Shown here: piece by piece, positions 1 to 64,000 of the stretch
How positions within the stretch are numbered: the stretch's first letter is position 1
Layout: every line of letters starts with the position of its first letter
Source of the DNA: Helcobacillus massiliensis
Lineage (GTDB): Bacteria > Actinomycetota > Actinomycetes > Actinomycetales > Dermabacteraceae
Reading direction: 5' to 3'
Length of the DNA stretch: 64,000 bases
Assembly (NCBI RefSeq): GCF_014191425.1
Contig: NZ_JACHWP010000002.1
Span: 62,001-126,000 of the forward strand
Notes under the pieces: model-generated
What the model was told of the DNA's origin: nothing
The model's database searches: none
The model's input: the letters and a program-made list of their open reading frames with translations, nothing else
Program-made: the position numbers and the translations under genes

Positions 1-441
1 CTGCGCCGGGTTCGCGGTCGGGCCCTGCAGGTTCCCGGTGATCTCGTCCCAGTCGGGCACGGCGCGGCGGATCTCGTCGGCTTCCGCGGCGGCGCGGGTG
101 TCGCTGTAGAGAACGGCGCGCCCCGTGCACGGGGCTCGATGACCGGCTCTGGCCGGATCCGCGCCGGCCGGGCCGGAGCCTGCATCGGTCTCCTCCGCGA
201 GCACCAGGGTCTGCATCTGCCCCGTCAGCGCGATCGCTTCGACATCGGACCACGCCGGGTGCGCCAGCAGGTCCGCCACCACCGCGGTGAGGGCGGCGCA
301 CCAGTCGTCCGGGTCCTGTTCGGCGGCGCCCGTCTCAGGCGCGTGGGTCGGATAGGCGCGGCTCGCTGCTGCGAGGACTCGGCCACGATCCACGAGGGCG
401 GCCTTCAGCGCCGTGGTGCCGACGTCGACGGCGAGGATCAT
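1..441 (-). CDS. FGGY-family carbohydrate kinase, xylulokinase-like (C-terminal part outside window)
   Basis: The 147 visible codons encode the N-terminal part of an ATP-dependent sugar kinase of the FGGY family, which phosphorylates sugars such as xylulose in the cytoplasm. Residues 6-10 (DVGTT) form the first phosphate-binding loop, followed by LKAALVD. EQDPDDW (41-47), TGQMQ (73-77) and a later SDTRA correspond to conserved substrate-domain motifs of xylulokinases. The ATG overlaps the truA stop codon by four bases (ATGA), so the two genes are co-transcribed. The gene runs off the left edge and the second kinase domain is not seen. Family assignment is good; xylulose as the substrate is a guess from resemblance. 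Confidence 0.8.
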   Translation of the reverse strand, partial: MILAVDVGTTALKAALVDRGRVLAAASRAYPTHAPETGAAEQDPDDWCAALTAVVADLLAHPAWSDVEAIALTGQMQTLVLAEETDAGSGPAGADPARAGHRAPCTGRAVLYSDTRAAAEADEIRRAVPDWDEITGNLQGPTANPAQ

Positions 442-1316
442 GCCGGCCTCACCCACGTGTCGCCGCGCTTGCCGCGGGTCTGCTGGGCCCGCGCGGCGAG
501 CTGGTCATCCTCCGGGTAGCCGACTGACTCCAGCGTCAGTCCGTGCGGCGCGAACATGGGGGCGCTGCCGGCGGCGTCGCGGCGGGGCGTCGCGACGAGG
601 GCCGCCATCCAGGCGGCGTCGGCCCGCCCCTCCCCCACGGCGACGCTCGCACCCACGATGGAGCGGACCATGTGATGACAGAACGCGTCGGCCTCCACCA
701 CCGCGACCACCAGTCCCGCATCCGCGAGAGGGTGGCCGGCGCCGTCGGTCAGGGGGACGCGCTCCCACGAGATCGACAGGAGGGTGCGGATGGTGGTGGC
801 GTCCTCGCGGGGGCGGCAGAAGGAGAGGAAGTCGTGTTCACCGATGAGGGCGCGCGCGGCAGCGTCCATCGCCTCCGCGTCCAGGGGGCGCTTGTGGTTC
901 ATGACGTCGCGCCGCAGCGGCGAGCGGGTCGCGATCGAATCGGCGATGCGGTACCGGTAGCGGCGGGACAGCGCGGAGAAGCGGGCGTCGAAGTCATCGG
1001 AGACGGCGCGGGCGTCCGTCACCACGATGTCGCGGGGCAGCACAGCGGCGAGGCGTTCGCACATGGCGCGGCCGGGGGTGCGGTCGCTGCGGCCCGGCAT
1101 CCGCGCCCACGCCTCCTCGGGGACGTCGACGTGCAGCACCTGGCCGGTGGCGTGGACGCCGGCGTCGGTGCGGCCGGCGACATGCACCCGCACCTCGTGG
1201 CGGAGGATCCGGAACAGTCCCTTCTCCACCTCACCCTGGACGGTGCGCAGGGCCGGTTGGATGCTCCAGCCGCTGAAGTCCGTGCCGTCGTAGGCGAGGT
1301 CCAGGCGAATGCGCAT
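438..1316 (-). CDS. truA: tRNA pseudouridine(38-40) synthase TruA
   Basis: TruA converts U38-U40 of the anticodon stem to pseudouridine. The 292-residue protein opens with RLDLAYDGTDFSGW and carries the catalytic motif GRTDAGVHA, with the nucleophilic Asp at residue 51. Length is normal for actinobacterial TruA. The ATG at 1316 gives the canonical N terminus. In many bacteria truA follows rplQ directly. Here rplQ ends about 31 kb away and truA is instead followed by a sugar-kinase gene with a four-base overlap. Confidence 0.95.
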   Translation of the reverse strand: MRIRLDLAYDGTDFSGWSIQPALRTVQGEVEKGLFRILRHEVRVHVAGRTDAGVHATGQVLHVDVPEEAWARMPGRSDRTPGRAMCERLAAVLPRDIVVTDARAVSDDFDARFSALSRRYRYRIADSIATRSPLRRDVMNHKRPLDAEAMDAAARALIGEHDFLSFCRPREDATTIRTLLSISWERVPLTDGAGHPLADAGLVVAVVEADAFCHHMVRSIVGASVAVGEGRADAAWMAALVATPRRDAAGSAPMFAPHGLTLESVGYPEDDQLAARAQQTRGKRGDTWVRPA

Positions 1317-1430
1317 CAGCGGGGCGGTCCTTCCGGGCGGAGCAGCGGGCGGGATGGGGCGCGACTGAGACTACCGGAGACCGGTCACAGGCCCCGCCTG
1401 CCCGGTGGCCCGACGGGTGCTCCAGCGCGA

Positions 1431-1443
1431 TAGGCTGGCGCCT
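1431..1443 (+). promoter_or_regulatory. Candidate -10 element of a leaderless purD promoter
   Basis: TAGGCT lies at 1431-1436, seven bases before the GTG at 1444. No Shine-Dalgarno sequence precedes the GTG, so transcription probably starts at or next to the start codon. No convincing -35 is visible. The recurring GCACCCGTCGG motif (reverse complement, 1410-1420) sits just upstream. Confidence 0.5.
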
Positions 1444-2730
1444 GTGAAGATTCTGGTTGTTGGTCACGGAGGCCGCGAACACGCGATCGTTCGCCGTCTC
1501 TCCCTCGATTCCCCTGCCCCTGAGATCCACGCCGCGCCGGGCAACCCCGGCATCGCCGAGCTCGCCACCGTCCATGACATCGCCGTCACGGACCATCAGG
1601 GCATCATCGCCCTTGCCCGCGACCTCGCGATCGACCTCGTGGTCATCGGCCCCGAAGCGCCCCTGGTCAACGGCCTCGCCGATGACCTCACCGCCGCCGG
1701 CATCACCGTGTTCGGCCCGTCGCAGGCCGCCGCGCAGCTGGAGGGCTCCAAGGACTTCGCGAAGTCCGTCATGCACCGCGCCGGCGTCCCGACCTCCCGC
1801 TCCGTCACCGTCACGAAGCTGCAGGATGTGGAGGCGGCGCTGGATGCGATGAACCCGTCGGGCCGCGTCCCCTACGTGGTGAAGGACGACGGCCTCGCCG
1901 CCGGCAAGGGCGTGGTGGTCTCCATCTTCAAGGAGGACGCCCTCGACCATGCCGAGGCGGCCCTGTCCGCACCGGGCGGCCGCGTGGTGATCGAGGAGTT
2001 CCTCGACGGCCCCGAACTGTCGGTGTTCTGCATCTCCGACGGCACCACCGTGCGCGCCCTCGCCCCCGCGCAGGACTTCAAGCGCGCCTTCAACTTCGAC
2101 CAGGGGCCCAACACCGGCGGTATGGGCGCCTACTCCCCGCTGCCGTGGATCGAGACCGAGTCCGTGCTGGACGAGGTGGTCCGCACCGTCGCCCAGCCCA
2201 CGGTCGATGCGATGCGGGAGGACGGCACGCCGTTCGTCGGCATCCTGTACTGCGGGCTGTCCCGCACGAAGCAGGGCCTGCGCGTCATCGAGTTCAACGC
2301 GCGCTTCGGCGACCCGGAGACCCAGGTGGTGCTGGAGCGCCTCGCCTCTCCGTTCGCGCCGCTGCTGCTGGCCGCCGCGAAGGGCGAACTGGATCAGGCG
2401 GAGCCGCTGCGCTGGCACGACCACGCCGCCGTCACCGTGGTCCTCGCCTCCGAGGGATACCCGAAGTCCGCCCGCAAGGGCGATGTGATCGGCGGGATCG
2501 AGAAGGCGGAGGAGTTCGGCGCCCACATCATCCACGCCGGCACCGCCCGGAACTCCCGCGGCGAGCTCGTGTCCGACGGCGGCCGCGTCCTGTCCGTCGT
2601 GGCGGTCGGCGAGTCGCTCGAAGACGCCCGCTCCCGCGCGCAGATGGCGATCAGCCACATCACCCTGCCGGGGTCGCACTTCCGCACCGACATCGCCCAG
2701 CGCGCAGCCGCCGGTGAGGTGGAGGCATGA
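1444..2730 (+). CDS. purD: Phosphoribosylamine-glycine ligase (GAR synthetase)
   Basis: PurD joins glycine to phosphoribosylamine using ATP, the second step of purine synthesis. The 428-residue protein starts VKILVVGHGGREHAI, the typical N-terminal glycine-rich loop, and has an ATP-grasp core (KDDGLAAGKGV, IEEFLDG, then GPNTGGMGAYSP). I chose GTG at 1444 over an in-frame ATG at 1405 because the family begins at KILVVG. The upstream bases carry a -10-like hexamer but no ribosome-binding site. The stop overlaps the purC start (ATGA), so purD-purC is an operon. Confidence 0.95.
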   Translation: MKILVVGHGGREHAIVRRLSLDSPAPEIHAAPGNPGIAELATVHDIAVTDHQGIIALARDLAIDLVVIGPEAPLVNGLADDLTAAGITVFGPSQAAAQLEGSKDFAKSVMHRAGVPTSRSVTVTKLQDVEAALDAMNPSGRVPYVVKDDGLAAGKGVVVSIFKEDALDHAEAALSAPGGRVVIEEFLDGPELSVFCISDGTTVRALAPAQDFKRAFNFDQGPNTGGMGAYSPLPWIETESVLDEVVRTVAQPTVDAMREDGTPFVGILYCGLSRTKQGLRVIEFNARFGDPETQVVLERLASPFAPLLLAAAKGELDQAEPLRWHDHAAVTVVLASEGYPKSARKGDVIGGIEKAEEFGAHIIHAGTARNSRGELVSDGGRVLSVVAVGESLEDARSRAQMAISHITLPGSHFRTDIAQRAAAGEVEA

Positions 2731-3632
2731 GCGAGGCGCTGCTGGACGCCCCGCGCCTCGACGGCTGGGACCACGCGGTCAGCGGCAAGGTCCGCGAACT
2801 GTACGTCCCCGCCGGCGAGTCGCTCAGCACCGCGCGGGAGGTGCTGGTGCTGGCAACGGACCGCATCAGCGCATTCGACTTCTCCCTGCAGCCCGGCATC
2901 CCCGACAAGGGCCGCATTCTCACCCGCATGTCCGTGCTGTGGTTCGACCTGCTGAAGGACGTGGTCCCGAACCATGTCATCAGCGCCGAGGACGTCCCGG
3001 AGCCGGTGCGCGGCCGGGCCCTGCGCTGCCAGGGGCTCGATATGCTCCCGCTGGAGTGCATCGTGCGCGGCTACCTGACCGGGTCGGGGCTCGCGGACTA
3101 CCGCGCGTCGGGATCCGTCGGCGGGCATGCGCTCCCGGCGGGGCTCGAGGACGGCTCCCGCCTGCCGGAGCCGATCTACACCCCGTCCACGAAGGCGGAG
3201 GTCGGCGGACACGACGAGAACATCACGGTCGCGCAAGCACGCGAGCTGGTGGGCGAGGACCTCGGGGCGCAGGCGGAGGAGGCGTCGCTGGAGGTGTACC
3301 GCCGGGCCGCTGACTTCGCCCGCGAGCGCGGCATCATCCTCGCGGATACGAAGCTGGAGTTCGGCACCTCGCGGGCCGACGGCTCGCTCGTCCTCGGCGA
3401 TGAGGTCCTCACCCCGGACTCCTCCCGCTTCTGGGACGCTGACGGGTACCGGGTCGGCCAGGCGCAGCCGAGCTTCGACAAGCAGTTCGTGCGCGACTTC
3501 CTGACGAGCGCCGAGTCCGGCTGGGACCGCGCCTCGGGTGAGGAGCCGCCGGTGCTGCCGGAGAGGATCGTGGAGGCCACGCGCGCGAAGTACATCGACG
3601 CGCTGGAGCGGCTCACGGGCGAGCGGTTCTGA
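2727..3632 (+). CDS. purC: Phosphoribosylaminoimidazole-succinocarboxamide synthase (SAICAR synthetase)
   Basis: PurC condenses CAIR with aspartate using ATP. The 301-residue protein has the long form seen in actinobacteria, with GKVRELY near the N terminus, ATDRISAFDF, and the substrate motif LPLECIVRGYLTGSG. IYTPSTKAEVGGHDENI and LADTKLEFG are further signatures. Its ATG overlaps the purD stop, and GGTGGAGG just upstream serves as ribosome-binding site. Substrates flow from PurD through PurQLS to PurC, although the other genes are in separate groups. Confidence 0.95.
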   Translation: MSEALLDAPRLDGWDHAVSGKVRELYVPAGESLSTAREVLVLATDRISAFDFSLQPGIPDKGRILTRMSVLWFDLLKDVVPNHVISAEDVPEPVRGRALRCQGLDMLPLECIVRGYLTGSGLADYRASGSVGGHALPAGLEDGSRLPEPIYTPSTKAEVGGHDENITVAQARELVGEDLGAQAEEASLEVYRRAADFARERGIILADTKLEFGTSRADGSLVLGDEVLTPDSSRFWDADGYRVGQAQPSFDKQFVRDFLTSAESGWDRASGEEPPVLPERIVEATRAKYIDALERLTGERF

Positions 3633-3710
3633 CCGTCCCACACTGATGCGGCCCGGGCCGCTGGTTCATGGCACAATGTCCGCAGATCGTTACGAGGAGG
3701 ACTCACCCCA

Positions 3711-4046
3711 ATGATGATGGCGCTGATTGTCAACACGCTCGGCCTGTCCCTGATCGGCATCATTATGGCCGCTGCAGGCATCATGCTGCGCCGCTCTGCT
3801 GATTCCCACGCCGAGCACCGCCGCGAGCAGAACCTGGCTCTGTCGCCGATGCTGGTGGTGGGCGGTGTCATCACCCTGCTGATGGGGCTGACCTTCCTGT
3901 TCCTCGCCGTGTTCATCCACTGGCCGCACCAGTTCCCGTCGATGGCCGGTGCCGTGCTGGCCACCTTGTTCGCGCCGTACCTGGTGCCGCTGCTCTTCGC
4001 CTGGCTCGCCCGCGGCCGCGCCGAGAAGGCCGTGTACCCGTACTGA
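3711..4046 (+). CDS. Small integral membrane protein of unknown function
   Basis: I do not recognise this 111-residue protein. Three hydrophobic stretches are visible: about residues 4-25, 47-70 and 78-98. Between the first two lies a charged segment rich in Arg, His and Glu (RRSADSHAEHRREQ). The C terminus RGRAEKAVYPY is likely cytoplasmic. GAGGAGGA about ten bases upstream is a strong ribosome-binding site. Three consecutive ATG codons make the exact start uncertain by up to two residues. A perfect hairpin follows the stop, so the gene is probably monocistronic. Confidence 0.75.
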   Translation: MMMALIVNTLGLSLIGIIMAAAGIMLRRSADSHAEHRREQNLALSPMLVVGGVITLLMGLTFLFLAVFIHWPHQFPSMAGAVLATLFAPYLVPLLFAWLARGRAEKAVYPY

Positions 4047-4068
4047 GCGCCGTCGCACACTGACGCTG

Positions 4069-4100
4069 AAGGCCCCGCTGGCATCCGCCGCGGGGCCTTC
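4069..4100 (+). terminator. Intrinsic terminator after the small membrane protein
   Basis: AAGGCCCCGC (4069-4078) pairs perfectly with GCGGGGCCTT (4090-4099) around an 11-nt loop, followed by a short pyrimidine run. It lies 22 nt after the stop codon at 4046. Confidence 0.75.
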
Positions 4101-4181
4101 GCTCTGCCCGGTCCCCGGCGCCCCCCGCCCGGCGAGAGACCCTCAGCGCTCCGCGGTCGCGCGGTGGTGCACACTGGAGGC

Positions 4182-4778
4182 ATGACCACTTCGGCCTCCT
4201 CCGCCCCGGCGCCGCTGCGCATCACAGACGACCGCGACGCCGATTCCCTCCTCACCGAGAACCCGCTCGCCCTGCTCATCGGCATGCTGCTCGACCAGCA
4301 GGTCCCGATGGAGACCGCGTTCGCCGGCCCGCTCAAACTGCAGCAGCGCGTCGGTGCCCTCGACGCCGCCACCATCGCCGACCAGGACCCCGAGCAGTTC
4401 CTCGCAGCGTTCCGCGAAACCCCCGCGGTGCACCGATTCCCGAAGTCGATGGCGGAGCGTGTGCAGAAGCTGTGCCGTCAGATCATCGAGGACTACGACG
4501 GTGACGCCGCCGCGCTGTGGACCGACGGCGACCCGGACGGCCGCGAGGTCCTCAAACGGTTGAAGGCCCTGCCCGGCTTCGGTGACCAGAAGTCCCGCAT
4601 CTTCCTCGCCCTGCTCGGCAAGCAGTACGGCTACACCGGTGAGGGGTGGCGGGAGGCAGCCGGTGACTACGGCGCCGACGGCACCACCCTCAGCGTCGCC
4701 GACATCACCTCGCCGGAGTCGCTCATCGCCGTGCGGGAGACGAAGCAGGCGATGAAGAGGGCAGCGAAGAAGAAGTGA
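4182..4778 (+). CDS. HhH-GPD-type base-excision repair-like protein
   Basis: This 198-residue protein resembles a small actinobacterial family related to helix-hairpin-helix DNA glycosylases. Residues 30-40 (NPLALLIGMLLDQQVPME) match the conserved N-terminal helix of the fold. LKALPGFGDQKSRIFLALL forms the hairpin. The usual catalytic Lys/Asp arrangement of EndoIII or AlkA is not obvious, so activity is uncertain. The C terminus is Lys-rich. I place the start at ATG 4182. GGAGG sits only one base upstream, too close for a ribosome-binding site, while CACACT lies six bases before it, which fits a leaderless transcript. Confidence 0.75.
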   Translation: MTTSASSAPAPLRITDDRDADSLLTENPLALLIGMLLDQQVPMETAFAGPLKLQQRVGALDAATIADQDPEQFLAAFRETPAVHRFPKSMAERVQKLCRQIIEDYDGDAAALWTDGDPDGREVLKRLKALPGFGDQKSRIFLALLGKQYGYTGEGWREAAGDYGADGTTLSVADITSPESLIAVRETKQAMKRAAKKK

Positions 4779-4785
4779 ATCCGCA

Positions 4786-4814
4786 GGCCCTCGTCACATC
4801 ACGTGACGGGGGCC
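4786..4814 (+). terminator. Strong hairpin between the HhH gene and pflB
   Basis: A 12-bp stem (4786-4797 with 4803-4814, one G-T pair) encloses a 5-nt loop, starting 8 nt after the HhH stop codon. There is no T run, so it may act as a weak terminator. Its top contains TCACATCACGTGA, an imperfect palindrome that could also be an operator for the pfl genes. Confidence 0.55.
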
Positions 4815-4858
4815 GCCCTGCATGCCGTTGGTCCCACCATCCTCTCGATCCGGCCCCA

Positions 4859-4877
4859 TAGCCTGGTGGTGCACCAG
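4859..4877 (+). promoter_or_regulatory. Candidate pflB -10 element and overlapping inverted repeat
   Basis: TAGCCT (4859-4864) fits the -10 pattern seen elsewhere in this window. It overlaps the inverted repeat CTGGTG-gtg-CACCAG (4863-4877), which would cover the transcription start and could bind a repressor. A leader of about 30 nt then carries GAGGAAGG before the pflB ATG. No recognised Rex or FNR/CRP consensus is seen. Confidence 0.4.
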
Positions 4878-4903
4878 AGAGCAGAGGAAGGGAACCGACT
4901 GCG

Positions 4904-7030
4904 ATGACTGCCACTGACAACAAGGCCCCCACGCCCGGCACGGCTGCGCCGGAGGGCACCGCGAGGGCATGGGACGGCTTCACCACCGGTGACTGGACCG
5001 AGCAGATCGATGTGCGCGACTTCATCCAGCGCAACTACCGCACCTACGAGGGCGACGCCTCGTTCCTCTCCGGCCCGACCGACAAGACCCTGCGCGTGTG
5101 GGACACCCTGGAGAAGGAGTACCTCTCCGAGGAGCGCAAGCGCCGCGTCTACGACGTCGACACCCACACCCCCGCCGACATCGATGCCTTCCCCGCCGGC
5201 TACATCAGCGAGGACGACGACGTGGTGGTCGGCCTGCAGACCGATGTGCCCCTCAAGCGCGCCATGATGCCCAACGGCGGTTGGCGCATGGTGGAGACCG
5301 CCATCAAGGAGGCCGGCAAGGAGGTGGACGAGGACGTCAAGAAGGTCTTCACGAAGTACCGCAAGACCCACAACGACGGCGTCTTCGACATCTACACCCC
5401 GCGCATCCGCGCTGCCCGCTCCAGCCACATCATCACCGGCCTGCCCGACGCCTACGGCCGCGGCCGCATCATTGGCGACTACCGCCGGGTCGCCCTCTAC
5501 GGCGTGGACCGCCTCATCGAGGACAAGATGCGCGCGAAGGACGCCGTGGCGGACCTCGGCTTCTCCGAGCACTGGGCCCGCTACCGTGAGGAGCACTCCG
5601 AGCAGATCAAGGCGCTGAAGAAGCTGATCACCCTCGGCGACCTGTACGGCATCGATGTGCGCCGCCCTGCGGAGAACGCCCACGAGGCCGTGCAGTGGAC
5701 GTACATGGCGTACCTCGGCGCGGTGAAGAGCCAGGACGGCGCCGCCATGTCCATCGGCCGCCTCTCCCCGTTCTTCGACATCTACTTCGAGCGCGACCTC
5801 GCCGCCGGCACCCTCACCGAGGAGCAGGCGCAGGAGATCATCGACCAGTTCGTGATCAAGCTGCGCATCGTGCGGTTCCTGCGCACCATCGACTACGACC
5901 AGATCTTCTCCGGTGACCCCTACTGGGCGACCTGGTCCGACGGCGGCTTCTCCTCCGACGGGCGCGCCCAGGTCACGAAGACCTCATTCCGCCTGCTGCA
6001 GACGCTGAGGAACCTCGGCCCGGCCCCGGAGCCGAACATCACGATCTTCTGGGACCCGGAGCTGCCGGCCGGCTACAAGGAGTTCTGCTCGGCGATCTCG
6101 ATCGAGACGTCCTCGATCCAGTACGAGTCGGATCAGCAGATCCGGGGCCGCTGGGGCGATGACGCCGCGATCGCGTGCTGCGTGTCCCCGATGAAGGTCG
6201 GCAAGCAGATGCAGTTCTTCGGCGCCCGCGTCAACGCCGGCAAGGCGCTGCTGTACGCCATCAACGGCGGCCGCGACGAGGTCACCGGCAAGCAGGTCAC
6301 CGAACCGGGCCTGCACACCCCGATCGAGGGCGACGGACCGCTGGACTTCGACGAGGTGTGGCAGAAGTACGAGCTCATGCTCGACTGGGTGGTCGGCACC
6401 TACGTGGAGGCGCTGAACATCATCCACTACGCGCACGACAAGTACGCGTACGAAGCGATCGAGATGGCGCTGCACGATTCGGAGATCATCCGCACGATGG
6501 GCTGCGGTATCGCCGGCCTGTCGATCGTGGCGGACTCCCTGTCCGCGATCAAGTACGCGAAGGTCACCCCGATCCGTGACGAGACCGGTCTGATCGTCGA
6601 CTACCGCACGGAGGGCGACTTCCCCGCGTACGGCAACGACGATGACCGCGCTGACGACATCGCGGCGACGATCGTGCACACCGTGATGCAGAAGATCAAC
6701 GCGATTCCGATGTACCGCGACGCGATCCCGACCCAGTCGGTCCTGACGATCACGTCCAACGTGGTGTACGGCAAGGCGACGGGCAACTTCCCGTCGGGCC
6801 ACCGCGCCGGCACCCCGTTCTCCCCGGGCGCGAACCCCGCGAACGGCATGGACACGCACGGCATGGTCGCCTCCATGCTGAGCGTGGGCAAGCTCGACTA
6901 CAACGACGCGCTGGACGGCATTTCGCTGACCAACACGATCACCCCGCAGGGCCTCGGACGCACCGAGGAGGAGCGGATCACAAACCTGGTCGGCATCCTG
7001 GACGCCGGCTTCATCATGGAGGAGGACTGA
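4904..7030 (+). CDS. pflB: Formate C-acetyltransferase catalytic subunit lacking its glycyl-radical domain
   Basis: Pyruvate formate-lyase converts pyruvate and CoA to acetyl-CoA and formate under anaerobic conditions. This 708-residue protein has the whole catalytic barrel, including the paired active-site cysteines at 425-426 in ACCVSPM. It stops at [16 protein letters not shown], exactly where one-piece enzymes (about 760 residues in E. coli) continue into the glycyl-radical domain, so the radical motif RVSGYAV is absent here. That motif is encoded by the next gene, one base downstream in another frame. GAGGAAGG precedes the ATG. The two proteins presumably assemble into one active enzyme. 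Confidence 0.95.
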
Positions 7031-7031
7031 C

Positions 7032-7334
7032 ATGACCACCACCGAGAACAACCGAGCAGCAGCATCCACGACAGGAGACACCGACATGGTCCCCACGTTC
7101 GAGGAGCGTCTGGCTTCGATGAAGGCCAACCGCGCGGAGAACAACATGGATTCCGGCCTGTACCACGCGAACATCAACGTCCTGAACAAGGACACCCTGG
7201 AGGACGCGATGGAGAACCCGGAGAACTACCCGAACCTCACGGTTCGCGTGTCCGGCTACGCCGTGAACTTCGTGAAGCTCACGCGCGAGCAGCAGCTGGA
7301 CGTCCTCAACCGCACGTTCCACCAGAACGCCTGA
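7032..7334 (+). CDS. grcA: Separate glycyl-radical domain of pyruvate formate-lyase (GrcA-like)
   Basis: The 100-residue protein carries the C-terminal domain missing from Pfl[21 protein letters not shown], then VRVSGYAV with the radical Gly at residue 75, and [13 protein letters not shown]. It resembles E. coli GrcA/YfiD, which replaces an oxygen-cleaved radical domain. Here it seems to be the normal partner, because PflB has no such domain. Residues 1-40 match nothing I recognise and are polar. GGAGGAGG lies just before ATG 7032. A second start, ATG 7086 with AGGAGA, would give 82 residues and still include the whole domain. Confidence 0.92.
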
Positions 7335-7344
7335 GGCGGAACCG

Positions 7345-8193
7345 ATGAACCAGCCCCACGCAGTGGATCTGCTCACCGGCGCCGAGCGTCGCCTCGGCGC
7401 CGGCATCGAAGGACTCGAGGAGACGGTCCTGGACCGCCCTGACCGCCTCGCCTCGATCCGTGCCGGTGAGCTCGCAAGCATCCACTCGTGGGAGCTGGTC
7501 ACCGCGGTGGACGGCCCCGGCACCCGCTTGACCGTCTTCTTCTCCGGCTGCCCGCTGCGCTGCCTGTACTGCCACAACCCGGACACGATGGTGATGCGGG
7601 ACGGACAGGACATCTCCCTGGACGAACTGGTGAAGCGGATCCGCCGGTACCGCTCGGTGTTCCGCGCCTCCGGCGGCGGCATCACCCTGTCCGGCGGAGA
7701 GGTGCTGATGCAGCCGGCGTTCGCCGCGAACCTGCTGCACGCTGCCCACGAGATGGGCGTGCACACCGCGATCGACACCTCCGGGTTCCTCGGCCGGCAT
7801 GTCAGTGACCAGATGCTCGAGGGCATCGACCTCGTCCTGCTGGATGTGAAGAGCGGCGACGAGGACACCTACAAGACGGTGACGGGCCGCGACCTGCAGC
7901 CCACCATCGAGTTCGGTGACCGCCTCGCAGAGGCCGGCACCGAGATCTGGGTGCGGTTCGTGCTCGTACCCGGCCTGACCGATGATCCCGCGAACATCGA
8001 GAAGGTCGCGGACATCGCGTCCCGCTGGTCCACGGTGTCCCGGGTGGAGGTGCTGCCGTTCCACCAGATGGGGCAGGACAAGTGGGAGAACCTGGGGCTC
8101 GCCTACCAGCTGAAGGACACTCCCCCACCCACCAACGAGCAGGTGGAGGCCGCCCGGGAGGTCTTCCGCGCCCGCGGCATCACCACCTACTGA
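7345..8193 (+). CDS. pflA: Pyruvate formate-lyase activating enzyme (radical SAM)
   Basis: PflA uses a [4Fe-4S] cluster and S-adenosylmethionine to place the radical on the glycine of the lyase. The cluster motif CxxxCxxC is at Cys69, Cys73 and Cys76 (SGCPLRCLYCHNPD). GGGITLSGGEVLMQ and KSGDEDTYKTVTG are further family signatures. The protein has 282 residues against about 246 in E. coli. The extra length is an N-terminal stretch of some 45 residues before HSWELVTAVDGPG. The gene starts 10 nt after the radical-domain gene, so pflB-grcA-pflA is one operon closed by a strong terminator. Confidence 0.95.
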   Translation: MNQPHAVDLLTGAERRLGAGIEGLEETVLDRPDRLASIRAGELASIHSWELVTAVDGPGTRLTVFFSGCPLRCLYCHNPDTMVMRDGQDISLDELVKRIRRYRSVFRASGGGITLSGGEVLMQPAFAANLLHAAHEMGVHTAIDTSGFLGRHVSDQMLEGIDLVLLDVKSGDEDTYKTVTGRDLQPTIEFGDRLAEAGTEIWVRFVLVPGLTDDPANIEKVADIASRWSTVSRVEVLPFHQMGQDKWENLGLAYQLKDTPPPTNEQVEAAREVFRARGITTY

Positions 8194-8212
8194 TATCAGC
8201 ACCGCTGAACCG

Positions 8213-8250
8213 CAGCGGCCCACCGAGCAGATGCTCAGTGGGCCGCTGTT
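8213..8250. terminator. Terminator between convergent pflA and phosphoesterase genes
   Basis: CAGCGGCCCAC (8213-8223) pairs with GTGGGCCGCTG (8238-8248). Inside, GAGC and GCTC pair again. A TT-rich stretch follows on the + strand. It lies 20 nt after pflA and 30 nt beyond the opposing gene's end, so it probably works in both directions. Confidence 0.8.
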
Positions 8251-8277
8251 CTGTGAGCGGCAGCGCGGGGCGCCGCC

Positions 8278-9984
8278 TCAGGCGGCGGTGAACCCGTCGG
8301 CTGAGAACGCGGTGGTGCGGTCCTGGAACTGGATCGGGACGCGGAAGTCGTCCTCCTTGCCGTTGTACCGCTTGGCGCTGTCGTGCTCACTCGCGCCGAA
8401 GTCGTCCAGCAGCGGCGAGTAGGTGTCCACGCTCATCTCGCCGCGGTCGAGATCGAACTGGAGGAGGCGGAAGTAGCTCGCACCGAAGCGCAGCTGGCGG
8501 TTGATCAGGTAGCCGCCCACATCGGTGATGCCGAGCTCATCAGAGCCGACCGTGTAGAACTGGTAGTCGGCGAGCAGCTCCACCACGTGGTTGCCCGGCT
8601 GGCCCACGTTCCGGTTCACCGCGATGTTCACGCCGTGCTCGTGGCCGGAGAGGACCAGTGCCACGTTGGGGTTCTTCTCCACGATGCGGCTGCGGATGAC
8701 TTCACCGTCGTGCGAGTCGTGGTCGCCGCGCCCGTCGGCCTGCTTCGACGGCTTGTCGTTGGCGTGCGTGGTGATGATGGCGTTGCGGGTGGGGTACTGC
8801 TGGAGGACACTGTGCGCCCAGTCGGCTTCTTCGTCGGTGACGTCGTAGCCGAGGTTGATGACGATGAAGTCGCGGCCGGAGGCGGTGAACAGGTTGTAGC
8901 TGTTCTGGTTGTCGCCCTCCTTCCATGGGTGGTATTCGGCGCTGCGTTCGCGCCAGCCGTCGGTCTGCTCGAGGGCCCTGTAGCGGTCCGGGCCGAAGTG
9001 CTCGTTGAACATGGAGTCCGGGCCGGTGTCCTTGCCGCCGCGGTTGTCGTGGTTGCCGGGGATGACGGAGTGGGGAACGCCGGAGTCGTCGGCGATGCGC
9101 TCGGCTTCGGAGGCGAAGCGGTACTCGCCTTCGGCGCGGCGGGTGCCGTACGGGCCGGACGGGTCGGTGGGGTGCCAGTTCTCGATGACGTCACCGGTGT
9201 GGGCGGCGAAGGCGATCTTGTGCTTGTCCTTGTTCTTCGCGAGCCAGCGGTAGGTGTCCTTGTAGCCGTTCTCCCAGACGCGGCGCTCCTTCGGGCTGGG
9301 GCGGCTGGTCGCGCCTTCGGTGATGTACTGCGTGTCGGTGAGGTGCATGATCGAGAAGTCGAAGCCCTCGGTGTTCTCGAACGCGTCGTCGACCGGCTCG
9401 TCGAGGTCGTCGGCGAACGGGTCAGTGCCGACGACCATCACGGTGGCGCGGCCGTTCGAGATGGTGCCCGCGGGGGCTGAGGCGGCCAGTTCGGTGTCGC
9501 CGTCGGCGCTGCCGCGAGCGGTGTCGAGGACCTCGTAGCGGCCGGTGTCGTGGTTGAGGGCGAGCAGGGTGACGCTGCGGGCGGGGTCAACGGTGCCGCT
9601 CCAGGTGAGGGCGTTCCCGTCGGCTGCGGCGAGGTCGGCGCGGATCACCGGCAGGTCGCCGGGCGCGGCGGCGGGGGTGTCGGCGCTGCGGTGATCGCCC
9701 GGGGTGAGGGGGTCCTTGACCGCGGTGCGGCCTGCGATCTGCACGTCGGCGGGCAGGCCGCTCTCCTCGTCGAACGCGTCGGCGGGGATGGTGCCGGTGA
9801 CGGCGTTGGTGACGGGCTTGGTCTTCTTCGAGGCGGCGGCGCCGAGCGTGGGCGCGGTCGGGGCGGCGCCGACGGAGCTGGCCGCAGAGGGCACGGCAGC
9901 GGTGCTGGCGGGGACGAGGCCGACGGCGGCGGCCGCTGACAGGGTCAGTGCTGCCGCGCTGATGCGGGTGCGACGGGAGAGCAT
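8278..9984 (-). CDS. Secreted calcineurin-like metallophosphoesterase
   Basis: A 568-residue exported phosphoesterase. The N terminus MLSRRTRISAAALTLSAAAAVGLVP is a signal peptide followed by an Ala/Pro/Ser-rich stretch. The two-metal motifs appear in order: HLTDTQ (Asp217), HTGDVIEN (264-269), PGNHDNRGG (310-313) and later TTHAND and SGHEHG. Substrate is unknown; phosphodiesters or nucleotides outside the cell are plausible. I chose ATG 9984 rather than 10047 because AGAAGG precedes it and the signal peptide begins there. It lies downstream of the MBL-fold gene on the same strand, with 114 nt between them. Confidence 0.85.
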   Translation of the reverse strand: MLSRRTRISAAALTLSAAAAVGLVPASTAAVPSAASSVGAAPTAPTLGAAASKKTKPVTNAVTGTIPADAFDEESGLPADVQIAGRTAVKDPLTPGDHRSADTPAAAPGDLPVIRADLAAADGNALTWSGTVDPARSVTLLALNHDTGRYEVLDTARGSADGDTELAASAPAGTISNGRATVMVVGTDPFADDLDEPVDDAFENTEGFDFSIMHLTDTQYITEGATSRPSPKERRVWENGYKDTYRWLAKNKDKHKIAFAAHTGDVIENWHPTDPSGPYGTRRAEGEYRFASEAERIADDSGVPHSVIPGNHDNRGGKDTGPDSMFNEHFGPDRYRALEQTDGWRERSAEYHPWKEGDNQNSYNLFTASGRDFIVINLGYDVTDEEADWAHSVLQQYPTRNAIITTHANDKPSKQADGRGDHDSHDGEVIRSRIVEKNPNVALVLSGHEHGVNIAVNRNVGQPGNHVVELLADYQFYTVGSDELGITDVGGYLINRQLRFGASYFRLLQFDLDRGEMSVDTYSPLLDDFGASEHDSAKRYNGKEDDFRVPIQFQDRTTAFSADGFTAA

Positions 9985-10098
9985 GGAGGGATGCCTTCTG
10001 TGCGGGGTCAGGAACGCCTGCGTGACGCTACAGAAGGGCGTTGACAAGAACCGAACCAGAAGGTTTCCCTCAGGTAACCTCCGGACTGGGGGTCGGGC

Positions 10099-10857
10099 TC
10101 AGTCGTCCGGGTCCCCCGTCCACGGGCGCCACTTGTGGCTGGTCTCGCTCACCTTGCGGCCCAGCACGATCACTCCGTCCACCGGCCAGTCCCGCACCTC
10201 CGTGCCCTCGGGTGCGAGGTTCGTGGCCTGCCGCATGAAGATCTCACGCCCCGCCGGGGAGGCGATCGCGTCATGGACCGGCATGCCGATGGCGGGCTTC
10301 ACCTCGCGCAGGAAGTCGATGGTCTCCTGCATCTTCGACCACGGCGCGCAGACCGGGAAGCTGAGGGCGTCGATGCCGCGCCAGTCATCCAGCGGCTCCA
10401 GGCTGTCCCCGGTGTGTCCCACGGTGGGGAACCCGTCGGCCTCGAACACGTACCCGACGTTGCCCACGCTGGGGATATCGGGGTGGATGGTGGCGTGCTC
10501 GCCGCCCACGGCGCGGATCGTGACCGTCACCTGGCCGCCGAAGCTGGTGCCGACCTGGAACTGCTTGCCGGGTTCCACGCGCCGCATCGAATCGCCGAGG
10601 CTGCCGGGGCCGGCCTGCTGGCGCATCTCCTCGTACGCGCCGGCTTCGAGGAAGAGATCGGCCGACGGGTTCTGGTCGACCAGCACCTGCAGGTTGTCGA
10701 GGGTCACATGGTCCGGGTGCTGGTGGGAGACGAGCACAGCGGTGATCCCGGTGGTCTGCAGGAGTGCTGGGTCGGCGAGATTGCCGGGGTCCACGATGAT
10801 GCGGGTCCCGGGGTAGTCCAGCAGCAGCGCGGAGTGCTTGAAATGTGTGACACGCAT
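10099..10857 (-). CDS. MBL-fold metal-dependent hydrolase, UlaG-like
   Basis: The 252-residue protein has the metallo-beta-lactamase fold. The metal motif SHQHPDH gives His45, His47, Asp49 and His50. GGEHA and VGHTGDS supply further likely metal ligands, with PVHDA near the end. It starts with MRVTHFKHSALLLDYPGTRIIVDPG, typical of UlaG-like hydrolases that act on phosphorylated sugars, lactones or nucleotides. No signal peptide is seen, so it is cytoplasmic. The gene diverges from purS and appears to share a symmetric -10 with it. Substrate cannot be assigned. Confidence 0.85.
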   Translation of the reverse strand: MRVTHFKHSALLLDYPGTRIIVDPGNLADPALLQTTGITAVLVSHQHPDHVTLDNLQVLVDQNPSADLFLEAGAYEEMRQQAGPGSLGDSMRRVEPGKQFQVGTSFGGQVTVTIRAVGGEHATIHPDIPSVGNVGYVFEADGFPTVGHTGDSLEPLDDWRGIDALSFPVCAPWSKMQETIDFLREVKPAIGMPVHDAIASPAGREIFMRQATNLAPEGTEVRDWPVDGVIVLGRKVSETSHKWRPWTGDPDD

Positions 10858-10883
10858 GAGTCGAACAACTCCCTTCCTGGCAA

Positions 10884-10890
10884 TAGACTA
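10884..10890. promoter_or_regulatory. Shared divergent -10 element for purS and the MBL-fold gene
   Basis: TAGACTA reads TAGACT on the + strand (toward purS) and TAGTCT on the - strand (toward the hydrolase). Both fit the -10 pattern used elsewhere here. The implied leaders are about 58 nt for purS and 21 nt for the hydrolase, and both contain ribosome-binding sites. A weak -35, TCGAAC at 10861-10866, lies 17 bp upstream for purS. Confidence 0.5.
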
Positions 10891-10910
10891 GGAGAGACCG
10901 CAGAGAATGA

Positions 10911-10937
10911 TGCGCGGAAACGCCTGTGAGCCGCGCA
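10911..10937 (+). promoter_or_regulatory. Hairpin in the purS leader
   Basis: TGCGCGG (10911-10917) pairs with CCGCGCA (10931-10937), just before the purS ribosome-binding site (AGGGAG). It could affect translation of purS, but no known riboswitch is recognised. Confidence 0.3.
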
Positions 10938-10953
10938 GAGCAGGGAGAACTGA

Positions 10954-11211
10954 ATGCCACGCGTGATTGTTGACGTGATGCTCAAGCCGGAGATCCTCGA
11001 CCCCCAGGGGAAGGCTGTCGCCGGTGCGCTGCCCCGCCTGGGCTTCGACGGCATCTCCTCCGTCCGCCAGGGCAAGCGCTTCGAGCTCGAGGTCGACGGC
11101 ACCGTCGATGAGGCGAAGCTCGCCGAGGTCCGCAGCGCAGCCGAGACGCTGCTGTCGAACCCGGTGATCGAGGACGTCGTGTCCGTGCGCGTGGCTGAGG
11201 AGACCGCCTGA
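10954..11211 (+). CDS. purS: Phosphoribosylformylglycinamidine synthase subunit PurS
   Basis: PurS is the small 85-residue subunit that bridges PurQ and PurL in the FGAM synthase complex. It begins [21 protein letters not shown] and contains [12 protein letters not shown], both diagnostic. AGGGAG lies upstream of the ATG. The stop overlaps the purQ start by one base (TGATG), so PurS and PurQ are made together. PurL is encoded separately 14 kb away. Confidence 0.95.
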
Positions 11212-11945
11212 TGCCGAAGATCGGTGTTGTCACCTTCCCGGGCACGCTCGACGACCGCGACGCCCTGCGCGCCGTGAAGCTCGCAGGCGCTGAGCCGGTG
11301 GCCCTGTGGCACAACGAGGACGACCTCCACGGCGTGGACGCGATCATCCTCCCCGGCGGCTTCTCCTACGGCGACTACCTGCGCGCCGGCGCCATCTCCC
11401 GCTTCGCTCCCGTGATGGAGCGCGTGGTCGATGCCGCGAAGGGCGGGATGCCGGTCCTCGGCATCTGCAACGGCTTCCAGATCCTCACCGAGACGCACCT
11501 GCTGCCCGGTTCGATGATCAAGAACGCGCACCGTACCTTCATCTGCCGTGACCAGCCGCTGCGCGTGGAGACCTCCCGCACCGCCTGGACCACGGACTAC
11601 ACGGACGGTGAGGTCATCCGCATCCCCCTGAAGAACCAGGACGGCCAGTACGTGGCCGACCAGCGGACCCTGGACATGCTCGAGGCGGAGAACCGCGTGG
11701 TGTTCCGCTACGTGGAGGGCGCGACCCACGGCCCCGCCGGGTTCGAGGAGAATCCGAACGGCTCGGTGAACGCGATCGCGGGCATCACCAACGAATGGGG
11801 CAACGTGGTGGGCCTCATGCCGCATCCGGAGCACGCGGTGGAGGCGGGCTTCGGCCCGGATATGCCCGGTGAGGGCACCCGCTCCGGCACCGACGGCGCC
11901 CGCTTCTTCAGCTCCGTGCTGACCTCGCTCGTCGCCGCGAACTGA
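11211..11945 (+). CDS. purQ: Phosphoribosylformylglycinamidine synthase subunit PurQ (glutaminase)
   Basis: PurQ releases ammonia from glutamine and passes it to PurL for FGAM synthesis. The 244-residue class I amidotransferase has its nucleophile Cys86 in LGICNGFQ and the His205/Glu207 pair in [19 protein letters not shown] is the family signature. It overlaps purS by one base. Length is somewhat longer than the usual 220-230, and the extra residues lie near the C-terminal third. Confidence 0.95.
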
Positions 11946-11998
11946 CGACGGCCCGGCCCGGCCCCCGCTGGCCAGCCCGACCGGCAGAGCCCGGTTCC

Positions 11999-12044
11999 AT
12001 GCGTTTCAGCGCTCATTCTCGTCGGAATGGGCGCTGAAACGCAT
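11999..12044. repeat. 20-bp inverted repeat (large hairpin) after purQ
   Basis: Positions 11999-12018 pair with 12025-12044 over 20 bp, with one G-T pair and a 6-nt loop. The arm starts ATGCGTTTCAGCGC. It lies 54 nt after the purQ stop and about 106 nt before the DoxX gene. It may terminate purQ transcription, but no T run follows. The stem is long and rather AT-rich for this genome. Confidence 0.7.
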
Positions 12045-12150
12045 TCAACGGGAGTCCGCTCCGCCCCTACCACCCAGCGACAGTGGAGACCGCCTGATTA
12101 CGATTCGGTATCGTCCAACACTTCGACGATCCGTCTGAAAGGACGTGACC

Positions 12151-12555
12151 ATGAGCAAGCTCCTTCGCGCCATCGGCAGGGCCGGCCTCGCCTCCATGTT
12201 CATCAACAACGGCTACAACACGTTCAAGAACGCCGACGCCATGGCCCCCATGGTCGAGGACAAGCTCAAGGCGTGGATGCCGGAGCAGACCCAGCAGTAC
12301 GGCGCCGCCACCATGGTCCGCGCCAGCTCCGGCACCATGGTTGCGGGCGGCACCGCCCTCGCTCTCGGCATCGTCCCGCGCCTCGCGTCGCTCGCTGTTC
12401 TCGGCGCCCTCGTCCCGACCACTCTCGCGGGCCACGCCTTCTGGGAGTCCACGGACAAGGACGAGAAGACCCAGCAGCGACTGCAGTTCCAGAAGAACCT
12501 CGCGATGGCCGGCGGCCTGCTGTTCGTTGCCGCCACCGGCAAGAAGCACCGCTGA
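12151..12555 (+). CDS. DoxX-family membrane protein
   Basis: A 134-residue membrane protein of the DoxX family, with LLRAIGRAGLASMFINNGYN at the start and two to three later hydrophobic segments (about 60-80, 84-102 and 116-128). DoxX proteins are linked to redox and thiol stress in actinobacteria, but the exact role here is unknown. ATG 12151 is preferred over GTG 12145 because AAAGGA lies at good distance. Upstream, ACGAT-tcggt-ATCGT (12100-12114) overlaps a possible -10 and could be an operator. Confidence 0.8.
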   Translation: MSKLLRAIGRAGLASMFINNGYNTFKNADAMAPMVEDKLKAWMPEQTQQYGAATMVRASSGTMVAGGTALALGIVPRLASLAVLGALVPTTLAGHAFWESTDKDEKTQQRLQFQKNLAMAGGLLFVAATGKKHR

Positions 12556-12626
12556 TACACCAGGCACCGCCGACACTCGAGGCCCGTCTGGCCTCAGCGC
12601 TCGCGCAACCGCGCGGCGCACGTGAC

Positions 12627-12673
12627 GAAGCGCCGGCCCGCTCCCCACTCAACGGGGAACAGGCCGGCGCTTC
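12627..12673. terminator. Bidirectional terminator between DoxX and methyltransferase genes
   Basis: GAAGCGCCGGCC (12627-12638) pairs perfectly with GGCCGGCGCTTC (12662-12673), and CCCC/GGGG pair inside the loop. It separates two convergent genes. Confidence 0.75.
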
Positions 12674-12744
12674 TGTGTTGGCGGCTCGACGGGGTCAGCC
12701 CGCCCGATGGGCTCACTTCTGCGCGCGCAGCACCGCGAGCGCGG

Positions 12745-14061
12745 TCACTTCACGGCGCGCAGCACCGTGAACATGCGGTCGCGATGCAGTTCGTTCACCG
12801 ACGCGAACCGCGCCTCCAGCGCCGGCCGATACCGCAGGTGGGAGTTGTGCACGAACAGCAGTTCACCACTGTCCACCAGCACACGCTGCGCAGCATCCAG
12901 CAGGCCCTGCACGAGCGTCATATCGATGCGGGCGCCCTCATGGAACGGCGGGTTGAGCAGCACCAGGTCCATCGAGGCGTCCTCGACCTGCGAGGCGGCA
13001 TCATCCCAAGTGACGCGGGCGCGGTCACGGTAGCGGGCGAGCGTGGACTCAGCGGAGCGGACCGCGTCGATCTGGTGATCAGTAGCGGTGACGTCAAGAG
13101 CAGCCGCTCCCCCATCTCTCGCCTTGTCGCCGCGCTTCGCTGCACCAGGGCCGTGCTTCGTCGCAGCGGCGTGCAACAGGCGCAGTGACACCAGGCCGTT
13201 GCCGCAGCCGAGGTCCAGCACCCGCGCGGGGGCGGCCCCGTCGGCCCCTCCCCCGTTCTCCGCGCCGGCCGCACGCTCGCTCCGGGCCGTGAGCCAGCGG
13301 ATCGCCTGGTCAGCGAGAGCGGAGCCGCCGCGGTCGGGCTTCGCACCGGAGAACACACCGCCGAAACCGGTCAGCATGCCGACGCCGAGCACCTCCTGCC
13401 GCTGCGCCTCATGCGCCGCCGCACCGGCGATGGGGCCGGTCGCGATGAGGCAGCGGTGCTTGCCCTTGCCGAAGCCTCCGCGGACGTTCTCGAACGCGCC
13501 GGCGAGGACGTCGTTCATGGAGCGGGCCATGTGCTTCTGGTTGCCGCCGAGAACAAGCCGGGCCCCGTCGGCCGCGATCGCTGCGGTGCCGCGGGCGAGC
13601 AGGTCGAGCTCGGCGAGCGATTTCGGGAGCCGCCCGAGGGCGGTGGTGATGCGGGGGCCGACGGATGCCGGCACCAGCTCGGCCCCACCCGGGAGGTCGG
13701 TGTCGAGGCCGACCACGACCACGCGGCCCGCGACCTCCGGCCCCGCCTGGTCGGCTGCGACGCGCACACGCTGCGCCGCGTCGACGGCGCCGCAGCGGAC
13801 GATCACCCGCGCCGCGGCCGCGTGCTGGAGAGTGCCGAGGGTGAGAGCGCCGGTGTCGTCACCGAGCACGAGCACATCCCCCGCTGAGGCATCGCCGCTG
13901 CTTGCCGGGGCGGCATCGCCATCCGCGGAGTCAGCGGCGTCGCCGAAGGCGTCGTGCAGGATGAGGCGCTCGAGCGCGTCAGGAGCGGTGGCGGCCAAGG
14001 CCGGGGCGTCAGCGGAGTCGGCGATGAACGAGTGCGCGGCGGAGCGGGAAGCGTCGGTCAT
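12745..14061 (-). CDS. RsmC/RlmG-like rRNA guanine-N2 methyltransferase
   Basis: The 438-residue protein has the two-domain layout of RsmC and RlmG, which methylate G1207 of 16S or G1835 of 23S rRNA. The N-terminal half is a degenerate methyltransferase domain with GNQKHMARSM. The C-terminal half binds SAM (VLDLGCGNG) and has the N-methylating motif NPPFHEG. Long Ala/Asp-rich inserts raise its length. The ATG is preceded six bases earlier by TAGTCT and lacks a ribosome-binding site, so it is likely leaderless. The first three bases of that hexamer are the TAG stop of the pirin gene. Which rRNA is modified is not decided by sequence. Confidence 0.8.
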   Translation of the reverse strand: MTDASRSAAHSFIADSADAPALAATAPDALERLILHDAFGDAADSADGDAAPASSGDASAGDVLVLGDDTGALTLGTLQHAAAARVIVRCGAVDAAQRVRVAADQAGPEVAGRVVVVGLDTDLPGGAELVPASVGPRITTALGRLPKSLAELDLLARGTAAIAADGARLVLGGNQKHMARSMNDVLAGAFENVRGGFGKGKHRCLIATGPIAGAAAHEAQRQEVLGVGMLTGFGGVFSGAKPDRGGSALADQAIRWLTARSERAAGAENGGGADGAAPARVLDLGCGNGLVSLRLLHAAATKHGPGAAKRGDKARDGGAAALDVTATDHQIDAVRSAESTLARYRDRARVTWDDAASQVEDASMDLVLLNPPFHEGARIDMTLVQGLLDAAQRVLVDSGELLFVHNSHLRYRPALEARFASVNELHRDRMFTVLRAVK

Positions 14062-14070
14062 GCCCCGAGA

Positions 14071-15132
14071 CTACGTGCCTCGGCCCTCGCGACGCTCCTG
14101 GGGGCGGCGCCCGCGTAACCGCAGACGCCCACCGGGCAGGCGCGGTGCCGGCAGCGGCCGCGGCGTGTTCGGAGGGAACGTCCCGAACAGCAGGTCCCCC
14201 TCAGTCGCCGGCCGCGCTGCGTCCGAGTCGGGGTCGAGTGCCTCGCCGTCGGCGCCTTCGAAGCCCATCTCCTGCTGGTAGCGGGCACGGAACTCGGCGA
14301 TCTCCTCGTGGGAGCGGCCCACGAAGTTCCACCACATCACGATGTCCTCACCGAGCGGTTCCCCGCCGATCAGCAGCACGCGCGCCCCGGCCTCCCCTGC
14401 CGTGAGCCGCACCGACTCGGAGCGTTCGGGGACCAGGACGAGGTCGTACCCGTCGGCCTCCACCACGGGACGCTCCCCCGCCCCGACCGTGACGGGCCCT
14501 CGGTCCACCACGACCGCGTACTCGTGCCCCGCATCCAGGTGAGCGGTGACCTCGATGTCGGGGTCGAGCGTGATCTCGAGGAAGTCGAGCGGGACGCCCA
14601 TCTGCAGGTCGCCGCGGGCCGTGACAACCTGGTCACCCGGGCCGGTCACCGAATGCTCGCCGAACCCGGCGCGCAGCGCGAAGGCGTCGGCTTCGATCCG
14701 TTCGGTGGAGGCGAGCGCGAACGCCGGGTCGCCGAAGCGCTGGGCATCGGGCTGCGCGAACCACAGCTGCACTCCGTGCAGGGTGGTGGTGTCGTTCGTG
14801 GTGAATTCGGAGTGCGTGATGCCGCGACCGGCGGTCATGACATCGACCGCGCCTGGGGTGACCAGAACATGCGAGCCGATCGAGTCGCGGTGCGTGATCG
14901 CCCCTTCGAACAGCCAGGAGACCGTCGCCAATCCCGTGTGGGGATGGCGCGCCACCTGCATGCCGCCCGTTGCGGAGACGTCATCTGGGCCGAACTGGTC
15001 CACGAAGCACCACGGCCCCACCAGCGAACAGTCGCGGTGGGGCAGGGTGCGCATGACGGTCATGCCGCGGGGCCCTCCGAGGGGGACCTCGCGGCCGCGC
15101 AGCACGTGCAGGCGGGAGGTGAGGTCGTCCAT
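14071..15132 (-). CDS. Pirin-family protein
   Basis: The 353-residue protein is a cupin of the pirin family. RTLPHRDCSLVGPWCFVDQFGP, RHPHTGLATVSWLFEG and GRGITHSEFT carry the three conserved His and one Glu that bind iron. Bacterial pirins can act as quercetin dioxygenases or regulators; the role here is unknown. The C-terminal 40-50 residues are Pro/Arg-rich. I place the start at ATG 15132 (MDDLTSRLHVLRGREV); an in-frame ATG at 15300 would add unrelated residues overlapping tusA. CACACT six bases upstream suggests a leaderless start. Confidence 0.85.
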   Translation of the reverse strand: MDDLTSRLHVLRGREVPLGGPRGMTVMRTLPHRDCSLVGPWCFVDQFGPDDVSATGGMQVARHPHTGLATVSWLFEGAITHRDSIGSHVLVTPGAVDVMTAGRGITHSEFTTNDTTTLHGVQLWFAQPDAQRFGDPAFALASTERIEADAFALRAGFGEHSVTGPGDQVVTARGDLQMGVPLDFLEITLDPDIEVTAHLDAGHEYAVVVDRGPVTVGAGERPVVEADGYDLVLVPERSESVRLTAGEAGARVLLIGGEPLGEDIVMWWNFVGRSHEEIAEFRARYQQEMGFEGADGEALDPDSDAARPATEGDLLFGTFPPNTPRPLPAPRLPGGRLRLRGRRPQERREGRGT

Positions 15133-15160
15133 GCCGACAGTGTGACCCACCCGACTGGAT

Positions 15161-15499
15161 TCATCCCTTCTGGACGGTGATCGACCAGGTGGCGGCATCC
15201 AGCTGACGGAACTCGGTGACGTCGTGGCCGGCGGATGCGGCCCAGGCGGGGATGGAGTCGGTGGCCTGGGTGCAGTCGAAGTCGATCTGCAGACGGTCAC
15301 CGCGGTCGATCTGTTCGATGGCGCGCTTGGCCTCCACCAGCGGGAACGGGCACACCTGGCCGATGGTGTCGAGGCGGTAGGTGGCGCCCGAGTCGGTCTG
15401 CGGCGCCTGCGCTTCGGCGTCCGCGTGGGCGGCCGACGGGTTCTGCGGAACCTGCCGCTCCACGGTGGGGCGGCGCTTGGGAAGCGTAATGAAACCCAT
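15161..15499 (-). CDS. TusA-type sulfur carrier protein
   Basis: A 112-residue protein with a TusA domain at about residues 40-112. The sulfur-binding Cys50 lies in GQVCPFPLVEAK, followed by GDRLQIDFDC. The first 38 residues are a Pro/Ala-rich tail not found in plain TusA. GAAAGGA lies before the ATG. It follows the YeeE transporter by 25 nt, a pairing that in other bacteria delivers thiosulfate-derived sulfur from the membrane to the carrier. Confidence 0.9.
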   Translation of the reverse strand: MGFITLPKRRPTVERQVPQNPSAAHADAEAQAPQTDSGATYRLDTIGQVCPFPLVEAKRAIEQIDRGDRLQIDFDCTQATDSIPAWAASAGHDVTEFRQLDAATWSITVQKG

Positions 15500-15524
15500 G
15501 GTCTCGGTCCTTTCTGTCGTTGGG

Positions 15525-16622
15525 TCAGCTGATGCGTTCGAGCGTCACAGCGGGCTTGTCCGATGCGGCCCCGTCGGCCTGCAGGCGGACGGGCTCGGCC
15601 CCGACGCGGCGGTGCGTGACGATGAACAGGCGGGAGGCTGCGCCGACGCCGAGGAAGGTGAACATGAATGCGATCCAGCCCTGCCAGGAGAACAGCGCGG
15701 TCTCCACCAGGGAGTTGCCGATGGTGCAGCCACCGGCGATGGCCGCGCCTGCACCCATCAGCACACCGCCGATGACCGCGCGCACAGCGGTGCGCGCGTC
15801 CGGGGCGCGCAGGCGGAACTCACCGGACGCCTTCGCGGCGATGTAGGACCCGGGGATGAGCCCGAGGACGAACAGCACGCCCCAGTCGAGCGTCGAGACG
15901 TCACCGGCGGTGAGCATCTGGACGATCTTCGCCGACGGGGTCGTGATCCCCAGGCCGCCGGGACGGCCAGCCGCCTCCGACAGCGGGAACGCGGCGGCGG
16001 CGATGAGGCCCACCACAACAGCGGTCGCCAGCGGCGCCCACGGCTTCTCCAGAAGCAGGTGCGCAAGCCCGGTCCGCTTCGCGGGCAGCCCCACGAAGCT
16101 CGGGGCCGGGCGGGACAGCTGACGCGCCACGAGCGCGATCGTGACGATGCTGAGCAGGCCCAGCGGCACCCACACCGGCACACCGAGGGTGCCGTGGATG
16201 GTGGTGGCCTGGGTGGAGGTGTCGCGCAGGGAGTCGGTGATCTGCTGACCCGCGCCGAACTTCATCACGGACGCGGTGAAGGCGTAGAGGCCGAGCGCGA
16301 TCCAGGAGCCGATGAGGCCCTCACCGGAGCGGTAGTAGGTGCCGGTGGCGCACCCGCCGGCGAGGACGATGCCGATGCCGAAGAGGAAGGACCCGGCGGC
16401 GACGCCGAGCAGCGCGAGCTTCGGGATCTCCGGGTGGATGATGTCCGCGCCGATGAGGACGTTGACGATGACCGCCTGGATGGTGACGGCGACGAGGAAG
16501 GCGGTGAGCCAGCGCAGCGAGCGGCTGAGCCACACGTCGCGGAATGCGCCGGTGACGCAGAACCGGCCGCGTTGGAAGACGAAGCCGAGGACGACGCCGA
16601 CGGCGAGTCCGGTGAGAAGCAT
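15525..16622 (-). CDS. YeeE/YedE-family thiosulfate (sulfur) transporter
   Basis: A 365-residue membrane protein with about nine to ten hydrophobic segments. Three Cys motifs typical of TsuA/YeeE are present: GRFCVTGAFRD near residue 20, GGCATGTYYRSGEG in the middle and GGCTIGNSLVETA near the end. In this family the cysteines line the path for thiosulfate. AAGGAG precedes the ATG. It is co-transcribed with the TusA gene and has a palindrome in its promoter region. Confidence 0.9.
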   Translation of the reverse strand: MLLTGLAVGVVLGFVFQRGRFCVTGAFRDVWLSRSLRWLTAFLVAVTIQAVIVNVLIGADIIHPEIPKLALLGVAAGSFLFGIGIVLAGGCATGTYYRSGEGLIGSWIALGLYAFTASVMKFGAGQQITDSLRDTSTQATTIHGTLGVPVWVPLGLLSIVTIALVARQLSRPAPSFVGLPAKRTGLAHLLLEKPWAPLATAVVVGLIAAAAFPLSEAAGRPGGLGITTPSAKIVQMLTAGDVSTLDWGVLFVLGLIPGSYIAAKASGEFRLRAPDARTAVRAVIGGVLMGAGAAIAGGCTIGNSLVETALFSWQGWIAFMFTFLGVGAASRLFIVTHRRVGAEPVRLQADGAASDKPAVTLERIS

Positions 16623-16704
16623 GAGGAGGGCTCCTTGGGGTCGGTGATGAGGATGCCCGCGGCGGGTCGCCGCCGCGGGCCGGACGCCGACACACTACAC
16701 AGAT

Positions 16705-16725
16705 TGCTTATGCCCCCCATAAGCA
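16705..16725. promoter_or_regulatory. Candidate operator upstream of the YeeE-TusA genes
   Basis: TGCTTATG (16705-16712) and CATAAGCA (16718-16725) form a perfect 8-bp inverted repeat around CCCCC. It lies about 83 nt upstream of the YeeE ATG, near a TAGTGT that could be the -10 (minus strand). The C-rich centre recalls CsoR/CstR-type operators, which respond to copper or persulfide, but the regulator is not in the window. Confidence 0.5.
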
Positions 16726-16830
16726 GATGTCGGCAGATGGCTCCCGATGACGACTCAGCAAGCGCGACGTCACATCCCGGGACCCCGCGGACGGGCTCTC
16801 CCCTGCCCGGCTCCTCCCGGCGCACAGAAC

Positions 16831-16868
16831 AGGGCGGGGCCGGCGGCCTTCGCCGCCGACCCCGCCCT
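16831..16868 (-). terminator. Terminator after the formamidase gene
   Basis: AGGGCGGGG (16831-16839) pairs with CCCCGCCCT (16860-16868), with GGCGG/CCGCC pairing inside around a CTTCG-type loop. It lies 62 nt beyond the fmdA stop. Confidence 0.7.
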
Positions 16869-16930
16869 CGGGGGAGCTCACGCGATCAGCCCCGGCGCTT
16901 CAGACGCCGCGGACTGGTCGCTTCACCGGA

Positions 16931-18184
16931 TCACTTCACCTCGAACTTCGGCGCGCCGATGCCCGGATCGATCGTCGGGACGTCGCCCGCGGTCGGGCGG
17001 ATGTCGATGTCGAAGATGTCCAGCGGCAGGTACACGGTCGCGCAGGCGTTCGGGATGTCCACCACGCCGGAGAAGCGGCCCTCGATCGGTGCCGCGCCCA
17101 GCAGCAGGTACGCCTGCTCCTTCGACCAGCCGAACGTGGACAGGTACTCGATCGCATGCAGGCACGCCCGCTGGTATGCCAGGTGCGAGTCGAGGTAGCG
17201 CTGCTCGCCGTCAAGGGTGACGGACGTGCCGGAGAAGCTCAGCCACTGGCTGTGCTGAGGCGGAGTGTTGCCCGGCATGAAGATCGCGTTCTCCTTCACG
17301 CCGTACTTCTCCATACCGCCCGGGATCACATCCACGTGCAGGTCGATGAAGCCGCCCATCTCGATGCCGCCGCAGAAGGTGATCTCACCGTCGCCCTGCG
17401 AGAAGTGCAGGTCGCCCACGGAGAAGTTCGCGCCGTCCACGAACACGGGGTAGAACACGCGAGTGCCCTTGGTCAGGTTCTTGATGTCCTGGTTGCCGCC
17501 GTTCTCACGCGGCGGTGCGGTGCGCGCACCCTCGGAGGCGACACGGTCGAACTCCTCGCCCCCGAGGCTGCCGAGGACGGCACCGTTCGGCTCCGGCGGG
17601 AGCGCCAGGGCCGGAACGCGGTTCGGGTCGGTCGCGATGAGGTCGCCCTCGCGCTTGTTCCACTTCTTCAGCAGCTCGGCCGAGGGCGCGGTGCCCATCA
17701 GACCCGGGTGCACAATGCCGGTGAACTTCACGCCCGGCACGTGGCGGGAGGTGCAGGTGCCGCCCTGGAAGTCCCACACGGCCTTGTACGCGTCGGGGAA
17801 CTGGTCGGTGAGGAAGGAGCCGCCGTTCTTCTTCGCGAAGATGCCGGTGTAGCCCCAGCCCTGGCCGGCGAGCGGACCCTCCTCCTGCGGGATCGGGCCC
17901 ACGTCGACGATATCGACGATGAGGAGGTCACCCGGCTTCGCACCCTCGATCCGGAATGGGCCGGACAGGGTGTGCACAGTGTGCAGCGGCGCGGTGGCGA
18001 TGTCCTCAGCGGAGTCGTCGTTCTTGATGTGGCCGTCGAACCACTCGCGGCAGTCCACGCGGAAGGTGTCGCCGGGCTTGACGGTGACCTGCGCGGGGAT
18101 GTCGGGGTGCCAGCGGTTGTGGCCGATCTTCTCCTGCTCGGTGAACTTCTTGGACGAATCGAGGGGGAACAGATTCTTCGGCAT
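16931..18184 (-). CDS. fmdA: Formamidase / acetamidase family protein
   Basis: FmdA hydrolyses formamide (or small amides) to formate and ammonia in the cytoplasm. The 417-residue protein has normal family length. Recognisable blocks are HNRWHPDIP, VDCREWFDGHIKNDDSAEDI, HTLSGPFRIEGAKPGD, FTGIVHPGLMGTAPS and FSQGDGEITFCGGIEMGG. AAGGAAGG precedes the ATG. It follows fmdB by 67 nt on the same strand, the same pairing as in Methylophilus, where FmdB regulates amide use. Confidence 0.92.
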   Translation of the reverse strand: MPKNLFPLDSSKKFTEQEKIGHNRWHPDIPAQVTVKPGDTFRVDCREWFDGHIKNDDSAEDIATAPLHTVHTLSGPFRIEGAKPGDLLIVDIVDVGPIPQEEGPLAGQGWGYTGIFAKKNGGSFLTDQFPDAYKAVWDFQGGTCTSRHVPGVKFTGIVHPGLMGTAPSAELLKKWNKREGDLIATDPNRVPALALPPEPNGAVLGSLGGEEFDRVASEGARTAPPRENGGNQDIKNLTKGTRVFYPVFVDGANFSVGDLHFSQGDGEITFCGGIEMGGFIDLHVDVIPGGMEKYGVKENAIFMPGNTPPQHSQWLSFSGTSVTLDGEQRYLDSHLAYQRACLHAIEYLSTFGWSKEQAYLLLGAAPIEGRFSGVVDIPNACATVYLPLDIFDIDIRPTAGDVPTIDPGIGAPKFEVK

Positions 18185-18251
18185 GGTGGCCTTCCTTTGG
18201 GGAGGGGTTGGAATCCGGAGGGTGGGCCTCAGTGCTGGGGCACGGCCCAGG

Positions 18252-18539
18252 TCACGGCCGGGGCAGCTTCTGGTGCTGCGGGTTCCGAGTGACCGGGGTG
18301 GAGCGCTGAGACGGTCCGCTGGGGACGCTCGAGACCACCTGCGGCTGATGCGCGGTGGCCTGCGTGGAGTCCATCAGCTTCATGCGGGTGGGGTCCGCGG
18401 TGGAGACCGCGGGGGCGCTGATGCGCCGAGTCGCCTCCCCATCGCAGGCCGGACACGCAATCGATCGAGTCTCCGAGCTGATCGGCAGCAGCTTCTCGGT
18501 GAGGTGGCCGCCGTCGCAGCTGAACTCGTACAGGGGCAT
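18252..18539 (-). CDS. fmdB: FmdB-type zinc-ribbon protein
   Basis: A 95-residue protein starting MPLYEFSCDGGH, with CPACDG at residues 29-34. FmdB proteins are putative regulators with a zinc ribbon of two CxxC knuckles. Here the first knuckle reads C-D-G-G-H, so one Cys is missing and His12 may take its place. Residues beyond 45 are a low-complexity Pro/Ser/Gln tail. AAAGGAG precedes the ATG. It is upstream of fmdA in the same operon. Confidence 0.8.
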   Translation of the reverse strand: MPLYEFSCDGGHLTEKLLPISSETRSIACPACDGEATRRISAPAVSTADPTRMKLMDSTQATAHQPQVVSSVPSGPSQRSTPVTRNPQHQKLPRP

Positions 18540-18718
18540 CGATACTCCTTTGTGACGCGCCTTACTGGTGTCGCCACTATCTCGAAGATGTCTGGGCCCT
18601 TCCTGCCGGTTTGCAGCACTCGGCCGTCGCCCCGCCCGGGGCGTGTCCGGGGGAGCAGATTCAGCGCTGGAAATGGGGCTCGGGGCCGGCTGCCTGGCCT
18701 GGTCGCGGGGGCGGGCAG

Positions 18719-18777
18719 ACAGAATTCGACGGATGTTCGCTATTCGCGGCGAATACGGAACATCCGTCGAATTCTGT
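18719..18777. repeat. 59-bp nested perfect palindrome between fmdB and maoC genes
   Basis: Outer arms 18719-18738 and 18758-18777 are perfect 20-bp inverted repeats beginning ACAGAATTCGACGG. Inside, TATTCGC (18741-18747) and GCGAATA (18749-18755) pair again around one base. The arms are about 45% GC, well below the surroundings. It lies 33 nt after the MaoC stop codon and could terminate that operon, although no T run follows. The rest of 18540-18809 shows no gene. Confidence 0.8.
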
Positions 18778-18809
18778 GGCGGGGTGGGCCGGGGACCTGG
18801 CCGACGGGC

Positions 18810-19820
18810 TCAGCCGAACAGCTCCACGGTTCCGGTGAAGTGCAGCTTCGAGGGGCGGTCCGGCTTCGGTGCGCTGAACCCGGTGAATCGGGTGACCCGT
18901 CGGCCGCCCCCGGAAGCGCTCCCGGCCCCGGCGGCGCTCCCGCTCTCGGCCCCACCAGCGTGACCGCGAGCGCCGTACACTCGGCTGCTGTCGTCGTTCT
19001 CGAAGCTGAGCCACACGGTGCCGGGGATGAGCACCGGAGCGGCGAACTCCACGTCCCACTTCAGCGGCACCGACAGGTCCGGCCGGGCCTCCGCGAACGC
19101 ACGCGAGGCCGTGTACATTCCGTGCGCGATCGCCTTCGGGAACCCGAACGCCTTCGCGCTCAGCGCGGACATGTGGATCGGGTTGGCGTCACCGGCGACC
19201 GCGGCGTACCGGCGGCCGGTGTCCCCATTGAGCTTCCAGCGGGCCGACGGCTTCGGCGGCTGGAACTCCTCACGCTTCGCAGCACGGTCCTCGGAACGGG
19301 ACCCGTCGGCCGACGCGCCCTCCTCCTCCTGCAGCGCGGCGATCTTTCGGGCGGTCTCCCCGCGGGCCAGATAGGTGGAGACGTCCGTGGCGACGATCTG
19401 CCCGTCAGCGGACAGGGTCGAGACCGCTTCGAACGTGGCGCCGCGGCGGTGCGGCTGGATGTTCCGCACGCTGCACTCCACATCCACCGTCTCCCCTACG
19501 CGCACCGGGCGATGCTGCAGGATCGAGTTCTTCACGTGCACGAGCCCCAGCAGCGGGAACGGGAACCGCGGATGTGCCATCAGCGACAGCGACACCGGGA
19601 ACGCGAGCACATGCAGAAGGCCCGGGTGGACGTAGTCGGACGCCGCGGCGCCCACCAGGTGGTCGAACCGGGCGGACTGCTCCGCCCCGACTTTCACTCC
19701 CCGGACCCGGTAGCGGCGCTTCGGCAGACTGGTGGCGCGGGGCACCAGCGGTGGGCGGCCGAGCGCGGCCGCCCAGATCGCGGGGAAGCTGGGGACGCTG
19801 GAGAGTTCACGGACGCTCAT
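18810..19820 (-). CDS. MaoC-type (3R)-hydroxyacyl dehydratase, HtdX-like
   Basis: A 336-residue hot-dog-fold protein that hydrates or dehydrates enoyl/3-hydroxyacyl thioesters. The catalytic hydratase 2 motif is seen in YAAVAGDANPIHMS followed by AFGFPKAIAHGMYTA. The N-terminal half is a second, non-catalytic hot-dog domain. A Gly/Ala/Ser-rich insert lies near residue 290. I chose ATG 19820 (MSVRELSSVPSF), four bases after the FabG stop. The order MaoC-FabG-thiolase matches M. tuberculosis Rv0241c (HtdX), Rv0242c (FabG4) and Rv0243 (FadA2). Confidence 0.88.
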   Translation of the reverse strand: MSVRELSSVPSFPAIWAAALGRPPLVPRATSLPKRRYRVRGVKVGAEQSARFDHLVGAAASDYVHPGLLHVLAFPVSLSLMAHPRFPFPLLGLVHVKNSILQHRPVRVGETVDVECSVRNIQPHRRGATFEAVSTLSADGQIVATDVSTYLARGETARKIAALQEEEGASADGSRSEDRAAKREEFQPPKPSARWKLNGDTGRRYAAVAGDANPIHMSALSAKAFGFPKAIAHGMYTASRAFAEARPDLSVPLKWDVEFAAPVLIPGTVWLSFENDDSSRVYGARGHAGGAESGSAAGAGSASGGGRRVTRFTGFSAPKPDRPSKLHFTGTVELFG

Positions 19821-19824
19821 GGGA

Positions 19825-21162
19825 TCACCGTCCCACAAGGTTCTGGCCGCACACCCGCAGCGTCTCCCCGCGGATGCCACCGGCGGCGGGCGAGAGCAGG
19901 AACGCGACCGCCTCGGCCACGTCCTGCGGCAGGCCGCCCTGGTGGAGGGAGTTCAGCAGGCGCGCCACCTCGCGCGTCACCACGGGCATCGTCGCGGTCA
20001 TCTCCGTTTCGATGAACCCGGGCGCGACCGCGTTCGCCGTGCCGCCGGATTCGGCGAGGTCGCCGGCGAGCGCGTCCACGTACGCCATCACACCGGCCTT
20101 GGAGGCGGCGTAGTTGGTCTGGCCGCGGTTGCCGGCGATGCCGGAGGTGGAGGCGATGCCCACGTGGCGGTAGTCGGCGCCGAGCGCATCCTCATCCCGC
20201 AGGGCGCGGGTGATCGCCAGCTGCGAGCGGAGGTTCACGGCGATGACGGCCTCCCAGCGGTCCTGCGTCATGTTCGCGAACAGTTTGTCGCGGGTGATGC
20301 CGGCGTTGTGGACCACTCCGTCGATCGGGCTCCCGTCGGCCGCGGCGATGAGGGCGGCGGTCGTGCGCTCCTGAGTGACGTCCGCGAGGACGGGGCGACC
20401 ACCGAGTTCGGTGGCGAGGCGGGAGAGCTCGGTGCCGGCGTTCATCATGTCGACCAGGATGAGGTCGGCGCCGTCGGCGGCGAGGGTGCGGGCGATCGCT
20501 TCGCCGATGCCGCGGGCGGCGCCGGTGACCACGATGGTGCGGCCGGCCAGCGGCTGATTCCAGTCGGCGGGGGCGGTGCCGGTGTCGGCATCGATCCGCA
20601 GCAGCTGCCCGTCCACGAAAGCGGAGCGGGCCGAGAGGAAGAACCGCAGGGCGTGCTCCACGCTGACGGCGCTGAGCGGGAACTCGGGCGCGACCTGGAT
20701 GCCGTTGGCGGTGGCGCCGCGGCGCACCTCGTGACCGAGCGAGCGCAGCAGGCCCTCGACGGCGCCCCGGGCGGAGTCGACCACGGGATCGGCGCCGTCG
20801 GGGGTGCGGGAGACGGTGATGATGCGGCCGCCGGGCTGCAGCTTCTTCACGGCGGCGCGGGCCTGCTGGATGAGGCCCGCGATGTCCTCGGGGCGGCGCA
20901 GGTCGTCGAGGACGAGCAGGAGGGAGCCGACGCTGCCGGTGTCGTCGGCGCGGCGGCGCACATCCGCGCCCCAGTCGAGCAGGCGGGCGGCGATGTCGTC
21001 AGCGCCGGTCGAGTCGCCGAGGACGACGGCGGGGCTGAGGACGAGCTCGTCGCGGTCTGCGCGGCGGGGCAGGTGGGCGGGCCTGGGCAGGCCGAGCTGC
21101 TTCGCCAGCAGACCGCCGACGGGGCTCTTCACGAACGAGCCGTACAGGTTGGGGGCGGCCAT
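19825..21162 (-). CDS. High-molecular-weight 3-oxoacyl reductase, FabG4-like
   Basis: A 445-residue NAD(P)-dependent short-chain reductase. The C-terminal half is a complete SDR: TGAARGIGEA for cofactor binding, VHNAGIT, and the catalytic Ser and Tyr-x3-Lys in TSGIAGNRGQTNYAASKAG. The N-terminal half is a degenerate second Rossmann domain, as in mycobacterial FabG4, which reduces 3-oxoacyl-CoA. ATG 21162 overlaps the thiolase stop by one base (TGATG), and the product starts MAAPNLYGSFVKSP. An ATG at 21654 lies inside the thiolase gene in another frame and was rejected. Confidence 0.92.
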   Translation of the reverse strand: MAAPNLYGSFVKSPVGGLLAKQLGLPRPAHLPRRADRDELVLSPAVVLGDSTGADDIAARLLDWGADVRRRADDTGSVGSLLLVLDDLRRPEDIAGLIQQARAAVKKLQPGGRIITVSRTPDGADPVVDSARGAVEGLLRSLGHEVRRGATANGIQVAPEFPLSAVSVEHALRFFLSARSAFVDGQLLRIDADTGTAPADWNQPLAGRTIVVTGAARGIGEAIARTLAADGADLILVDMMNAGTELSRLATELGGRPVLADVTQERTTAALIAAADGSPIDGVVHNAGITRDKLFANMTQDRWEAVIAVNLRSQLAITRALRDEDALGADYRHVGIASTSGIAGNRGQTNYAASKAGVMAYVDALAGDLAESGGTANAVAPGFIETEMTATMPVVTREVARLLNSLHQGGLPQDVAEAVAFLLSPAAGGIRGETLRVCGQNLVGR

Positions 21163-22487
21163 CACTTGTCCTCCTGTCCGACGGGCTCGGCCTGCAGCAG
21201 GCACACCACGCCCTGCCCGGAGGCGGCGCACACGCTGATGACGCCGCGCTGGGTGCGGCCGGTGTCGTCCGCTGCGGTGCGGAGCATGGTGGCCAGCGAC
21301 GCGACGATGCGGCCGCCTGTGGCGGCGAAAGGGTGCCCGGCGGCCAGCGACGAGCCCTTCACGTTGAGCTTCTCGCGCGGGACCGTGCCGAGCACGTCGT
21401 CGAAGCCGAGGCGGTCCACCATGTACTCGCGCGACTCCCATGCCTTCAGGGTGGACAGGACGGTGCCGGCGAACGCCTCGTGGATCTCGAAGAAGTCGAT
21501 GTCGTCGATGGTGAGGCCGTTGTCGGCGAGCAGTCGCGGCATCGCCTCCACCGGGGCCATGAGGAGGCCCTCGTCGCCGTGGACGTAGTCGGTGGCGGCG
21601 GCGCGGAAGTCGACGACCTCCGCGAGCGGGGTCAGGCCCCTGGCGGCGGCCCATTCCTCGGTGCCGACGAGGACCGCGGAGGCGCCGTCGGACAGGCCCG
21701 TGGAGTTGCCGGCCGTCATGGTGGCCTGCTCCTTGCCGAAGACGGTCTTCAGCCCGGCGAGCTTCTCCACGGTGGTGTCGGGGCGGAGGAATTCGTCCCG
21801 GCCGCAGCCGCGGTAGCCGGTCATGAGGGTGTCGAAGAAGCCCTCCTCGTAAGCGGCGGCGAGGTTCCTGTGGCTGGCCGCGGCGAGCTCATCCTGCTCC
21901 TCGCGGGTGATGCCCCATTCGCGGGTGGTGATCGCCTGGTGCTCACCCATGGACAGGCCCGTGCGCGGCTCACTATTGCGCGGGGCGAGGGGGGCGAAGT
22001 CTGACGGGCGCAGGGAGCCCACGAGGCTGAGGCGCTGGCCTGCCGTCTTCGCGCGGGAGAGGGTGTGGAGCTTGCGGCGCAGGGAGTCGGACACTTCGAT
22101 GGGGGCATCGGAGGCGGAGTCGACGCCGCCGGCGATGCCGGAGTCGATCTGGCCGAGACGGATCTTCGCGGTGACGAAGTTGAGGGTCTCGAGGCCCGTG
22201 GCGCAGGCCTTCTGCATGTCGATCGCCGGGGTGTGGGGGTCCAGTGCGGTGCCGAGGACGCTTTCGCGGGTGAGGTTGAAGTCCGCTGCTCGTTTGAGGA
22301 CGGCGCCGCCGGCGACTTCGCCGATGCGTTCGTTCTGGAGGGAGTACCGGGCGATGAGGCCGTCGAGGGCGGCGGTCATCATGTCGCGGTTGGAGACGCC
22401 GCGGTAGGCGCCACCGATCTTGCCGAAGGGGATGCGGTTGCCGCCGAGGACGTGCACGCGGCGCGGGGCGTTCTGAGGAGCTGTCAC
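21162..22487 (-). CDS. Acetyl-CoA C-acyltransferase (thiolase), FadA2-like
   Basis: This thiolase cleaves 3-oxoacyl-CoA to acetyl-CoA and a shortened acyl-CoA, the last step of beta-oxidation. The 441-residue protein has the nucleophile Cys95 in MQKACATGLE, the EIHEAFAG motif, GHPFAATGGR and the second catalytic Cys in VCAASGQG. It starts with GTG at 22487, preceded by AGAGGT. It is first in the thiolase-FabG-MaoC operon and diverges from the TetR gene across a 47-bp region with a clear palindrome. Confidence 0.93.
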   Translation of the reverse strand: MTAPQNAPRRVHVLGGNRIPFGKIGGAYRGVSNRDMMTAALDGLIARYSLQNERIGEVAGGAVLKRAADFNLTRESVLGTALDPHTPAIDMQKACATGLETLNFVTAKIRLGQIDSGIAGGVDSASDAPIEVSDSLRRKLHTLSRAKTAGQRLSLVGSLRPSDFAPLAPRNSEPRTGLSMGEHQAITTREWGITREEQDELAAASHRNLAAAYEEGFFDTLMTGYRGCGRDEFLRPDTTVEKLAGLKTVFGKEQATMTAGNSTGLSDGASAVLVGTEEWAAARGLTPLAEVVDFRAAATDYVHGDEGLLMAPVEAMPRLLADNGLTIDDIDFFEIHEAFAGTVLSTLKAWESREYMVDRLGFDDVLGTVPREKLNVKGSSLAAGHPFAATGGRIVASLATMLRTAADDTGRTQRGVISVCAASGQGVVCLLQAEPVGQEDK

Positions 22488-22503
22488 AATGACCTCTTTA
22501 CAT

Positions 22504-22518
22504 AGTACTGCCAGTACT
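22504..22518. promoter_or_regulatory. TetR-type operator between the thiolase and regulator genes
   Basis: AGTACTG-C-CAGTACT is a perfect 7-bp inverted repeat centred at 22511. It lies between possible -10 elements on both strands: TACTAT-like toward the thiolase and TACTCT (22522-22527) toward the regulator. Binding by the adjacent TetR protein would block both directions. Confidence 0.7.
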
Positions 22519-22534
22519 TGATACTCTAGGTTTC

Positions 22535-23152
22535 GTGAACACGAACGCGCAAGCCCCTCAGCCCGACGGCCGCTCCACCCGGTGGGCCCGCCACCGCGAA
22601 CAGCGCCGCTCCGAGCTGCTGGCAGTCGCCCGCACCGAGATCCATCGCCAGGGCCCCTCCCTCACCATGGAGGACATCGCCGTCGCCTCTGGAACCTCGA
22701 AGTCCATCGTCTACCGCTACTTCAAGGACAAGGCCGAACTGCAGCGCGCCCTCGGCGTGCAGATCCTCAACGAGATGGTCCAGCAGCTCACCCGCGTCCT
22801 GCGCGCCACGAACGATGAGCACCCGTCGGCCGAGACCTCCATCCGCGCCATGACCACCTCGTTCGTGCACACCGCCGCCACCTCCCGCAACCTCTACGAG
22901 TTCGTGGTGCAGCCCAGTGCCGGGCTCAACCACTTCCTCACCTCTGTGGGCCGCCTCGTAGCCGCCTCCCTTCCCCAGTCGATCGACGCCCAGGCCCGCA
23001 CCCTGTGGGCCAGCGGCGCCGTCAGCTTCGTCCAGGGCGTCACCAGCCAGTGGATCCGCGCCCGCGAGGGCGATGCCCTGTTCGAGAAGACCCCCGATGA
23101 CATCGCCGACCACCTCGTGACGTGGCTGCTCGCCGGCCCGCCCACCGAGTGA
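22535..23152 (+). CDS. TetR-family transcriptional regulator of fatty-acid degradation genes
   Basis: A 205-residue TetR-type repressor. The DNA-binding domain spans about residues 25-70, with LTMEDIAVASGTSKSIVYRYFKDKAEL as the helix-turn-helix. The C-terminal part would bind an acyl-CoA-type ligand by analogy with FadR-like TetR proteins, but that is inference. It starts with GTG at 22535, seven bases after TACTCT and without a ribosome-binding site, so it is probably leaderless and autoregulated through the palindrome upstream. The acyl-CoA oxidase-like gene follows 24 nt downstream. Confidence 0.85.
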   Translation: MNTNAQAPQPDGRSTRWARHREQRRSELLAVARTEIHRQGPSLTMEDIAVASGTSKSIVYRYFKDKAELQRALGVQILNEMVQQLTRVLRATNDEHPSAETSIRAMTTSFVHTAATSRNLYEFVVQPSAGLNHFLTSVGRLVAASLPQSIDAQARTLWASGAVSFVQGVTSQWIRAREGDALFEKTPDDIADHLVTWLLAGPPTE

Positions 23153-23176
23153 CACACACGCACTGAAAGGACCGCC

Positions 23177-25270
23177 ATGCCGATCACCGACAGCATCAGG
23201 GCGCTCACCGCTGAGCAACCCGAGACCACCGCCCCCGTCGCCCCTCCCTACAGCGACGAACCGCTGCAGGTGGACGTCCCCCTGCTCACCGACCTCCTGC
23301 TCGGCACCTACGCCGACTCGCGCCGCCTCGCCCGCGAGCGCATGAAGGACGAGCGCCTCCACGACCACCTCGACCAGACCGTCGCCCAGCACCGCGAGCG
23401 CGTCCTTGAGCAGCTGCACCTCATGGCGGAGATGGGGGTCGCAGACAACATGGTCCCCACCACCCTCGGCGGCCCCAACAAGCAGGGGGACAACGTCGCC
23501 CAGTTCGAGGAGATCGTGGTCGCCTCCCCGTCCCTGCAGATCAAGTCCGGTGTGCAGTTCGGCCTGTTCACCTCCGCCATCGTTCAGCTCGGCAGCGAAG
23601 AGCACCATCGCCGCTGGGTGCCGGACGCCATGGCGATGCGCCTGCCCGGCGCGTTCGCCATGACCGAGATCGGCCACGGCTCCAACGTCCAGGCCCTCGC
23701 CACCACCGCCACGTTCGATCCCGAGACCGACGAGTTCGTCATCAACACCCCGTTCCGGGCCGCGTGGAAGGACTACCTCGGCAACGCCGCCTGCCACGCC
23801 CGCGCCGCCACCGTGTTCGCCCGCCTCATCACCCGCGGCGTGGACCACGGGGTGCACTGCTTCTTCGTGCCCGTGCGGGACGAGAACGGCGAGCTGCTGC
23901 CCGGCATCCGGTCCGAGGACGATGGCCCGAAGGGCGGCCTCAACGGCATCGACAACGGCCGATTTGCGTTCGAGAACGTCCGCATCCCCCGCACCAACCT
24001 GCTGAACCGCTACGGCGATGTGGACGCCGACGGGGTCTACACCTCCCCCATCGAATCCCCCGGACGCCGATTCTTCACCATGCTCGGCACCCTCGTGCAG
24101 GGCCGCGTGTCACTGGACGGCTCCGCTCTGCGCGCCACCCAGCTGGCGCTGGCCATCGCCATCACCTACGCCTCGCAGCGCCGCCAGTTCACCTCCGCGG
24201 ACCCCAACCGCGAGACGGTGCTGATGGACTACCAGTCCCACCTCAACCGACTGCTGCCGGCGCTGGCGGAGACCTACGCCGGGCAGTTCGCGCACGACGA
24301 GCTGCTGCGCGCCTACGACGACGTGTTCTCCGGCGAGGGAGACACTCCCGAGGCCCGCGAGGACCTCGAGACCCTCGCCGCCACGCTGAAGCCGACGTCG
24401 ACCCGGCTCGCTCTGGACACCATCCAGGAATGCCGCGAAGCGTGCGGCGGTCAGGGGTTCCTGGCGGAGAACCGCCTCGTCGGCCTGCACGCCGACCTCG
24501 ACGTCTACGCCACCTTCGAAGGCGACAACACGGTGCTGCTGCAGCTGGTCGCGAAGCGTCTGCTCGCTGACTACTCCTCGGAGATGAAGAGCATCGACCG
24601 CGCCGGCATCGGCCGGTTCATCGCCGGTCGCGCCGAAGCCCTCTCCAAGCGCCACACCCCGTGGAACCGCCTGGTGCAGACCGCGCTGGACGCCGGCAGT
24701 GCGAAGCGCGCCGCCCTGTCGATGCGCGACCCCCAGTTCCAGGAGTCGATGCTGGCGGCCCGCGCGAAGTCCACCGTGGAGGAGGTGGCGCTGGCGCTGC
24801 GTCCCGCCGCGAAGATGAGCCCGCAGGAGGCGGCCGCCCTGGTGAACCGCCACCAGGTGGAGATGCTGGAGGCGGCGAAGGCGCACGCGGACCTGGTGCG
24901 CTGGACCGCGTTCACCACCGCCATCAACGACATCGAGGACCAGCAGACCCAGCACGTCATGTTCCGCCTGCGGGACTTGTTCGCCCTCACCCGCATCGAA
25001 GCGAACCTGTCGTGGTACCTGCTGAACGGGCATATCTCCCTGCAGCGCGGCCGCACCCTGCGCGGGTACATCAACCGCCTGCTGTGGAAGCTGCGCCCGG
25101 TGGCGCTGGACCTCGTGGCGGCGTTCGATCTGGCGCCCGAGCATGTGCGCGCCCCGATCGCGCTCGGCGCGGAGCGGGAGCGCCAGGATGAGGCGGAGGA
25201 GCACTACCGACAGCAGCGCGCCAGCCGGAACGCACCGGTGAGCGAGAAGTCCCTGCACCAGGCGCGCTGA
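23177..25270 (+). CDS. Acyl-CoA oxidase-like (ACOX-type) flavoprotein
   Basis: A 697-residue FAD enzyme oxidising acyl-CoA to enoyl-CoA. It is much longer than ordinary acyl-CoA dehydrogenases (380-610) and matches the peroxisomal acyl-CoA oxidase layout: [85 protein letters not shown], then the catalytic Glu in [14 protein letters not shown]-terminal helical domain of about 200 residues follows. If it is an oxidase, electrons go to O2 and form H2O2. AAAGGA precedes the ATG. It forms an operon with tetR and supplies the first step for the divergent genes. Confidence 0.88.
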
Positions 25271-25273
25271 AGC

Positions 25274-25300
25274 GCCCCGCACCCGAGGGCTCGGCGGGGC
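25274..25300 (+). terminator. Hairpin after the acyl-CoA oxidase-like gene
   Basis: GCCCCGC (25274-25280) pairs with GCGGGGC (25294-25300), starting three bases after the stop codon. No T run follows. It is probably a first, weak terminator ahead of the stronger one at 25319. Confidence 0.45.
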
Positions 25301-25318
25301 TGCGCCCATGGGTAGGAT

Positions 25319-25358
25319 GGGGCTGGGTCGGCTGCGGGCCGCACCCAGCCCCGTTTTC
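25319..25358 (+). terminator. Intrinsic terminator (or attenuator) in front of purL
   Basis: GGGGCTGGGT (25319-25328) pairs perfectly with ACCCAGCCCC (25343-25352) and is followed by GTTTTCT. TAGGAT at 25312-25317, which fits the -10 pattern, lies immediately before it. The hairpin is therefore either the end of the upstream transcript or part of the purL leader. Only 30 nt separate it from the purL ribosome-binding region. Confidence 0.75.
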
Positions 25359-25389
25359 TATGCGCTCGAGCCAAAGGACACTTCCGTCA

Positions 25390-27678
25390 ATGCCTGACAT
25401 CGACACCGTCGAGAACGCTGCCGCCACCCCTGATGAGCAGCAGCCCTGGGCCGACCTCGGTCTGAAGGGGGATGAGTACCAGAAGATCCGCGAGATCCTG
25501 GGCCGCCGCCCCACGAACGCCGAGCTCGCCATGTACTCGGTCATGTGGTCGGAGCACTGCTCGTACAAGTCCTCCCGCAGACACCTCTCCCAGTTCGGCG
25601 AGAAGTCCACGGAGGCGATGAAGAAGAACCTCCTGGTCGGGATCGGTCAGAACGCCGGCGTGGTCGACATCGGCGACGGCTGGGCCGTCACCTTCAAGGT
25701 CGAGTCCCACAACCACCCGAGCTTCGTGGAGCCGTACCAGGGCGCCGCAACGGGTGTGGGCGGCATCGTCCGCGACATCATCTCCATGGGTGCGCGCCCC
25801 GTCGCGGTGATGGACCAGCTGCGCTTCGGCGCCATCGACCACCCGGACACCGCCCGCGTGGTGGAGGGCGTGGTGGCCGGTGTGGGCGGCTACGGCAACT
25901 CCCTCGGCCTGCCGAACATCGGCGGCGAGACCGTGTTCGATCCCTGCTACCAGGACAATCCGCTCGTCAATGCGCTCGCGATCGGCGTGATGCGCCACGA
26001 GGACATCCACCTCGCCAACGCAGAGGGCGTGGGCAACAAGGTGGTCCTGTTCGGTGCCCGCACCGGCGGTGACGGCATCGGCGGCGCCTCCATCCTCGCC
26101 TCCGAGTCCTTCGATGACGAGGGTCCCGCGAAGCGCCCCTCTGTGCAGGTGGGCGACCCCTTCATGGAGAAGCTGCTGATCGAAGCATGCCTGGAGATGT
26201 ACCGCGAGGAGGTCGTGGAGGGCATCCAGGACCTCGGCGCCGCCGGCATCTCCTGCGCCACCAGCGAACTCGCCTCCAACGGCGACTCCGGCATGCACGT
26301 GGACCTCGACACGGTCCTGCTGCGCGATCCGTCCCTCACCGCCGGCGAGATCCTCATGAGCGAATCGCAGGAGCGGATGATGGCGGTGGTCTCCCCCGAG
26401 AAGCTCGACCGCTTCCTGGAGATCGCCGACAAGTGGGGTGTGGAGTCCGCTGTCATCGGTGAGGTCACCGGCGATGGCCGCCTCACCATCGACCACGGCG
26501 GCCAGCGCATCGTCGATGTGGACCCGAAGACGGTCGCGCACGACTCCCCCGTCTACGACCGCCCGTACGCCCGTCCCTCCTGGCAGGACGCGCTGGAGGC
26601 CGACGCCGCTGAGAAGCTGCCGCGTCCGGCGGATGCCGCCGCTCTGGTGGAGCAGCTGTGGACCGTGACCACGTCCCCGAATCTGGCCTCGACCCACTGG
26701 GTCACCGATCAGTACGACCGCTACGTGGGCGGCAACACCGCCCTGGCGATGCCGGACGACGCCGGCGTGCTGCGCGTGGATGAGGAGACGGGCCGCGGCA
26801 TCGCGCTCTCGACCGACGCGAACGGCCGCTACGCCATGCTGAACCCGTACACCGGTGCGCAGCTGTCGCTGGTGGAGGCGTACCGCAACGTCGCCACCAC
26901 CGGTGCGCAGCCGATGGCGGTCACGGACTGCCTGAACTTCGGCTCCCCGGAGGACCCGGACCGCATGTGGCAGCTGGTGGAGGCCATCACGGGCCTGGCC
27001 GACGGGTGCCGGACCCTGGAGGTCCCCGTCACCGGCGGCAACGTGTCCCTCTACAACTCCACCGGTGAGCCCGGCACCATCGACTCCGCGATCCACCCGA
27101 CCCCGGTGGTCGGCATCCTCGGCGTGTTCGATGATGTTGCGCGCCGCACGCCGTCGGGCTGGAAGGACGAGGGCCTGGCGATCTACCTGCTCGGCTCCAC
27201 CGCTGAGGAGCTGTCCGGGTCGGCCTGGGCCGGCGCCGTGCACGACCACCTGGGCGGCCAGCCGCCGAAGGTCGACTTCGACGCGGAGCGCGAGCTCGCC
27301 GAGATCCTCGTGTCCTGCTCCCGCGACGGCCTCATCGACGCCGCGCACGACCTCTCCCAGGGCGGCCTGTTCCAGGCGCTGGTGGAGTCCTGCTCCCGCT
27401 TCGGCACCGGTGCCCGCATCGTGCTGGACGAGCTGAAGGAGCGCTACGGCCTCGACGATCTGACCGCGCTGCTGTCGGAGTCGCAGGCCCGCGCGATCGT
27501 GGCGCTGCCGCGCAGCGAAGAGGTCCGCTTCACCGACATGGTGACGGCGCGGAAGTTCCCGGCCGTGCGCATCGGTGTGACCGATGGCGATGCCCTCGAC
27601 ATCCAGGGTGTGGGGTCCTTCCCGATCGCTGAGCTGCGCGAGAAGCGTGAGGCGGTGCTGCCGAAGCACTTCGGCTGA
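25390..27678 (+). CDS. purL: Phosphoribosylformylglycinamidine synthase subunit PurL
   Basis: PurL is the ATP-dependent catalytic subunit of FGAM synthase, working with PurS and PurQ. The 762-residue protein is the small form that needs those partners. Signatures are [25 protein letters not shown] with [24 protein letters not shown] and [16 protein letters not shown] chose ATG 25390, preceded by AAAGGA; an in-frame ATG at 25360 falls at the base of the terminator hairpin. A perfect hairpin follows the stop. Confidence 0.95.
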
Positions 27679-27721
27679 TCCCATCGGCCACCACCCCGAG
27701 GGGTTCGACGATCAACTACCG

Positions 27722-27758
27722 CAGGGGCGGCAGCCGGGCGACCGGTCTGCCGCCCCTG
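27722..27758 (+). terminator. Terminator after purL
   Basis: CAGGGGCGGCAG (27722-27733) pairs perfectly with CTGCCGCCCCTG (27747-27758) around a 13-nt loop. It lies 44 nt after the purL stop. The following 114 nt before the SLH gene hold its promoter region, but no clear -35 is visible. Confidence 0.75.
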
Positions 27759-27872
27759 ATGTGCAGTACGGGCTTTCTCTCACACCGCGTGGAACCCCAA
27801 GTTACCGGCCTAGCACTTTCGATGGATCCGATATACGTTCGTAATGTTCGCGTTTCCCACCCGAGGACCATC

Positions 27873-29867
27873 ATGTCTCTCCTTCCCCGCCGCTCCCTGA
27901 TCCGCACCGGTGCCGCTCTCCCCTTCGGAGCAGCCGCCGTCCCCGCTGCGTCCGCCGCCCTCCCCGCAGCCGATGGCACCCAGGGCGACTCGGGCACCAC
28001 CATCACCGATGAGGACCTGGCGACACCGGAGTCCGCGAAGAACGCGTCCTCCGCCGCTGACGACGACGCTCCCGGACGCTCCGTCGCCGGCACCGCGACG
28101 ATGGCCGCCGCCACCTGGACCGGGGAGGACCCGGACACGGTGGAGGTGTCCGCTCGGGCCGCCGACGGCACCTGGTGCCCGTGGCGCCGCCTCGAACTGC
28201 TCACCGACATGGGGGCGAAGGCCACCGACCCGTCCTGGTTCGGTCCCTCCACAGCGGTGCGCTTCCGCGCCGCGCGCGACGGTCAGGACGTCACCGCTGA
28301 GCTGACGGCGCACCTGATCGAGACCTCGGAGGACCCGTCGGACCACGAACGCGTGGGCAATGGGCCCAGCGGCGGCGGCACCGGCCTCACCGGCACCGTC
28401 CCGGCAACCAAGGTGCTCGCCACCGCGGCGCCCGCGATGTTCACCCGCGCCGAATGGGGCGCGAACGAGTCCTGGGCGCGCAACTCGAGCGCCGACAGCG
28501 AACTGAAGTCCGTGGTGGTGCACCACACCGCCGGCTCCAACAGCTATTCGCGCGCTGATTCGATGCAGATCATGCGCGGCATCTACAGCTACCACACGCG
28601 CACGCTCGGTTGGGCGGACGTCGGCTACAACGTGCTGGTCGACAAGTACGGCCAGATCTTCGAGGGCCGCCGCGGCGGGATCCACCGCAACATCCGCGGC
28701 GCCCACGCGCTCGGTTTCAACCACAGCACGTTCGGCATCTCGATCATGGGCGACTACGAGGTCGCGTCGGCTCCGTCGGCCGGCATCGACGCCCTCGCGC
28801 GGGTGGCGGGCTGGAAGCTCGGCTCCGCGTTCATCGCCGACGTGCGCGGCACCTCGGTGCACCAGCCCCGCAACACCGATTCGTCTGCCGTGCGGTACAA
28901 GAGCCCCGTGTCGCTGCCGCGCATCTTCGGCCACCGCGACGTCAACTACACCTCCTGCCCCGGCAAGAACGTGTACTCGAAGTTCGAGAACCTGCGCACC
29001 CTCGCCCAGCGCTACCGCGACGCCCACCCGACCGGGCACTACCTCGCGTTCCACCGGAACGGAGGCTTCACGCGCTTCGGAACCGTCACCCACGCCCAGC
29101 GGCTGGAGGGCTCCTACCACGTCACCCGCGCCACTCGCGGCCTCGTGGTCACCGCCGGACAGTCCACCGTGGCGCACCAGAGCCCGTACGCCGCTTCCTG
29201 GACCTCCGCGTGGGGCCAACCGCTGGAGTCGACGACCAGCGGGCCGCAGCGCTTCGCGAACGGTATCGCCGACAAGGTGAACGGCAAGGTCGTGTTCACC
29301 GCCGGCGGCCCCGGGCAGACCTTCAAGGACGTGCCGCGCTCGCACATGTTCTCCACCGAGATCGAAGCGCTGGCGAACAAGGGCATTCTGCGGGGCTGGC
29401 CGGACGGCACGTACCGCCCGTCCGTCGCGGTCAACCGCGACGCCATCATCGCGTTCATGTACCGCGTCGCCGGCTCCCCCGCCTACACCCCGCCGGCCCG
29501 CTCCCCGTTCGTGGACGTCCCGACGAACTCGCAGTTCTACCGTGAGATCTCCTGGGCGTACGCGACAGGCCTCTCCACCGGCTGGACCACCCGCCGGGGC
29601 CGCGAGTTCCGTCCCCTGCAGCCGGTGAACCGCGATGCGATCGCCGCGTTCCTGTTCCGTTCCAGCGGCGATCCGCTGCCCGTGGCGAAGACCGCCCCGT
29701 TCCGGGACGTGCCCCGCACCTCGCAGTTCGCCCGTGAGATCACGTGGATGAAGAGCGCGGGCATCTCCACCGGCTGGCCGGACGGTACGTTCCGCCCGCT
29801 CGTCGCGACGAACCGAGCAGACATGGCCGCGTTCATCTATCGTCTGATGAAGAGGCAGGGCAAGCTC
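27873..29867 (+). CDS. Exported N-acetylmuramoyl-L-alanine amidase (PGRP-like) with three SLH repeats
   Basis: A roughly 665-residue surface protein. The N terminus (PRRSLIRTGAALPF...) has a twin-Arg pair and a hydrophobic stretch, so it is exported, perhaps by Tat. A zinc amidase domain of the PGRP type spans about residues 190-380. It has FTRAEWGANESW, VVHHTAG (His217/218), a GYNVLVDKYGQIFEGRRGG block and GHRDVNYTSCPG (His354, Cys362). Three SLH repeats follow at about 484-545, 546-609 and 610-665, each with an F-x-DVP start and a G-W-x-DGT/F-x-P core. SLH repeats bind pyruvylated wall polymers, and the next gene encodes a pyruvyl transferase. The ATG at 27873 has GAGGA upstream. Confidence 0.9.
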
Positions 29868-29937
29868 TGATCCCGTCGACCGCCGCGGTCAGGACGGTGC
29901 CCTGCCGACGCCGTCGACGCTGAAGAGAGTGTGAAGC

Positions 29938-32355
29938 ATGAGAGTCGCCCTGCTGTGCGATGTGGACCAGACCGTCTACCACGTGGGCGATGAAGCGATC
30001 GCGTCCGCTGAACGGGAGCAGCTGGAGCGCCGAGGCTTCACTGTGGTCCCGGTGTCGCGGCACGAGAAGTACGGCCCCGGCGGCACCGCCCCCGCGGACG
30101 CGATCGACGCACTCACCTTCCCGCACGATCCGCAGGACCGTGAACGGTACGCCGAGGAGATCCAGCAGGTCCTCGGCGGCAGCGATGCCGCCCTGCCCGC
30201 CGAGGACAAGCTGTTCCGCATCCGCGAGCAGCTGCGCGGCGTGGACGCCCTCGTCATCGGCGGCGGAGGAAACCTGAACTCCCGATTCGGGTGGCTGCTG
30301 CTGGAGCGGTGGGCGATGGGTCTGCTGGCGCACAGCCTCGGCCTGCCGGTCGTGGTCGCGGGCCAGACCCTCGGCCCTGACCTCACGGCGGCCGACCGTG
30401 CCCGCCTGCGCGATCTCTTCGCCATCGCGCGAGTGGTGGCGGTCCGCGATGAGGCGAGCGCCGCGCTCGCCCGCTGCGTGGGGCCGACGGGTTCCGCCGC
30501 GTCAGCAGTGCTGTGCAGCAGCGACGATGCGGCCGCGCCGATCCTCGACCAGCGCATCACCGGCCCCGCTGACGACGCGCACGGGGCCGGCACCGAGGCC
30601 CGGGCGGGCACTGACGACCGGGCAGACACTGACGGCCGGGCGGGCGCTGTCCGCGGCCGCACCCTCTCGGTGACCCTCGGGTCGGCGGCTCCGTTCGATG
30701 AGGACGAGTACGTCACCGCCCTCGCCGGCATCATCGACCGGGCCGCGACGGCACTGGACGCGACAGTCGAATTCGTGCCGCACATGGCGGATCAGGACGA
30801 CCCCGATTCCGGCGACTGCCGACTCAATGCGCTGGTTGCGGCGCGTTTGGATGCCCCGCACCGGCTCGCCCCGATCGAACTGGCGGCGGCGTCCGCTGCC
30901 CGCACCTGCGCGGCCGACGCAGTCCTCACCACCCGGTTCCATCCCCTGGTCTTCGCGCTGGCCTCGGCCACACCCGTGCTGCCGATCCACCTGGACCGGT
31001 ACGGCCGCGTCCGCATGGACGGCGCCCTCGCCAATGCCGGGGCCGACCAGCGCAGCCTGAGCCTGGAGCACCTGCTCGCCGATCCGGCGGCTGTCGACGC
31101 CGCGATCGCCGATCTCGCCCACTGCGCCGACGCGCCCGACGCCAGCGGCCCGTCGCACGGCGCAGCCGCGCTTGAGGCGATCACCGGCACCTGGGACGCC
31201 ATCGCGGACGCCCTGCAGGGCCGGGACCCGTCGGCCCCCTCCCCCAGCGGCGACGCCCCTGCAGCAACAGACACCGGCGACCGTTCCGCCACCGCGGCCG
31301 CAGCCGGTACCCGCGCCCACTCCCCTGCCACCGCCGCGTCCGGTGAATCAGCTGGGACCACCGGCGAACCGGCACAGACCGCGATCATTCTGCGCACCAA
31401 GGACCGGCCCCTGCTCCTGGACCGCGGCATCCAGGACATCCTCGGGCAGACCGTCACCGACTGGCACCTCGTCATCGTCAACGACGGCGGCGACACCGAC
31501 GACCTGACCGCCGTGGTCGACCGCTACCGGGACGAACTGGGCGAGCGCATCACCGTTCTCCACAATGAGCAGTCGCGCGGCATGGAAGCCGCCACGAACC
31601 AGGGCCTGGCCGCCACCCGCAGCGAATTCGTCGCCGTCCACGACGATGACGACGTCTGGCACCCGCGCTTCCTCGCCCGCACCACACGCTTCCTCGCCGA
31701 CACCGACGCCGCCGCTGTCTCCGTGCGCACGCACATCGTGCTGGAGCGCCTCGCCGGTGAGGAGCCCGGCGTGTACGTCCCCTACGAGACGTTCCCGGTC
31801 TGGCCGGAGATGCACAGCATCACCCTCGCGCACTTCATCCGCATCAATCGGATGGTACCGATCTCCCTGCTGTACCGCCGCAGCGTCCACGACACCATCG
31901 GGCTGTTCAACGAATCGCTCCCGGTGATCGGCGACTACGAGTTCCATCTGCGGCTCCTGCAGTCGATGACGGTCGGATTCCTGGACGAACCGCTCGCGTT
32001 CTGGCATCAGCGGCCCGGCTCCACCGGCGCCTCCAGCAACTCTATGGTGGCGGGCCTGCGCGACCACCACCGCTTCGACGCACTGCTGCGAGACCAGTAC
32101 TTCACCACCTGGGTGGAGAAGAACGGGCTCGGACTGCCGATGTTCATCACCGCGGCGCTGCGGGAGGAGGCCGACGGGCTCCACCGCGAACTCGCCGACA
32201 CCCGCCGTGAGCTGGCCGACATGCGCCACCAGGTCGATGCGATGGCCCACCAGCTCGAGGTCATCGAGCACGGGGTGCTCAACGGCGGCACCATCAACTT
32301 CGTGAAGCGCACCGGCCGGCGTGTTCTGCGGCGCCTGCCCGGCCGGGGGCGCTGA
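29938..32355 (+). CDS. Polysaccharide pyruvyl transferase fused to a GT2 glycosyltransferase
   Basis: An 805-residue cytoplasmic fusion. Residues 1-370 resemble CsaB-type pyruvyl transferases: HVGDEAIASAE, GGGGNLNSRFG, VVVAGQTLGPD, VAVRDEAS and TTRFHPLVFALAS. CsaB attaches pyruvate to secondary wall polysaccharide, making the SLH ligand. An Ala/Thr/Ser-rich linker (about 395-478) leads to a GT-A glycosyltransferase domain beginning TAIILRTKDRP near 480, with VNDGGDTDD and an acidic DDDD motif at 569-572. Residues 735-775 form a coiled coil, followed by a basic tail. It starts 67 nt after the SLH amidase gene, so both are probably in one operon. The ribosome-binding site is weak. Confidence 0.85.
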   Translation: MRVALLCDVDQTVYHVGDEAIASAEREQLERRGFTVVPVSRHEKYGPGGTAPADAIDALTFPHDPQDRERYAEEIQQVLGGSDAALPAEDKLFRIREQLRGVDALVIGGGGNLNSRFGWLLLERWAMGLLAHSLGLPVVVAGQTLGPDLTAADRARLRDLFAIARVVAVRDEASAALARCVGPTGSAASAVLCSSDDAAAPILDQRITGPADDAHGAGTEARAGTDDRADTDGRAGAVRGRTLSVTLGSAAPFDEDEYVTALAGIIDRAATALDATVEFVPHMADQDDPDSGDCRLNALVAARLDAPHRLAPIELAAASAARTCAADAVLTTRFHPLVFALASATPVLPIHLDRYGRVRMDGALANAGADQRSLSLEHLLADPAAVDAAIADLAHCADAPDASGPSHGAAALEAITGTWDAIADALQGRDPSAPSPSGDAPAATDTGDRSATAAAAGTRAHSPATAASGESAGTTGEPAQTAIILRTKDRPLLLDRGIQDILGQTVTDWHLVIVNDGGDTDDLTAVVDRYRDELGERITVLHNEQSRGMEAATNQGLAATRSEFVAVHDDDDVWHPRFLARTTRFLADTDAAAVSVRTHIVLERLAGEEPGVYVPYETFPVWPEMHSITLAHFIRINRMVPISLLYRRSVHDTIGLFNESLPVIGDYEFHLRLLQSMTVGFLDEPLAFWHQRPGSTGASSNSMVAGLRDHHRFDALLRDQYFTTWVEKNGLGLPMFITAALREEADGLHRELADTRRELADMRHQVDAMAHQLEVIEHGVLNGGTINFVKRTGRRVLRRLPGRGR

Positions 32356-32447
32356 CGCAACCGCAACCGCCACGGCCGCCGCTGTCGCTGTGGCGGGCGC
32401 GGGCCGCGCCGTGAACGCTGCCGCCGCCCCTGCGTGCGGGCATGACG

Positions 32448-32479
32448 AAGGGCCGCTGGGAATCAACCCAGCGGCCCTT
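32448..32479. terminator. Bidirectional terminator between the pyruvyl transferase gene and rplQ
   Basis: AAGGGCCGCTGGG (32448-32460) pairs perfectly with CCCAGCGGCCCTT (32467-32479) around a 6-nt loop. TTCCTT follows on the + strand. It ends both the + strand SLH operon and the - strand alpha operon. Confidence 0.85.
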
Positions 32480-32526
32480 TCCTTCGTGATCCGAAGCGGA
32501 TCAGACCTCAGTCGCGATCCAGAGGA

Positions 32527-33018
32527 TCAGTCCTCGGTCTTCTCCTCGGCGGCTGCCTCGGTGGTCTCCGGGGCCTCGTCGGCCTTCGCAGCGTCGTCAG
32601 CCTTCGCGGACTGCTTGGCAGCGCCCTCAGCCTCCTTCACCACGGACTCCTTGGCGGAGTACGGCTCGTCGACCAGCTCGATCAGCGCCATCGGGGCGTT
32701 GTCGCCCTTGCGCGGACCGATCTTGGTGATGCGGGTGTAGCCGCCCGGACGCTCAGCGAACTTCGGGGCGATCTCGGTGAAGAGCTCGTGGACGACCGAC
32801 TTGTCGAGCACGGAGCGCATGACGCGGCGGCGTGCAGCAAGGTCATCCTTCTTCGCGATGGTGATGAGGCGCTCGGCCACCGGCTGCAGGCGCTTCGCCT
32901 TGGTCTCGGTGGTCTTGATGGCGCCGTGCTCGAACAGAGCGGTGGCCAGGCCGGCCAGCATCGCCTTCTCGTGAGCGGCGGAACCGCCGAGACGAGCTCC
33001 CTTCGTGGGTGCAGGCAT
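32527..33018 (-). CDS. rplQ: 50S ribosomal protein L17 (bL17)
   Basis: The 163-residue protein begins [32 protein letters not shown], the L17 core, which ends near residue 120. The remaining 40 residues are an Ala/Glu/Lys/Asp-rich acidic tail, an extension common in actinobacterial L17. It is the last gene of infA-rpmJ-rpsM-rpsK-rpoA-rplQ. truA, often the next gene, is not here. Confidence 0.95.
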
Positions 33019-33045
33019 TGTTGTTCTCCTTGGAAGTGTGAAGTG

Positions 33046-34047
33046 TCAGAACTGGTCGCCGAAGTCGCCGTCGCCGTAGGACTCGAGCACAGTCGACGGG
33101 TCGAAGCCCGCCGGCGAATCCTTCAGGCTCAGGCCGAGCTCAGCGAGCTTCGCCTTCACCTCGTCGATGGACTTCTGACCGAAGTTGCGGATGTCCAGCA
33201 GGTCCGCCTCGCTGCGGGAGGTGAGCTCACCGACGGTGTGCACGCCCTCGCGCATAAGGCAGTTGTAGGAGCGGACCGTGAGGTTGAGGTCGTTGATCGG
33301 CAGAGCCAGATCAGCTTCCATCGCCTGGTCGGTCGGGGACGGACCGATCTCGATGCCCTCAGCCTCCTCGTTCAGCTCCTGGGCGAGGCCGAAGAGCTCC
33401 ACGAGGGTCTTGCCGGCCGAAGCGATGGCATCGCGCGGGGCGATGGCCGGCTTCGTCTCGACATCGATGATCAGACGGTCGAAGTCCGTGCGCTGCTCGA
33501 CACGGGTCGCCTCGACCTTGTAGGTCACCTTGAGGACCGGCGAGTAGATCGAGTCGACCGGGATGCGGCCGATCTCGCCCTCGACGCCCTTGTTCTGCTG
33601 GGCGGACACGTAGCCGCGCCCGCGCTCGACGATCAGTTCGATCTCGAGACGACCCTTGTCGTTGAGAGTTGCGATGTGCAGATCCGGGTTGTGGATCTCC
33701 ACGCCGGCCGGCGGGGTGATGTCACCAGCGGTGACGGTGCCCTCGCCCTCCTTGCGCAGGTACATCACAACAGGCTCGTCGTTCTCGGAGGAGACGACCA
33801 GGTTCTTGATGTTGAGGATGAGCTCGGTGACATCCTCCTTCACACCCGGAACCGTGGAGAACTCGTGGAGAACGCCGTCGATGCGGATCGACGTCACCGC
33901 TGCGCCCGGGATGGACGACAGCAGCGTGCGACGCAGCGAGTTGCCGAGGGTGTAGCCGAAACCCGGCTCCAGCGGCTCGATGACGAACCGGGAGCGATTG
34001 TCCGAGACTGTCTCCTCGGTCAGCGTGGGGCGCTGTGCAATGAGCAC
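33046..34047 (-). CDS. rpoA: DNA-directed RNA polymerase alpha subunit
   Basis: The 333-residue subunit starts with GTG ([44 protein letters not shown]). It has the assembly domain up to about 230 and, after an acidic linker, the C-terminal DNA-binding domain ([28 protein letters not shown]). AAAGGA precedes the GTG. rpsD, which sits between rpsK and rpoA in many bacteria, is absent here. Confidence 0.97.
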
Positions 34048-34122
34048 GTTGTGTCCTTTCTGCGAACGTCCGCTATATGACGTTCAGGTGGCGGTATGAC
34101 ACGGAGATGGACGGGGGACAGA

Positions 34123-34530
34123 TCAGTTGCGGCGACGCTTCGGCGGACGAACGCCGTTGTGCGCCTGCGGGGTGACGTCCTGGATCGAGCCGACCTCGAG
34201 GCCGACAGCGGTCAGGGAGCGGATCGCGGTCTCACGACCGGAGCCGGGGCCCTTGACGAAGACGTCGACCTTCTTCAGGCCGTGCTCCTGGGCGCGGCGG
34301 GCAGCGGCCTCAGCAGCCATCTGCGCGGCGTACGGGGTGGACTTGCGCGAGCCCTTGAAGCCGACCTGGCCGGCGGAGGCCCACGAGATCACGGAGCCGG
34401 CGGGGTCCGTGATCGACACGATGGTGTTGTTGAAGGTGCTCTTGATGTGCGCCTGGCCGGCGACGACGTTCTTGTTCGCCTTGCGACGCGGCTTGCGGGC
34501 CGCGGCAGTGGCGCGGGACTTGGTAGCCAT
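34123..34530 (-). CDS. rpsK: 30S ribosomal protein S11 (uS11)
   Basis: A 135-residue protein of the 30S platform. The basic N-terminal tail ([18 protein letters not shown]) is followed by [17 protein letters not shown] and the C-terminal [16 protein letters not shown], both diagnostic. AAGGAG lies nine bases before the ATG. It sits between rpsM and rpoA. Confidence 0.97.
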
Positions 34531-34613
34531 GTGGCTGAACTCCTTGGGATTCGTGAAGGTGATCGGAGCGACCGGACCTGACGGTCGATCGCGGCGCAGC
34601 TTCGGCTAGTGCC

Positions 34614-34988
34614 TCAGCGCGCCTTCTTCTTGCCGGCGACGGTGCGCTTCGGGCCCTTGCGGGTGCGAGCGTTCGTCTTGGTCTTCTGGCCGTGGACGGG
34701 CAGGCCACGACGGTGACGAAGGCCCTGGTAGGAGCCGATCTCCACCTTGCGGCGGATGTCCGCTGCGACCTCACGGCGGAGGTCACCTTCGATCTGGAAG
34801 TTCTCTTCGATGTAGTCGCGCAGCTTCACGAGGTCCTCATCGGACACCTCGCGCACGCGCTGGTCGCCGTCCACACCGGTGGCGGCGAGGGCTTCGACGG
34901 CACGGGAACGACCCACGCCGAAAATGTACGTCAAGGCGACTTCCAGGCGCTTTTCGCGCGGGAGGTCAACGCCAACGAGACGTGCCAT
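34614..34988 (-). CDS. rpsM: 30S ribosomal protein S13 (uS13)
   Basis: A 124-residue protein of the 30S head that contacts tRNA. It starts [28 protein letters not shown] and ends in the usual basic tail [27 protein letters not shown] precedes the ATG. A 172-nt gap separates it from rpmJ, long for this operon, and contains ACCGCC-tgatc-GGCGGT (35075-35091). Confidence 0.97.
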
Positions 34989-35160
34989 TGTGCAGTTCTC
35001 CTATTTTTCTCGGAGGCCTGAGTCATCATCTCGCCCATACTCGTTCGAGCGCCGCAGCCTCCGCACCGCGGGTCACCGCCTGATCGGCGGTCGATGATGC
35101 CTCTTCAATTGTTGGTGCGGGGATGATCCCGCGGGGTGTCGCGGCAGGCCGCGGGCCGGA

Positions 35161-35274
35161 TCAGCCCTGGCGCTGCTTGTGACGGGGGTTCTTGCAGATC
35201 ACCATGACGACGGAGTGGCGACGAATCACCTTGCAGTCGTCACAGATCGGCTTGACACTCGGGTGAACCTTCAT
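35161..35274 (-). CDS. rpmJ: 50S ribosomal protein L36 (bL36), zinc-binding form
   Basis: Read directly from the sequence: 37 residues starting [19 protein letters not shown] and ending [10 protein letters not shown]. Cys11, Cys14, Cys27 and His32 form the zinc site, so this is the zinc-containing type. It lies 15 nt after infA in transcription order, the usual place. Confidence 0.95.
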
Positions 35275-35289
35275 GCTGTCCTCACTGGC

Positions 35290-35511
35290 TTACTTGTAGC
35301 GGTAGACGATGCGACCCTTCTCAAGGTCGTACGGGCTCAGCTCCACCACGACCCGATCCTCGGGAAGGATGCGGATGTAGTGCTGGCGCATCTTGCCGGA
35401 GATGTGGGCGAGGACCTTGTGGCCGTTGTCCAGCTCGACACGGAAACGCGCGTTCGCGAGTGCCTCCGTGACAACACCTTCGACCTCGATCACTCCGTCT
35501 TTCTTCGCCAT
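35290..35511 (-). CDS. infA: Translation initiation factor IF-1
   Basis: A 73-residue OB-fold protein that binds the 30S A site. Its sequence ([17 protein letters not shown], then [22 protein letters not shown]) is nearly invariant in actinobacteria. GAGG lies close before the ATG. It is the first gene of the alpha-type operon, with a promoter about 95 nt upstream. Confidence 0.97.
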
Positions 35512-35604
35512 AACCTCACGTACTCTCTACCCGTTCACGGGCATCGATTGCAGGCGCGTCGTCTACGCCGGTTGTTCAAGGGTGCAGAACACACCCAATC
35601 GTCT

Positions 35605-35633
35605 ACCTTACACGGGCTGGAGAAGGCTGATAA
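35605..35633 (-). promoter_or_regulatory. Candidate promoter of the infA-rplQ operon
   Basis: On the minus strand TTATCA (35628-35633) is followed after 17 bp by TAAGGT (35605-35610). Transcription would start near 35598, giving a leader of about 87 nt. The rest of the 233-bp gap to map contains the palindrome ACCCGTCGGCCGACGGGT (35667-35684). Confidence 0.5.
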
Positions 35634-35744
35634 GAGCGGGATCGCGTGTGGTCGCTCACCTCACGCACCCGTCGGCCGACGGGTTCCGCCGCCCTGGATG
35701 CCGGCCCCTCCCCCGCCGGTCCCGGCGCATCGGCGGGGCGGGCG

Positions 35745-36575
35745 TCAGAGAACGGGTTCGGCGGCGATCTCCACGCCGCGGGCGCCGAGCTGCTCGCGGC
35801 CCCCGTCGGCGGCGGTGAGTACGAAGATGCCGTCCTCGAGGATGGCGAACGCGTGCTCCACGTGCGCGGCGACCGCGCCGGAGAGGGTGACCACGGTCCA
35901 GTCGTCGTCGAGGATCTCGCAGTCAGCGCTGCCGATGGTGAGCATCGGCTCCACGCACATCGCCATGCCTGGCTTCAGCTTCGGGTGGCGGCCGCGGGTG
36001 CGGAAGTTCATGACGTCCGGCGGCTGGTGCATCGCGGACCCGATGCCGTGCCCGCCGAAGTCCTCCAGGTGCTGGAACCTCTCCCCCACTGCGGCGAGCA
36101 CGGAGTCCTCCACGGCTGCGCCGATGTCGTCGACCGTGCGGCCAGTGGCGGCGGCGGCGATGCCGTCCCACATGGCCGCTTCGGCGACGTCGATCAGCCG
36201 GCGGTGCTCCGGGTCCTTCGCGGTACCCGCGATGTGGGTGCGGGCGGCATCGGAGTGCCAGCCGTTGATGATGCAGCCGGCGTCCACGGACACGAGGTCG
36301 CCGTCGTTGATGACGCGGTCACCGGGGATGCCGTGCACGATCTCCTCGTTGACGCTGACGCAGATGGTGGCGGGGAAGCCCTGGTAGCCGAGGAAGTTGG
36401 GGGTCCCGCCGCCGTCGGCGATGACCTCGGCGGCGATGCGGTCGAGGTCGCCGGTGGTCATCCCGGGCTGCAGCGACCGCTGGATCTCGTCATGGAGGCG
36501 GTCGACAAGAAGCCCGGCAGCTCGCATGTGCGCGAACTGCTCGGGCGTCTTGTATTCGATGCGGCTGCGGGCCAT
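35745..36575 (-). CDS. map: Methionine aminopeptidase, type I
   Basis: Map removes the initiator methionine from new proteins. The 276-residue enzyme has the five metal ligands in order: Asp in VSVDAGCI, Asp in GWHSDAART, His in GIGSAMHQPP, Glu in MCVEPM and Glu in AHVEHAFAI. Length is typical. It follows adk by 5 nt and is the last gene of secY-adk-map. Confidence 0.95.
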   Translation of the reverse strand: MARSRIEYKTPEQFAHMRAAGLLVDRLHDEIQRSLQPGMTTGDLDRIAAEVIADGGGTPNFLGYQGFPATICVSVNEEIVHGIPGDRVINDGDLVSVDAGCIINGWHSDAARTHIAGTAKDPEHRRLIDVAEAAMWDGIAAAATGRTVDDIGAAVEDSVLAAVGERFQHLEDFGGHGIGSAMHQPPDVMNFRTRGRHPKLKPGMAMCVEPMLTIGSADCEILDDDWTVVTLSGAVAAHVEHAFAILEDGIFVLTAADGGREQLGARGVEIAAEPVL

Positions 36576-36580
36576 ACCCG

Positions 36581-37171
36581 TCAGCGGTTCACACCGAGGG
36601 TCCGGAGGATGTCCGCCGAGACCTCGTCGATCTGCTGCATGCCGTCGATGCGGCGCACGAGGCCGCGCTCGTCGTACACGGAGATCAGCGGGGCGGTCTG
36701 CTCGCCGTACACGTCGATGCGGCGGCGGATGGTCTCCTCGTTGTCGTCGGAGCGGCCCTGCTCCTTGCCGCGCTGCACCAGGCGGTCCACGACGGCGTCG
36801 GTGTCGACCTCGAGCAGGATGACGGCGTCGAGCTCCCGACCGGAGTCCTTCAGCATGCCGTCCAGGGCGGTGACCTGGTCGGCGGTGCGGGGGTAACCGT
36901 CGAGCAGGAAGCCAGTGGCGGTGTCGTCCTGGGCGAGGCGGTCCTTGACCATGCTGTTGGTGACCTCGTCGGGCACGTATTCGCCCTTGTCCATGTAGGA
37001 CTTGGCGAGGACGCCGAGCTCGGTCTCCTGCGAGACGTTGGCGCGGAAGATGTCACCGGTGGAGATCGCCGGGATGTTCAGCGCCTCGGCGATGCGGGCG
37101 GCCTGCGTGCCCTTGCCGGCGCCGGGGGCGCCGATGATGAGCAGGCGGGTGGCGGTGGGGGTCTGAGTCAT
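36581..37171 (-). CDS. adk: Adenylate kinase
   Basis: Adk interconverts ATP, AMP and two ADP. The 196-residue protein has the P-loop GAPGAGKGTQ, AMP-binding ISTGDIFRANV and DGYPRT. It is the short form with a reduced lid, lacking the zinc lid of longer kinases. It starts one base after the secY stop and precedes map by 5 nt. Confidence 0.96.
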   Translation of the reverse strand: MTQTPTATRLLIIGAPGAGKGTQAARIAEALNIPAISTGDIFRANVSQETELGVLAKSYMDKGEYVPDEVTNSMVKDRLAQDDTATGFLLDGYPRTADQVTALDGMLKDSGRELDAVILLEVDTDAVVDRLVQRGKEQGRSDDNEETIRRRIDVYGEQTAPLISVYDERGLVRRIDGMQQIDEVSADILRTLGVNR

Positions 37172-37172
37172 G

Positions 37173-38474
37173 TCAGAGGATCCCTTCGTAATGGTGCTGA
37201 TGGAGCTTGGCGGAGATCTGCTTCACCGTGTCGAGGCCGACGCCGATGATGATCAGCAGGGAGACGCCGCCGAACGGGAAGTTCTGATCCGCGCCGAGGA
37301 ACGCGAGGGCGAGGATCGGGATGAGCGCGAGCACGCCCAGGTAGACGGCACCCACGGAGAGCACGCGGTTGATGACGTACTGCAGGTAGCGTTCGGTCGG
37401 CTTGCCGGCGCGGATGCCGGGAATGAAGCCGCCGTACTTCTTCATGTTGTCGGCGATCTCCTCCGGGTTGAAGGTGATGGACACGTAGAAGAACGCGAAG
37501 AACACCACCATCAGGAAGAACGTCACGGAGTACACCCAGCTGAAGCCGTTGCCCTGGGTGAGGTTCGTCTGAATCCACTGCACCCAGCCGTCGTTGGGGT
37601 TGCCGAACGTGGTGGCCAGCTGCGGCAGCGCCAGCAGCGACGACGCGAAGATCACGGGGATCACGCCGGCCTGGTTCACCTTGATCGGAATGTAGGTGGA
37701 GCTGCCGCCGATGAGACGACGACCCACCTGGCGCTTCGCGTACTGCACGGGGATGCGGCGCTGGGACTGCTCCACATAGATGATCAGAACGCACAGCACC
37801 AGGCCCACCAGGAACACGAGACCGAAGATCAGCCAGCCCTGGAGCTTGAGGATCTGGCCCAGCGAGCCGGGGAAGCCGGCGGCGATGGAGGTGAAGATGA
37901 GCAGGGACATGCCGTTGCCGACGCCCTTCTCCGTCATCAGCTCACCGAACCACATGATGACGATGGTGCCGGCGGTCATGGTGAGGATCATCAGCGACAG
38001 CATCAGGGCGGACTGGTCCGGCACGAGCGGCAGGGTGCAGCCCTGGAAGAACTGGCCGGAGCGCACGAGCGTGATGATGGTGGTGGACTGCAGCACGGCG
38101 AGGCCCACGGTGAGGTAGCGGGTGTACTGCGTCAGCTGCGCCTGACCGGACTGGCCCTCTTTGTGCAGCTCCTCGAACCGGGGGATCACCACGCGCAGCA
38201 GCTGCACGATGATCGAGGCGGTGATGTAGGGCATGACGCCGAGCGCGAAGATCGACATCTGCAGCAGTGCGCCGCCGGAGAACATGTTGACGATGCCGAG
38301 CACGCCCCCGCCGCCGGCCATCGACTGGTCGATGCAGGCGTTCACGTTGCGGTAGTCGAAACCGGGGGTCGGGATGAAGACGCCGAGCCGGTAGATCGCG
38401 ATCAGTGCGAGGACGAAAAGGATCTTGTTGCGCAGCTCAGGCGTGCGCATGGCACGAATGACGGGGTTGGACAC
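37173..38474 (-). CDS. secY: Protein translocase subunit SecY
   Basis: The 433-residue channel of the Sec translocon, with ten membrane segments. PELRNKILFVLALIAIYRLGVFIPTPG opens the first, and the conserved cytoplasmic loop GLYAKRQVGRR-like region reads VQYAKRQVGRRLIGG. It starts with GTG at 38474, preceded by AGAAGGAGGA. Its promoter appears to be embedded in the terminator-like hairpin just upstream, so secY-adk-map can be transcribed apart from the ribosomal genes before it. Confidence 0.97.
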   Translation of the reverse strand: MSNPVIRAMRTPELRNKILFVLALIAIYRLGVFIPTPGFDYRNVNACIDQSMAGGGGVLGIVNMFSGGALLQMSIFALGVMPYITASIIVQLLRVVIPRFEELHKEGQSGQAQLTQYTRYLTVGLAVLQSTTIITLVRSGQFFQGCTLPLVPDQSALMLSLMILTMTAGTIVIMWFGELMTEKGVGNGMSLLIFTSIAAGFPGSLGQILKLQGWLIFGLVFLVGLVLCVLIIYVEQSQRRIPVQYAKRQVGRRLIGGSSTYIPIKVNQAGVIPVIFASSLLALPQLATTFGNPNDGWVQWIQTNLTQGNGFSWVYSVTFFLMVVFFAFFYVSITFNPEEIADNMKKYGGFIPGIRAGKPTERYLQYVINRVLSVGAVYLGVLALIPILALAFLGADQNFPFGGVSLLIIIGVGLDTVKQISAKLHQHHYEGIL

Positions 38475-38504
38475 CCGGTTCCTCCTTCTGGTGCCAGATG
38501 AAAA

Positions 38505-38543
38505 GAGGCATCGCGGCTCAGAATAGGTGAGCCGCGATGCCTC
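38505..38543 (-). terminator. Terminator after rplO that also contains the secY promoter
   Basis: On the minus strand a perfect 16-bp stem (38528-38543 with 38505-38520) encloses a 7-nt loop and is followed by TTTTC, a good intrinsic terminator for the spc operon. The only spacer left before the secY GTG is about 30 nt. Confidence 0.85.
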
Positions 38544-38548
38544 GTCAA
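38520..38548 (-). promoter_or_regulatory. secY promoter inside the rplO terminator
   Basis: Minus-strand TTGACG (38543-38548) and TATTCT (38520-38525) are separated by exactly 17 bp. The spacer holds the left arm of the hairpin and the loop holds most of the -10. RNA started here contains only the right arm and cannot form the terminator, so it escapes. Confidence 0.75.
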
Positions 38549-38572
38549 AATGCTTGACCGGCGATGCCGGGA

Positions 38573-39025
38573 TCAGGCAACGGTCGCGCTGCCGCCGGCG
38601 GCGACGAGCTTCTCCTCGGCGGATGCCGAGAACTTCTGCGCGGTGACGTCCAGCTTGACGCTGATGTCGCCGGTGCCGAGGACCTTGACGGGCTGGTTCT
38701 TGCGAACAGCCTTCTTCGCCACGAGGTCATCGACCGTCACGGTGCCGCCCTCAGGGAACAGAGCCTGGAGGGTGTCCAGGTTCACGACCTGGTAGGTCAC
38801 CTTGAACGGGTTCTTGAAGCCGCGAAGCTTCGGCAGACGACGGTGCATCGGGGTCTGACCGCCCTCGAAGCCTGCGGGCACCTGGTAGCGGGCCTTGGTG
38901 CCCTTGGTGCCGCGGCCGGCGGTCTTGCCCTTGGATGCCTCACCGCGACCCACACGGGTCTTTGCGGTCTTCGACCCGGGTGCCGGGCGAAGGTCGTGCA
39001 GCTTGAGCGGGTTGTTGTCAGGCAT
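38573..39025 (-). CDS. rplO: 50S ribosomal protein L15 (uL15)
   Basis: A 150-residue protein. It has [38 protein letters not shown] near the start and the C-terminal domain typical of L15. It is the last gene of the spc operon before the internal terminator. The ATG lies 3 nt after the rpmD stop. Confidence 0.97.
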
Positions 39026-39028
39026 AAA

Positions 39029-39208
39029 TCAGTCCACCTCTTCAACCGTCACGAGGTGACGGACGGCATTGACCATGCCGCGGATCTCGGGGCGGTCTTC
39101 CTTCACCACAACGTCGCCGATGCGCTTGAGGCCGAGGCCGCGCACGGTTTCACGCTGAGCGCGGTTGCCGCCGATTGTCGACTTGATCTGAGTCACTTTG
39201 AGCTGCAT
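39029..39208 (-). CDS. rpmD: 50S ribosomal protein L30 (uL30)
   Basis: Read directly from the sequence: 59 residues starting [20 protein letters not shown] and containing [20 protein letters not shown]. Its ATG overlaps the rpsE stop by one base (TGATG). Order rpsE-rpmD-rplO is the usual one. Confidence 0.95.
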
Positions 39209-39882
39209 CAGGCACCGACCTTCTCTTCACGTGCGGCACGAGCCTCGGCACGGCCTTCGGCCTGTGCGCGGAGCAGGTAGCCGGGAGCGACGTCCTCGAG
39301 GGGCAGGCCGCGGCGTGCTGCCACTGCCTCGGGCTCCTCGAGCTGCTGGAGAGCCGCGATGGTGGCGCGAACGATGTTCAGGGCGTTCGCGGAACCGAGC
39401 GACTTGCTCAGCACGTCGTGCACGCCAGCGCACTCGAGGACTGCACGCACCGGACCGCCGGCGATCACACCGGTACCCGGGGCTGCCGGGCGCAGGAAGA
39501 CCACGCCGGCCGCGTCCTCACCCTGCACGGGGTGAACGATGGTGCCCTTGATGCGCGGGACGCGGAAGAAGTTCTTCTTCGCCTCCTCAACGCCCTTGGA
39601 GATGGCCGCGGGAACTTCCTTGGCCTTACCGTAGCCGACGCCGACGGTGCCGTCGCCATCGCCCACCACAACGAGTGCGGTGAAGGCGAAGCGGCGGCCG
39701 CCCTTGACGACCTTCGAGACGCGGTTGATGCTCACCACGCGCTCGAGGAATGCGGACTTCTCCTCCTGGCGGCCGCCGCGGTTGTCGCGACGCCCGCCCT
39801 GACGGTCGTTGCGACCGCCCTTCTGCTTGTCGTCCCTCCGGCCGGAGGCGGCGGGACCGTTGTTCTGCTGCTCAGCAGTCAT
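39208..39882 (-). CDS. rpsE: 30S ribosomal protein S5 (uS5)
   Basis: A 224-residue protein that affects decoding fidelity. The core starts at [25 protein letters not shown]. Before it lies an Arg/Gly/Asp-rich extension of about 45 residues ([19 protein letters not shown]). I chose ATG 39882 because AGAGGA lies at the right distance; an in-frame ATG at 39921 overlaps rplR. The core has [15 protein letters not shown] and [13 protein letters not shown] as usual. Confidence 0.96.
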
Positions 39883-39917
39883 GTGAATCCTCTTCTCGTC
39901 CTGGTTCCGGGGGTTGG

Positions 39918-40304
39918 TCACAGAGTCAGTCCGGCTTCGCGGGCGCCGTCGGCGACGGCGGCCACTCGGCCGTGGTACTTGTTGCCGCCGCGGTCGAAGA
40001 CCACGGACTCAACGCCGGCTGCCTTGGCGCGCTCGCCGACCAGCAGGCCGACCTTCTTCGCCTTCTCCGTCTTGGTGACGGAGTCGCCGCGCAGGTCAGC
40101 TTCCATGGTGGAGGCGGACGCGAGAGTGTGGCCCTTGGCGTCGTCGATGACCTGAACGAACACGTGACGCGCGGAGCGGGTCACGACGAGGCGGGGACGC
40201 TCGGCGCTGCCGATGATGCGGCGGCGCAGGCGCAGGTGACGGCGGCCGCGTGCGCGGACCCGGCTCTTGCGGTCACCACGAGTGTGCTTCTCAGCGAAAC
40301 CCAT
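39918..40304 (-). CDS. rplR: 50S ribosomal protein L18 (uL18)
   Basis: A 128-residue protein that binds 5S rRNA. It has [42 protein letters not shown] and ends [24 protein letters not shown]. The ATG at 40304 is preferred, but GTG 40310, which overlaps the rplF stop as GTGA, would add two residues and is also possible. Confidence 0.95.
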
Positions 40305-40306
40305 AA

Positions 40307-40852
40307 TCACTTACCAGCCTTTCCGGCCTTGCGGATGACGGTCTCATCCGCGTAGCGGATGCCCTTGCCCTTGTACGGCTCGGGGGCCCGGAGCTTGCGG
40401 ATCTTAGCCGCCTGCTCGCCGACCATCTGCTTGTCGTAGCCCGACACGGAGAACTTGTTCGGGCTCTCCACAGCGAAGGTGATGCCCTTGGGCGGCTTCA
40501 CCAGGATCGTGTGGGAGTAGCCGAGGCTGAACTCGAGGTCGGAGCCCTTGGCGATGACGCGGTAACCGGTGCCGACGATCTCGAGCTTCTTCTCGTAGCC
40601 GTCGGTCACACCGACCACCATGTTGTTGATGAGCGTGCGTGCCAGGCCGTGCAGAGCGCGGGTCTCGCGCTCCTCATCGGGACGGCTCACCATGATGGCG
40701 CCGTCCTCGTCGCGACGCTCAACGGTCAGCGGTGCGGGAACCGTGTACTCGAGCTCGCCCTTCGGGCCGGCGATCTGAACGCGCTGGCCGTCGATGGTCA
40801 CACCGGTGACAGCAGCGGGCACGGGAATGGGACGAAGTCCAATACGGGACAT
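40307..40852 (-). CDS. rplF: 50S ribosomal protein L6 (uL6)
   Basis: A 181-residue protein starting [25 protein letters not shown], the standard L6 start, with AAAGGAG before it. The C-terminal signature [14 protein letters not shown] is present. In-frame starts further upstream lie inside rpsH and are rejected. Confidence 0.97.
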
Positions 40853-40871
40853 GTTCCGGTCTCCTTTCCGA

Positions 40872-41273
40872 TTACCAGACGTAGGCGAGGACTTCCCCAC
40901 CCACGCCCTTCTGTGCTGCCTGCTTGTCGGTGAGGAGGCCGGAGGACGTGGACAGGATGGCCACGCCCAGGCCGCCGAGGACCTTGGGCAGGTTGGTGGA
41001 CTTCGCGTAGACCCGCAGGCCCGGCTTGGAGATGCGGCGCACACCGGAGATCGCACGCTCGCGTGCGACGTGGTTGTACTTGAGGGTGATGACGAGGTTC
41101 TTGCCGACCTTCGCCTCCTCCTCGCGCCAGTCGTTGATGTAGCCCTCGGTCTTGAGGATCTCCGCGATGCGGGCCTTCAAGTTCGAGTACGGCATGGTGA
41201 CGTCGTCGTGGAACGCGCCGGAGGCGTTCCGCACACGAGTCAGCATGTCCGCAATGGGATCAGTCATTGTCAT
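40872..41273 (-). CDS. rpsH: 30S ribosomal protein S8 (uS8)
   Basis: A 133-residue protein that binds 16S rRNA and in E. coli represses its own operon. It starts [18 protein letters not shown] and ends [22 protein letters not shown], as in other actinobacteria. The ribosome-binding site is weak. Confidence 0.97.
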
Positions 41274-41330
41274 GTCGAATGCTTCTTTCTCACCGTGGTT
41301 TCCCTCTTCAGGGACCTGTGGCGATAGTCC

Positions 41331-41516
41331 TTACCAGCTGCTCTTCGTCACGCCGGGGAGCTCACCGCGGTGGGCGAGCTCGCGCAGGCAGACTCGGCAG
41401 ATTCCGAACTTGCGGTACACGGAGCGCGGACGTCCGCAGCGACGGCACCGGGTGTAAGCGCGAACCTGGAACTTCGGCTTGCGCTGCTGCTTGTTCTTGA
41501 GCGCTGTCTTCGCCAT
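41331..41516 (-). CDS. rpsN: 30S ribosomal protein S14, zinc-binding type (uS14)
   Basis: A 61-residue type Z S14 with zinc ligands Cys24, Cys27, Cys40 and Cys43 ([20 protein letters not shown]). The other S14 type without zinc is longer, about 100 residues. It follows rplE by one base in the usual order. Confidence 0.97.
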
Positions 41517-41517
41517 C

Positions 41518-42087
41518 TCACTTCTCCTTGAACGGGAAGCCGAGCGCCTTGAGCAGCGCGCGTCCCTCTTCGTCGGTCTTCGCGGTGGTCACAATCGTGA
41601 TGTCCATGCCGCGAACGCGGTCGATCTGGTCCTGATCGATCTCGTGGAACATGACCTGCTCCGAGAGACCGAAGGTGTAGTTGCCGGCACCGTCGAACTG
41701 CTTCGGCGACATGCCACGGAAGTCGCGGATGCGGGGCAGGGCAGTGGAGATGAGGCGGTCGAGGAACTCCCACATGCGGTTGCCGCGCAGAGTCACATGA
41801 GCGCCGATCGGCATGCCCTCGCGCAGCTTGAACTGTGCGATGGACTTGCGTGCGCGGGTGACCTGCGGCTTCTGGCCGGTGATGAGGGTGAGGTCCTTGA
41901 TGGCGCCGTCGATGACCTTGGAGTCACGAGCGGCGTCGCCCACGCCCATGTTCACGACGACCTTGGTCAGGCCGGGGATGAGCATGGGGTTGGCGTACTC
42001 GAACTGCTCCTGCATCGAGGACTTGACCTCGTTGCGGTACTGGTCCTTCAGGCGCGGGCTGGGGACGGTCTGGGTCGTCTCAGTCAT
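41518..42087 (-). CDS. rplE: 50S ribosomal protein L5 (uL5)
   Basis: A 189-residue 5S-rRNA-binding protein of the central protuberance. It has [42 protein letters not shown] and the C-terminal [20 protein letters not shown]. It overlaps the rplX stop by one base (TGATG). Confidence 0.97.
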
Positions 42088-42503
42088 CAGATGTCCTTCC
42101 CGGTGCGCTTCGAGATGCGGACGCGCATCGTCTTGGTGCGGCCGTTCTCGAGCTCAACCGTCTCTTCGCGGAAGCCCACGCGAGTCGGCTTGTTGTCCTC
42201 GGGATCCACGATGGCCACGTTGGACACGTGGATCGGGGCCTCGACCTGCTCGATGCCACCGGCCTGGCCGTTCATGCCGGGCTTGTTGTGGCGGGTGATG
42301 CGGTTGACGCCCTCCACGATCACGCGCTGCGTGTCGGGGAAGACTTCGAGGACGCGGCCCTGCTTGCCCTTGTCACCCGGGGTGAGTTCGGACTTGCCCT
42401 TGTCGGCGCGGGTCTTGTTGCGGGCTGCGATGCGGTCTGCGTCGCTGGTGCGCCCGGAGATGACCTGCACGAGGTCACCCTTCTTGATCTTCATACTTGC
42501 CAT
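42087..42503 (-). CDS. rplX: 50S ribosomal protein L24 (uL24)
   Basis: A 138-residue protein with the KOW domain ([13 protein letters not shown]) at the start and a longer basic middle than E. coli L24. ATG 42503 is favoured by GGAGGT eight bases upstream, giving [13 protein letters not shown] 42494 is an alternative. It lies one base after the rplN stop. Confidence 0.95.
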
Positions 42504-42504
42504 G

Positions 42505-42873
42505 TCACAGCACCTCCGGTGCCAGCGAGATGATCTTCATGAACCGCTTGTCACGCAGCTCGCGGCCCACGGGGCCGAAGATGCGGGTGCCGCGCGGCTC
42601 GCCGTCGGTCTTGAGGATGACGGCTGCATTCTCGTCGAAGCGGATGTACGAACCGTCGGCACGGCGGGTCTCCTTCGTGGTGCGAACCACGACGGCCTTC
42701 ACAACATCGCCCTTCTTGACGTTGCCGCCCGGGATGGCGTCCTTGACGGTCGCCACGATCTTGTCGCCAATGCCGGCGTAACGGCGACCGGAGCCACCGA
42801 GAACACGGATGCAGAGGATCTCCTTCGCACCAGTGTTGTCGGCGATCTTCAGTCGCGACTCCTGCTGAATCAC
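42505..42873 (-). CDS. rplN: 50S ribosomal protein L14 (uL14)
   Basis: A 122-residue intersubunit-bridge protein: [27 protein letters not shown] and ending [16 protein letters not shown]. It starts with GTG, preceded by AAGGAG. It is the first gene of the spc operon and has its own promoter, 220 nt upstream, with a structured leader. Confidence 0.97.
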
Positions 42874-42982
42874 TAACGTTCTCCTTGCGTCTCGCCGGTT
42901 CTCTTGCCGTCTGCCCCCGTGGGGGCCGGCAGCTGTCGAGCCTTGCGGAACGGATATCGGACAATTGCCTCCGCGCGGGCAT

Positions 42983-43089
42983 AAAAAACCCCTCTGTCGG
43001 ACTCAGGGGCTCTCCCAATGAGGGGAACCCAAGGTCTCCGACGAGGTTCGCGTACCGCGAGCGGAGCGTGGGCCGAGGCCCACAGCAAC
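42983..43089 (-). ncRNA. Structured rplN leader with terminator-like hairpin (candidate attenuator)
   Basis: From the likely start near 43089 the minus-strand transcript can fold several hairpins, including the perfect GTGGGCC/GGCCCAC (43068-43083). It then forms CCCCT/AGGGG (43005-43009 with 42989-42993) followed directly by six T (42983-42988). That arrangement looks like an intrinsic terminator inside the leader. About 110 nt further, including a GC-rich hairpin, lead to the rplN GTG. No known ribosomal leader family was recognised. Confidence 0.6.
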
Positions 43090-43095
43090 TGCTCT

Positions 43096-43124
43096 AGTCT
43101 ACGCGGACCCGCCGCGGATGGGAA
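43096..43124 (-). promoter_or_regulatory. Promoter of the spc operon (rplN)
   Basis: Minus-strand TTCCCA (43119-43124) and TAGACT (43096-43101) are separated by 17 bp. The -10 is part of TAGTCTA (43095-43101), which also reads as a -10 on the + strand, toward the monooxygenase gene. Confidence 0.65.
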
Positions 43125-43302
43125 CAGCTCGGGCTCGCCTGAGCGTGTGTGGTTGGTTACGCGCAGCACTTTTCCAGGGGGCCTCGAGTGGACGCTCCCC
43201 CGTCGGCTGGACGGTCCTCTTCGGGCGGGCGCCTACGCTGGGCTCATCCGGCCGTCAGCACCCGTCGGCCGACGGATCCCCACCTGCCAGGAGGCTCACC
43301 CG

Positions 43303-43590
43303 ATGACCGTCGTCAAGATCAATCAGCTGTCCGTTCCCGCCGACCGCGGCGCCGACCTCGAAGCGAAGTTCGCCGCACGCCGGAAGTCCGTGGACTCCGA
43401 GCCCGGCTTCGAAGGCTTTGAGCTGCTACGGCCCGCTGAGGAGGGCCAGCCGTACTTCGTCGTCACCCGCTGGGCCGACGACGCCTCCTTCGACGCGTGG
43501 GCCGCGAAGAGGCAGCCGCGCGCGGAGGGCACGACGATGTCGAAGGCGGAGGGTCTCCTCAGCTTCGAAGTGGTCGACCTCGACGGCTGA
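43303..43590 (+). CDS. MhuD-like antibiotic-biosynthesis-monooxygenase (ABM) domain protein
   Basis: A 95-residue ferredoxin-like-fold protein close to actinobacterial heme-degrading MhuD. VVKINQLSVPA, GFEGFELLRPAEEG and YFVVTRWADDASFDAWA match MhuD blocks, and the catalytic Asn7 and Trp66 are kept. The heme-binding His75 of MhuD is Glu75 here, and no nearby His replaces it, so heme degradation is doubtful. AGGAGG lies nine bases before the ATG at 43303. The gene sits alone on the + strand between rpsQ and rplN, splitting the S10 and spc operons. A possible -10, TACGCT, is at 43234-43239. Confidence 0.8.
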   Translation: MTVVKINQLSVPADRGADLEAKFAARRKSVDSEPGFEGFELLRPAEEGQPYFVVTRWADDASFDAWAAKRQPRAEGTTMSKAEGLLSFEVVDLDG

Positions 43591-43638
43591 CGCTGCCGAG
43601 CTCGACCGCACGGCGCCGCCTCTCCCCCACCGAACGAC

Positions 43639-43678
43639 GAAACGGCCGGCATCCCCCGAAGGGAATGCCGGCCGTTTC
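43639..43678. terminator. Bidirectional terminator between the ABM gene and rpsQ
   Basis: A perfect 14-bp stem (43639-43652 with 43665-43678, arm GAAACGGCCGGCAT) around a 12-nt loop. It would end both the + strand gene and the S10 operon, leaving rplN dependent on its own promoter. Confidence 0.85.
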
Positions 43679-43695
43679 CGTGAGAGATCAGCGCA

Positions 43696-43974
43696 TCACT
43701 TGGCGCGCTCGATGATCTCCACCAGACGCCAGCGCTTGGAGGCGCTCAGCGGGCGGGTCTCCATGATGCGGACACGGTCGCCGATGCCGGCGGTGTTCTC
43801 CTCATCGTGGGCCTTGAACTTCTTGTGCTTCTTCATGACCTTGCCGTAGAGGGAGTGCTTCACGCGCTCCTCCACCTCGACAACGATGGTCTTGTCCATC
43901 TTGTCGGAGACAACGAGGCCACGGAGCTGCTTGCGGTCGTTCCGCTCGTCAGCAGCCTGTGCGTTTTCGTTCAT
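43696..43974 (-). CDS. rpsQ: 30S ribosomal protein S17 (uS17)
   Basis: A 92-residue protein starting [29 protein letters not shown], with [32 protein letters not shown] 43974 is chosen because AGGAAAG lies before it; a GTG at 43998 overlapping the rpmC stop would add eight residues. It is the last gene of the S10 operon here. Confidence 0.95.
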
Positions 43975-43994
43975 CGTCTTTCCTCGTTCTTCGA

Positions 43995-44228
43995 TCACTC
44001 GGCCGAGCCCGGAGCCTGGCGGATGCCAAGCTCGCGCTCGCGCAGGATCGTGTAGATCCGTGCGATGTCTTTCTTGACCGAACGCAGGCGGGAGTGGGAC
44101 TCCAGCTGCTGCGTGACGGACTGGAACCGAAGCTTGAACAGTTCATCCTTGGCCTTCGCGAGCTCCTCCAGGAGCTTCGCATCGTCCATCTTGTTCAGTT
44201 CGTCGGCAGTGAGCTTTGCGGCAGCCAT
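43995..44228 (-). CDS. rpmC: 50S ribosomal protein L29 (uL29)
   Basis: A 77-residue helical-hairpin protein near the exit tunnel: [30 protein letters not shown] and [20 protein letters not shown]. Its ATG overlaps the rplP stop by one base. Confidence 0.97.
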
Positions 44229-44647
44229 CAGATGTCGTCACCCTCTCGACTGAGAACTCGGCACTTCATGGGGAGCTTGTGCATCGCCAGGCGCAGTGCC
44301 TCACGAGCAACCTCGTCGGAGACGCCGGCGACCTCGAACATGATGCGGCCGGGCTTGACGTTGGCGACCCAGAACTCCACCGAACCCTTACCGGAGCCCA
44401 TGCGGACTTCGGCAGGCTTCTTGGTCAGCGGACGGTCCGGGAAGATGGTGATGTACACCTTGCCGCCACGCTTCATGTAGCGGGTCATTGCGATACGAGC
44501 AGCCTCGATCTGACGGTTGGTGATGTAGGCCGGCTCGAGAGCCTGAAGGCCGTAATCACCGAACGCGAGGTCGTAGCCGCCCTTGGCGAGACCACGACGG
44601 CTCGGGTGATGCTGCTTGCGGTGCTTGGTCCTACGCGGAATCAGCAT
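44228..44647 (-). CDS. rplP: 50S ribosomal protein L16 (uL16)
   Basis: A 139-residue protein that helps form the A-site region. It starts [19 protein letters not shown] and has [25 protein letters not shown] and [16 protein letters not shown]. It follows rpsC by 5 nt. Confidence 0.97.
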
Positions 44648-44652
44648 TGGAC

Positions 44653-45477
44653 TCAGGCCTCCGTTCCATTGTCACTGGGAGCGCTCGCTGCAGCGTTCTC
44701 GGCCTGGGGGGCCCGATCCTGCTGCTGACCGCGCTCACGGCGAGCGGCGTTGCGCTCGTTGCGACGACCACGCGAACGGTCGGCACGGCCGCCGCGACCC
44801 GCACGAGGCGCCTGAGCGGCCTGCTGCGCGAGCTCCTTGTCGGTGAGGTCGCCCTTGTAGATCCAGACCTTCACGCCGATGCGGCCGAAGGCGGTGCGCG
44901 CCTCGAAGAAGCCGTAGTCGATGTTCGCACGGAGGGTGTGCAGGGGCACACGGCCTTCGCGGTAGAACTCGCTGCGGCTCATCTCGGCGCCGCCGAGGCG
45001 GCCGGAGACGGCGACGCGGATGCCCTTGGCGCCGGCGCGCTGCGCGGACTGGATGCCCTTGCGCATTGCGCGGCGGAAGGACACGCGGCTCGCGAGCTGC
45101 TCAGCGATGTTCTGAGCGACGAGCTGTGCGTCGGCCTCGGGGTTCTTGACCTCGAGGATGTTGAGCTGGATCTGCTTGCCGGTCAGCTTCTCGAGCTTTC
45201 CGCGCAGACGCTCGGCCTCTGCACCACGGCGACCGATGACGATGCCGGGACGTGCGGTGTGGAGGTCGATGCGGACACGATCTCGGGTGCGCTCGATCTC
45301 GACCTTGGAGACGCCTGCTCGCTCGAGATCCTCGGTGAGCATCTCGCGAATACGGACGTCCTCCATCACGTAGTCGCTGTAGCGCTGACCTTCCTTGGTG
45401 GAGTCAGCGAACCAGCGGCTGGTGTGATCGGTCGTGATGCCGAGGCGGAACCCGTTCGGATTGACCTTCTGGCCCAC
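44653..45477 (-). CDS. rpsC: 30S ribosomal protein S3 (uS3)
   Basis: A 274-residue protein with a KH domain at the mRNA entrance. It starts with GTG, read as [43 protein letters not shown] is the KH loop. The C-terminal 55 residues are an Arg/Asn/Gln-rich tail ([21 protein letters not shown]). The start overlaps the rplV TAG stop (TAGTG). Confidence 0.97.
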
Positions 45478-45842
45478 TAGCGGGTCTCCTTCTTCTTCGC
45501 GGGAGCGACCGCCACGGTGATGTGGCTGGTGCGCTTCTTGATCTGGAATGCACGACCCTGAGCGCGGGGCTGGAACCGCTTCATGGTCGGGCCTTCGTCG
45601 ACGTATGCAGCGGAGACGACGAGCTCGCGCTCATCGAAGCGCTCCCCTGCCTGGTCGGCCTTCACGCGGGCGTTGGCAATCGCGGACTGCAGGAGCTTCA
45701 GTACGGGCTTGGATGCTGCCTGCGGCGCGAACCGCAGGATCTCCAGTGCCTCGACGGTGCTCTTGCCACGGATGAGGTCAACGACGCGCCGGGCCTTCAT
45801 GGGCGAAATACGGATGAACCGCACCTGCGCCTTGGCTTCCAT
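45477..45842 (-). CDS. rplV: 50S ribosomal protein L22 (uL22)
   Basis: A 121-residue protein lining the exit tunnel: [27 protein letters not shown] and the tip loop [23 protein letters not shown] 45842 has AGGA upstream; an upstream ATG at 45878 would add a non-conserved stretch. Confidence 0.96.
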
Positions 45843-45902
45843 TGCTGTCCTGCTTTCTTTCGAAACTGTGGGTGTCATCGATTCTGAACATCACTGAGGA
45901 GC

Positions 45903-46181
45903 TCAGCGACGACCCTTCCTGTCATCCTTGTCGTGGCTGCGGAACGTGCGCGTGGGAGCGAACTCTCCGAGCTTGTGGCCGACCATCGACTCCGTGACGA
46001 AGACCGTCACGTGCTTGCGACCGTCGTGCACAGCGAAGGTGTGGCCGAGGAAGTCCGGCGTGATGACCGAACGACGCGACCAGGTCTTGATGACGTTCTT
46101 GGTGCCCTTCTCGTTCTGAGCGTCCACCTTCTTCTGAAGGTGGTCGTCGATGAAAGGACCCTTGGCGATACTGCGTGGCAT
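45903..46181 (-). CDS. rpsS: 30S ribosomal protein S19 (uS19)
   Basis: A 92-residue protein of the 30S head: [47 protein letters not shown]-like block and [21 protein letters not shown]. Standard place between rplB and rplV. Confidence 0.97.
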
Positions 46182-46196
46182 ATCTGGATCTCCCTA

Positions 46197-47033
46197 TCAG
46201 CGCTTCTTGCCGGTGCGGCGGCGGCGCACGATGAGCTTGTCGCTCGGCTTGTTCGGACGGCGGGTGCGGCCCTCGGGCTTGCCCCAGGGCGAGACCGGGT
46301 GACGACCACCGGAGGTCTTGCCCTCACCGCCGCCGTGGGGGTGATCCACCGGGTTCATGACGACACCGCGCACGTGGGGACGACGTCCCTTCCAGCGCAT
46401 ACGGCCTGCCTTGCCCCAGTTGATGTTGACCTGCTCGGCGTTGCCGACCTCGCCGATGGTGGCGCGGCAGTCAGCGAGAACGTTGCGGATCTCGCCGGAC
46501 GGCATGCGCAGCTGAGCGAAGCGGCCCTCCTTCGCCACGAGCTGCACGGACGAGCCGGCGGAGCGGGCGATCTTCGCACCGCCGCCGGGGCGCAGTTCGA
46601 TGGCGTGCACAACGGTGCCCACGGGGATGTTGCGCAGCGGGAGGTTGTTGCCGGGCTTGATGTCGGCCTTCGGGCCGTTCTCCACCCAGTCGCCCTGGCG
46701 CAGCTTCGCCGGAGCGAGGATGTAGCGCTTCTCGCCGTCTGCGTAGTGCAGCAGGGCGATGCGGGCGGTGCGGTTCGGGTCGTACTCGATGTGCGCGACC
46801 TTCGCGTTCACGCCGTCCTTGTCGGCGCGACGGAAGTCGATCACACGGTACGCACGCTTGTGGCCGCCGCCGCGGAAGCGCGACGTGATGCGACCGTTGC
46901 TGTTGCGACCACCGGTCTTGTGCAGCGGACGAACCAGCGACTTCTCCGGGACACTACGAGTGATCTCGACGAAGTCGGCGACGCTCGAGCCGCGACGGCC
47001 CGGCGTGGTCGGCTTGTGCTTACGAATTCCCAT
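46197..47033 (-). CDS. rplB: 50S ribosomal protein L2 (uL2)
   Basis: A 278-residue core 50S protein near the peptidyl-transferase centre. [43 protein letters not shown] and the conserved [26 protein letters not shown], including the key histidine, are present. Confidence 0.98.
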
Positions 47034-47082
47034 GATGGGGTTTCCTCAGATTCTCTCGTGAATCTTCGTCGTCTCGATCGCC

Positions 47083-47385
47083 TCAGGCGACCGAGCCTCC
47101 GAAGATGTCGATGGATCCGTCCTTCAGCGTGACGATGGCGCGCTTGGTGTCGTTGCGCTTGCCCATGCCGTAGCGCGTGCGACGCGCCTTGCCTTCACGG
47201 TTGATGGTGTTGACCGAGGCGACCTTGACGTCGAAGATCTCCTCGACGGCGATCTTGATCTCGGTCTTGTTGGCGTTGCGGTCGACGAGGAAGGTGTACT
47301 TGCCTTCGGCCATCTGACCGTAGCTCTTCTCGGAGACGACGGGCGCGAGCAGAATGTCGCGCGGGTCCTTGTTGATCGCGGTCAC
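47083..47385 (-). CDS. rplW: 50S ribosomal protein L23 (uL23)
   Basis: A 100-residue protein at the tunnel exit where trigger factor docks. [30 protein letters not shown] and the C-terminal [16 protein letters not shown] are typical. It starts with GTG overlapping the rplD stop (GTGA). Confidence 0.97.
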
Positions 47386-48308
47386 TTCGCGTCCTCCTCA
47401 GCGGACCGAACGGCGTTCACGAAGCCGGCAGCCTGAGCGGCTTCCTCGCTTGCGAACCACACTTCGGCCTTGGTGCGGCCGTACCACGGCGACTTCTCGG
47501 TGTGGTACTTCATCGAGTCCTTGTTGCCCTTGATGGTGTAGCCCTCGGGTGCGGAGCCGTCGGCCAGCGCAGCAGCGGAGCCCTCACCGAACGGCGCCTC
47601 AGCAACCTCGGCGGACTCAGCAGCAGGCGCAGCCTGAGCGGAGACCGACGCGGCGGCCTTGGACTTCGAGGCGGTCAGCATGGCAGCGGCCACGAAGTCC
47701 TCGAGAGCACCGGAGGTGAAGACGACGTCGTCGGAGAGCATGACATCGTAGGTGTTGAGCTGGTCCGCGAACAGGACGTGGGAGTCCTTCAGGTTGCGGC
47801 TGCTCAGAGCGCCGATCGTGTCGCCGCGGCGCACCACCAGCAGGAGGTGCTTGCGGTCGGAGATGGCGGACAGGGTCTTCACAACTGCCTTGGTCGACGG
47901 GGTGTCGCCCTCGAGCAGTGCGGTGACCACGTGGACGCGGCCGCAGCGTGCGCGATCCGAGAGGGCACCGCGCAGTGCGGCGGCCTTCATCTTCTTCGGG
48001 GTGCGCTGGCTGTAGTCGCGCGGGGTCGGGCCGTGGACGATGCCACCGCCGGTCCACTGAGGAGCGCGGATCGAGCCCTGACGAGCGCGACCGGTGCCCT
48101 TCTGCTTCCACGGCTTGCGGCCGCCGCCGGCGACCTCGCCGCGGGTCTTGGCCTTGTGGGTGCCCTGGCGTGCAGCGTTGCGCTGCGCCGTGACGACCTG
48201 GTGGATCAGTGCGACGTTCGTCTGAACGTCGAAGATCGCGGCGGGCAGCTCAGCGGTGCCAGCCTTCTTGCCTGCGGGGTCGAGAACATCGACAGTCAGG
48301 TTCGCCAT
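47382..48308 (-). CDS. rplD: 50S ribosomal protein L4 (uL4) with a C-terminal fused domain
   Basis: At 308 residues this is about 100 longer than ordinary L4. Residues 1-207 are the L4 core, including the tunnel loop [30 protein letters not shown]. After an Ala/Ser/Glu-rich linker (208-254), residues 255-300 read [37 protein letters not shown]. That short aromatic block recurs at the C termini of other actinobacterial proteins, where it has been called a sunset-type domain. Its role is unknown. AGG and the rplC stop precede the ATG. Confidence 0.95.
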
Positions 48309-48313
48309 GGTTC

Positions 48314-48997
48314 TCAGGCCTCCTTCTTCGCCGAAGTCTTCGATGCGGAGCGGACCAGGACGATGCCGCCCTTGGGGCCGGGGATGGCGCCCTTGACGAG
48401 CACGAGGCCCTTCTCTGCATCCACCGCGTGAACGGTGAGGTTCTGCACGCTGGTGCGGTCGCCGCCCATGCGTCCGGCCATCTTCTGGCCCTTGAAAACA
48501 CGACCCGGGGTCGATGCGCCGCCGATGGAGCCCGGCTTGCGGTGGTTGCGGTGCTGGCCGTGGGTGGCCGACACGCCTGCGAAGCCGTGGCGCTTCATGA
48601 CGCCAGCGGTGCCCTTGCCCTTGGAGGTGCCGACGACGTCGACCTTCTGGCCGGCTTCGAAGACCGAGGCGTCGATCTCCTGGCCGAGCGAGAAGTCAGC
48701 GGCGTCGGAAGTGCGCAGCTCGACGAGGTGACGGCGCGGGGTGACGCCGGCCTTCTCGAAGTGGCCCTTCAGTGGCTTGGTGACCTTGCGGGGGTCGATC
48801 GCGCCGTAGGCGATCTGAACAGCGTCGTAGCCGTCGGTCTCGACGGAGCGCACCTGCGTGACAACGCACGGACCAGCCTGCACGACGGTCACGGGAACGA
48901 GAACGCCGTTCTCATCCCAGACCTGGGTCATGCCGAGCTTGGTGCCGAGCACGCCGGAGACGTTGGCTGCGCGCTGCCCTGTCAGTTCGTTACTCAT
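48314..48997 (-). CDS. rplC: 50S ribosomal protein L3 (uL3)
   Basis: A 227-residue early-assembly protein. [55 protein letters not shown] and the loop near the peptidyl-transferase centre are conserved. It lies 11 nt after rpsJ. Confidence 0.97.
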
Positions 48998-49008
48998 GTT
49001 CCGATACC

Positions 49009-49317
49009 TCAGAGCTTGATCTCGATGTTGACGTCCGCCGGCAGGTCGAGGCGCATCAGCGAGTCCACAGCCTTCGGCGTGGGATCGACGATGTCGATGA
49101 GGCGCTTGTGCGTGCGCATCTCGAACTGCTCACGGGAGTCCTTGTACTTGTGCGGCGACCGAACAACAACAAAGACGTTCTTCTCGGTCGGCAGCGGCAC
49201 CGGGCCCACAACCGTTGCACCAGCGCGGGTGACAGTATCGACAATCTTGCGTGCCGAGCTGTCAATCACCTCGTGGTCATACGACTTGAGCCGGATGCGG
49301 ATCTTCTGTCCCGCCAT
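49009..49317 (-). CDS. rpsJ: 30S ribosomal protein S10 (uS10)
   Basis: A 102-residue protein of the 30S head, also a partner of NusB in antitermination. It starts [19 protein letters not shown] and has [10 protein letters not shown] and [19 protein letters not shown] 49317 is the conserved start; further upstream starts are not conserved. It is first in the S10 operon. The ribosome-binding site is weak. Confidence 0.97.
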
Positions 49318-49369
49318 AGCTTTGGTCTGACTCTCTCTCTTCATAACCGCGTTGACATGGTCAGGGACC

Positions 49370-49392
49370 CACCCGACACCCGCGGTCGGGTG
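49370..49392 (-). promoter_or_regulatory. Hairpin in the S10 operon leader
   Basis: CACCCGAC (49370-49377) and GTCGGGTG (49385-49392) pair around a 7-nt loop, about 55 nt upstream of rpsJ. CACACT lies just upstream on the minus strand and could be a -10. In E. coli L4 represses this operon through its leader. The 403-bp region 49318-49720 has no gene, and no -35 is convincing. Confidence 0.35.
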
Positions 49393-49720
49393 TGTCGAGT
49401 GTGCCGCGGGCATCGAAACGCCGTGGGCAGATCCCATTGCACCTACGACTGGTCCCTCGACCGATGCGCACTCAGGGTCAAGACCGCACTGTTCGCATCC
49501 TCGGGCTGAGCCTCATCCGGTGATCATTCCCCAGAGACGGGAATGGAACCGGGCATGTCGACTCGCGCAGGCAACTCATCCATTCAACCATCATGCGGAC
49601 GGCCCGCCAAGGGGTTCACCCTAAGGAGCAGGTCACATCACACCGCGGGCGCCGTCGGCTCGCCCTGCGCCCTGAGCGGACACCCAAGGCCCCGACGGGT
49701 GCTCCCTATACCCTGGGGCC

Positions 49721-50674
49721 ATGACTCAGCATCCCAGCAGCCAGGGCCAGATGGCCGCATCCAGCCGACTCATGCAGAGCGCCTTCCGCCTCGAGTTCCC
49801 GCAGTCCCTCGGGATGGTGCGGGACTATGTGGAGGTGCAGCGGATGGTGGATGCCCTCGCCGATGAGGACTTCCCCGTACAGCACACCCTGATCGTCGGC
49901 ACGGACCTGAAGCTCGTGGAGCGCGTGACCGGCCGCCAGACATGGGGCAGGGTCATCATGGGAGGCATTCTCTCGGGCCTGTGGATGGGTACGTTCATCG
50001 GCCTGCTGTTCGGCCTGTTCACCAGCAACTGGCTGTCCATGCTCGGCACTTCGGTGCTGATGGGCATCGTGTTCTTCACGGTGTGGGCGATCATCCGGCA
50101 TGCCTCGAACCGGGGCCAGCGCGATTTCACCTCGATGGTGTCGACGATTCCCATGCAGTACGAACTGCTGGTGGAGCATCGCCACTTCGCTGACGCCCGA
50201 CGCATCCTCATGGAAAAGGGCATCGCGCTCGGCTATGGCGCATTCGGCACCGGCGACTCGGCGCCGATCAGCCCGGAGATGCACAACCGGTACGGCCAGC
50301 CCTCCTCCGGTCGCTCGCGTCAGTCAGGAGACCCGGCGCAGTCCTCACACTCCCCTCACTCGGCGCACTCGCCGTCCGGTGCAGCGCACCAGCCGCGCCA
50401 CCGCGCCCCGCACCCGGACGATTCCGCGCCGGTCTCAGCCGGCGGTTCAACCGCAGCCGCGCCGAACGGGCAGACCCACGATCCGCGCTTCGGCACCGAC
50501 GATGCCGCGCCGCGCCGCCCCAGCTTCGGACTGCCCGCGCAGCCCGGACGGCACGCCGCATCAGGCAACGCAGCAGACGGCGCTGCGCCCGCACCCGGAG
50601 ACTCGAATCGCGGCGCAGCCTCCGCATCCGGCGCCGACGGGTCCCCGTCGGGTGAGGATCCCCGCTCGCGCTGA
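49721..50674 (+). CDS. Membrane protein with GSP17M-like general stress domain
   Basis: A 317-residue protein. Residues 25-75 (LEFPQSLGMVRDYVEVQRMVDALADEDFPVQHTLIVGTDLKLVE) resemble the general-stress 17M/YflT domain. Two membrane segments follow at about 80-100 and 105-125. Beyond residue 190 the protein is a long disordered Pro/Ser/Ala/His-rich tail. The ATG is preceded by TACCCT six bases earlier and has no ribosome-binding site, so it is probably leaderless. It sits on the + strand between tuf and rpsJ. Function is unknown. Confidence 0.75.
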   Translation: MTQHPSSQGQMAASSRLMQSAFRLEFPQSLGMVRDYVEVQRMVDALADEDFPVQHTLIVGTDLKLVERVTGRQTWGRVIMGGILSGLWMGTFIGLLFGLFTSNWLSMLGTSVLMGIVFFTVWAIIRHASNRGQRDFTSMVSTIPMQYELLVEHRHFADARRILMEKGIALGYGAFGTGDSAPISPEMHNRYGQPSSGRSRQSGDPAQSSHSPHSAHSPSGAAHQPRHRAPHPDDSAPVSAGGSTAAAPNGQTHDPRFGTDDAAPRRPSFGLPAQPGRHAASGNAADGAAPAPGDSNRGAASASGADGSPSGEDPRSR

Positions 50675-50730
50675 CCTCCCCCCCCCTCCTGACTCCCCGA
50701 GCCGGCATCTGCTCTGCTCGGCTCAGCACC

Positions 50731-50762
50731 ATGAGGCCCCCACCACCCGGTGGGGGCCTCAT
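50731..50762 (+). terminator. Terminator after the GSP17M-like gene
   Basis: A perfect 14-bp stem (50731-50744 with 50749-50762, arm ATGAGGCCCCCACC) around a 4-nt loop, 56 nt after the stop codon. Confidence 0.8.
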
Positions 50763-51160
50763 CGTCATCCAGGACCCGAGCGTGCTCCCGTCGGCTACCG
50801 GAATGGGTACGAGTGCGCTGCTCCGAGCTCGCATGCGACGGCCGCAGCGCAGACAACAAGCGGTCAGCAGGGCGCCGCTCGTACGCCGCCCTCAGCGCGC
50901 CGCCGGCCGCCGCACTCACTCGGCGGAGGCCGCACGCACGACTCGGCGGGTGCGGCACCGATCCGTTGACGTATGCGCGCATCAAACGCCTTCATCCCCC
51001 CTCCGATTACGACGACGAATCGTCCCGGCGAGGTGAGGCAGGCGCACGGGGCTGCCAGCCCCTTAGTCCCGGGGCTGCCGGCACCGCGGTCGCGGGGACC
51101 CGGCACCGGCGCCACAGCGCCGACGGTACAGAGCTCCGGCCGCGAATCGGGCATGAAGAA
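50763..51160. other. About 400 bp between two terminators with no gene found
   Basis: All reading frames give Arg/Pro-rich shadow translations without a ribosome-binding site or recognisable domain. Short GC-rich inverted repeats are present (for example GGGGCTGCCAGCCCC near 51049) and TTGACG occurs near 50965, but nothing forms a convincing RNA or promoter. Confidence 0.5.
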
Positions 51161-51189
51161 GCGGCCCCGGGAACGAATCCCGGGGCCGC
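51161..51189 (-). terminator. Terminator of the str operon after tuf
   Basis: A perfect 12-bp stem (51161-51172 with 51178-51189, GCGGCCCCGGGA) around a 5-nt loop, followed on the minus strand by CTTCTTC. It lies 39 nt beyond the tuf stop. Confidence 0.8.
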
Positions 51190-51227
51190 CGCTATGCGTC
51201 AATCAGACGCTGAGTCTCTCAGGAGAA

Positions 51228-52415
51228 TCAGGCGTTGATCTTGGTGACACGGCCGGAGCCCACGGTGCGGCCACCCTCACGGATAGCGAAGCCGAGGCCC
51301 TCTTCCATGGCGATCGGCTGGATGAGCTCGACCGACATCTCGGTGTTGTCGCCCGGCATGACCATCTCGGTGCCCTCGGGCAGCTCGATGACGCCGGTGA
51401 CGTCCGTGGTACGGAAGTAGAACTGCGGACGGTAGTTCGAGTAGAACGGGTTGTGACGGCCGCCCTCGTCCTTGGACAGGATGTAGACCTGAGCCTCGAA
51501 CTTGGTGTGCGGGGTGATGGAGCCCGGCACGCAGACGACCTGGCCGCGCTCGACGTCCTCACGCTTGGTGCCGCGCAGGAGCAGACCACAGTTCTCGCCG
51601 GCCCATGCCTCGTCCATCTGCTTGTGGAACATCTCGATACCGGTGACGGTGGTCTTCTGCGGCTCGCGAATGCCGAGGATCTCGACCTCGGAGTTGATGG
51701 CGAGCTTGCCGCGGTCGACCTTACCGGTCACCACGGTGCCACGACCGGTGATGGTGAAGACGTCCTCGATCGGCATGAGGAACGGCTTGTCCATGTCGCG
51801 CTCCGGCTCCGGGATGTACTCATCGACGGAAGCCATGAGGTCCTGCACGGACTTGACCCACTTCTCATCGCCCTCGATGGCCTTGAGAGCGGAGACCTGG
51901 TGGACCGGTGCGTCCTCATCGAAGCCCTGCGAACCGAGCAGCTCGCGGACCTCCATCTCGACGAGCTCCAGGATCTCCTCGTCGTCGACCATGTCGCACT
52001 TGTTCAGCGCAACGATCAGAGCCGGCACGCCCACCTGGCGGGCGAGGAGCACGTGCTCACGGGTCTGAGCCATCGGGCCGTCGGTGCCGGCGACCACAAG
52101 GATGGCGCCGTCCATCTGAGCAGCACCGGTGATCATGTTCTTCACGTAGTCGGCGTGTCCGGGGGCGTCGACGTGAGCGTAGTGGCGCTTCTCGGTCTCG
52201 TACTCGATGTGCGAGACGTTGATGGTGATGCCGCGCTGCTTCTCTTCGGGAGCGTTGTCGATCTGGTCGTAGTCACGGCTCTCGTTGAGGTCCGGGTACT
52301 GGTCGTGCAGCACCTTGGAGATGGCAGCGGTGAGCGTGGTCTTGCCGTGGTCGACGTGACCGATGGTGCCGATGTTGACGTGCGGCTTCTTGCGCTCGAA
52401 CTTGGCCTTAGCCAT
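51228..52415 (-). CDS. tuf: Elongation factor Tu
   Basis: EF-Tu carries aminoacyl-tRNA to the ribosome. The 395-residue GTPase has GHVDHGKT (19-26), DAPGHADY and NKCD, and ends [19 protein letters not shown] precedes the ATG. It is last in rpsL-rpsG-fusA-tuf. The 130-nt gap after fusA contains TAGACT and a perfect hairpin, so it may also have its own promoter. Confidence 0.98.
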
Positions 52416-52463
52416 AGTGATGTCCTCCTAGGACGTTGTTGGTTGTTCTGTTGAACGGTGGGT

Positions 52464-52485
52464 GGGGCCCGCCGCAGCGGGCCCC
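52464..52485 (-). promoter_or_regulatory. Hairpin in the fusA-tuf gap
   Basis: GGGGCCCGC (52464-52472) pairs with GCGGGCCCC (52477-52485) around four bases. A -10-like TAGACT lies upstream on the minus strand near 52520. It may be a leader structure of a tuf-specific transcript or a partial terminator. Confidence 0.45.
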
Positions 52486-52545
52486 GACCGAATGTGATCC
52501 GGACACCGACATGCAGACAGAAGTCTACGTGTCAGAGATGGAAGC

Positions 52546-54693
<2,148 letters not shown>

Positions 54694-54759
54694 GGGCTGC
54701 TGCCTTTCTGGCTAGGGGGCGACTTCTTCTCGTCCCCGCTGCCAATTCTTCGGTGTGAA

Positions 54760-55230
54760 TTACCAGCGGTAGTGAGCGAACGCCTTGTTGGCCTCCGCCA
54801 TCTTGTGAGTGTCCTCGCGGCGCTTCACAGCGGCACCCAGGCCGTTGTTGGCATCGAGGATCTCGTTCATGAGGCGCTCGGTCATGGTGTTCTCGCGGCG
54901 GGCGCGGGAGTAGCCCACGAGCCAGCGCAGAGCCAGGGTGGTCGAGCGGCCAGCGCGGACCTCGACGGGCACCTGGTAGGTGGCACCGCCGACGCGACGG
55001 GAGCGGACCTCGAGCGACGGGCGGATGTTGTCGAGAGCCTTCTTCAGGGTCACGACGGGATCCTGGCCGTTCTTCTCGCGGCAGCCTTCGAGAGCGTCGT
55101 AGACGATCTTCTCGGCGACGGTCTTCTTGCCGTCGAGGAGGACCTTGTTGATCAGCTGAGTGACCAGCGGGGAGCCATAGACGGGGTCAACGGCGAGCTG
55201 GCGCTTGGGAGCTGCACCTTTGCGTGGCAT
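54760..55230 (-). CDS. rpsG: 30S ribosomal protein S7 (uS7)
   Basis: A 156-residue 16S-rRNA-binding protein: [31 protein letters not shown] and [25 protein letters not shown]. Its ATG overlaps the rpsL TAA stop by one base (TAATG). Confidence 0.98.
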
Positions 55231-55604
55231 TACTTCTTCTCCTTCTTCGCACCGTAGCGGGAGCGCGCCTGCTGGCGGCCCTTCACTGCCTGGGTGTCCA
55301 GGGCACCGCGGACGATCTTGTAGCGAACGCCCGGGAGGTCCTTCACACGGCCGCCGCGGACGAGCACGATGGAGTGCTCCTGCAGGTTGTGGCCGACGCC
55401 CGGAATGTAGGCGGTGACTTCGATGCCGGAGGAGAGGCGGACACGCGCAATCTTGCGCAGCGCCGAGTTCGGCTTCTTCGGGGTGGTGGTGTACACACGG
55501 GTGCAGACGCCGCGGCGCTGGGGCGAGCCCTTGAGCGCGGGAGTCGACGATGCCGCCGACTTGTCCTGGCGACCCTTGCGCACCAACTGCTGAATGGTAG
55601 GCAC
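55230..55604 (-). CDS. rpsL: 30S ribosomal protein S12 (uS12)
   Basis: A 124-residue decoding-site protein. It starts with GTG, read as [30 protein letters not shown] with Lys43 and [16 protein letters not shown] with its lysine are unchanged, so classical streptomycin-resistance substitutions are absent. First gene of the str operon, with a leader of about 200 nt. Confidence 0.97.
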
Positions 55605-55804
55605 TGGTTCTCTTTCCTATCGCTTCCCGCCCTGTTCGGGCGGTCAGATCAACTTCTTTCGGATGCTCGCACGTGCGTGCGCCACCCGGGCGACCCGGAT
55701 CTCTCCGGCCCGCACAGCGGACGGATCCGCTGGTGTCCCGGCTACCGTGACGCCCGATTCGGCTCTGCGAACAGGCCCGGAAGGCGGCGCACAGAGGGCA
55801 ACCA

Positions 55805-55848
55805 TGACACAGTTTGTCAGTTTACCGACGGCCATCACGGCCGGTCAA
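55805..55848 (-). promoter_or_regulatory. Promoter of the str operon (rpsL)
   Basis: Minus-strand TTGACC (55843-55848) and TAAACT (55819-55824) are 18 bp apart, the clearest -35/-10 pair in the window besides secY. The start would lie near 55811. The inverted repeat TGACA-cagtt-TGTCA (55805-55819) covers that start. The leader of about 207 nt has a CCGCCC/GGGCGG hairpin (55627-55643) near the rpsL ribosome-binding site. Confidence 0.7.
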
Positions 55849-55968
55849 AGGTCTTCCCTCGTTCTGTTGCACATCACATTGCACCCCGAACGGGACCGCG
55901 GACGGCCGGCACCCGTCGGGCGCATTCCGGCTGCCCCCTCAGCCGCAGGACCCCGCGGGGTGCACGAA

Positions 55969-56002
55969 GCCCCGCCGCCCTCCGAAGAGGAGCCGACGGG
56001 GC
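55969..56002 (-). terminator. Terminator after rpf
   Basis: A 9-bp GC stem (55969-55977 with 55994-56002, one G-T pair) with an inner CTCC/GGAG stem. It lies 83 nt beyond the rpf stop and before the str promoter. Confidence 0.6.
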
Positions 56003-56084
56003 CGTGCGTTCACTGATATGGAGGATGTGCCGCGGCCCCGAATTCAGGGCGTGCGGGGTGCTGCCGCAGCAGCGGACCGAATGC

Positions 56085-57392
<1,308 letters not shown>

Positions 57393-57617
57393 TCAGGTCT
57401 GATCGGTGAACATCCCCTATCCTCTGCACCCCTGCCGCGGAGCACGAGGGACATGGTCGCTTCTTAGATGCGGCCAGGCGGACTCTTTACCCAAGGTTGA
57501 CGGTTCGTGTAACTGCGGCCATAGGGGCCATGTGGCCCAGGCGACCGTGCCGCGGCCAGCACCCAGCGGCGGCGTCCAGCGGCGGCCCGCTGCCGGACGG
57601 TGGTGCGCCAGGATGAA

Positions 57618-57663
57618 CGAGAGCGGCCACTCCCCCACCATGGTGGTTGAGCGGCCGCTCTCG
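57618..57663 (-). terminator. Terminator after rpoC
   Basis: CGAGAGCGGCC (57618-57628) pairs with GGCCGCTCTCG (57653-57663), with CTC/GAG and CCACCATGGTGG pairing inside. It lies 50 nt beyond the rpoC stop. The remaining 234 nt up to rpf hold its promoter region; TAAAGA on the minus strand near 57490 is a weak -10. Confidence 0.75.
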
Positions 57664-57713
57664 TCCCGACCCCGCCGGCTCAGAGGGCCGACGGGTGCGA
57701 GGATCGCATCGGA

Positions 57714-61601
<3,888 letters not shown>

Positions 61602-61666
61602 GTGTGTCCTTCTCTCGTTCGAAAAAAGCAGGTGAAAGTTGGATGGGTCGGGGTGTCTGAGCGGGC

Positions 61667-64000
<2,334 letters not shown>

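Follow-up and report, generated by a model that had tools for sequence, protein, structure and literature searches.

A candidate writer-reader module for wall anchoring in Helcobacillus massiliensis: an SLH-bearing amidase encoded beside a CsaB-like pyruvyltransferase-GT2 fusion

Peptidoglycan hydrolases with SLH repeats are known from Firmicutes, in which the repeats keep the hydrolase on the wall. In solved SLH structures, pyruvate is bound by Arg43 and Gly29, and Trp13 stacks on the ManNAc ring (PMC6081394). In Paenibacillus alvei, TagA adds ManNAc from UDP-ManNAc made by MnaA, and CsaB then pyruvylates the lipid-linked disaccharide (PMC6030368); a PEP-binding Arg and an R-x-H motif have been described for this CsaB (PMC10435577). 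Wall polymers of actinobacteria can carry pyruvate on galactose, GalNAc, GlcA or Kdn, with a function reported as unknown (PMC6801904). Our limited literature search found no report on SLH in Dermabacter or Brachybacterium, or on SLH together with a bifunctional pyruvyltransferase-glycosyltransferase.

We analysed a window of 64,000 nt from Helcobacillus massiliensis (contig NZ_JACHWP010000002.1, forward-strand positions 62,001 to 126,000), and all coordinates below refer to this window. The first gene of interest (27873..29870, forward strand) encodes an SLH-anchored N-acetylmuramoyl-L-alanine amidase of the PGRP/Amidase_2 type with 665 aa, as assigned by Pfam matches to Amidase_2 and 3 x SLH, an alignment of 20 proteins and a structure model (mean pLDDT 84) that resembles PGRPs and the Sap SLH structure 3PYW. 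Its ORF (P0001) extends over 27759-29870, and the ATG at 27873 is the likely start. A twin-arginine-like signal comes after this ATG, and its RR is unchanged in 20/20 aligned proteins; the amidase is a predicted secreted protein. The signal is followed by an N-terminal beta domain, the Amidase_2 domain and three SLH repeats. The catalytic domain (PF01510; 28503..28967, forward strand; E 2e-12, 47.8 bits against a cut-off of 26) contains zinc-ligand-type H217, H354 and C362 together with Y252, numbered from 27873, and these four residues are invariant in all 20 aligned proteins. No zinc-ligand-type residue is missing, and the three SLH repeats are likewise intact.

The SLH repeats (PF00395; three stretches, 88 bits, E 4e-25, above the family cut-off) are located at 29322..29471, 29508..29666 and 29700..29849 on the forward strand, and their trimer fold in the amidase model matches 3PYW (TM 0.82) and 6BT4. 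Arg43 and Gly29 are present in 3/3 repeats, and the position of Trp13 is occupied by Met in repeat 1 and by Gln in repeats 2 and 3, followed in each case by Phe. The alignment of 20 amidases shows the same throughout: 60/60 repeats keep Arg43 and Gly29 and 0/60 have Trp13, with an aromatic residue displaced one position from Trp13 and W, Y or F standing right after Gly29.

After a spacing of 67 nt, the second gene (P0002; 29938..32355, forward strand) encodes a protein of 805 aa in which a CsaB-like pyruvyltransferase is fused to a GT2 glycosyltransferase, as assigned by Pfam, an alignment with 13 relatives and a structure model (pLDDT 75, pTM 0.74). The PS_pyruv_trans domain (PF04230; 29983..30987, forward strand; residues 16-350, 76.9 bits against a cut-off of 25.3) has invariant R170-D171 and T332-R333-F334-H335, with R170, R333 and H335 unchanged in the 14 aligned proteins; the PEP-binding Arg and the R-x-H were assigned by motif, without direct alignment to P. 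alvei CsaB. Because this part scores far below the cut-off of the CsaB equivalog model TIGR03609 (52.5 bits against 213.1), "CsaB-like" is the correct term. A sequence search of the PDB gave no relative of the pyruvyltransferase domain, and a structure look-up with residues 1-430 returned UDP-GlcNAc 2-epimerases and PimA, a general GT-B-like resemblance, with Pvg1p not among the matches, an outcome that does not argue against any relationship. The GT2 domain (GT-A fold; 31366..32157, forward strand; Glycos_transf_2 at residues 483-598, 76.3 bits) carries the acidic metal-binding motif HDDDD starting at H568, which is invariant in the fusion alignment, and its fold neighbours are SpsA, TarP, TarS, RmlT and others (Z about 21-24). 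A long coiled-coil-like helix leads from the GT2 domain to the C-terminus (32134..32277, forward strand; residues 733-780 of the model, partly at low confidence). The fusion aligns over its full length with the 13 relatives at 43-47% identity with the motifs intact. The initial annotation had described an amidase with three SLH repeats followed within 67 nt by one protein joining CsaB-like and GT2 domains; the Pfam matches bear out both domain sets and the gap, and the end-to-end alignment bears out the joined protein.

The locus shares with the SLH/CsaB anchoring of Bacillus anthracis and P. alvei the three SLH repeats, the Sap/SpaA trimer fold, Arg43 and Gly29, and a CsaB-like pyruvyltransferase encoded nearby. 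It differs in that the pyruvyltransferase is fused to a GT2 domain, in that TagA, a recognisable MnaA and Trp13 are missing, in that the protein held by the anchor is an amidase, and in that a second, unrelated pyruvyltransferase can occupy the slot in relatives. In comparison with the SLH-bearing hydrolases of Firmicutes, this is an actinobacterial PGRP-type amidase that is genetically coupled to the enzyme of its presumed ligand. From gene content and comparative evidence, we consider it probable that this gene pair constitutes a matched writer-reader module for wall anchoring, a variant of the SLH/CsaB system. Judging from the domain families, the GT2 domain would attach a sugar to a lipid-linked intermediate of the wall glycopolymer, and this sugar would receive a pyruvate ketal from the CsaB-like domain; the polymer would then be exported and attached to peptidoglycan. 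As in the solved SLH structures, the repeats of the amidase and of the other SLH protein of this genome may hold the pyruvate through the Arg43/Gly29 pocket, by which the amidase would stay on the wall and trim peptidoglycan there. For Firmicutes, structures show how SLH binds pyruvyl-ManNAc; this locus would tie a specific enzyme to a specific anchor in actinobacteria.

The genome (2.62 Mb, 99.9% complete) contains one PF04230 gene, namely the fusion, and two SLH genes; the second SLH gene and the sole PF04230 protein are what was found by the genome-wide search for further SLH and CsaB proteins that the initial annotation had proposed. The genes rplQ, rpoA, rpsK and rpsM (32527..34988, reverse strand), a conserved neighbour that marks the locus according to ORF translations and synteny, are convergent to the amidase-fusion pair here and lie co-directionally upstream in Brachybacterium, and the synteny comparison placed the amidase-pyruvyltransferase pair next to rplQ in many relatives too. 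Chance adjacency of amidase and fusion, which we also considered, was ruled out by synteny and co-occurrence. The host belongs to the same family as Brachybacterium.

In an even sample of the class, 8 of 297 genomes have SLH and 113 have PF04230. The annotated sparseness of SLH in actinobacteria is borne out, yet SLH is found in 41 of 47 genomes of the host's family. The fusion is found in 17 of these 47, counting one with the reversed order of GT2 then pyruvyltransferase (G004) and one interrupted by TAG (G043), and all 17 have SLH. When 84,980 species genomes were scanned for further relatives of the fusion, those outside the family came from Herbiconiux, Arthrobacter, Boudabousia, an Actinomycetaceae, Propionibacteriaceae and an unplaced actinobacterium. 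SLH proteins are present in 8/8 of the non-family genomes with the fusion or with an unfused or half-visible relative, including two (L068 and L072) in which the pyruvyltransferase half alone is visible. The initial annotation had named in advance a regular occurrence of the fusion in SLH-free genomes as the outcome that would speak against the pairing; the counts, 17/17 in the family and 8/8 outside, are the opposite of this.

Fused and unfused forms of one pair are the usual sign of two activities in one series of steps. In Arthrobacter (L066 and L071) two overlapping genes encode the pyruvyltransferase and the GT2 separately, and the gene next to them encodes an SLH protein; in Herbiconiux (L064) csaB and GT2 are likewise separate and overlapping, in the order SLH, pyruvyltransferase, GT2; and Boudabousia has the pair as two neighbouring genes. 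Because the split Boudabousia pair is the sister of the fused Actinomycetaceae protein in both domain trees (100/99 and 100/98), joining or parting happened more than once.

The fusion might instead make a capsule or exopolysaccharide unconnected to SLH anchoring, in which case its position would be due to chance. PF04230 is indeed common in SLH-free actinobacteria, as the class counts indicate, and some genomes without SLH have one half of the fusion by itself, namely a close GT2 in G211 and G259 and the CsaB-like part in G054 and G356. The complete fusion is present in 2/297 genomes of the class sample, both of which have SLH. The strict co-occurrence of fusion and SLH described above, the conserved synteny, the split operons with SLH genes and the co-exchange described below make the capsule explanation very improbable. 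The pairing of anchor and ligand enzyme, as it was first proposed, gains genomic support from the same co-occurrence, from split csaB and GT2 genes beside SLH genes and from the co-exchange of SLH and enzyme. Inside the family alone, the association between fusion and SLH is weak (17/17 against 24/30, about 0.055 by hand calculation), and the case therefore draws on adjacency, on co-exchange and on the low SLH rate in the class as a whole. Some SLH genomes have a PF04230 gene that is not adjacent, or none at all, and G035 has the SLH amidase with no pyruvyltransferase alongside.

We next consider the sugar that the module would modify. A ManNAc transferase of the TagA/WecG type (PF03808) is absent in 46/47 genomes of the family, including Helcobacillus, and in every SLH genome of the family. 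MnaA (PF02350) is not recognisable in the Helcobacillus genome (best scores 21.8 and 21.4 bits against a cut-off of 30.6), so that, with TagA absent as well, Helcobacillus has no known route to the textbook pyruvyl-ManNAc. These absences, together with Arg43 and Gly29 kept in all repeats and Trp13 in none, lead us to infer that SLH still recognises pyruvate, but on another sugar; the ligand is likely not the textbook pyruvyl-ManNAc, and the sugar modified by the fusion would probably not be ManNAc. The product would belong to the same class as the wall glycopolymers of Promicromonospora, Nocardiopsis and Brevibacterium, which bear pyruvate ketals on non-ManNAc sugars; no known function was reported for those polymers (PMC6801904), whereas a role in protein anchoring is proposed here. 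The module may also be real with its ligand still 4,6-pyruvyl-ManNAc, made with another epimerase and with the GT2 domain in the role of TagA. For this we can point to the SLH fold and the Arg43/Gly29 pocket, which match ligand-bound Sap and SpaA, and to PF02350 matches above the cut-off in 39/47 genomes of the family, indicating that many relatives could supply UDP-ManNAc. Such matches are nevertheless missing in Helcobacillus and in three other fusion carriers (G007, G016 and G022), no SLH genome of the family has TagA, and Trp13 is lost in 60/60 repeats; a ManNAc ligand is unlikely in view of these points, and another pyruvylated sugar is the reading we prefer.

In several genomes of the genus Brachybacterium and in genus g6, a stand-alone pyruvyltransferase lies beside the same SLH amidase. 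The stand-alone enzymes are 45-82% identical to one another and have the R-F-H motif as in the fusion. Close homology between the two enzyme types was considered and rejected, as BLAST gave one 51-aa match only and no similarity over the full length. Across the family, differing pyruvyltransferases fill one slot, with the SLH trimer changing along with them.

We labelled each amidase by the type of its neighbouring enzyme and built separate trees for the amidase domain and the SLH trimer. In the amidase-domain tree the labels are scattered (8 changes, with 188/500 shuffles as low), and the AU test on this domain rejects a single Brachybacterium clade of the stand-alone type (p 3e-45). The SLH-trimer tree of the same proteins sorts by neighbouring enzyme (2-3 changes, 0/500 shuffles as low) and does so even when the pocket columns are removed; these counts are not fully independent and the amidase tree has many weak forks, with three well-supported independent contrasts in the linked case. 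Two near species give one example. Between G027 (fusion) and G026 (stand-alone enzyme) the flanks are mostly 90-98% identical and the amidase domain mostly 69-85%, the SLH part falls to 51-69%, the enzyme slot is unrelated, and identity then returns to 83-98%; between G027 and the fusion-type G042, identity is 69-80% in SLH and 61-85% in the enzyme. Because it is the SLH trimer and not the amidase domain that sorts by enzyme, anchor and writer appear to have been exchanged jointly, like a lock with its matching key.

Some joint exchange is expected without selection because the two genes are adjacent, and part of the co-exchange could be due to physical linkage. In its full form, this explanation holds that SLH and pyruvyltransferase co-travel by DNA adjacency only, with no match in specificity; the amidase gene has its SLH-coding end immediately beside the enzyme gene, and the well-supported independent events are few (3 pairs on well-supported branches). 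The residue at SLH position 13 is M, Q, K, E or L beside the fusion; beside the stand-alone enzyme it is V or I, with A, P, G and others in a few cases. With the classes V/I/A/G/P and polar/Met picked after the data were seen, SLH proteins encoded elsewhere in the genomes and not linked to the enzyme also lean to the type of their genome (3/5 against 2/35, Fisher p 0.009). There are exceptions to this tendency, V/I-type SLH in the fusion-type G027 and G036 and polar-type SLH in the stand-alone-type G031. The SLH of genus g6 is the sister of the Helcobacillus SLH, yet has stand-alone-type residues at position 13. Since neither the unlinked proteins nor the g6 case favours it, we regard linkage alone as rather unlikely, and prefer the matched exchange of anchor and writer. 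A wider proposal, which we advance tentatively and to which we give a little less than an even chance, is a writer-reader code with several pyruvylated sugars, one of which is written by the adjacent enzyme and read by SLH position 13 and the surrounding trimer; exchange of writer and reader between species as one cassette would then change what the wall anchor is chemically. The locus offers a testable link in this respect, through swaps that occurred naturally in close species and through named residues of the pocket that are expected to decide the sugar recognised. Another observation that argues against linkage alone comes from outside the family: the SLH proteins encoded beside csaB-GT2 in Arthrobacter and Herbiconiux have fusion-type residues at position 13 (K/M, Q/M and Q).

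The Helcobacillus massiliensis genome encodes a second SLH protein of 223 aa (locus L034, 7367-8038, corresponding to about 321366-322037 of contig C1), which consists of a signal and three SLH repeats and hardly anything else. The start of its gene overlaps the stop of an SGNH-hydrolase-like ORF (L034 6501-7367), and this arrangement looks as if separate subunits served as anchor and enzyme.

Pocket residues of the type seen beside the stand-alone pyruvyltransferase were found in one unlinked SLH protein each of two fusion-type genomes, G027 and G036 (loci L120 and L124). Because the amidase domain of the G027 protein clusters with stand-alone-type species, this protein may be a relic. An SLH amidase with no pyruvyltransferase alongside is present in G035 (L089 597-2864, + strand). 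At SLH position 13 its residues are similar to those found in G017 (L027), where two amidases lie in tandem, in the first of the pair.

The pyruvyltransferase domain PF04230 shares a single frame with a Glyco_trans_1_2 domain in two other SLH-bearing actinobacteria, G047 and G061 (L039 5100-8390 and L040 4528-7374, both + strand), the domain order being opposite between them. Some genomes of the genus Brachybacterium (G021, G023) have PF04230 joined to a nitroreductase domain in one protein (L049 3324-5912 and L048 4424-7465, both - strand), and similar long frames occur in G011 and G034 of this genus. In the draft Brachybacterium genome G043, the PF04230-GT2 fusion is broken by a single TAG codon (L024 2082-4514, - strand), which is either an error or a real break.
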